DNA of 32,307 bases from a virus. Of this stretch, positions 1-32,307 are shown one piece after another. The notes beneath the pieces were generated by a model, which was given only the letters and a program-made list of their open reading frames with translations, did not search any database and was not told the origin of the DNA. The position numbers and the translations under genes are program-made. The DNA lies in IMG/VR virus record IMGVR_UViG_3300021961_009522, positions 1 to 32,307 of that record, one strand, 5' to 3'. Every line of letters starts with the position of its first letter. Positions within the stretch are counted from its first letter, which is position 1.

Positions 1-2
1 TA

Positions 3-632
3 TTTCTTAATAACGAATTAAAATTTCGTCGCGGTGAGCCAGTTGGCGAGGAGGAAAAAGAGAAACCACAAAATCCAGTATTAAACCATATAATGACATT
101 AGATTCATTGGCATCCATATTAACGCCATTTAAAACATGTGTTGCTCCGTATAGTTTTTCCTATCCTCAAATTTCTAATAGGCATGTATATGGCCCTTGG
201 ATCACGGATTGGAATTATGTTGCATTTAGGGGTAAAGTTGAATATGAACAAGATGATAGTTTAGTGCCAGAAAATTTCCTCATTCCAATTAATTACGGAA
301 ATTATGGCTCTTATTCCATGACGCAAACTAGTGGGCTTGACGGTATGGATTTAGTCGCTCAGTCTAGAGTAAATTCTATTGATAATTATAATGCATTTGC
401 AATTGAAGAGGGTAGCATCACAATACCCGGAGGACCATCAATTAAGAGAATTGGAGATGTTTTATATAGTTTACCAAGAGTAACTGATCTTAAGGTAAGC
501 ATATCTGCCGATAAAATTGAAACGTCTTATTCATTTAAGACGGTAATGCCAAAATTTGGTAAAAATAATAGAGATATTGAGAAAAAAATCAGTAAAATAT
601 CGAATTTAGTTAAACAGAGAAAAATGGAATAG
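3..632 (+). CDS. Virion-like protein, 3' end only (5' truncated by window)
   Basis: The reading frame is open from base 3 through the first ATG at 93 to the TAG at 630-632, so the real start lies outside the window and 93 is probably internal. The visible 209 residues begin with a charged stretch rich in Glu/Lys/Pro, then a Tyr/Gly/Ser-rich beta-looking body, and end in a basic tail (about the last 40 residues, with IETSYSFKTVMPKFGK followed by a Lys/Arg-rich helix). I recall similar SYSF/TPKFGK-type endings on large virion proteins of environmental phages, but cannot verify this. It is followed after 13 bases by another large + strand gene, so it belongs to a late structural module. No enzymatic motif is seen. 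Tail, baseplate or decoration protein is an inference from context. Confidence 0.6.
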   Translation, partial: FLNNELKFRRGEPVGEEEKEKPQNPVLNHIMTLDSLASILTPFKTCVAPYSFSYPQISNRHVYGPWITDWNYVAFRGKVEYEQDDSLVPENFLIPINYGNYGSYSMTQTSGLDGMDLVAQSRVNSIDNYNAFAIEEGSITIPGGPSIKRIGDVLYSLPRVTDLKVSISADKIETSYSFKTVMPKFGKNNRDIEKKISKISNLVKQRKME

Positions 633-645
633 GATATAATATTAC

Positions 646-2412
646 ATGGCAAGAAAATTCAATCCAGAAATTAATATTAATCCAGCATCTTTAGTATTAG
701 TTGGAGAAATTACCCATACATTAAGGGCTATGGGAAATCCATTATCTACAGGCATAGATATAGAGGCTCCAGCGGGTCCAGATAATCCAATAGTTGGTGG
801 GCCTAGTGGCTGGAAAGAAATACCACAATCTCAAGTTGGTTTAATGACATATGCGGCTTTTCAAGAGCAGGCTAATAGATTTCATATGCCAACAGGAGAA
901 GAAAGAGGGGATAGACATCCTTGGAATTTAGTTGGTGCCATTTCCTTGGATGCTATCTTTTGTCCATATATTAATGTGGCTAATACCGGAGCTAATGATG
1001 ATGGTGGACCATATTTGCCACATTGGACAAATCCTAGTGGCAGTACTTCCGAACCGACTTCAAAAACATTAAATCCCTTTGACCCATTTAATACTTTAAT
1101 AGAAGCCACAGAGCAAGTTGGTTCTCAAGTATGGATGGAGAGCGGGCATAACATTGCAATGGCCTTAACTTATAACCCTTATGATTCTGGAGTAAATGGG
1201 TCTGGCGGATTAGTTGGTGCTACTGGTAAATATCCAAATGGCAGTGGCTCTCCGGTAGATTTATATTTTGATAAAGACCATTGGGCTAGACATAGAGTAG
1301 AACTTGATCGTATACGTGGTGTTGGTTTTAAAGCCCCAATGGTATTAACTGGTTGGGGATATGATACTGACGGTAATCCTGTTCCGGCCAGTGGTGGAGC
1401 AATGCATCCACAAGCCGCTTGGAATATGAACCTATGGAAATCTGGCCCCGTTGATTTAAGATGGGATGAGGGCCGTGGTGTTTGGACGGGCGGTGGTGGT
1501 GGCGGTATTACTAAAATCGCTCTAGTTAAAATGACAAATCTTTATACTCCACCTAGTTTTTCATTTGAAGTAGATAGGAGCAATAGTAGAGATCAATATA
1601 CAAGAAATGCGCCAGCACAATTACGCACATCCGATTCTACTATTTATGACCCAGAGTATGTCGCATATAATGCAAATGCAAATAATCAAAATTATTATGA
1701 ACAATTAGATTATTCTTGCGACTATCCATATTATGAGGCGTTTATTATTAGAGAAACTAATACATCAGTCAATGATAATGTGTTCTATAATATCTGGACT
1801 GAAGATGCAAATGATTGTGGGCATATCACAAATCAATGCTCTGGGGTTGGTCACGGCACAAATGCATCCAAAAGAATATTGGTTGAAAATCCATTACGAC
1901 AGTCTTTTGATGTTGGAGATTTAGCTTTTACTGTTTATACTGGCAGAAGTAAAAGAGTAAATACTGGAAATTATACCGGTGGAACTGGTTCTGGCGCAGA
2001 AGCTACAATTACTACTGATTCCAGTGGAAACGCGACTGTCAATATCATATCTGCTGGCGATGGATATACATATGGTGGATTTGCATTATCGTCTGGTAAT
2101 TGTGATATTTGTGGTGGAAACATTACGCTTAATTTTGCCGGTGGTTTACTAAGCTCTGCCTCTATATCACCATCTGGTGGATATAATGCCAATCAAACAT
2201 GTAGTTTGAATATTTTTCCAAATGATGCCAGTGTTTCTACAGAAACCTTAGAAATACATTGGGTATTACAAGCAGAATTCAAATCGCAACAGGTTGTGAC
2301 ACATGTTGAATGTGATAATGGAATTTTACAGTCTTGTACAATGAAAATACAAACACAGGGATATAAAACTTGCGAATGGTGTGGAGAAAATACAGCATTA
2401 ATAAATTCATAA
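646..2412 (+). CDS. Large Gly-rich virion-like protein, 588 aa, with a glycine-rich beta-repeat segment
   Basis: Function not recognised. The start at 646 follows AATAGGA about a dozen bases upstream. The protein is rich in Gly, Asn, Ser, Thr and Tyr with few charges, typical of phage surface proteins. Residues about 437-525 hold a segment (GGTGSGAEATITTDSSGNA, then SAGDGYTYGG) resembling the GSG..A....GG.GY repeats found in many marine phage fibre and decoration proteins. Cysteines are concentrated in the last 40%, including C-x2-C pairs (CDICGG and CEWCGEN near the C-terminus). The next gene opens with similar cysteine pairs (CYSCGKNC), which suggests that the two proteins work in the same particle. 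No signal peptide or membrane segment is visible. Tail or baseplate component is the best guess. Confidence 0.6.
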   Translation: MARKFNPEININPASLVLVGEITHTLRAMGNPLSTGIDIEAPAGPDNPIVGGPSGWKEIPQSQVGLMTYAAFQEQANRFHMPTGEERGDRHPWNLVGAISLDAIFCPYINVANTGANDDGGPYLPHWTNPSGSTSEPTSKTLNPFDPFNTLIEATEQVGSQVWMESGHNIAMALTYNPYDSGVNGSGGLVGATGKYPNGSGSPVDLYFDKDHWARHRVELDRIRGVGFKAPMVLTGWGYDTDGNPVPASGGAMHPQAAWNMNLWKSGPVDLRWDEGRGVWTGGGGGGITKIALVKMTNLYTPPSFSFEVDRSNSRDQYTRNAPAQLRTSDSTIYDPEYVAYNANANNQNYYEQLDYSCDYPYYEAFIIRETNTSVNDNVFYNIWTEDANDCGHITNQCSGVGHGTNASKRILVENPLRQSFDVGDLAFTVYTGRSKRVNTGNYTGGTGSGAEATITTDSSGNATVNIISAGDGYTYGGFALSSGNCDICGGNITLNFAGGLLSSASISPSGGYNANQTCSLNIFPNDASVSTETLEIHWVLQAEFKSQQVVTHVECDNGILQSCTMKIQTQGYKTCEWCGENTALINS

Positions 2413-2435
2413 TTGAAGGACAAGGACAATAGGAT

Positions 2436-5400
2436 ATGGCATATATAACACAGTCTGGTAATACGCAATGTTATTCTTGTGGTAAAAACTGCATTAATGT
2501 TGAATTTTGTAATGATGGCGGCGGATATGGTTATAATGATGACTATTCTGCTAGTGCTAATGGTGTCAATTTATCAAGAAATATTAGAGTTAAAATTATA
2601 GCCAACCAAGCTTATTGGGGCTTTAGTGGAACATTAATAGAGGGCTGGGCAACATACTCTAATGGATATTATGATTTTTTTGATAATCATGCTGAAAAAC
2701 ATTCATATGATCACTTTTGTTATGGTACAGATGGAGAAACAATTACTAGGTTTGGCGTAGTACCAAACGTAAATAGATCAGATGTTCGATATCGATCAGT
2801 ATATGATCCAGAAAATAGAATAGTTAAAGATTATAATGGCACTACTTTATTATCAGCCAGTGATGGACTTGGTGGAGCAGAAGTATATTTAGTTGATCGT
2901 GGTGGTAGTGCATCAGACGGGGATGGATGTGAATCCTCAAACCCCAGTAATAGTTTTAGAAAAAATCCAGCATCTTTTGGTTTTGGTAATAAAATTCATT
3001 TCTATAGTCGCATATATAAAAATATTACCGGCGCATGGAGATTGACTAGTTTAGAAAATTGCTATGATCCAGCCGATTTAGGATATGGAGCCGGTCATTT
3101 ATTAGAATGTGACAATACGCCAAAACAAAACATAATCTATAAAGACAGTCAATACCAAAATTATGATCCAACAAGAATCAGGGCATTTGACCAACCATCT
3201 GATTATTATGGCTATCAAAGTCGCTGCTTACCAGATGGATCGGTGGTTGGTAAATATAGTGGTAGAATTAGCGAAATTACTAGAGATTTAGGTGGTGGTG
3301 GATTTATTACTGTTGGTCTTTATTATGGCTCAGATGCCCCGTATTTACCAGCCACTGGATTGCAAGAGGGGATGTCTATAACCATTAATAATGATATTAG
3401 TGGCGTATTTAATAATCAATATCGAATTTTCAATATTAGTCATCAGACTCATAGTACTACGGTGCAATTAGTCGGCACATCGACGGGTAATGCATTAGAT
3501 GCGTCAATACCAACCGGCATATTTGCATTAGATATAGATGGTAGTGGAACTTGGATAGCTCATGATACTTATGATCCGCAAACATGTTGTAGCACAAGCG
3601 CATATGGTGTGGATAATGAAACGAAAAAATTACAACCAAATTATCATGCAGATATGCGCAAGGTTTTTAATAATCCCAAAAACTTAATGCAGTCAAATAG
3701 AAATGCCGTAGATAGATATACATATAATGTCTTTACTGCTAGTGAATTATCTGGTAGCGGTGCAGTAATAGATTATACATATCCACTGGTTAGTGGTGAA
3801 TTAGATTCTTCTGGCATACCAACAGGAACTGGGTATGTAGTATTAACTACCGGTAATGATAGTTGGTTAAGTATTGATGATAGCGGGAGATATGGACATC
3901 CTGTTTTTCATCGACAATTACCATATTATGGCGAATTTTATAATGTTGATCGATGTCAAAATCTTACTAGAATACAGCAATTAATAGATAGAGGCAAGAG
4001 AGATAATGCAACATGTTATAGTAAAAGAGCAACATTAGAAGTATATCCAGATTGCATTACTCAATATGATCAGTATGAAGTTTGTGACATTGCAACTGAT
4101 AGATATCCTACTAATTTAGTTCCTAGATTAGCATTTGTTTATCGTGGTTGTGATTTTTATGATACTTGTAACTTTGATGCCAGTGGATTACCGATTGGTG
4201 GATGGCAAGGGGGTGTACCAACGGGCATTAATGATCTTAAAAGATTGTTGGCCGGAACTGAAATTCATATGTTTTTAAATTTAGGCACAGCTTGGGGTGG
4301 TAGATTGCCGGGAACACCATGTCCATGTGATTGTAGTGAGGAGCCAGCAACGGGAGAACGAGCGCCATTACATATTGATATACCAAGCCCAATGAGTTTT
4401 CCAAATTTTCCAAATTTTGATTTAAATCCGTCTGGTTATGGATGCTCTGATCCAAGATGGCAAATTGCAAAGGCTATGGAAGAAGCTGGTGGCACTTTAA
4501 GCAATACTAGTCTTTGCGATCCACTTCATACTTCTGCATCAGCATGTAATGTGAAACAGCCATATACTACATATGGATATATTATGGGCCTATGCGGTAA
4601 ACAAAATCGTGATAGAAAAGATGTTATTGCTAATGCCTTTGCAAATACATATCAAGATAAAACTTATACCAATGCTACTCCGTCAGTAGATATAGATGAA
4701 CCCATGTATTGGTCATTTACCTCTCCAAGTCCAGATAGTGGAGGAACTGTATGGTCTAGTGGCACCGGTAGTAGAAGCGATGGTGGCGGTGATTTTGTTC
4801 AAATGGCTGGCAGTGGTTATGGCTGGTGGGGAATTGCAGATGCAAACAAACAAATAGTGGCTCCATATTTTCCAACAAAAATTAATCAATACAAGTGCTG
4901 TCCAGCTGATTCTAATCAATCTTATCTTGATTTTAATAATACTGGAGTTTTATCGCTTGGTTGGCCCACCAACGGAGTGCCGTTTTTAATTGAATTGGAA
5001 GTAGAAGATTTTTGTGGTGGATGTGTAACTAAGGTAATGGATGATACATCTTTGCAATTATCTATACAGGGCTTAAGCTCAGAATTTATTTGGAATCAGA
5101 GCAATAAGTATGGTCATAACTATTGTAAATATGATGGGGAAATGGTTTCTCAGTTGCCTCGCCCATTTTGGGGTTGTGCTAGCGGCTTTCAAGAGGCTTC
5201 ATGCAATATTCTTTTTGATGATCCAACTTATTCTATAAATGCTAAATACGCAAACAGAAACACTGGTAATACTTGTGAATGTTTAGACAACTCAATTACT
5301 TTATCTCCAGTAAAATTGGCTGGTACAGATATAATTTTGGGCTGGAGAAGCGGAGACGGAAGTGCTGAAGGATTAATTGAAATAGAAAATTGTAATATGC

Positions 5401-8354
5401 CCAATAGTCCAAAATTTACTAGTTCATATAGTCTATTATCTGAGGGTGGTGGATATAAAGTTTTTGCCCAATTTGATTTAGCTTGCCCCGGAATGCATGA
5501 CTTTTTATATGATACACAATATCCAGAAGCGGCATATGGTTCTAATCCACTTACTACCCTGTGGAGCAGCACTAGTAGCTGCGGGCATAGATATCCAGCA
5601 GTTTCAAATCAAGACTTGCAATTAAGAACAAGGCTATGGCTAGTATCAGTTCCATGGCTAGAAGTATTTCAAAAATTCACTAGGGATGCGCTTTTAAACT
5701 TTGATTTTGAAAGTTGTTTAGTTGGATCAAATATTTATGGAGGTTATGGCAATGGACTATTTGGAGTTTGTCCCGGTGATCAGGTAGAGGCATATGGTTG
5801 CAAGGTTGGAGGTATTTGGCGCGGCTGCGGAGGATATGGTTATGGTGAAGATCCATGTGATGCTGCCACGCCATGTAATACATGTGCTACAGGAATAGCA
5901 AGCGGGGTTTGGTGCGTATGTGACAATGCTATTGGTTTCGATGGAGAGATACGTCCACTGCCCATGAATTATGATATTGATGGATGCGGATGTCTATGTT
6001 TAGAGCCAGAATTAATGGCGCTATACACTGTACAATCTGATTTTACTTTAGCTTTAGCTAGTGGCGGCTCACCGTGTGGAACAATATATTGGTATGGTAT
6101 TGAATCTAAGGGTATAGAACCAATTCTTATGTCATGTGGTCCACCATATCCATATATTGGATATAGATATGGCGATATTACAACCTCATTTGATTGGCAC
6201 GAGTGGAGCCACGGAGTGAATGCGATCACTTCTGGAATATTGTATGAGCTTAATAAACCAAAAATAGGCAATGCCGATGATTGTGATAGTCTACCATTAG
6301 AAAACAGAATTTGTGTAAATGAAGGGTGTACTTTAGATAATAATGTATCATCTAAAAGTTGTGGTTATCCAATTTTTCATAGCGGTGATGCATCTGTTGC
6401 TGTCAGAAAAAAGAAATGTCATCCAGAAATTGCTATAGTAACCAAAATTGCTTGTGTTGCTTCCGGTTATGACTTAACTTTATCTAGGGAGTATCATGAG
6501 CATGATAGAATTTGGAAGGAGGTAGTGGGTTATACTGATGAAATACCCCCTGCACGAATATGTCAAGAAATTATAAAAGGTACATATGTTTACACAAATT
6601 CAGCCGGAGTTACCGGATGTATACAGCTGCCTTACATGATGCCAACAGACACTGTTACGCCATCTTATGTTGCCCCATGTAGCGTACATTTATCAAGCGG
6701 TGCATTTGCTGTTCAAGATTTTCGATTTGCAGATGCCGCCGATAATGGCTCTTATTATTGGAACTACTATAATTTATTTTATGGCGGCGGCAGTGCTGTA
6801 AGTCCTAGTAATGGCTATCTAGTTGCTTCATTGGCTGAATATGTGGATTATGATACTAATTTACCATATTTTGATAGTTCGTGTCCACCAACGGGAACTC
6901 CATCAAAAACATTGCCAGTATGGGCAACTGGCGCACTATATTCTGATGAAATTACGAATAACAAACATAGCTGCATACAAGACAGTGCTGCGTGTGGCGG
7001 GGATATGTGGTGTAATAAGATATTTTTTCCAAGACATTATTATTTGTCTGGTACAAGAGTGGCACCTTTTGGTGCGGGCGTAATTTGTACCAATAATGCA
7101 GAACGACAAATGCCAAATTTAGAAGGGTATGTAGAAGCTGGAGAAACAATTAGTGCTGCTCGTTCATTATTTGCAGAGGCAAAAAATAGATTTATTGATT
7201 TCTGTGATGATAATTTTATTCAAGAGCTAGTTTATGATTTATCAATAGATGGCAACGTGATCACAGTGGAAGACTATTTACCATTGCTTGGCGTGGTTCA
7301 CCCCGGCTTTAGATATACATCAGATGTTAAAAGCTGCATAGTAGTTACATCCGGTTGCGCTAACAATATTCCATTACATTCTAATATGAGCATCAGCGGA
7401 GGTTTACATTTACCACAAACATATACACAAAACGCTTTTGATTCTATGGGTTATTGGTTAGATCAAACGGTCGCGTCAGCAGCAGATCAATGCTTATTTA
7501 GTCCATTTAAGATATTGCTAGATGTTGAATGTAACACCAATAGAATAAGAAGAAAAAACTCTAATGACGATCCCACCTATTTACAAGGCATACAAGAATG
7601 GCCAGCGGGGGCGTGTAGAAGCGAACAGACAGGACCGCCATGTGGTTGCCAAGACTCTGCCTGTAGTTTAAATGTTAATGATGCTACCTGTGAAAAGTAT
7701 AATATTCTATCATATAGATGGGATGTAGTAGAAACAGAATATTTTCTTGATGCTGGCTGTTCCGGTTGCACAGTGGTAAATTATGACGGATCTGAAAGCG
7801 GCACATTTGGAACATATGCTATTAATCCAAACCCGGTAGGTATATTGGTACATCCGTCAATGATAGATTTTGATGATAGTCCAGAACTGTCAGGTCAAGT
7901 TATAACCACAAATAATTTTTCTTGTTGTGGTTATGATTGGATAACTACTGCTAGTTCAAACGGGCTGCCAACATTATATAGGTATAAATGCGATGATCAA
8001 TATTATGAAATAGATGGGGGTGAATTAGGCCAGTGGTTTAAAGTCTGGGAATGTAGTGGATCTGCTGATGTATCTACTGTAATGAAGGGGGCATTCAATA
8101 GCCAATGCGAATGTCTAGCAGATCTCAATGGCTTGTGTGCAGCAACTTATAGATGCGAAGATGGATTTGCCAATGAGCCTAATTGCACACACTGTGCAGA
8201 AATTACAGAATTTATGGGTGGATTAAATGGTCAGGCCGTTGGCTATTACCCAGAATACTATGAAAAGGAATGTGATTGCATGGCAAGACCAGTAGGAGGC
8301 ACAGAATGCGAAACTAATTCAATGGTTAAGTTTATTATTACAGAATCTGAGTAA
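2436..8354 (+). CDS. Giant cysteine-rich virion-like protein, 1972 aa
   Basis: Function not recognised. This is the largest gene in the window. It starts 23 bases after the previous stop; the leader GAAGGACAAGGACAATAGG gives a plausible purine-rich ribosome site. By hand count it has about 90 cysteines (roughly 4.5%), spread over the whole length, often as CxC, CC or CxxC (for example CPCDC, CGCLC, CECL, and CDC near the C-terminus), with very high Tyr, Gly, Asn and Asp. No signal peptide, membrane segment, collagen repeat or peptidase motif is visible, and I see no simple tandem repeat. Such size and composition fit a fibre, adhesin or baseplate-wedge protein stabilised by disulfides or metal. 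It ends 3 bases before the stop codon of the opposing operon. Confidence 0.65.
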   Translation: MAYITQSGNTQCYSCGKNCINVEFCNDGGGYGYNDDYSASANGVNLSRNIRVKIIANQAYWGFSGTLIEGWATYSNGYYDFFDNHAEKHSYDHFCYGTDGETITRFGVVPNVNRSDVRYRSVYDPENRIVKDYNGTTLLSASDGLGGAEVYLVDRGGSASDGDGCESSNPSNSFRKNPASFGFGNKIHFYSRIYKNITGAWRLTSLENCYDPADLGYGAGHLLECDNTPKQNIIYKDSQYQNYDPTRIRAFDQPSDYYGYQSRCLPDGSVVGKYSGRISEITRDLGGGGFITVGLYYGSDAPYLPATGLQEGMSITINNDISGVFNNQYRIFNISHQTHSTTVQLVGTSTGNALDASIPTGIFALDIDGSGTWIAHDTYDPQTCCSTSAYGVDNETKKLQPNYHADMRKVFNNPKNLMQSNRNAVDRYTYNVFTASELSGSGAVIDYTYPLVSGELDSSGIPTGTGYVVLTTGNDSWLSIDDSGRYGHPVFHRQLPYYGEFYNVDRCQNLTRIQQLIDRGKRDNATCYSKRATLEVYPDCITQYDQYEVCDIATDRYPTNLVPRLAFVYRGCDFYDTCNFDASGLPIGGWQGGVPTGINDLKRLLAGTEIHMFLNLGTAWGGRLPGTPCPCDCSEEPATGERAPLHIDIPSPMSFPNFPNFDLNPSGYGCSDPRWQIAKAMEEAGGTLSNTSLCDPLHTSASACNVKQPYTTYGYIMGLCGKQNRDRKDVIANAFANTYQDKTYTNATPSVDIDEPMYWSFTSPSPDSGGTVWSSGTGSRSDGGGDFVQMAGSGYGWWGIADANKQIVAPYFPTKINQYKCCPADSNQSYLDFNNTGVLSLGWPTNGVPFLIELEVEDFCGGCVTKVMDDTSLQLSIQGLSSEFIWNQSNKYGHNYCKYDGEMVSQLPRPFWGCASGFQEASCNILFDDPTYSINAKYANRNTGNTCECLDNSITLSPVKLAGTDIILGWRSGDGSAEGLIEIENCNMPNSPKFTSSYSLLSEGGGYKVFAQFDLACPGMHDFLYDTQYPEAAYGSNPLTTLWSSTSSCGHRYPAVSNQDLQLRTRLWLVSVPWLEVFQKFTRDALLNFDFESCLVGSNIYGGYGNGLFGVCPGDQVEAYGCKVGGIWRGCGGYGYGEDPCDAATPCNTCATGIASGVWCVCDNAIGFDGEIRPLPMNYDIDGCGCLCLEPELMALYTVQSDFTLALASGGSPCGTIYWYGIESKGIEPILMSCGPPYPYIGYRYGDITTSFDWHEWSHGVNAITSGILYELNKPKIGNADDCDSLPLENRICVNEGCTLDNNVSSKSCGYPIFHSGDASVAVRKKKCHPEIAIVTKIACVASGYDLTLSREYHEHDRIWKEVVGYTDEIPPARICQEIIKGTYVYTNSAGVTGCIQLPYMMPTDTVTPSYVAPCSVHLSSGAFAVQDFRFADAADNGSYYWNYYNLFYGGGSAVSPSNGYLVASLAEYVDYDTNLPYFDSSCPPTGTPSKTLPVWATGALYSDEITNNKHSCIQDSAACGGDMWCNKIFFPRHYYLSGTRVAPFGAGVICTNNAERQMPNLEGYVEAGETISAARSLFAEAKNRFIDFCDDNFIQELVYDLSIDGNVITVEDYLPLLGVVHPGFRYTSDVKSCIVVTSGCANNIPLHSNMSISGGLHLPQTYTQNAFDSMGYWLDQTVASAADQCLFSPFKILLDVECNTNRIRRKNSNDDPTYLQGIQEWPAGACRSEQTGPPCGCQDSACSLNVNDATCEKYNILSYRWDVVETEYFLDAGCSGCTVVNYDGSESGTFGTYAINPNPVGILVHPSMIDFDDSPELSGQVITTNNFSCCGYDWITTASSNGLPTLYRYKCDDQYYEIDGGELGQWFKVWECSGSADVSTVMKGAFNSQCECLADLNGLCAATYRCEDGFANEPNCTHCAEITEFMGGLNGQAVGYYPEYYEKECDCMARPVGGTECETNSMVKFIITESE

Positions 8355-8357
8355 TAA

Positions 8358-8813
8358 TTACCATTTGCCAATTGGACAAGTAGATGTAGACCAACCAGCT
8401 TTGACATTTAATACGCAACCGCATTTTCCACATCTAGAATTATTAACTATATGTGGACATTCTTGACAAATATTTAGCCTTCTTTGCTTTTCTTCTTCTG
8501 TAACTTTTTGCATACCGCCAGCAACATGTTTGGCTGCGGAGGAAATGAAATTTTTTGCCATAGTCATAGTAGATGGCAATGCTGGTTCAGTATTTTTCCT
8601 TTTAAGTTCCTCAACTTTTTCTTTAGCTTTGATTTCTGACTGTTTAGTGCAATCATTTGGATTTTGATTTGGGCCACGACATTCCTCCCACATTTTAAAA
8701 TACCCAATATGATTTTGGCATAAAGTATGTAGATGTTTGGATTTATTTACTCCATGCCGCTGACAATATCCTGCCATTGGACATTCACATGGTGTTTTTT
8801 TATCCGTTGACAT
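8358..8813 (-). CDS. Two-module zinc-binding protein, 151 aa
   Basis: I start it at the ATG at 8813 (GGAG about 8 bases upstream, 14-base overlap with the previous gene), not at an upstream in-frame ATG at 8867. Residues 9-55 carry six Cys with His (PCECPMAGYCQRHGV, HTLCQ, EECRGPNQ, NDC). Residues 60-110 are a charged helical linker. Residues 116-151 form a zinc-ribbon-like module: C116-x2-C119, C128-x2-C131-x-C133, and the ending CPIGKW with C146. The CPxGKW ending is common in small phage zinc proteins. I recall the N-terminal CPxAGxCxRHG...LCQ...GRGP pattern from planctomycete proteins, but this is memory, not a search. The role is unknown. It is the last gene of the - strand operon. Confidence 0.75.
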   Translation of the reverse strand: MSTDKKTPCECPMAGYCQRHGVNKSKHLHTLCQNHIGYFKMWEECRGPNQNPNDCTKQSEIKAKEKVEELKRKNTEPALPSTMTMAKNFISSAAKHVAGGMQKVTEEEKQRRLNICQECPHIVNNSRCGKCGCVLNVKAGWSTSTCPIGKW

Positions 8814-9042
8814 TAGCAAATACTCCACTAAGCATTTGATAAGTTCCAATTCCCAAAAGCATTGCATCTAAATATTGTGGATCTAATGATAAGAAGTGTA
8901 CATGTCCAGCAATTTCATGTCTAATAATCGGGGCATCCCAGTTCATTTGTTGAAATTCTTCTTTAGCAATTTCTTGTTCTATTATTTCACTAAACAGCAC
9001 TTTGCCATCTTCAATCTTGAAGATTAATCTATAATATTTCAT
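8800..9042 (-). CDS. Hypothetical protein, 80 aa
   Basis: Not recognised. The ATG is preceded by AAGGA at good spacing (TTAAGGATTTACATATG), and its stop lies 14 bases inside the following gene, as in translationally coupled operons. The sequence begins with a beta-strand-like MKYYRLIFKIEDGKVLFSE, has an acidic helical middle, and contains HEIAGHVHFLSL with three histidines before a hydrophobic C-terminal part (DAMLLGIGTYQMLSGVF). The C-terminal stretch is too interrupted to call a membrane helix. It follows the only hairpin-bearing gap in the operon. Confidence 0.6.
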   Translation of the reverse strand: MKYYRLIFKIEDGKVLFSEIIEQEIAKEEFQQMNWDAPIIRHEIAGHVHFLSLDPQYLDAMLLGIGTYQMLSGVFANVNG

Positions 9043-9068
9043 ATGTAAATCCTTAAATTATAAATAGC

Positions 9069-9119
9069 TTGGACGGGAGTGGGGATGATGGGAAGCATGA
9101 TAAGATGTCTCCCGCCCAA
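9069..9119 (-). promoter_or_regulatory. Intergenic hairpin, 11-bp stem, 29-base loop
   Basis: On the - strand, TTGGGCGGGAG (9119-9109) can pair with CTCCCGTCCAA (9079-9069). This gives 11 consecutive pairs including one G-U. On the + strand the same position would be an A-C mismatch, so the structure suits the - strand transcript. It lies 12 bases after the stop of the 119-aa gene and 26 bases before the ATG of the 80-aa gene. It is GC-rich in an AT-rich setting. No U-tract follows directly (GCTATTTATAATTT), so a classic intrinsic terminator is uncertain. An attenuator, RNase processing site or 3'-end stabiliser is equally possible. Confidence 0.55.
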
Positions 9120-9131
9120 ACTATTGTTTAT

Positions 9132-9491
9132 TTATTCTTCTTTACCCGTTTCTTTATTGTACTTGCGCCAAGGTTTCCAATTTCCGTCATCATCTTTGTT
9201 CTTTGGAAATAGTCCACCACCCTTCTTGTTTACACCAAATACTCTTCTAGCATAATGACAGTCTTGATTTTTGGGATCATAGCATACAAGCTCATAGTAT
9301 TCATTCTCGTCCTTATCACTCCTAACATTAACCCTAACTTTATCTGAGCTTTGTCCATTTTTTACACATACATTATCATCATATAATTCATGCATGTGAT
9401 GCAAAAACTTAAATGCATCAGTATCAGTTTCGCACTCTTTGGATATTACTACTTGGGTTCCACCTAAAGTTACATGGTAATCTACTTTCAT
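9132..9491 (-). CDS. Hypothetical protein beside the annealing protein, 119 aa
   Basis: Not recognised by function. The start codon forms an ATGA overlap with the stop of the putative single-strand annealing protein gene upstream, so the two are probably co-translated. The N-terminal half alternates strand-like segments (MKVDYHVTLGGTQVVIS). The C-terminal half has a conserved-looking, basic Gly/Pro/Trp segment (KKGGGLFPK, then DDGNWKPWRKY). Two cysteines (in VCYDPKNQDC) are not enough for a zinc site. The close pairing suggests an accessory role in recombination or DNA binding, which is inference. A GC-rich hairpin follows its stop. Confidence 0.6.
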   Translation of the reverse strand: MKVDYHVTLGGTQVVISKECETDTDAFKFLHHMHELYDDNVCVKNGQSSDKVRVNVRSDKDENEYYELVCYDPKNQDCHYARRVFGVNKKGGGLFPKNKDDDGNWKPWRKYNKETGKEE

Positions 9492-10180
9492 GATTCATTC
9501 CAATCTTTATTATAGCCTTTTAAACTCTCTGTAACAGCATGATCACCCCTTTTGATTTTATTGATTTGGTCAATCATCTTAGCGGCTGTATCACGCTTTA
9601 TCTCGTATACACTATTATATACTTTTTCTCCAGAATTGATGAACCTAATTACATCCAAATCTAATTTTTTGCAATTAATATCAATATATTTTATCTGTTC
9701 TGGCTTAATTCTTTCATCCTGCTGTCCAGACTGCTGGCTTAAATACTGTGATACATCTTTCTTGCATAGCTCCTCTGCGGCCACCACACGCAGTTTAAGG
9801 GCTTTTCTTAATGCCCTACCCTCTGCCTTGGTTGACGCTGTTGCCGGGGCGTGAACAGCAAATAGATCGTCTGTATTGCCAGCCCAGACATCAGCAACAT
9901 CGGCATATGTTTTTATGTATTCCTTATCGTCTTTTTTGACTAAGAACTGTACTTCGTAAGTAACTGTTGTTTTGCCGATTGGATCGCCTGTTTCAACTCT
10001 TTGTACATCAATTGGCTTGCTGGATATAATTTCCCCAATTAACATTTCAGCCACTCGTCTTAGGCCAGATGTTAATGGATTACCATCTATAAGCTCTTTT
10101 GGCGCAAAGAACTGCATTACATAATCGTTCCATTCTGGCGAAAGCATACTTGGTATTTCAGATTCTTTTTGTTTGTCCAT
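9488..10180 (-). CDS. Putative single-strand annealing / Rad52-like recombination protein, 230 aa
   Basis: The ATG at 10180 has GAGGT five bases upstream. The region around residues 75-135 is a beta-rich core ending in a helix with the signature ATASTKAEGRALRKALKLR, followed by VVAAEE. This alternation of a strand-rich stretch and an Ala/Arg-rich helix resembles the core of ERF/Rad52/DdrA-type annealing proteins and a related actinophage and environmental-phage family. Such proteins anneal complementary single strands during phage recombination. The C-terminal 70 residues (after QQSGQQDERIKPEQIKYID) look like a helical domain of the kind that often follows an annealing core. It overlaps the upstream putative homing endonuclease gene by 23 bases. 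I am not certain of the family; a general DNA repair protein is the alternative. Confidence 0.5.
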   Translation of the reverse strand: MDKQKESEIPSMLSPEWNDYVMQFFAPKELIDGNPLTSGLRRVAEMLIGEIISSKPIDVQRVETGDPIGKTTVTYEVQFLVKKDDKEYIKTYADVADVWAGNTDDLFAVHAPATASTKAEGRALRKALKLRVVAAEELCKKDVSQYLSQQSGQQDERIKPEQIKYIDINCKKLDLDVIRFINSGEKVYNSVYEIKRDTAAKMIDQINKIKRGDHAVTESLKGYNKDWNES

Positions 10181-10985
10181 CTTTTACCTCAATTTCTATC
10201 AAGCGGTTTTTAATACTGGGAAACTTTTTGTCTATTCCATTCAATTCTTTGATTATCAACTTTAACAAATGATTCATTTTTGTCAATGAGATGCTTTTAT
10301 CTATTTGTCTAATTCTAATAATAACATATCCACTGTTTATTAGAATACCTTGTTTAGCAGTATCTGCGACTTGTTGTTTAACTAATTTTTCTTGACCCCA
10401 TATTGGAATAAAATGTCCCGGCCCATCAATTTCAATAGCGGTTTTCAATTCTGGTAGAAATAAATCTACTTCTAAGTCACTGCCAAAAACCAATCCTGTT
10501 TTATGGAATTCTACTGTATAACCGGCAGACATTAATCCATGATTCAGATGTCTTTCTGTTTTTGAGCCATATTTACTCGCATTTCTAACGCTTTCCAATG
10601 CTAGACTTCTAATTTCTTCTTGTTTGGCCCGGCCCATAGCGTCCCAATTTTTTTTGCTTAATTGAGATATTTTTTGTTTTTCATCCTCAGATAAATTGTG
10701 ATACGCTTTCGATCTAGATTCTCCAATCCTCTGTTTGTGTTCCTGATCTAACTTTTTTCCCTCTGTTGGATGTTTAGCTCTGCCGTTTTTCAATGCTAGT
10801 TTTTGAGCCTCTGAATAATCGCGCCGAAAGTGATTTTCATCATCATATAATGTTTTACCTAGAAACTTTAACGCCCTTAAAACTCTAGTAGAATATGTAT
10901 TTAATTCATCAGCAATTTCATAACTGCTGCATCCGCTATTATACATTTTGATTATTTTGTCTTTGTTTTTGAGAGCAAATTCCAT
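10158..10985 (-). CDS. Putative homing endonuclease, HTH plus VSR-like (EDxHD-type) nuclease, 275 aa
   Basis: The ATG at 10985 has the strongest Shine-Dalgarno in its neighbourhood (GGAGGATATATG). Residues 11-43 form a resolvase-like helix-turn-helix (SSYEIADELN). Residues 60-120 are basic and helical, with NUMOD3-like spacing (HKQRIGESRSKAY and SQLSKKNWD). Residues 140-225 form a VSR/PD-(D/E)XK-like fold with candidate catalytic residues E144, D174, E185, H191 and D208 around IEIDGPGHFIPIWG. This matches the EDxHD homing endonuclease type known from phage recA introns. It is free-standing here, inserted between sugar-transfer genes and the annealing protein gene, with 34- and 23-base overlaps. 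A repair or resolvase role is a weaker alternative. Confidence 0.65.
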   Translation of the reverse strand: MEFALKNKDKIIKMYNSGCSSYEIADELNTYSTRVLRALKFLGKTLYDDENHFRRDYSEAQKLALKNGRAKHPTEGKKLDQEHKQRIGESRSKAYHNLSEDEKQKISQLSKKNWDAMGRAKQEEIRSLALESVRNASKYGSKTERHLNHGLMSAGYTVEFHKTGLVFGSDLEVDLFLPELKTAIEIDGPGHFIPIWGQEKLVKQQVADTAKQGILINSGYVIIRIRQIDKSISLTKMNHLLKLIIKELNGIDKKFPSIKNRLIEIEVKDGQTKRI

Positions 10986-11428
10986 ATATCCTCCAAATTA
11001 AATTTATCTATTACCCCAGTTATTTGCTTATTGCATAAACATTGTAATGGCTCAATATGTTCTTTTGACCTGAGTATTATATGTAGATTCTTATCAGACA
11101 GTGTGCTATATATGTAGCTATAAGTCATTTGCTTAAACATCCAATCTAAATCATACAAATATAGAACCTTTAGTGAGTTAGTAGCACATCCAAGAATGTT
11201 ATTGGCGTTTGTAATTGTATGCGCAATGACTAAACCATCATAAAACTGATCTAATACTGACGGGTTAAATACAGACGTATTTATCTTTAGATGCTCTGGT
11301 GATGGACTGAATGATGTGATTGACACATCTGGCATATTGTCCAGAAGGCTAATTCTATTAATTTCTTTGATTGCCTCATCATTAAATTGACAATACGAAA
11401 TGTGATCTAAACATATATTGGTTTTCAT
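10952..11428 (-). CDS. Hypothetical protein in glycosyltransferase cluster, 158 aa
   Basis: Function not recognised. I choose the ATG at 11428, which forms an ATGA overlap with the upstream gene's stop and has GAGAGGT about ten bases upstream. The longer frame would need a TTG. The protein alternates hydrophobic strands with helices (GLVIAHTITNANNIL, KVLYLYDLDWMF, LHIILRSKEHIEPL), which looks like a Rossmann-type fold with no clear nucleotide-binding motif. IEPLQCLCNKQITGVI near the C-terminus is reminiscent of the small phage proteins that sit next to GT-B enzymes. Its position directly after a CgeB-like glycosyltransferase suggests a partner or a divergent sugar-transfer domain; that is inference. 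Confidence 0.55.
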   Translation of the reverse strand: MKTNICLDHISYCQFNDEAIKEINRISLLDNMPDVSITSFSPSPEHLKINTSVFNPSVLDQFYDGLVIAHTITNANNILGCATNSLKVLYLYDLDWMFKQMTYSYIYSTLSDKNLHIILRSKEHIEPLQCLCNKQITGVIDKFNLEDIWNLLSKTKTK

Positions 11429-12156
11429 GCTTCCCAAACCTCTCGCTTATTCTCAATAATCTCTTTTGCTAATCTTTTAAGACCAACATTATTGAATATG
11501 GTAGCTAGTCTATCATGAGCGGTGTCTTTATTTATTATATCCTGTCTATTCATGTTTGGCACATTGAATTTTTTATTTTCTTTGATGGCTAGTTCAATAC
11601 TATTTATAAATTCATCCTCTTTGTTTGGTGTTAATATTGCTGGGTTTCCACCAGCAGCTAAAATATCTTTAATACGCATTAAATCATGTATATGTGATAT
11701 ACTTACTTTAGCATTTTTATAGAAACGATAATAATCATTTTGTCCACATAGTCCACAATAGCCATATATATTTATTGGCTGTGGATGAAAAAATTTTAAC
11801 TTGTATCTGTTTTTACTAATGTGCCTAAATATCTTTTTTCCAAAATCTTGTATATTGCCAAAAAATACTATATCAGATGAAAATTTATCTTTATCTATTG
11901 GCAACACATCAGATGGTCTATGAACAATAAAGTCCATATTTAGTGTTGAGATATTAATCTGAATGCTTTTACTGTCGATAATTTTTTCTGTATCTGGAAC
12001 ATTGTGAATAATAATGTCTGGGTTGTAGTTTTTTATTGCATCCTTATCTATTTCGGTATGCATCATAGCAAGCTCGTATTTCATAGAATGTAATATATTA
12101 ATAATGCTGCTCATTTTAAATTCATTGATTGATGTAGCATAAGTCAATATTTTCAT
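11425..12156 (-). CDS. Putative GT-B glycosyltransferase (CgeB/family 1-like), 243 aa
   Basis: It would transfer an activated sugar to an unknown acceptor. The N-terminal half (MKILTYATSINEF, later NPDIIIHNVP and DIVFFGNIQ) is Rossmann-like. Residues 128-225 follow the C-terminal layout of CgeB/DUF3880-type glycosyltransferases: a disordered-looking CGLC segment (C134, C137), then NAKVSISHIHDLMRIKDIL with R161, AAGGNPAI, and a final segment resembling the terminal helices of that family (INKDTAHDRLATIF). At 243 aa it is shorter than typical CgeB proteins (about 320-400 aa), so part of the N-terminal lobe may be missing or minimal. It is coupled by ATGA to both neighbours. No donor specificity can be read. 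Confidence 0.5.
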   Translation of the reverse strand: MKILTYATSINEFKMSSIINILHSMKYELAMMHTEIDKDAIKNYNPDIIIHNVPDTEKIIDSKSIQINISTLNMDFIVHRPSDVLPIDKDKFSSDIVFFGNIQDFGKKIFRHISKNRYKLKFFHPQPINIYGYCGLCGQNDYYRFYKNAKVSISHIHDLMRIKDILAAGGNPAILTPNKEDEFINSIELAIKENKKFNVPNMNRQDIINKDTAHDRLATIFNNVGLKRLAKEIIENKREVWEA

Positions 12157-12836
12157 ATTAATTCCCCTATTGTTTGTATGTCCTTATTATTTTTATTATA
12201 TATCATTATTGGTATTTTCGTTGATAAGCAGTTGATAAAATGCTCTATTGAATAAAGCTTATATTGTTCTGACCGATTGAGAATATTTCTAGCTATATCA
12301 AAATCATTTTTGGCTATAAAGCAAATTTCAGACCATACATTGTGTAATCCATAAGACATGTTCATTAGTTCATAATTATTTTTAGTAGTAATGCCTAAAT
12401 TATAATTCTGCTTATCATATTTATGTGTTAACAAATAACTATTGCTGTTGTCATTTAGTAGGCATGATGTTGAAAATAATCTGTCTCCGTGTATTATATA
12501 TGTGTTTTGTTGCACCGCAGCATTTAATCCAATTTTCCATCCGTCAATAATGCTAGACTGTGTGTATAATTGATTTTCTATAATCCGCACGTTTGTATAT
12601 TTTTGATTATGAATATGATTGACTATTAGATCATGTTCAAATCCAGAGATGATTATAATTTCACTATTGGTAAAAACAGAATTGATATTCTTAATTTGAA
12701 TATCTATTAGTACTTGCCTTTTTGTTATTGGCGTTAATGGTATGTTCTTACATCCACGTTTATTGTACTTTCTAGCACATAGAACAATAAAAGTGGTGAG
12801 ATCGTTTTGGTGTTTTGTTATTTTCTTTTTACTCAT
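12153..12836 (-). CDS. Sugar-phosphate nucleotidyltransferase-like protein (GT-A fold), 227 aa
   Basis: The order of segments matches nucleotidyltransferases that make NDP-sugars (GlmU/MurU/RmlA type): an N-terminal strand FIVLCARKY, LTPITKRQVLIDIQIKNI, then EIIIISGFEHDLI, then VRIIENQLYTQSSIIDGW, then YIIHGDRLFS. The HGD corresponds to the usual metal-binding (x)GD. The usual N-terminal nucleotide-binding signature L-x-(G/A)-G-x-G-(T/S)-R is not present; CARKYNKRG sits there instead, so the catalytic status is doubtful. It may be a divergent glycosyltransferase or a non-catalytic fold. It overlaps its downstream neighbour by ATGA. In context it would supply or handle the donor sugar for the adjoining transferases. 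Confidence 0.5.
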   Translation of the reverse strand: MSKKKITKHQNDLTTFIVLCARKYNKRGCKNIPLTPITKRQVLIDIQIKNINSVFTNSEIIIISGFEHDLIVNHIHNQKYTNVRIIENQLYTQSSIIDGWKIGLNAAVQQNTYIIHGDRLFSTSCLLNDNSNSYLLTHKYDKQNYNLGITTKNNYELMNMSYGLHNVWSEICFIAKNDFDIARNILNRSEQYKLYSIEHFINCLSTKIPIMIYNKNNKDIQTIGELI

Positions 12837-13407
12837 CTATACTAATATTATACAGAGTGTTAGCTATATGGAATTTTTTATAGCTACTGAATATGGTCTC
12901 TAATGGATTGCTTTCATTTATTTTATTAGCAATCAATGATGATGACCAGATTATTAATGGCATTAACTTTGGATTAGGCTCAGATTGTAAATAATATGTC
13001 CAAGAATTGTCTATTGTAAAATCGGTATAAATTAAACCGAGATGATTGTCCTTAAACTTATTTATATTGATTGTGTCTATTGGAATTATTAGATTAATGT
13101 TTCCATTAAAAATGACAGTGGCTATACTATCTATTGTTTCCATGAGACAGTTGGATATCATTGTCTTATGTTCATTATTGTCAGAAAAATTCTCGTATGC
13201 ATGTTCTACAGTGTTTAGTTTAATATTGTAATTAGTCAGATTAGATATGTCTTCATCATTGATTTTTTTTGATAGCGCGCCGTCTAATGAATAGTCATGC
13301 ACCTTCATAAGAATTTTATATTTGTCAGATTTCCACGTATTAATATTTCTTAAGACGCTTTCTTTATCAATACTTTGTGTTCTATAGTGAACTATTATAG
13401 TACTCAT
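12829..13407 (-). CDS. Divergent GT-A glycosyltransferase-like protein, 192 aa
   Basis: Recognition is weak. The start at 13407 has GGAAGGA upstream (GGAAGGAAATAAATG). The N-terminus MSTIIVHYRTQSIDKESVLRN looks like the first strand and helix of a family 2 transferase. The C-terminal third (HLGLIYTDFTIDNSW, then NPKLMPLIIWSSSLI, and FHIANTLYNIS) follows the order seen in phage GT2 proteins, where a DxD-like metal site is followed by an acceptor loop. Only TDF is present, so no intact DxD can be claimed. It overlaps the previous gene by 26 bases and the next by 8. It could be a degenerate or accessory transferase. Confidence 0.45.
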   Translation of the reverse strand: MSTIIVHYRTQSIDKESVLRNINTWKSDKYKILMKVHDYSLDGALSKKINDEDISNLTNYNIKLNTVEHAYENFSDNNEHKTMISNCLMETIDSIATVIFNGNINLIIPIDTININKFKDNHLGLIYTDFTIDNSWTYYLQSEPNPKLMPLIIWSSSLIANKINESNPLETIFSSYKKFHIANTLYNISIDE

Positions 13408-14137
13408 TTATTTCCTTCCAGCTAAGTATTGGTGTTTGTAAATTTTCTTCATTGGCTATGGCGGTGATCTTATCCGCATAATCTTCCTGTAGATCGCCCT
13501 TTAAATATTTATATAGATGCGTCATGCTAACAGATTGATGCAATCCGGTTGTTGGCGGGACATGCAAAAGCCTAAAAAGTTGTTTATTGACAATATAATT
13601 TACCTTATCAAGTATGTCATTTTCAATATCCTTATCGCATTCTAATATAAACAAAAAGCCATTTTTCAATTTAGCTGATTGTTGATAAATTGCTACTCTA
13701 ATATTTTCCTTTGTTGGATTTATTAGTTTAATGCACTCGTATTTTAGATTCATTTCTTTAAGCAAATTGATAACCGGTTTGGTTAAGCCCATACACATTA
13801 CTAAGATTTCAAAACAATCAATATGCTGATATGAGTGCAATGTTTCTAGTGCATTTTTTAAGTCATGTTCATCTTTTGTGAGTAAGATAATTGACCCCGT
13901 AATATATACAGACTGTTGACACAATTTCTGTTTTTCATCTATATTCAGATTTGGCTCCCAATCTAATTTACGATAGTATGGACATATACGATCAATTATG
14001 CATTCAGTATCATTGATTGTTATGGTTGTATTTCTCTTATTCAAAATATGAAATAGATTATGATGACATATAATACCATCGTCATCTTCATTTTTGCCAA
14101 AGAAACAACATTCGCTACATATTGTTTTTAGAGCCAT
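13382..14137 (-). CDS. Putative family 2-like glycosyltransferase with N-terminal cysteine cluster, 251 aa
   Basis: The N-terminus has cysteines at 7, 10, 11, 24, 46 and 52 (ICSECCFFGKN, GIICHHN, ECIIDRICPYYRKLDW), a layout I know from phage glycosyltransferases that begin with a CxxCxF zinc or iron cluster and an RxC-x-R-x-W segment. Then comes the GT-A start (VYITGSIILLTKDEHDLKNALETL, with two strand-helix units) and FEILVMCMGLTKPVINLL. A GFLFILECDKD segment holds candidate acidic residues for the metal site. The C-terminal part mentions no other domain. It overlaps the upstream GT4 gene by 10 bases with GGAG at moderate spacing. Glycosyltransferase identity is likely, the acceptor unknown. 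Confidence 0.55.
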   Translation of the reverse strand: MALKTICSECCFFGKNEDDDGIICHHNLFHILNKRNTTITINDTECIIDRICPYYRKLDWEPNLNIDEKQKLCQQSVYITGSIILLTKDEHDLKNALETLHSYQHIDCFEILVMCMGLTKPVINLLKEMNLKYECIKLINPTKENIRVAIYQQSAKLKNGFLFILECDKDIENDILDKVNYIVNKQLFRLLHVPPTTGLHQSVSMTHLYKYLKGDLQEDYADKITAIANEENLQTPILSWKEINEYYNSSL

Positions 14138-15792
14138 GTGTCATTATCTCCTCTTTTTGCTAACATATCTGGATCTACTCTTAACTGTTCCCAATTATTG
14201 TAGTTAATAAGTCTATTATACATTGCCTTTTGAATCATTTCTTTATTAATTGGTCTTGGTCTAGTATCATTCAATGGAGAGAATTGACTTGAATAAAATC
14301 CGTCATGAGAGCTACGTGTAAAGCCACGGTTTAGATCAGTTAATATAGATCGAAAAGCATGTGAATTGTTAAATGGTTCATAATATGAAAATATATTGAA
14401 TAATTGTGATACATATTCATAATTGTTGTTATGTGGAATTTCTATATCTTGCGGCGGTGGCATTTTGATCATTGCCGGTTGTTGCCAATCTGCATATTTG
14501 CATTGATCCGCAATTTTCATCCATATGTCTGCCGTCTTATCCCAATTATAATGTTTTTCAAATAGATTTCTAGTTTCTGTACTTCTGTTTTTTTGTTCAT
14601 CATCACTGAGATTGAAGAAGTCTACAAAAGTATTAACTATTGAATCCATGTATGGAACGGCCCTATTACAAGACGTTTCCAATTCTTTATACAATGAATA
14701 CTTTATCGGCAAGGCATTTAGCTTATTGACAATATCCTCCATTGCAGAATAATTTGTACAGGCTATTGGTATGCCACATGCGGCGGCTTCTACTTGTGGT
14801 AAACCAAAGCCCTCGGAATTAGCTAATTGTATATATAAATCAAATGTATTATATATCTTAGCGAGAGTGGCGTCGTTTACTCCATTGCCAACATTAGATG
14901 GAGTAGACGCATACGCTCCACATTTTGCACACCCCTTTTTGGCATCTCTAAATAACGATACTTCTACATGTTTGCATTTTTCACAGACGTAAGTTATTAA
15001 CACCTTATTGGAAATTTCATATTTTTGTATAAGATCCGATAGATCCCATCCAGCATCTGGAAAGCTAGTGTGTAGATATAAAAAGACATTGGATTTATTG
15101 TGTTCTTTAATATACTTACTAAATGACTCTAATAGGGCTGGAAATAATTTGCGTCTTTGGTTACGCATAACAGTGCCTATAATTTTTATTTCTGAATCTA
15201 TATTGAATTCTGAACGTACTTGATTTTTATCCATTGGCAAGAATTCTAATGACGCCGATGGAGGAGCAGATGCAATGGTATTGATTGTATTACCGCCTTG
15301 TTTTTCTATTACGGTTTTTGCCCAATCTGAATATGTAAGAACATAATCTGCATCAGAAAACATATCCAGCCATTCTGGATTTTGTGGAAAAGCATCTACT
15401 GTAGGCATCCAACACCAAGAAAATATTCTTCTAAACGGCGATTGGTATATAAAGCTGTCCATCCAAAAATCACGTATAGTGAATACTATATCTGGTTTAA
15501 AATCTAAACAAGCTCTATCAAATCTCCATGCTCCAAATTGATTAATTGGATTACTATTGTATACCTCTTGTGATTTCTTATCATTTGGATTTGGTAAATT
15601 TGGATAATTTTTCCAAGGTATATCGCCTCGCCTTTTATCAAAGACATCGCCATATACAGAAAATTCAGCAATATTGTATTTATTGCTATTGAATATTCTA
15701 GATATGACTTCACGACCGTACTTAGCATATCCAGTGTTAAGATATGATGCCTCTGTCATGAATAATATTTTTTTCTTGTTATCAGTCTGCAT
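14128..15792 (-). CDS. Family 4 glycosyltransferase (GT-B) with zinc-ribbon insertion, 554 aa
   Basis: It transfers sugar from an NDP-sugar to an unknown acceptor. The N-lobe starts KKILFMTEASYLNTGYAKYG. The C-lobe has IIGTVMRNQRRKLFPALLESF (the usual GT4 strand and R-x-x-K donor-binding segment) and the E-x7-E motif SEGFGLPQVEAAACGIPI with E327 and E335. Between them, at residues 270-291, lies a zinc-ribbon insertion with C270-x2-C273 and C288-x2-C291 in the sequence CEKCKHVEV...GCAKCG. The last 110 residues are an extra domain rich in Asn/Tyr/Pro, not part of the GT core. It is the first and largest gene of the sugar-transfer cluster and overlaps the sigma-factor gene by 11 bases. A virion, DNA or host glycan target is possible. 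Confidence 0.8.
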   Translation of the reverse strand: MQTDNKKKILFMTEASYLNTGYAKYGREVISRIFNSNKYNIAEFSVYGDVFDKRRGDIPWKNYPNLPNPNDKKSQEVYNSNPINQFGAWRFDRACLDFKPDIVFTIRDFWMDSFIYQSPFRRIFSWCWMPTVDAFPQNPEWLDMFSDADYVLTYSDWAKTVIEKQGGNTINTIASAPPSASLEFLPMDKNQVRSEFNIDSEIKIIGTVMRNQRRKLFPALLESFSKYIKEHNKSNVFLYLHTSFPDAGWDLSDLIQKYEISNKVLITYVCEKCKHVEVSLFRDAKKGCAKCGAYASTPSNVGNGVNDATLAKIYNTFDLYIQLANSEGFGLPQVEAAACGIPIACTNYSAMEDIVNKLNALPIKYSLYKELETSCNRAVPYMDSIVNTFVDFFNLSDDEQKNRSTETRNLFEKHYNWDKTADIWMKIADQCKYADWQQPAMIKMPPPQDIEIPHNNNYEYVSQLFNIFSYYEPFNNSHAFRSILTDLNRGFTRSSHDGFYSSQFSPLNDTRPRPINKEMIQKAMYNRLINYNNWEQLRVDPDMLAKRGDNDTWL

Positions 15793-16258
15793 GATTTTGT
15801 TCCATTTTGTTCTTCATATTTTTTATTGCTTTAGATACTCTAGTTGGGGATATGCCCATTTCTTTACCAATCTTTTTATTGGTATATCCATTTAGTTTCA
15901 TTTCAATGATATCTTTTTCTAATTTTGTGGTAGCACCACAAAGATCATAATAGTCTATACAGTCAAATTCTTTATCTAAATTATAGCTCATCTTAGTATT
16001 TTCATTATATAACAAATCGGGTTGTAGTTTGTTGGATTTAATAAATTTCATTATATCGTTACGAACACAATGGGTAATAAATGTCGATACCTGTCCGCGA
16101 GTAGGATCATATTTATGCCCGCTACGACATAATGATAAAAATCCAACTTGTATCAAGTCTTCTTTACTAAACAACTTATTTTTGATATACATAGAGTTAG
16201 CAATTTTGTATATCAATTTTTTATTATCTTCAATCATCTTCTCAACTTTTGCATCCAT
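15782..16258 (-). CDS. Phage sigma-70-family RNA polymerase sigma factor, 158 aa
   Basis: It would direct host RNA polymerase to phage promoters. Residues 15-75 fit sigma region 2 (LIYKIANSMY, KEDLIQVGFLSLCRSGHKYD, QVSTFITHCVRNDIMKFIK), including the DLIQxGxLxL and FxTxxxxxxRxxI core. Residues 115-150 are a region 4 helix-turn-helix (TKLEKDIIEMKLNGYTNKKI, then GKEMGISPTRVSKAIKNMK). Region 1.1 is absent, and the linker between regions is short. Of two in-frame ATGs, the one at 16258 has AGGT five bases upstream (ATGAGGTATAAAATG); the one at 16270 makes an ATGA overlap with the SSB gene but has no Shine-Dalgarno. A late sigma like T4 gp55 or SPO1 gp28 is the best functional analogue; its target promoters are not visible here. 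Confidence 0.8.
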   Translation of the reverse strand: MDAKVEKMIEDNKKLIYKIANSMYIKNKLFSKEDLIQVGFLSLCRSGHKYDPTRGQVSTFITHCVRNDIMKFIKSNKLQPDLLYNENTKMSYNLDKEFDCIDYYDLCGATTKLEKDIIEMKLNGYTNKKIGKEMGISPTRVSKAIKNMKNKMEQNHAD

Positions 16259-16266
16259 TTTATACC

Positions 16267-16548
16267 TCATATTAGTCTAAATTCATTAATCCTAAAACAA
16301 ACACTATCATAATTTTGTCTTGCTGTAGCATCTACAATTAATATATCATCTCCAATATTTACATGATTGGCAATAGTAATAGCAGCTGTACCCCAAGCTT
16401 CAAAATCAAGAAATTCATAATCAATCTTGCTTTTTATTTTGCTTTGTCTTTTATTTTCAATTTGTATTTTTAAATACACTACCTGCGAGTCATTAATGGT
16501 TTCTAATACCATATCATCCACACAGCCAAAAAATGAACATTTATTCAT
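16267..16548 (-). CDS. ssb: Minimal single-stranded DNA-binding protein (OB fold), 93 aa
   Basis: The sequence follows bacterial SSB: an N-terminal strand MNKCSFFGCVDDMVLET, a middle FLDFEAWGTAAITIANHVNI (compare the SSB consensus D-x-x-x-W-x-x-x-A-E-x-x-x-x-x-x-x-K-G), GDDILIVDATARQNYD, and a final FRINEFRLI. It ends right after the OB core, without the flexible linker and acidic Pro-Phe tip that recruit partner proteins in cellular SSBs, so it is far shorter than E. coli SSB (178 aa). It lies between the Pol III alpha C-part gene and the sigma factor, 12 bases after the former, which supports a replisome role. SSB-like fold is likely; DNA binding is inferred. Confidence 0.65.
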   Translation of the reverse strand: MNKCSFFGCVDDMVLETINDSQVVYLKIQIENKRQSKIKSKIDYEFLDFEAWGTAAITIANHVNIGDDILIVDATARQNYDSVCFRINEFRLI

Positions 16549-16560
16549 AATACTATCAAT

Positions 16561-18105
16561 CTATATCAAGAATACTTTATCCACTATGAAAGAATTTCTT
16601 TGTCTATCCTTAATTCTTCCAGAAAGCAATACGGTAGCCTCCTCATACATTATATCTCTGTTTTGCTCATAGATGTCAGGGAAAACTACAATATTTTCTA
16701 ATTCTCCAGAATCATCCTCAACTGACAAAAAGGCCATAATGTCGCCATTTTTAGTCTTATATTCTCGTAGCCTCTTAATAATAACCGCAATAACAGAATC
16801 TTCCATTTTACCATCTACAATTTCCTTACATGTTGTATTTGCGTGACAGGCATCAGAACATGTGTTTAATTCCGAATGGTTAATAGAACATCCAAGCAGC
16901 TTCTCCTCTATTTTAGCATATACCATAGAATTGTCAAGCAGGCTTCTTCCCGGCGTTTTGATTCTTAGTATAATATTACTAATCTTATCTAGTCTAGATT
17001 GTGTAGTAATAAAGCCTCCCTGTTTTTTAGTACCCTTGGAAATAAAACATTCTAGTGTAGATACCGCATCTAATAAATGGCATTCTATGTTGTTTTGTAT
17101 TTGATCCATTTCTTTTTTAGTTAAATCCAAGTAACAATGGTACTCATGCAGCATTTCAGTTCTTGTCTTTTTTAATCCGGCAAATGCGCCAACCTTAATT
17201 AGATTTTCTACTGCTCGCTTATTAACAAATGGTAGAACGTGAATCAAAATATTGCACCAAGTTATATTGTTGTTGTCTAATTTAGACAAATGCTGTCTTA
17301 GCTGCTTTAAATGAATTGCGCCCACATTCTTTACATTGCATATCCCAAAGTATATGGCTTCATTTTTCCAAAAGAAATTCTCTTCTAAATATTGTATAGT
17401 CGGTCCCTTGACCTCGATATTTTCAGCCTTAGCTGATATAATCAATTGTTTTTTCTCAAAGTCTGGATCTATCTTTTCATCGGCATTTTTTAGCCAATGC
17501 TTAAAGAATTTTTCTGGATAGTGATATTTTGTCCACGCTGACCAATATGCCATTTTAGCATATGCTACGGCATGTGATTTATTAAATGAATATCTGGCAG
17601 ATTTCTCAATCATGTCAAAAATCTCTTCAGCCTTTTCTTGGTCAATATAGTTTTTGACGCATCCATCAATAAATTGTCCGCGAATAGTTCTCATTAAGTC
17701 TGCTTTTTTCTTACCAATAGCTTTACGTAAATTATCAGCTTCTTTCAAGTTAAAGTTAGCTAGCTTAACGGCAATTTCCATTGCCTGTTCCTGATATACA
17801 ATAACCCCATATGTTTCTTCTAATAGCCCATCGATTAATGGATGTAAGCTGGGAATATCTTCATTGCCATGCTTTCTATCCACGAAGTGTTGCGTCATTG
17901 ACTTGCCATCAACAACGGCCTTAAGTGTTCCGGGTCTAATAATACTGATTAGTGCTGCTAATTCTGTCATATTCTCTGGTTTTAATTTCTTACACCAAGT
18001 CTTACCAAGATGACTTTCTATCTGAAAACATCCTTTGACCCTGCCATCTCCTATCATCTCCCATACTTTAGTATCATTCTCTGGTATGTTTGTTATATCA
18101 ATCAT
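16561..18105 (-). CDS. dnaE: DNA polymerase III alpha subunit, C-terminal part (fingers, HhH, OB), 514 aa
   Basis: It completes the replicative polymerase. The start is the ATG at 18105 (GGGGAA before it), two bases after the exonuclease stop; an upstream TTG at 18111 is less likely. It begins IDITNIPENDTKVWEMI, the point where DnaE continues after its third catalytic Asp, then GCFQIES, ISIIRPG, DRKHGNEDI, EETYGVIVYQEQAMEIA, RKAIGKKK and SFNKSHAVAYA, all fingers-domain landmarks in normal order. The tandem helix-hairpin-helix region is about residues 290-330 and a C-terminal OB domain spans about 435-514 (IKRLREYKTKNGDIMAF, SGELENIVVFPD). Parts 1 and 2 sum to about 1130 residues, close to full-length DnaE (E. 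coli 1160). No clamp-binding motif is obvious. Confidence 0.9.
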   Translation of the reverse strand: MIDITNIPENDTKVWEMIGDGRVKGCFQIESHLGKTWCKKLKPENMTELAALISIIRPGTLKAVVDGKSMTQHFVDRKHGNEDIPSLHPLIDGLLEETYGVIVYQEQAMEIAVKLANFNLKEADNLRKAIGKKKADLMRTIRGQFIDGCVKNYIDQEKAEEIFDMIEKSARYSFNKSHAVAYAKMAYWSAWTKYHYPEKFFKHWLKNADEKIDPDFEKKQLIISAKAENIEVKGPTIQYLEENFFWKNEAIYFGICNVKNVGAIHLKQLRQHLSKLDNNNITWCNILIHVLPFVNKRAVENLIKVGAFAGLKKTRTEMLHEYHCYLDLTKKEMDQIQNNIECHLLDAVSTLECFISKGTKKQGGFITTQSRLDKISNIILRIKTPGRSLLDNSMVYAKIEEKLLGCSINHSELNTCSDACHANTTCKEIVDGKMEDSVIAVIIKRLREYKTKNGDIMAFLSVEDDSGELENIVVFPDIYEQNRDIMYEEATVLLSGRIKDRQRNSFIVDKVFLI

Positions 18106-18107
18106 TT

Positions 18108-18794
18108 TCAATTCCCCATAAATGCATTTTTAAAGTTCTTTTTGGAAGCCAATGTTCTAAGCATCTTCATTGTTCTACAGAATAGTTCTGCGGTCATAAC
18201 AACATCAGACATCGCATCATGTGCCGTTCCATGTGCATAGCCCATATAACCACGAATTAAATTATCAGCAGATAATGAATTTACATCCTTATTGTTTTCA
18301 AATAATGTGAACATAAAGTCTAGCATGTCAATACTATGTATCTTGTTAAATAAATCCTGCTCTCCGCGATTATTGTCTACGGGTCCAAATTTATATGGTG
18401 GTTTTGAGCATAGCCTATTTACTATTACAGAGTCAAAATTTTTAATATTGTATCCAACAGATATTGGCGCACTCCAGTTACTTCCCTTAAAATTATATTG
18501 GTTTACATAGTCCGTGAAGTTTTTCCATACTGATTCTGTTGATGGTGCGTCTTTGAGTATTTCTTCAGTCTTGCCATGTACTGCTATAGCACCTTCTTCA
18601 AGGGGGTCTATGCCTAGCTTTTTACATTCTTCTTTATCGAATATTGGCCTCATTAGGGATTGAAATTCAGAACCGGTTTTGATCTCTAGCTTTCTACCAT
18701 GTATAGCGACGGCAGCGATTTGTACTGGTTGAGTAGTGTATGGATTGGCACTACTGGTTTCAAAGTCATACACAATATAATCTCTATAGTTCAT
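18108..18794 (-). CDS. dnaQ: DnaQ-like 3'-5' proofreading exonuclease (DEDDh), 228 aa
   Basis: It would remove misincorporated nucleotides for the polymerase on either side. From the first ATG (18797) the motifs are: Exo I at residues 10-14 (YDFET, D11 and E13), Exo II GYNIKNFDS with D122, and Exo III AHDAMSDVV with H193 and D198, so a complete DEDDh set. I prefer the second ATG at 18794 because AGAGGT is five bases upstream of it. It overlaps the polymerase N-part by about 11 bases and lies 2 bases before the C-part. At about 228 aa it is near the size of E. coli epsilon (243 aa), but the segment after Exo III is only about 25 residues. Its location inside a broken dnaE strongly implies it is the epsilon equivalent. 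Confidence 0.9.
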   Translation of the reverse strand: MNYRDYIVYDFETSSANPYTTQPVQIAAVAIHGRKLEIKTGSEFQSLMRPIFDKEECKKLGIDPLEEGAIAVHGKTEEILKDAPSTESVWKNFTDYVNQYNFKGSNWSAPISVGYNIKNFDSVIVNRLCSKPPYKFGPVDNNRGEQDLFNKIHSIDMLDFMFTLFENNKDVNSLSADNLIRGYMGYAHGTAHDAMSDVVMTAELFCRTMKMLRTLASKKNFKNAFMGN

Positions 18795-20631
18795 CATTTA
18801 CCTCTTCTATGGTATCTGCTATTTTCTTTAATAGATTTACGCCCAAAATATCAAATTTTACACATCCAATAGCTTCTAGGTCTCCCATTTCCATTCCAGC
18901 TATTTGTTCAGAGCTACGAGAAGATTTTACCATTGGGCATATTTCTTGCAAATCATTAGAGGCTATGACTACACCCGCAGCATGTTTGCCCTGTGTTTTA
19001 AAAATGCCCTCCATACGCATGGCCTGTTCAAATACTTTTGCATATTCTCCCTGTAGTTCATTGTTATCGTCCAGCCAGCAATAATCTATTAATGCATTTT
19101 TATCATTCTCTAAGGCCCATCTAATTACAGACGGATTATCCATTTCTTCTAATAGATCTGATATTGCCGCTTCATTTGGTATTTTTTCTGTAATTTGATT
19201 CATTTGATCAAAGCTACAAGTTTCATTTACCCTCAATACTTCCTTTAAAATAGACCTTCCGGCTAATCTGCCAAAAGTTAACATTTGACAAACTCTTGCT
19301 TCGCCATATTTATCCTTTAGATATTGTATTACTTGTTCTCTATAATCTGGTGGAAAATCAACATCAATATCTGGTAGCGATATATGATCGTCTGTGTTTC
19401 TGCCATCATTATAAAAACGCTCAAAGAGTAGGCCGTATTCAATAGGGTCAATTAATGTGATGCCTGTAAGGTAGCAAACTAGTGATCCACCACCAGATCC
19501 ACGGGCTGGCCCAACAAGACATCCAAGCCTACGGAAATGGTTTACGTAGTCTTGTACTATTAGAAAGTAACCAGCCAATTTGGCATTTTTAATAACCTCT
19601 AATTCCTTTAGAACTCTATCCTTATAAGCATTAAGCTTACTGGCATCAACACGTTCTTTAACTAATTTAGTCCACCCATTTCTGCATAATTGCTTGAGAT
19701 ATTCATCTTCAGAGCTATCGTCTGGCGTTTTAAATTCTGGCAGCTTTGGTTTTGAAAGAATATCTATTTCTTCAATTAAGTTTGTTATTTCTTTGAGATT
19801 GTAGTACATTGCATTATCATACAGCTTCACAAGCTCGTCAGAAGTTTTAACATAATAATTGCTACTTTTTATAAATCTTAATGCTTCTAGATCTTTTTTC
19901 TCAATAATTTTTTGATCTAGTTTTTTCATAGTAGTTTTAAGCTTTGTGCAAATTAATACGCGGTGATCGATTGCGTCTTTCTTCTGGCAGTAATATGTGG
20001 CAGTATCTGGAATGCATATTTGATGGTTGGGGTCAATAGATTCAATAATATCCTTCATTACCTTAGTTATTGGATATGATTCATGATTTGTATTATTTAC
20101 CTCAAGATAGTAATGCTTAAACTTGCCACGCATATATTCTACATGGTCGCTAGCCAATTGCTTATAATTAGCGTTGAGACAGTCTTCAATACTGTCATTA
20201 TCTAAGGACTCAAAAACGCAATCAATATTAGGCATTACAATAGAAAATAATTTACTTCCGATATATCCATCAATGCATATAAAGTCATCACAGCTAATTG
20301 TATCCATAAGTATATCGAATGGAATTGTTGGATTCTCCTTATAATTACTTGGATTATTGGCAATAGATATTATGCGCAATAGCTGCGTCCAAGCATATTG
20401 ATTTTTGCATATCAGCGTTATTCTTGCATCATTATCAAGAATTATTTCTGATCCTATGATGGGAATTATATTATGATTGTCACAAGCTTGTATAAATTTA
20501 ACACACCCGCTGATAGTTGCAATGTCTGTAATGCCGGAATGTGTATAACCGGCATCAGCACAGGCTTTAACTATTTGATCACAACGAGATATTGATGACA
20601 ATAATGAATAATGACTATGATTTCTTAGCAT
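18784..20631 (-). CDS. dnaE: DNA polymerase III alpha subunit, N-terminal part (PHP and palm), 615 aa
   Basis: It contains the catalytic half of a DnaE polymerase. The N-terminus is a PHP domain (LRNHSHYSLLSSISRCD, PIIGSEI) in which the canonical TDHG is TDIA, so at least one metal ligand is lost. Residues 371-426 hold CLVGPARGSGGGSLVCYLTG and SLPDIDVDFPPDYR, with catalytic D421 and D423 (E. coli D401 and D403). EGIFKTQGKHAAGVVIAS is the conserved thumb/palm stretch, and VKFDILGV holds D594 (E. coli D555). The protein stops about 20 residues later (VNDEL), where a one-piece DnaE would continue. It overlaps the RecB-like nuclease gene by 17 bases and the exonuclease start by about 11. No intein or frameshift is seen at the break. 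Confidence 0.92.
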   Translation of the reverse strand: MLRNHSHYSLLSSISRCDQIVKACADAGYTHSGITDIATISGCVKFIQACDNHNIIPIIGSEIILDNDARITLICKNQYAWTQLLRIISIANNPSNYKENPTIPFDILMDTISCDDFICIDGYIGSKLFSIVMPNIDCVFESLDNDSIEDCLNANYKQLASDHVEYMRGKFKHYYLEVNNTNHESYPITKVMKDIIESIDPNHQICIPDTATYYCQKKDAIDHRVLICTKLKTTMKKLDQKIIEKKDLEALRFIKSSNYYVKTSDELVKLYDNAMYYNLKEITNLIEEIDILSKPKLPEFKTPDDSSEDEYLKQLCRNGWTKLVKERVDASKLNAYKDRVLKELEVIKNAKLAGYFLIVQDYVNHFRRLGCLVGPARGSGGGSLVCYLTGITLIDPIEYGLLFERFYNDGRNTDDHISLPDIDVDFPPDYREQVIQYLKDKYGEARVCQMLTFGRLAGRSILKEVLRVNETCSFDQMNQITEKIPNEAAISDLLEEMDNPSVIRWALENDKNALIDYCWLDDNNELQGEYAKVFEQAMRMEGIFKTQGKHAAGVVIASNDLQEICPMVKSSRSSEQIAGMEMGDLEAIGCVKFDILGVNLLKKIADTIEEVNDEL

Positions 20632-21628
20632 CTTCTAATCTTCCTCCACCAGCACCATATGTGCCTAGTTTGTCTAAATTTGCATATTGAGAGACAACGG
20701 AATCCATGCCGTCTGATTGTATCATATCATGGAAGTGTTGGCAAACGGTTTTATTTGTGTCCTTAAAATTTTCAGCAAACTTACAAAGTTTTGTGCATTT
20801 CCAATTTGATTGGTCGTGAGATAATTGTTTTGGTATTTCAACAGATTTAATATATTCAAATTTTTGCTTGAGCATATTTTCTGCTTTATCATAGTCTTCA
20901 TCGGAAAAAACAATATCGAATATCCCACCATCATTAATATAGAAAATACTTGTGTAAAAGTCCTTATCTGGATACATGTTCTTTAATGCATAAAAATACA
21001 ATAGCAGCTGTTTATCGGAACACAGATCCTCATATGTCTTTTCTTTACCTGTTGCCCAATTTAATCTTTTCCCAGACTTATAATCTAGTACTTGATAATA
21101 TGCGTCATCTTCTTTAACTATAAGGTCTATAGTTCCCTTGATGCCAAGATATCCAGAAAAAACTTTACCATTGACTTCATAATAATATTCAGCCCAAGGT
21201 TTTTTAATCTCTATATCAAAAAATAATTCAGTAGCATGGACATTTTGATTTCTTGGATCTAATGCCCCGTTATTATATGCAATGGCTTTGTTGATCCAAT
21301 TGATGCATGTTTTCAAATCAGATGGCTCTAGCCCAACATCTTCTTCGTGTTGTTTATAATACTCAAAACAAACATTCGCTATATATTCAATATCATCACA
21401 TTGTTTAAATGTCAGGTTTTTAATATCATCATTCTCTAATTTCTTTTCGCCTTTGGCAATAGCTAATTGCTTATCGGCCAGTACCTGCATTGCTCTGTGA
21501 AATATTGTTCCAAGCACTGCCTTTTTGTTGGTTTTATCTTTCATTCCAAGTACATATTGGAAGAAATACTTCATTTCACACATTTCAAATGTGCCAAGGG
21601 AGCTAGAACGATGATAACATATAATCAT
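20615..21628 (-). CDS. RecB/Cas4-like PD-(D/E)XK nuclease with possible Fe-S cluster, 337 aa
   Basis: It probably cuts or resects DNA ends. Motifs run in RecB-family order: SSSLGTFEMCEMKYFFQYV with C17, VLGTIFHRAM with H44, GTIDLIV with D168, YQVLDYKSGK with D182 and K184, then DKQLLLYFYAL (the QLxxY motif). Three further cysteines near the end (C278 in WKCTK, C282 in LCKF, C296 in VCQHF), with C17, match the four-cysteine iron-staple arrangement of AddB, Cas4 and Pif1-associated nucleases. The ATG at 21628 has TAGGAT before it and lies 9 bases after a small secreted-protein gene. It could act with the RecA-like protein in recombination or degrade host DNA. Enzyme class is confident, role inferred. 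Confidence 0.8.
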   Translation of the reverse strand: MIICYHRSSSLGTFEMCEMKYFFQYVLGMKDKTNKKAVLGTIFHRAMQVLADKQLAIAKGEKKLENDDIKNLTFKQCDDIEYIANVCFEYYKQHEEDVGLEPSDLKTCINWINKAIAYNNGALDPRNQNVHATELFFDIEIKKPWAEYYYEVNGKVFSGYLGIKGTIDLIVKEDDAYYQVLDYKSGKRLNWATGKEKTYEDLCSDKQLLLYFYALKNMYPDKDFYTSIFYINDGGIFDIVFSDEDYDKAENMLKQKFEYIKSVEIPKQLSHDQSNWKCTKLCKFAENFKDTNKTVCQHFHDMIQSDGMDSVVSQYANLDKLGTYGAGGGRLEDAKKS

Positions 21629-21637
21629 ATGATGATC

Positions 21638-21928
21638 CTATCTGTATACTGGTTGTAATACCCAATTGATTTGAGGTACGAAAATAGTCCTTCTTTTTTG
21701 ACAAAATAATCTATATTCAATAAAATCAATAGGGACATTATAGTAATATGGAACCCATTGGTACTCATATACTGGATACAAGGCGGTTCTATATGTGGCT
21801 GTTGGAAATACTGGCACTTCAACCACAGGTGGAGATACTACTGATGGAGTATATGCAACCCATTGACCAGCAATTGCCTGCGTATAAGAACATAGATACA
21901 AAATAACACAAAATAACATATTTTTCAT
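21638..21928 (-). CDS. Small Tyr/Pro/Val-rich secreted protein with signal peptide, 96 aa
   Basis: Function not recognised. The N-terminus MKNMLFCVILYLCSYTQA has a positive start, a hydrophobic core and an AxA site (A18-I-A20) before residue 21, so Sec export is likely; the mature part is about 76 residues. It is rich in aromatic residues, Pro and Val (PPVVEVPVFP, YQWVPYYYNVP, INWVLQPVYR). I recall Tyr/Pro/Val-rich exported proteins of this type from planctomycetes, but this is unchecked. The start at 21928 has GAAAGG about 7 bases upstream. It is out of place in the middle of a replication operon between dNMP kinase and a nuclease. Envelope modification or superinfection exclusion is conceivable; nothing decides it. 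Confidence 0.65.
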   Translation of the reverse strand: MKNMLFCVILYLCSYTQAIAGQWVAYTPSVVSPPVVEVPVFPTATYRTALYPVYEYQWVPYYYNVPIDFIEYRLFCQKRRTIFVPQINWVLQPVYR

Positions 21929-21940
21929 AACTTTGCCTTT

Positions 21941-22732
21941 CTATTTTATTGAAGCTGTATATTTACCAATCTGTCGTAATTTTTTAGTTACTCCCAGTTC
22001 TACTAATTTATCTATAAACTGCTTACAAGACTCTTCTATTGTCATGTCTTGGTTATTAATTACTGCATCAAATTCTGTATAATTATCAGCATCGATCTCG
22101 CTTGGATGATTACTTTCATATAATGATCTAGACAATCTAATTACTTGACCTCCCTTATCTTGTACTGCCTTAACTTCATTCATGAACCTGCAATCGCTAA
22201 TTACGGCAATATCTGGCTTATCAGATTCAATCCGTTTAAAGCAATTGTTTAGCCATATTGGTGAATATATTTTCCTCATAACGTCTGTGCCAAAGCATTG
22301 CATAAATTCTCTAGATGTCATTGGTCCACTTTTATTTGTATCTAATGGCATATTCTCCCACAGCAAATGTTCTTGTATTTGATTCTTTTGTTCATTGGTG
22401 CCATATACACACTCTGACGGTATATCAAATAGCATAACACAAATTTCTTTTAATGAGTCGGCAAAATTATAACCCCTAATTAATGGCCAAATTCTACGTG
22501 ACGCATACTGATAAAATTCTTCAGTATTTTGTTGTAAATCTAATAGGCCCATTTCTTCAAATTCTTTACCGTCCTCGTCATGAAATGTACAATTTACTAC
22601 AAGCTGGCCCTCTGGCGACACGAAAAACTTCTCTATTACATCATGCCGCTTTAATTCATAACCATGTAGATAATTTGAAAGTGTTGTTTTCCCACTTTGC
22701 TTTTTACCGCACAATGCTATTATTTTAGTCAT
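21941..22732 (-). CDS. Deoxynucleoside monophosphate kinase, 263 aa
   Basis: It would phosphorylate dNMPs to dNDPs for phage DNA synthesis, like T4 gp1. The P-loop is at residues 9-17 (GKKQSGKTT) after the strand TKIIALC. Family landmarks include FADSLKEICVMLF, a MTSREFMQCFGTDVMR segment, PDIAVISDCRFMNEV, and the C-terminal NQDMTIEESCKQFIDKL. The start at 22732 overlaps the primase stop by one base (TAATG) with GAAGG nine bases upstream. Length is near the T4 enzyme (241 aa). It sits with MazG, NrdA and NrdB as the nucleotide-supply set. Substrate range cannot be read, and possible acceptance of a modified nucleotide is speculation. Confidence 0.8.
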   Translation of the reverse strand: MTKIIALCGKKQSGKTTLSNYLHGYELKRHDVIEKFFVSPEGQLVVNCTFHDEDGKEFEEMGLLDLQQNTEEFYQYASRRIWPLIRGYNFADSLKEICVMLFDIPSECVYGTNEQKNQIQEHLLWENMPLDTNKSGPMTSREFMQCFGTDVMRKIYSPIWLNNCFKRIESDKPDIAVISDCRFMNEVKAVQDKGGQVIRLSRSLYESNHPSEIDADNYTEFDAVINNQDMTIEESCKQFIDKLVELGVTKKLRQIGKYTASIK

Positions 22733-23751
22733 TAGAATTTTCCTTCAATCTGTGGTTTTATTTCTCTATTAATTTCTTCTATCGTCATATCGCCTATGTC
22801 TTTTTTAGTGAGATATACTGTATAAATATTGAATAAATACTTTAATCTCTCAGTTAAATCTTTAGCACACGCATGACCAGCATCATCGTTGTCGGTCATG
22901 ATAACTATATTTGAGACTCCTGTTTTCTGAATCAGAAATTCTTGAGAATCACTAATCCTAGAACCAAATATGCCGACCGCATTATATATACCAGCCTCCC
23001 ATAGTCTAATTACGTCTCCTTGTCCCTCTACCAATATTATAGTTTGCTTAGACTGAATATGCTCCATTGCTTTTCCGTAATTGTACAAAAAATTTGACTT
23101 ATTGAAGCCCTTTAGATTTATCCATTTTCTTGGATCGTCGCATGTTGTCCTGCCGGTACATCCAACCATATATTGATCATTTTCATCATATACGGGAAAT
23201 ACCACCCTTCGATACATTTGGCTTTTAGGATTAGTACATACTCCGATATCAAATATATCTAATATTTCTTTTGAATAACCTCTCCGTAAATAGTATTCTG
23301 CTGGAAATTCTAAGTGCTTTCTAACTGTTTCTTTGGTAATCTTAGAGTCTTTCTTGACTCCTTGTTTTTTGAGATCTATTTTTAGTAATTTATCAATCGC
23401 GTTATATGTGTTGGAATATATACTAATACCACTATCATCAATAGCTACATCCGAGCAAAAATCTTTGCAAAATTTTATAACTTCTGTGAATTTGAATTCT
23501 TTGTCGTATTTTTTCTCTAATAGGCACCACACTAATGATAAAACATCTTTTCCGGGCTTGCTATCATGGCAATGCTTAGTATTGCAAAACCACTTTCCAT
23601 AATGATCTTCATGATCCTCATCAACATTGATATTAAATGCCGTCTGATTATCTCCATCATGTATTGGACATGCCGAAATGATTAAATTATTAGACTCATA
23701 ATATTCATCAATATCAAAAAACTGGAGAAGATCAAAAATCTTCTTCATCAT
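22732..23751 (-). CDS. DnaG-like primase with zinc-binding and TOPRIM domains, 339 aa
   Basis: It synthesises RNA primers. I start it at 23751, where the tandem ATGATG gives a 20-base overlap with the helicase gene; the longer frame to 23910 would overlap by 179 bases. The N-terminal zinc-binding part has C28-P-I-H31-D-G and WFCNTKHC (C56, C61). The TOPRIM domain is at 238-295: TIILVEGQGD with E242, then IVIMTDNDDAG with D287, D289 and D290. A linker with SQMYRRVVFPVYDENDQ lies before it, as in the N-terminal subdomain of DnaG. The C-terminal helicase-binding domain of DnaG is absent, as in many phage primases. It directly follows the helicase gene and is probably used with it. Confidence 0.85.
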   Translation of the reverse strand: MMKKIFDLLQFFDIDEYYESNNLIISACPIHDGDNQTAFNINVDEDHEDHYGKWFCNTKHCHDSKPGKDVLSLVWCLLEKKYDKEFKFTEVIKFCKDFCSDVAIDDSGISIYSNTYNAIDKLLKIDLKKQGVKKDSKITKETVRKHLEFPAEYYLRRGYSKEILDIFDIGVCTNPKSQMYRRVVFPVYDENDQYMVGCTGRTTCDDPRKWINLKGFNKSNFLYNYGKAMEHIQSKQTIILVEGQGDVIRLWEAGIYNAVGIFGSRISDSQEFLIQKTGVSNIVIMTDNDDAGHACAKDLTERLKYLFNIYTVYLTKKDIGDMTIEEINREIKPQIEGKF

Positions 23752-25213
23752 TTTTCGTTTCAATATTAGCGTCTGTCTTGTCTGCGAATCCCTGTTTATC
23801 ATTTTTGTCATTCTTCTTAATGCTCCTGATTGTTCCAAGCTCAGTAATTTTAGCATACTTGCCTTCCATTTGCAAGCAAATATAGCCTTCATCTTCAATT
23901 CCGGGTCCATGTCTAGAGACCACTGGGATTAATTTCTTATTGCCACATTTCATACCATCGGCAAGTTTCTCTTCTTCTGTTTTATCTTTAAAGATAGAAA
24001 AGCTAGTACATAGCCAAACTAGTCTATCTGATCCGCTTACAACGTCTGTGGATTCTTTAGTAATGCCGTCTCTATTAAGCTGGACAAAAGATAAACACGG
24101 CACATCATTTTCAACACAGAAATTATGCAGTGCTGTAATTTGAAAACCTAAGACTTGAAACTCAGCTAGATTATTATTGATACTGCCGGATGTCATCAAC
24201 TTAAGATAGTCATATATGATTAAACAGTCTTTAAGATTTCCATTCTCATCATATCCAACATTTTTAATCAACCATCTTTTTGCTATAGACAATGTTTCCT
24301 CAAATGGCCTTCCAGCAATACTAATATAATCATATGGCAAGTCTTTTAGTATAGATACGCCGTGCGATATTTTGTCCTTATGCTCGTTATTATTGGAGAA
24401 TTTACCAGAGGCAATTTCATTAATTTCAATTTCGCCAATATTAGCAAGTAGTCTGTTAATATGATCTTGCTTGCTCATTTCAGTATCTAGCATAAGCACT
24501 GGAATCTTATGTGTTTTTGCTACGTATAATGCAATATTGTCAGCCAGACAGCTTTTGCCGGTTTTGGGTCTAGCAGCAATAAGATCTACACATTTGCGTC
24601 TTAATCCACCACCAATTGCATTATCAAATGCAGTAAAGCCAGTGGTGATACCAATAGATTTGTCTTTATTATTTTCCAGATGCTCTATATATGCATCAAT
24701 ATCGTCACCAATAGACTTTGGGGATAGTTCATCTTCTTTAATATAAGATAGGCAAATATCTTGAATCGGCGTTTCTATTCTAGCCAGTATTTCAGTAATG
24801 GACTCATCGCCCGTAACTTCGTTAAGTTTTACGTATATGTTTCTTAATTCAGCTTGGCTCTTTCTGGCAAACTCCAATCTTTTGAGTTTTTTTGCATGTT
24901 CAGAAACATTATCTATATGTACTGGCGTATTCATTATGCCAGACATATGTTTCAGTACGTCATTTTTTTCTACATATTCATCAAGCTGTAGACTTTTAGC
25001 TGATGACAAAATATCAGTATAGCCAGCAGATGCTTTGTCTTTTAATGCATGAACTATGCATTTATATAGAACTTTATTGATATCTAGAGTAAAGCTATCT
25101 TCGTTAATGAATAATTGAACTTCAGATAAAATCTCTTCGCCATGCTGAAACAATCCAGCCAATACCGCTCTTTCAGATGCAACATTAACGAGCGTGCTTT
25201 CAATTTTTGACAT
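23732..25213 (-). CDS. dnaB: Replicative DNA helicase, DnaB-like, 493 aa
   Basis: It unwinds the fork in the 5'-3' direction as a hexamer. Residues 10-110 resemble the DnaB N-domain (ERAVLAGLFQHGEEILSEV). A linker leads to the RecA-like motor domain: GITTGFTAFDNAIGGGL, Walker A ARPKTGKS at residues 214-221, LMLDTEMSKQ (H1a-like with E245), Walker B region CLIIYDYLKLM at 330-340, SFVQLNRDG and the Arg-rich VVSRHGPGIEDEG. The Lys/Asp/Asn-rich C-terminal tail follows the core. The start forms a one-base TAATG overlap with the zinc-ribbon gene and has AGAGGT upstream. Length is close to E. coli DnaB (471 aa). No loader of the DnaC type is visible nearby. Confidence 0.9.
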   Translation of the reverse strand: MSKIESTLVNVASERAVLAGLFQHGEEILSEVQLFINEDSFTLDINKVLYKCIVHALKDKASAGYTDILSSAKSLQLDEYVEKNDVLKHMSGIMNTPVHIDNVSEHAKKLKRLEFARKSQAELRNIYVKLNEVTGDESITEILARIETPIQDICLSYIKEDELSPKSIGDDIDAYIEHLENNKDKSIGITTGFTAFDNAIGGGLRRKCVDLIAARPKTGKSCLADNIALYVAKTHKIPVLMLDTEMSKQDHINRLLANIGEIEINEIASGKFSNNNEHKDKISHGVSILKDLPYDYISIAGRPFEETLSIAKRWLIKNVGYDENGNLKDCLIIYDYLKLMTSGSINNNLAEFQVLGFQITALHNFCVENDVPCLSFVQLNRDGITKESTDVVSGSDRLVWLCTSFSIFKDKTEEEKLADGMKCGNKKLIPVVSRHGPGIEDEGYICLQMEGKYAKITELGTIRSIKKNDKNDKQGFADKTDANIETKNDEEDF

Positions 25214-25701
25214 TAACGACCTCTACGTGGTATACATTTATCGCATATGTAATTTTCTTTAGCAAACATCGGATGTACATTATAGCTTTTTCCGCACGAA
25301 CTACAAGACACACTTTTTTCACTGTATGCCTTTCTATTTCTAGCCACTCTTGGCCCCTCGTCATTTATTTTATCAAACCCCTGATCTTGACCAGCTTCTG
25401 CCGACACATCATCATACATATCTTCAAACTTATTTGTCTTATTTCTATCTAATATATTTCTTGATGATTTATTATTAGATTTGACTTCAAACTTATTATT
25501 AACTATCGTCTTTTTTTGTGGTTTCCCTTTAGTGTTTTTGGGCTTTTGTTCTAGCTTTGAAATTCTATCTAAAATATCAGATAAAGCATTATTATTATCT
25601 GGTATATCGATTTCATTACCAGTGATCATTGTATATGCTTGAGCTATTAATTCCCAGTTATTTTCATTTATTCCGTCTTCTAATAGTTGTGATATATTCA
25701 T
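25213..25701 (-). CDS. Hypothetical protein with C-terminal zinc ribbon, 162 aa
   Basis: Function not recognised. It has a short helical N-terminus (WELIAQAYTMITGNEIDIP), a predicted coiled coil near residue 45 (SDILDRISKLEQ), a disordered Lys/Asn-rich linker (residues 50-130) and a zinc ribbon C133-x2-C136 ... C153-x2-C156 (SCSSCGKSYNV and ICDKC), ending in the basic tail IPRRGR. The layout of a small N-domain plus ribbon is widespread in phages. It is coupled by ATGA to the upstream gene, has GGAG before the ATG, and overlaps the helicase gene by one base. A regulatory, primosome or helicase-loading role is possible but undemonstrated. Confidence 0.65.
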   Translation of the reverse strand: MNISQLLEDGINENNWELIAQAYTMITGNEIDIPDNNNALSDILDRISKLEQKPKNTKGKPQKKTIVNNKFEVKSNNKSSRNILDRNKTNKFEDMYDDVSAEAGQDQGFDKINDEGPRVARNRKAYSEKSVSCSSCGKSYNVHPMFAKENYICDKCIPRRGR

Positions 25702-26189
25702 TTGAAGCTCCTACATTTTCCTAAGTCTTGAAATAGTGATACTCGTTTTTTTATGTCCTTACATGTTTCATTTAATATGTTCATACCGGCTTCAAGTCTC
25801 ATTCTACATCTTTCAATGGATTGAGCAAATGTATTATCATTGATAATAGATTTTTTTCTTATTTCAGCCGGGAGGTATTTATCATAATTGTCCCAGTATT
25901 TTGAATACAATAAATTCAATGCTTCGATGCACCAAGTATATTGTCCATGTATTACATCATGTTTTTTTTGCAGCAATCCAGCATAATTCATAAGTGTAAT
26001 GCCGTGACAAAAACATTCATCTTGTGATAGACTCATTAGCTCTCCATGAGACATATCTATAATGAATTTATAATCATCACTATTCTTGTATTCAACTATA
26101 TTATTCTCTTTACAAAATGAATCAACCCATTGTGTAAATTTCTCTAGAGCTTCTACTGATTCACTGACTGTTGTATCAAATGCTTCCAT
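25698..26189 (-). CDS. Helical protein, possible UvsY-like recombination mediator, 163 aa
   Basis: The protein is almost wholly helical. The order of segments (SQDECFCHGITLMNYAGLLQ, HGQYTWCIEALNLLYSKYW, and AQSIERCRMRLEAGMNILNE, then KKRVSLFQDLGKCR) matches a phage family often annotated as UvsY-like, found next to recA/uvsX genes. UvsY loads the recombinase on SSB-coated DNA. The start at 26189 has AGGA six bases upstream and is embedded in the 3' end of a nuclease gene; the stop forms ATGA with the next gene. Position, two genes downstream of the RecA-like gene, supports the guess. Identity rests on pattern memory only; an unrelated coiled-coil protein is the alternative. Confidence 0.45.
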   Translation of the reverse strand: MEAFDTTVSESVEALEKFTQWVDSFCKENNIVEYKNSDDYKFIIDMSHGELMSLSQDECFCHGITLMNYAGLLQKKHDVIHGQYTWCIEALNLLYSKYWDNYDKYLPAEIRKKSIINDNTFAQSIERCRMRLEAGMNILNETCKDIKKRVSLFQDLGKCRSFK

Positions 26190-26581
26190 TGTTTTTCCTC
26201 GTTATATGGCAGTACTATAACCTTGATGCCGTTCATATCTCCCCACTCTATTTTATCTGTATCTCGTCTTTTTGCATATACGAAGTCTAATTTATTAGCA
26301 TGAAAAAATGAAGAATATTCATAATGCTGTTTTCCATGAACTTCTATTATACACATTAATTCTGGGATAAAAAAATCAGCATATAGCAATGACGGCCTAC
26401 CAATTCTTTTAGATCCCGGCAGTGTTACTTCCTCATATATTGATATATGTGGAAATAATTCATTCAATAATGTTCTAGCTTTCAGATGGAGCGATGATTT
26501 ATTGTTTTGATATTTTCTGCTATTGTTTTTGGTAAAATTAAAATTGTGTTCTTTTTGATCAAAACCAATAACTTTAAACAT
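26153..26581 (-). CDS. VSR-like PD-(D/E)XK nuclease, 142 aa
   Basis: Residues 30-125 follow a very-short-patch-repair-like fold: helix HLKARTLLNELFP, then YADFFIPELMCIIEVHGKQH with candidate catalytic D69, E80 and H86, then FVYAKRRDTDKIEW and IKVIVLPYNEE. It resembles the nuclease domain of the HTH-bearing gene at 10158-10985 in spacing (D, E, H), but lacks DNA-binding extensions. I start it at ATG 26581, which overlaps the RecA-like stop by 8 bases; the longer frame uses a TTG. Its place straight after the recombinase gene suggests a junction- or mismatch-directed cut in recombination, although a stripped homing endonuclease is an alternative. Confidence 0.6.
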   Translation of the reverse strand: MFKVIGFDQKEHNFNFTKNNSRKYQNNKSSLHLKARTLLNELFPHISIYEEVTLPGSKRIGRPSLLYADFFIPELMCIIEVHGKQHYEYSSFFHANKLDFVYAKRRDTDKIEWGDMNGIKVIVLPYNEEKQWKHLIQQSVNQ

Positions 26582-27605
26582 CCAACAACATAGCTCCAAC
26601 CTGATCTCTAATTAAATCAAAAATTTTGTTATTCTCAACTAAGAATTCATATATCTTTGTTTGACCTTGAAATTTGGGAGCCTCATCAAATCCCTTAGTG
26701 CCTTGTAGAAATGGTATGCTATACCAAGCACCAGCCTTTTCAATAATGCCAAACGATTCGGCCAATTCAATTATTTCTTTTTCTTTATCTATGCCCTTGT
26801 TATATTTGATATAGCTAATGCATTCTGTACCAGACGCACCCATAGAAGAACAACTAATTTTCCAATGAATCAATTGGCCTATTTTTTTATTGCCATCCTC
26901 CCAAGGTTCTATCTTGGCGATATCTAGTCTTGTATCTGCTTGATATTGTACCATTACTCCGCAGTCTGGTATTTTAATCTTACCATATCCAGAAGTATTA
27001 GTAATGTAATGTGTGATTATCAATACAATGATTTTATTTTTGACCACGGTTTGTGAAACTTTTTTAATCCAATGTGATAATAATTTTGGCAGGCTGGCCC
27101 TCAGTGACGCAGAAGAACTTTCTTCTAATTCAGTTCTTGGCACTAAGGAGGAGCATGAATCTATTACACATACCGCTCCTTGATTTTCTGGACGCTTCAT
27201 CAGACTTTCAGCAATATCTAGAAAGTCTTCAGCAGATAATGAATCTGCATCTTCTGGGCTATGAATAATTTGTATTTTATCTAGATCTAGCCCTTCTATA
27301 CCAACAAGATTATATGCTTTCAATCTGCTTTCGCCGTCAATATATATTACTGGCCTGCCCTCATCTTGTGCGTTTTTGCAAATCTGTAAGCAGGTTGTGC
27401 TTTTGCCAGTTTTTGGATCTCCAGAAATAATGGTCCAGCTACCTTCAAGTATTCCACCATTCAATGCCAAATCTAATGATGGACTGACACTTATTGGCTT
27501 TAGTTCTGTTTTTAATGTTAACAGTTCAGATCCTTTAGAAACAACTTTACCAAAAGCCTTTTGTATGGCTTTGTCGGTGCTTAAATCAACTTTAACTTTA
27601 GCCAT
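26574..27605 (-). CDS. RecA-like recombinase, 343 aa
   Basis: It would form a filament on single-stranded DNA and carry out strand exchange. Residues 40-70 hold SPSLDLALNGGILEGSW and Walker A GDPKTGKST (62-70). YIDGE with catalytic-position E92 follows, and Walker B is AVCVIDSCSSLVP (D149). KIIVLIITHY, then PDCGVMVQYQADTRLDIAK, match the L2-to-strand region of RecA. ELAESFGIIEKAGAWYSIP is a RecA C-terminal landmark. Length is near E. coli RecA (352 aa), although the acidic tail is missing. The start forms a one-base TAATG overlap with the preceding gene and has GAAGGA upstream. With the putative UvsY-like and nuclease genes it forms a recombination block. Confidence 0.85.
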   Translation of the reverse strand: MAKVKVDLSTDKAIQKAFGKVVSKGSELLTLKTELKPISVSPSLDLALNGGILEGSWTIISGDPKTGKSTTCLQICKNAQDEGRPVIYIDGESRLKAYNLVGIEGLDLDKIQIIHSPEDADSLSAEDFLDIAESLMKRPENQGAVCVIDSCSSLVPRTELEESSSASLRASLPKLLSHWIKKVSQTVVKNKIIVLIITHYITNTSGYGKIKIPDCGVMVQYQADTRLDIAKIEPWEDGNKKIGQLIHWKISCSSMGASGTECISYIKYNKGIDKEKEIIELAESFGIIEKAGAWYSIPFLQGTKGFDEAPKFQGQTKIYEFLVENNKIFDLIRDQVGAMLLDV

Positions 27606-28108
27606 TATAAATCCTTCAAAATATTTTGTTTTTTTGTTTGCGCAAACGGTTTAGACACTTCCATTACTACATTATAGCTTTCCTCAAGTGTCTTATCAAC
27701 CCTAGTGGACTCAAATTTTTCAATCAATGGAATAAGCTTTTTATCCTGTAGCTTCAGAATAAATTTTGCTTCTGGACAATTAATGGCAGACGATATTGAA
27801 TCTACATTGTACTTTTTAAGTAGCCTCGCGGCGGCTATTACTTGTCCCTTATATGCCCCATGCAATTTATTATCCTGTGTCCAGAATCTTTCTGGGCATT
27901 TACCACTATTAAATGCCTCGTTTCTTTTAGTGAAAATCAGTTCAGCTAAATAATTAGAGGGTGTTATATATCCCTCTTTGTATTTAGACTTAAATGGTGT
28001 CGCTTCACAGCACGGTTTGGGTTTATTGCCCGCACTATTTGTCCGCTCTGATTTTGTGGATATGTTCTGTTTTGTTTCTTCTGTTTGGATTTTGTTTGTT
28101 TTGCTCAC
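27605..28108 (-). CDS. Conserved-looking phage protein of unknown function, 167 aa
   Basis: Function not recognised. The only available start is a GTG at 28108, 12 bases after a strong GGAGG and inside the preceding gene (74-base overlap). The N-terminal 45 residues are Lys/Asn/Thr-rich and probably disordered. The ordered part begins YITPSNYLAELIFTKRNEAF and holds FWTQDNKLHGAYKGQVIAAARLLKKY, a pattern I have seen in uncharacterised phage proteins (TPxxYxAE, then FWxxxxW-like), and ends ILKLQDKKLIPLIEKFE. It immediately precedes the RecA-like gene (TAATG overlap). A role linked to recombination is possible from position only. Confidence 0.6.
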   Translation of the reverse strand: MSKTNKIQTEETKQNISTKSERTNSAGNKPKPCCEATPFKSKYKEGYITPSNYLAELIFTKRNEAFNSGKCPERFWTQDNKLHGAYKGQVIAAARLLKKYNVDSISSAINCPEAKFILKLQDKKLIPLIEKFESTRVDKTLEESYNVVMEVSKPFAQTKKQNILKDL

Positions 28109-28385
28109 CCTTTTCTGATGCCTCCTTTGTCATTACGGCATATCCCTTTTTAGTATTAACAGACATTAGCTTATCTATTGTATCATTCTTTTTCTCATTG
28201 TCAAGACAGGCATGATAATATGATTCTATGCTATTCTTGTCTAGTTGTGTATCTGCACATATTTGATCCAAGGTTAATTCGTTGCAGTTCTTTTCTATAT
28301 AAAACTTTGTTACTTTATCCAATTCCAATATATTTGTTTCAATTAACTGTGATTCTGATCGGTTATTCTTTTTTATCTTGGGCAT
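28035..28385 (-). CDS. Small helix-turn-helix-like protein of unknown function, 116 aa
   Basis: Not recognised by function. The ATG at 28385 has a strong AGGAGG six bases upstream and overlaps the previous gene's end by 23 bases. Residues 36-58 (ELTLDQICADTQLDKNSIES) resemble a helix-turn-helix, followed by KKGYAVMTKEASEKGE, a short pattern recurring in small phage proteins. The C-terminal 30 residues are basic and low in complexity and lie over the N-terminus of the next gene in another frame. Coding potential is supported by the ribosome site and the motif. A DNA-binding regulator is possible. Confidence 0.55.
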   Translation of the reverse strand: MPKIKKNNRSESQLIETNILELDKVTKFYIEKNCNELTLDQICADTQLDKNSIESYYHACLDNEKKNDTIDKLMSVNTKKGYAVMTKEASEKGEQNKQNPNRRNKTEHIHKIRADK

Positions 28386-28602
28386 TTTCTTCCTCCTCTA
28401 AGGCTTTTTTGATTTTAGATATTTTATCCTTGATCCCATGCAGCATCTCTGGATAACTATTATAGCTGCAAGAATATGAAATGTGAGAGTTGCCATTTAA
28501 AAATTCTTCTTCTTGATCTTCTATGGTTCTTAAAAATGCGGACTGACCATGATATTCTTTAATATATGGAATGACAAAAATAGTTATTTCATTATTTTCC
28601 AT
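28363..28602 (-). CDS. Hypothetical small acidic protein, 79 aa
   Basis: Not recognised. It starts with a strand-like segment (MENNEITIFVIPYI), has HGQSAFLRTIEDQEEEFLN in the middle, then a predicted coiled coil (GIKDKISKIKKALEEEENA). GGAGAT lies about nine bases before the ATG at 28602, and it overlaps the FmdB-type gene by 11 bases and the next gene by 23. No zinc site or membrane helix is visible. Position within the operon and the ribosome site support it as a real gene. Confidence 0.5.
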   Translation of the reverse strand: MENNEITIFVIPYIKEYHGQSAFLRTIEDQEEEFLNGNSHISYSCSYNSYPEMLHGIKDKISKIKKALEEEENAQDKKE

Positions 28603-28936
28603 CTTCTATATATCTCCGTTTTTGTTGTGAATTCATTTTATTTATTTGTGATCTAATTTCGGATTTTGCTTCTTTTAATGCCGTCTTTTTTGATTCTTGA
28701 TCTTTACCATTCTTTTCTTGAACCATTGTTTTACCCATTTTGGTAGTATTTCTTTCTGCCAATTGTCCAAGGGTGGTTGGATCACCCTTAACAAATACAT
28801 GTGGTGAATATAATATTCTAACCAATGAATTGGTGCCACAATGCTCACACAGCGTCAATGGGTCTGATTTTATTGACTGATAAATATCAGCTATCGAATA
28901 TCCACAGTTTTCACATTCATAATCATATGTCGGCAT
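28592..28936 (-). CDS. FmdB-type zinc-ribbon protein, 114 aa
   Basis: The N-terminus MPTYDYECENCGYS is the classic FmdB/CxxC-CxxC start: C8-x2-C11 and C30-x2-C33, with LVRILYSPHVF after the second pair, as in the family (putative regulatory protein). The next part (DPTTLGQLAERNTTKMG) recurs in phage FmdB proteins. The C-terminal 45 residues are charged and helical. FmdB proteins are small zinc ribbons of unknown molecular function found across bacteria and phages. The start forms a one-base TAATG overlap with the PhoH-like stop, with GGAGG four bases before the ATG. Confidence 0.75.
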   Translation of the reverse strand: MPTYDYECENCGYSIADIYQSIKSDPLTLCEHCGTNSLVRILYSPHVFVKGDPTTLGQLAERNTTKMGKTMVQEKNGKDQESKKTALKEAKSEIRSQINKMNSQQKRRYIEDGK

Positions 28937-29664
28937 TATTCCTCCAGTGCTTTAAGTATTTTTGCAATAATTCCATTTCTTTGAATATCATCATATGTAA
29001 GAAAACATACGCCAATACCATCAATGCCTGTTAGCTTATCTATTATAGTATCAAGACCGTTCCTATTTTTAATATCCGTTTGTCTAATATCTCCATTAAT
29101 TATTACTTTAGAATTACTGCCCATTCTTGTCATGAACATCTTAATTTGCTCTAGTGTACAATTTTGAGCTTCATCTAATATCATTAATGAGTCATTATAT
29201 GTGGCACCACGCATTACTTCTAATGGCTCATATCTAATCATCTTTTGGTTAAAGTATTGTCCATAATTATTGAAGCCTAAAAATGCTCTGATATTTTCTT
29301 CAATCGGCTTTAAGTATGGGGCAATTTTATCTCCAATTTCTCCCGGCAAAGCACCGATGTCTTTGCCAGCACATACCAATGGTCTAGTGGCAATAATCTG
29401 TGTATATTTACCAGAATCTAAATACTGTGCAAACATACCGGCAGCAATGTAAGATTTACCAGAACCGGCAGGTCCAATACAGATAGTTATATCATTTTGT
29501 ATAATTGACTTAATGTATTTCTTATGATTGTCAGTTTTGGCCTCCAGTACTTTTTTCTCATTACGCTTTTGTATTAAATCTTTATTGATGTTTGAATTAT
29601 TTGAGTTGTTTTTATTGCTATTAACAGAAGACCTCTGTTTTTTCATTTTAGAGTCTTTCTTCAT
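28936..29664 (-). CDS. phoH: PhoH-like ATPase, 242 aa
   Basis: PhoH-family proteins are P-loop ATPases, often linked to RNA helicase-like or stress functions, and are widespread in phages. After an Asn/Lys-rich N-terminus (residues 14-30), the core has GPAGSGKS (Walker A, 64-71), IIATRPLVCAGKDIGALPGE, EPLEVMRGATYNDSLMILDEAQN (Walker B LMILDE 160-165) and VIINGDIRQTDIKNRNG. These give the family order. No Shine-Dalgarno is obvious before the ATG at 29664 or an internal ATG at 29646. It follows the largest gap outside the hairpin region, which holds a tandem TATAAT. The phage role is not settled. Confidence 0.85.
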   Translation of the reverse strand: MKKDSKMKKQRSSVNSNKNNSNNSNINKDLIQKRNEKKVLEAKTDNHKKYIKSIIQNDITICIGPAGSGKSYIAAGMFAQYLDSGKYTQIIATRPLVCAGKDIGALPGEIGDKIAPYLKPIEENIRAFLGFNNYGQYFNQKMIRYEPLEVMRGATYNDSLMILDEAQNCTLEQIKMFMTRMGSNSKVIINGDIRQTDIKNRNGLDTIIDKLTGIDGIGVCFLTYDDIQRNGIIAKILKALEE

Positions 29665-29670
29665 AGGTGA

Positions 29671-29682
29671 ATTATAATTATA
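29671..29682 (-). promoter_or_regulatory. Tandem TATAAT upstream of the PhoH-like gene
   Basis: On the - strand, TATAATTATAAT ends 7 bases before the ATG of the PhoH-like gene, inside a 55-base gap with no gene (29665-29719). Two perfect -10 hexamers in a row are notable, but I see no convincing -35 hexamer at 16-18 bases for either, and the sequence is AT-rich, so chance is plausible. If used, transcription would start at or just downstream of the PhoH ATG, giving a leaderless or internally started message. Low confidence. Confidence 0.25.
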
Positions 29683-29719
29683 CTAATCCAACTGTAATGT
29701 CCTCTATTTTATCAAATAT

Positions 29720-30727
29720 TTACCACATCTTACAAGACCAGTATCTGGCTTTCCATTTTGGACCCGGATTTGTATCGCATTGATGTCTAGCTCTGAAGCT
29801 TTTTCTTCTGGCTGGATTATCTCTTTTGATTTCCATATTTGGATCACCAAAATTGACTTTAACTACGTTGCCCTTATCATTCTTTACGTATACACTAAAT
29901 TTCTTTGGGCCATCTGGTGTTCTAAATGGCTTATTTAATTTAACTTTACGGCCTTGGTATTCTGAAGCGGTTCCAAGGTATGTAAGAACTACTCCATTTT
30001 TTCTATATACTCCTTTGCGTTTGAATCTATAAACTTCACCAGTTTTTGGATCTTCATACTCATATACAGAAAGAGATAACATGTCCTCATCAGTTGGCAT
30101 TACTTCTTCCATATCTTCCATATCTTCTATATCTTCTTCTTCTTCTTCTTTAGATGGATATAAAACGGCATCATAGATAGATTGAATATAATACTCTGCT
30201 TTAGAAATATGGTCTTTTGTCCATTCTTGAAATTCTATTGGAATCGATGATACTATTTTACTTAACATCATTAGCTGATCATGCATTTTTTGAATTTGGC
30301 TAATCTGCATTGCGCCATCATCATTAGATTGTGCTTTTTTCCAAGCGTCCTTACTTGGTCTATCTGGATCTCCCGGCTTTGCTGGTTTATACTTTTTACC
30401 CTCGCGTTCTTTCTTTTTACGAATATTTTCCCATAATCCCGGTTTAGCGGCGAACGCATAATCTTCTACATCATCATCTAAATCTATATATTCATCTTCT
30501 GATGGGATGTAGACATTTTTTTCATCATAAATAATTTCAGTACTGCCATATGTGTCTTCATAATATGCATCTTTAACCTGATCCCCCTTGGATTCTTTAG
30601 AAGAACTAATGCATACGGCATATCTTTGACCACTATCTGGATAGTCTTTATTCATAGTTTCATTAGACATACATCTAGATAAAAAATCAGTTCTGTCTTC
30701 GTCTGGTTTTCTTTTTGGAATTGGCAT
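29720..30727 (-). CDS. Conserved phage protein with acidic middle and ARRKSFRARH C-terminus, 335 aa
   Basis: Function not known. The N-terminus MPIPKRKPDEDRTDFLSRCM and YPDSGQRYAVC match a short module that recurs at the start of phage proteins (often near prohead protease or portal genes). The middle (residues about 190-215) is acidic and low in complexity (KEEEEEDIEDMEDMEE). The C-terminal 100 residues (YQGRKVKLNKPF, VNFGDPNM, RDNPARRKSFRARH, ARYWSCKMW) form a second recurring phage module, basic with a zinc-like C/H set. AGGT lies 7 bases before the ATG, two bases after the MazG stop. Fusion of two known phage modules around a variable acidic linker is what I see. Confidence 0.65.
   Translation of the reverse strand: MPIPKRKPDEDRTDFLSRCMSNETMNKDYPDSGQRYAVCISSSKESKGDQVKDAYYEDTYGSTEIIYDEKNVYIPSEDEYIDLDDDVEDYAFAAKPGLWENIRKKKEREGKKYKPAKPGDPDRPSKDAWKKAQSNDDGAMQISQIQKMHDQLMMLSKIVSSIPIEFQEWTKDHISKAEYYIQSIYDAVLYPSKEEEEEDIEDMEDMEEVMPTDEDMLSLSVYEYEDPKTGEVYRFKRKGVYRKNGVVLTYLGTASEYQGRKVKLNKPFRTPDGPKKFSVYVKNDKGNVVKVNFGDPNMEIKRDNPARRKSFRARHQCDTNPGPKWKARYWSCKMW
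30104..30150. repeat. Simple repeat, ATATCTTCC-type 9-mers then (TTC)n, within the acidic-protein gene
   Basis: On the + strand a run of imperfect 9-base units (ATATCTTCC, ATATCTTCT) is followed by about six TTC units. On the coding strand they encode the acidic Glu/Asp run KEEEEEDIEDMEDMEE. Unit changes of three or nine bases keep the frame, so the length of this linker can vary by slippage without breaking the gene. Confidence 0.7.
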
Positions 30728-30729
30728 GT

Positions 30730-31170
30730 TTAAACCTCGTCTTGTTCTTTAATAAAAACACCGTTTACCATCCTACCTTTACGATCCTTAATATCATCAT
30801 ATGCTTTTAATAAGCAATCATTTATTGACAAGTTGTTTCTCTCCATGATATTCAACATAACTACTAACATATCTCCTAAATCATCACGAATATCTTTGCC
30901 CTTGCATACACTATCGGATAATTCACCAAGTTCTTGTAGCAGCTTTAATGTTTGGTCTTTATCGCTACTGCCATCAATTAAATTTCTATCGTAATGCCAT
31001 CCTATTATCTTTGCAATTAACCTGCTGGTAGTATTAACTACATTTTCAGAATCTGTGTCAGCAGTGCTTGTAATAGTAATGCTATCTTTAAATAATGGTA
31101 TGAACTTGCTTTTTTTATTGTCTATTTTTTCTAGTTGTCCCATACGATTTAATTGATCATTATATGTCAT
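30730..31170 (-). CDS. MazG-like nucleotide pyrophosphohydrolase, 146 aa
   Basis: MazG-type enzymes hydrolyse NTPs or dNTPs to NMP plus pyrophosphate; in phages they may change host (p)ppGpp or groom nucleotide pools. The all-alpha core is at residues 66-135: LKLLQELGELSDSVCKGK with E80 and E83, then DIRDDLGDMLVVMLNI with D97 and D100, so the E-x2-E ... D-x2-D metal set is present. LSINDCLLKAYDDIKDRKGR and MVNGVFIKEQ are typical of the C-terminal end. The start forms an ATGA overlap with the nrdB stop and has GGAGAT upstream. Location next to nrdAB fits nucleotide metabolism. Confidence 0.8.
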   Translation of the reverse strand: MTYNDQLNRMGQLEKIDNKKSKFIPLFKDSITITSTADTDSENVVNTTSRLIAKIIGWHYDRNLIDGSSDKDQTLKLLQELGELSDSVCKGKDIRDDLGDMLVVMLNIMERNNLSINDCLLKAYDDIKDRKGRMVNGVFIKEQDEV

Positions 31171-32240
31171 AGTTTAATATCTCCAAAGTCCGTATCGCTC
31201 AAATCATTCTTGCTGGCACCAATTTTGTAAGAAGTAATTTCATGTTCCTGCGGTGCCACTTGTACGCTTTCGCTGTTTAACCATGGCTCAGTCCATCCCG
31301 CAATTGGATTTTTGCCAACGTTTTCATAGGGTAGTCCAATAGTTTTTCTTCTAGACATACAGAGCCAATCTATGTATTGATGTAGCACGGCCTCATTTAA
31401 TCCAATGATTGAGCCATCTTTAAATAGGTATGATGCCCAAGCCTTTTCTTCATTTGCTGCGTTTTCAAACATTTCTATTGCAGCATCTTTACATTGTTCT
31501 GCCGTTTTTGTAAACCCCTCTTCTTCATGCTTATGTAGTATTTTCAAGATTTCTTGCGTATTGGTCAAATGAAGTGCTTCGTCCCTCTTGATTAATTTAA
31601 TAATATCGGCATTGCCAACCATTTTCTTATTTTCGGCAAAAGCAAATGAGCAGATAAAGCTGACATAGAATCTAACCGCCTCCAGAATATTAATGCTTAT
31701 GATAGTCATATAGATTTGTTTTCTAAGATCTCCCATCTTAGTAGACTCTGAATCCATACCCATTAAGTTATTATAGTCTTGTATTGCCGATTTGGCTCTT
31801 TTCATAATTTCTTTATCTTCATATATCCCTTCAAATATTTCAGAGCTATCAGCATATACATTCTGAATAATATAGCTATAGCTCTGTGAATGGATTTTTT
31901 CAAAAAACTGCCATGTCATAAGACATGCTTCCAATTCAGTATTAGTAACATATTCAAGAAGTGTTGGCACACCCCTACAAATAACACTATCGAGCATTGT
32001 TTGATATTTTAGATTAGATGTGAAAATGAATTTTTCATTATTTGTTAATGTTTGAAAATCAGCCCTGTCCTTTTTAAGCTCTATTTCCTCTGGACGCCAA
32101 AAGTTCATCATTTGTTTATTATCCAATTCTTTGAAAACTGGATATTTAATCACATCATACCGCTGTACGCCAAGGTCTTTGCCTAGAAATAGTGGCTGAG
32201 ATGATGGATTTACGCTTTTAGTATTGAAGATAGTTTTCAT
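31167..32240 (-). CDS. nrdB: Class Ia ribonucleotide reductase beta subunit, 357 aa
   Basis: It holds the diiron-tyrosyl radical used by NrdA to make dNDPs. I start it at the fourth-codon ATG (32240), which forms ATGA with the nrdA stop; an upstream ATG at 32249 has no room for a ribosome site. The match to E. coli NrdB is clear throughout: FWRPEEIEL, FTSNLKYQTMLDS with D84, FFEKIHSQSY with E114, H117 and radical Y121, ILEAVRFYVSF with E187, and RDEALHLT with E221 and H224. SVQVAPQEHEITSYKIG near the end matches VQVAPQEVEVSSYLVG. All metal ligands and the tyrosine are present, so activity is likely. The C-terminal tail (TDFGDIKL) would bind NrdA. Confidence 0.95.
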   Translation of the reverse strand: MKTIFNTKSVNPSSQPLFLGKDLGVQRYDVIKYPVFKELDNKQMMNFWRPEEIELKKDRADFQTLTNNEKFIFTSNLKYQTMLDSVICRGVPTLLEYVTNTELEACLMTWQFFEKIHSQSYSYIIQNVYADSSEIFEGIYEDKEIMKRAKSAIQDYNNLMGMDSESTKMGDLRKQIYMTIISINILEAVRFYVSFICSFAFAENKKMVGNADIIKLIKRDEALHLTNTQEILKILHKHEEEGFTKTAEQCKDAAIEMFENAANEEKAWASYLFKDGSIIGLNEAVLHQYIDWLCMSRRKTIGLPYENVGKNPIAGWTEPWLNSESVQVAPQEHEITSYKIGASKNDLSDTDFGDIKL

Positions 32241-32307
32241 ATTGCACATGCCCCACTTTCACAATTGGTGTCTTTTTCGGTATCGCCATCTCCATCTGGC
32301 GTGTTTG
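32237..32307 (-). CDS. nrdA: Ribonucleotide reductase alpha subunit, C-terminal tail only (5' part outside window)
   Basis: The frame open at the window edge, read on the - strand, ends CESGACAI before the TGA at 32239-32237. E. coli NrdA ends in CESGACKI, whose two cysteines shuttle electrons from thioredoxin/glutaredoxin to the active site. The preceding visible residues are acidic (TPDGDGDTEKDTN), as usual for the flexible tail. The stop forms ATGA with the nrdB start. Only 22 residues are in the window, so the class is inferred from the tail and the neighbour. Confidence 0.8.
   Translation of the reverse strand, partial: NTPDGDGDTEKDTNCESGACAI

What the first reader, a model, noticed from the sequence alone, without database searches (positions are those of the whole stretch)
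16561..20631. DNA polymerase III alpha is split into two genes with the proofreading exonuclease in the break
In transcription order the genes are alpha N-part (PHP and palm with D421, D423 and D594), a complete DEDDh exonuclease, and alpha C-part (fingers, HhH, OB). The break lies just after the VKFDILGV motif, and the C-part picks up where a one-piece DnaE would. The parts sum to about 1130 residues. The genes are joined by an 11-14-base overlap and a 2-base gap, so they are probably made in equal amounts. No intein sequence is present at either end. This site differs from the cyanobacterial split-intein site, which in this protein is the uninterrupted SFNKSHA. The arrangement suggests a three-chain polymerase core assembled without splicing, with epsilon placed between the halves, unlike PolC, where the exonuclease is inside the PHP domain.
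Basis: partly seen in the sequence, partly recalled or inferred. Interest (0 to 1): 0.88.

Follow-up and report, generated by a model that had tools for sequence, protein, structure and literature searches.

The report
Phage polymerase split around proofreading gene
A very large group of uncultured phages makes its bacterial-type DNA-copying enzyme as two separate proteins, with the gene for a proofreading nuclease between the two halves, so the enzyme probably assembles from pieces without any splicing.

Summary
On the minus strand at 16561-20631, DnaE-type Pol III alpha is two ORFs (PHP+palm, 615 aa; fingers+HhH+OB, 514-516 aa) with a complete DEDDh exonuclease gene between them. The halves tile solved alpha structures with a gap of only a few residues; the break is the palm/fingers boundary. 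No intein is present. It is not an error: 154 of 172 distinct IMG/VR loci, down to about 35-42% identity, have N, exonuclease, C as separate ORFs in that order. None is fused; most of the rest are cut by contig ends. All catalytic residues are invariant in 92 complete triplets, which form one clade. Twelve relatives of 96-244 kb carry one copy of each half and no intact alpha. Best explanation: a polymerase assembled non-covalently from two chains, with a dedicated proofreading subunit. Assembly itself is inferred. "Made in equal amounts" is not supported: relatives carry endonucleases or other genes at both junctions. Precedents: functional split phage enzymes (NrdA, topoisomerase), a minimal split Pol III alpha in jumbo phages, and Rossellomorea phage phiT1, split at the same boundary without the exonuclease. 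New variant of a known kind.

The parts
18784..20631 (-). alpha N-part: PHP + palm + thumb, 615 aa
   Evidence: PF02811 3.6e-21, PF07733 7.4e-71; model aligns to E. coli alpha 15-576, M. tuberculosis 18-608; catalytic Asp triad invariant in 92 of 92
18108..18797 (-). DEDDh 3'-5' exonuclease (epsilon-like), 229 aa; second in-frame ATG at 18794
   Evidence: PF00929 1.9e-13 full length, PHROG 192 polymerase exonuclease subunit; D, E, D, H, D invariant in 92 of 92
16561..18105 (-). alpha C-part: fingers + HhH + OB, 514 aa from ATG (ORF opens at TTG 18111)
   Evidence: PF17657 1.1e-45, HHH_6, OB; model aligns to E. coli alpha 583-1073, M. tuberculosis 611-1099
18784..18797 (-). overlap of the N stop with the exonuclease start (14 or 11 bases); AGAGGT Shine-Dalgarno-like run just upstream
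   Evidence: sequence
18106..18107 (-). 2-base gap between the exonuclease stop and the C ATG; GGGGA just upstream
   Evidence: sequence
19363..19371 (-). codons of catalytic D421 and D423 (PDIDVDF)
18850..18852 (-). codon of catalytic D594 (VKFDILG)
17569..17589 (-). SFNKSHA, uninterrupted here; interrupted between SFNK and SHA/SHG in L021, L078, L159 and L162

Best explanation
The phage encodes its own C-family replicative polymerase as two polypeptides broken at the palm/fingers boundary, plus its own proofreading exonuclease. Shown: the three ORFs, their domains, intact active-site residues, conservation as a unit, co-inheritance, and single copies in long records. Inferred: the N chain (PHP, palm, thumb, all three catalytic aspartates) and the C chain (fingers, HhH, OB) bind each other through the normal domain interface and rebuild a one-piece DnaE without peptide ligation; neither is active alone; the exonuclease binds the assembled alpha (in E. 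coli, through the PHP domain) and proofreads. The halves probably arose when a mobile endonuclease, or an intein later lost, broke an ancestral gene at a site that tolerates breaks, and the exonuclease gene became fixed in the break. That history is the least certain step.
For: Clean domain division. Sequence profiles and predicted structures tile solved alpha with no overlap: N to E. coli 15-576 and C to 583-1073, Z about 18-20. 154 of 172 loci have N-exonuclease-C as separate ORFs and none is fused. 92 triplets form one clade apart from 15 outgroups, SH-aLRT 100. Active-site residues are 92 of 92. pN/pS is 0.10-0.23 in all three genes with synonymous sites near saturation. Pairwise distances correlate: N-C 0.92, exonuclease-C 0.86, N-exonuclease 0.78. 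One PF07733 and one PF17657 match in each of 12 records of 96-244 kb. The exonuclease reading frame relative to N varies among loci (79/59/28), so fusion by frameshifting is not the rule. No intein sequence at the break. Precedent: the split NrdA of phage Aeh1 is fully functional, and split T4 topoisomerase and split gene 43 exist (PMC2988022).
Against: No complex was modelled: single chains only, at moderate confidence (mean pLDDT 72-75). The distance correlation is also expected from shared descent alone. The exonuclease has no demonstrated contact with either half. Records are fragments, so a second polymerase elsewhere is not wholly excluded. Searches rank by similarity, so an unsplit sister lineage could have been missed.
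Confidence: 0.77

Rival explanations
1. The exonuclease is an independent nuclease (for DNA degradation or RNA processing) that lies in the same operon by chance or for regulation, and does not bind the split polymerase.
For: PF00929 is a broad family. Solved-structure matches are weak and partial (PolC exonuclease 2e-5 and CRN-4 1e-4). Gene position alone does not show contact. Relatives hold unrelated genes at the same junctions.
Against: Exonuclease between N and C in 154 loci and never in another order; all five DEDDh residues invariant; PHROG 192 is polymerase exonuclease subunit; a conserved tail (xFxxxF/Y) follows the catalytic domain; distance correlation with C 0.86.
Confidence: 0.14
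2. The two halves are joined after expression by an undetected mechanism (trans-splicing, a highly diverged split intein, or frameshifting), giving an ordinary one-chain DnaE.
For: Split inteins and full inteins do occur in the C part of relatives, and LAGLIDADG ORFs interrupt N in L023 and L137.
Against: N ends within about 10-30 residues of the last alpha-homologous residue and C begins at its first, leaving no room for an intein; no Hint match in the window halves; the frame relation between N and exonuclease is not conserved; no Rfam match at gathering threshold in the window.
Confidence: 0.05
3. The split alpha is not the replicative polymerase: it is an accessory or decaying enzyme and the phage uses the host polymerase.
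For: No sliding clamp of either tested Pfam family was found in 12 long records (the PF02916 search had no positive control); the tau-binding C-terminal domain is missing.
Against: Strong purifying selection, invariant active sites, no other alpha in 12 long records, and DnaB helicase, primase and RecA-like genes in the same window.
Confidence: 0.04

Closest known systems
Bacterial DnaE1-type Pol III alpha with separate epsilon (E. coli, M. tuberculosis and others)
   Same: PHP, palm, thumb, fingers, HhH and OB in the same order; same catalytic triad; separate DEDDh exonuclease
   Different: alpha is two chains; no C-terminal tau-binding domain; PHP metal residues partly lost in the window; the exonuclease gene lies between the alpha halves
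Rossellomorea phage phiT1 gp20/gp18 (PV767480)
   Same: DnaE broken at the same palm/fingers boundary into two ORFs without intein
   Different: a 49-aa ORF, not an exonuclease, lies in the break; only 29.5% identical in N; outside the clade in the tree, so probably an independent break
Minimal split Pol III alpha of group 2.2 jumbo phages (Iyer et al. 2021, PMC7824862)
   Same: a phage Pol III alpha made as two proteins, apparently without splicing
   Different: those are minimal catalytic modules, encoded by distant genes, beside a family B polymerase; here the full PHP-to-OB set is encoded in one cluster with an exonuclease
Cyanobacterial split DnaE and 'fractured genes' with split inteins
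   Same: DnaE coded by two genes; relative L021 (and by the same kind of interruption L078, L159, L162) carries a split intein with a free-standing endonuclease inside the C part
   Different: the N/C break in the window and its clade has no intein and lies about 180 residues upstream of the cyanobacterial site
Genes in pieces in T4-like phages (NrdA of Aeh1, T4 topoisomerase, split gene 43; PMC2988022)
   Same: phage enzymes broken in two, with mobile endonucleases at breaks, that work without splicing (shown for NrdA)
   Different: other enzymes; here the break holds a probable partner enzyme and is fixed across a large clade
PolC and Bacteroidetes DnaE1 with fused exonuclease (PMC3919608)
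   Same: alpha and proofreading exonuclease genetically linked
   Different: there the exonuclease is fused in one chain, inside PHP or at its N-terminus; here it is a separate gene at the palm/fingers break

Membership tests
C-family DNA polymerase (DnaE type) | PHP, palm with three catalytic Asp, fingers, HhH, then C-terminal OB | tested here: met
   spread over two chains
C-family DNA polymerase (DnaE type) | single polypeptide | tested here: not met
   two ORFs with a gene between, 0 fused of 172 loci
DnaE1 replicative alpha | C-terminal tau-binding domain after OB | tested here: not met
   the C model aligns only to E. coli residue 1073 of 1160 and the chain ends there
PolC | exonuclease inserted in PHP of the same chain, OB at the N-terminus | tested here: not met
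   separate exonuclease ORF; OB at the C-terminus
Epsilon-like DEDDh proofreading exonuclease | D, E, D, H, D active-site set in an RNase_T/Exonuclease family protein | tested here: met
Epsilon-like DEDDh proofreading exonuclease | binds alpha and proofreads its product | not testable with these tools
   needs co-purification or an assay; only single-chain prediction was available
Cyanobacterial split-intein DnaE | intein halves at the ends joined by the break | tested here: not met
   no Hint/intein match in the N or C parts; ends stop at alpha homology
Fractured gene with split intein | split intein plus free-standing endonuclease in the break | tested here: not met
   not at the N/C break of the window; seen at a different site in L021 and probably L078, L159 and L162
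Jumbo-phage minimal split Pol III alpha (Iyer 2021) | only catalytic and template-binding modules, halves at distant loci, no other Pol III domains | tested here: not met
   PHP, HhH and OB present, halves in one cluster

The most novel reading that the evidence does not exclude
A whole major lineage of environmental phages (including genomes of at least 244 kb) replicates with an obligate multi-chain C-family polymerase, in which palm and fingers are separate subunits and a dedicated exonuclease bridges or stabilises their joint, so that proofreading subunit and polymerase assembly depend on each other.
Probability: 0.25. Interest if true: 0.85.

Novelty: new variant of a known kind. Interest (0 to 1): 0.66.

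Why it matters
It would be a natural, long-lived replicative polymerase whose palm and fingers are separate proteins without splicing. That makes it testable how a C-family polymerase holds together, whether the fingers can come off, and how the exonuclease contributes. It also gives a clear gene-order marker for a large phage group whose exonuclease has no close match among about 50,700 deposited phage records. Surveys that count one DnaE domain (for example PF07733 in marine jumbo phage group PGC_A, PMC9123017) would miss that the enzyme is in pieces. A natural two-part C-family polymerase could also be a useful tool.

Tried and rejected
Sequencing or assembly error: rejected by 154 loci with the same arrangement. 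Intact alpha elsewhere: not found in 12 long records; the window record itself is a 32 kb fragment. Intein remnants at the break: none. Group I intron in L023 N: nothing in Rfam at gathering threshold, only weak chance-like matches below it. Programmed frameshifting: rejected by the variable frame relation. Deposited phages with the same exonuclease: only 3 weak matches, none beside a DnaE. Prophage form in bacterial genomes: one 31-residue match only. Unsplit sister lineage: two profile scans returned no unsplit member among the best 80 each; lower-ranked hits were not returned. Beta clamp, gp45 clamp and gp23 capsid families in the long records: not found, and the gp45 and gp23 searches had no positive control. 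A promoter/terminator scan of the cluster gave nothing usable (terminator-like sites at chance level). The 2009 fractured-genes paper was not held; what I say of it is from memory.

Full report
OBSERVATION. On the minus strand the transcription order is N (18784-20631, 615 aa), exonuclease (18108-18797, 229 aa), C (16561-18105 from ATG, 514 aa; the ORF opens at TTG 18111). Pfam assigns PHP and DNA_pol3_alpha to N, RNase_T/Exonuclease to the middle gene, and DNA_pol3_finger, HHH_6 and OB to C; PHROG 405 (DNA polymerase) covers both halves in sequence, profile positions 47-616 and 623-1055.

WHERE THE BREAK LIES. Profiles of N and C match solved alpha subunits end to end: on M. tuberculosis DnaE1 N covers 13-606 and C starts at 612. 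Single-chain AlphaFold2 models (mean pLDDT 72.3 and 74.5) aligned structurally to E. coli alpha give N = 15-576 and C = 583-1073, Z about 18-20. From established knowledge of E. coli alpha this is the palm/fingers boundary. All three catalytic aspartates are in N. C ends after OB; the tau-binding domain is absent.

IT IS NOT AN ERROR. Scans of IMG/VR with N, C or the exonuclease gave 172 distinct loci. In 154, N, exonuclease and C are separate ORFs in that order. None has N and C in one ORF. Most others are cut by a contig end; five have longer sequence after N or the exonuclease in which the next gene was not found. N always stops shortly after the LLxKI helix and C starts at or near the DIxxIP motif. 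The three catalytic Asp of N and the five DEDDh residues of the exonuclease are invariant in 92 complete triplets. pN/pS between the window and four relatives is 0.10-0.23 in each gene, with synonymous sites near saturation. Twelve records of 96-244 kb each hold exactly one PF07733 and one PF17657 match, in different ORFs.

ONE LINEAGE. A tree of N+C from 92 members and 15 outgroups puts all 92 in one group with SH-aLRT 100; long branches make deeper placement unsure. Pairwise distances of N and C correlate at 0.92, exonuclease and C at 0.86, N and exonuclease at 0.78. This fits inheritance as a unit but does not by itself show contact.

JUNCTIONS ARE BREAK-PRONE. In distant members the N/exonuclease gap usually holds a 57-81 aa ORF of two sequence types (130 of 132 loci with a 100-320 base gap). 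The exonuclease/C gap often holds endonuclease VII-type HNH genes, other nuclease-like or methyltransferase-like genes (the last two named by eye). The C part of some relatives carries a full HNH intein at IIRPG/C (L013, L015; the same site is interrupted in L139, L157, L159), and L021, L078, L159 and L162 are interrupted at SFNK/SHA with a free-standing DUF559-type endonuclease; in L021 the Hint halves are seen directly. L023 and L137 have a LAGLIDADG ORF inside N at ISL/PDIDVDF. L024 has C divided again. So this polymerase is a repeated target of mobile endonucleases, which is my reason for proposing that the N/C break began that way. It also shows that tight coupling, and hence equal synthesis, is not required.

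MECHANISM. Most likely the two chains associate through the ordinary palm/fingers contacts and form a DnaE without ligation, and the exonuclease serves as epsilon. Shown: anatomy, conservation, co-inheritance, intact active sites. Inferred: association, activity, exonuclease binding. The conserved exonuclease tail (xFxxxF/Y after a short linker) is a candidate binding peptide. Precedent from phages: the split NrdA of Aeh1 is fully functional, and T4 topoisomerase and some gene 43 polymerases are in pieces (PMC2988022).

COMPARISON WITH THE KNOWN. Timinskas et al. surveyed about 2000 bacterial genomes; apart from the intein-split cyanobacterial genes they mention only fragments that could be sequencing errors, and exonuclease fused in PolC (inside PHP) and at the N-terminus of some Bacteroidetes DnaE1 (PMC3919608). 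Iyer et al. describe a split minimal Pol III alpha in jumbo phages, with distant genes (PMC7824862). Among deposited phages the exonuclease has only three weak matches, none beside DnaE, and a 60-record spread sample shows the matched part of the junction region as a single aligned piece in every record. Rossellomorea phage phiT1 is split at the same boundary with a 49-aa ORF in between and lies outside the clade; Cellulophaga phage phi13:1 and Bacillus phage Jayan are split at other points. Marine jumbo phage group PGC_A is marked by PF07733 (PMC9123017) and may include this lineage; that was not tested. I found no paper describing the exonuclease-in-the-break arrangement, but only open-licence papers were searchable.

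VERDICT. A new variant of a known kind (split phage enzymes; C-family polymerases).

Noticed in passing
L047 8871-9134 and 129 other loci: A small ORF of 57-81 aa (two sequence types, one with a conserved SCC motif) sits between N and the exonuclease in most distant members; no Pfam match for the one tested.
   Followed up: partly
L021 11530-14343; also L078, L159, L162: C part interrupted at SFNK/SHA by a split intein (halves seen in L021) with a free-standing DUF559-type endonuclease, 4 residues from the cyanobacterial DnaE split-intein site.
   Followed up: partly
L013 10628-12154, L015 10497-12863; also L139, L157, L159: Full-length HNH intein in the fingers at IIRPG/C (Pfam-confirmed in L013 and L015).
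   Followed up: partly
L023 9160-10138, L137 5084-6340: N interrupted just before the catalytic PDIDVDF motif by a LAGLIDADG ORF; intron or split intein not resolved. Cellulophaga phage phi13:1 has its DnaE split at the same motif.
   Followed up: partly
L024 10473-12034: C part divided once more into 278 and 242 aa ORFs with a 4-base ATGA overlap, giving a possible three-chain alpha.
   Followed up: no
L005 10508-10918, L153 7677-8051 and others: Exonuclease/C junction is a repeated insertion place for endonuclease VII-type HNH genes, and in L136-L139 for a different nuclease-like gene.
   Followed up: partly
window 20520-20631 and relatives: PHP metal-binding residues are degenerate in the window's subclade but largely kept in many distant members, though all have the separate exonuclease.
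   Followed up: partly
window 10158-10985 and 26153-26599: Two HNH/homing-endonuclease-like genes, the second directly beside the RecA/UvsX-like gene 26574-27605.
   Followed up: no
L049 9130-9714: A uracil-DNA-glycosylase-like ORF (family 4 by eye) lies between N and the exonuclease.
   Followed up: no
window 2436-8354: A 1972 aa ORF with no Pfam or PHROG match, on the plus strand beside the replication genes.
   Followed up: no
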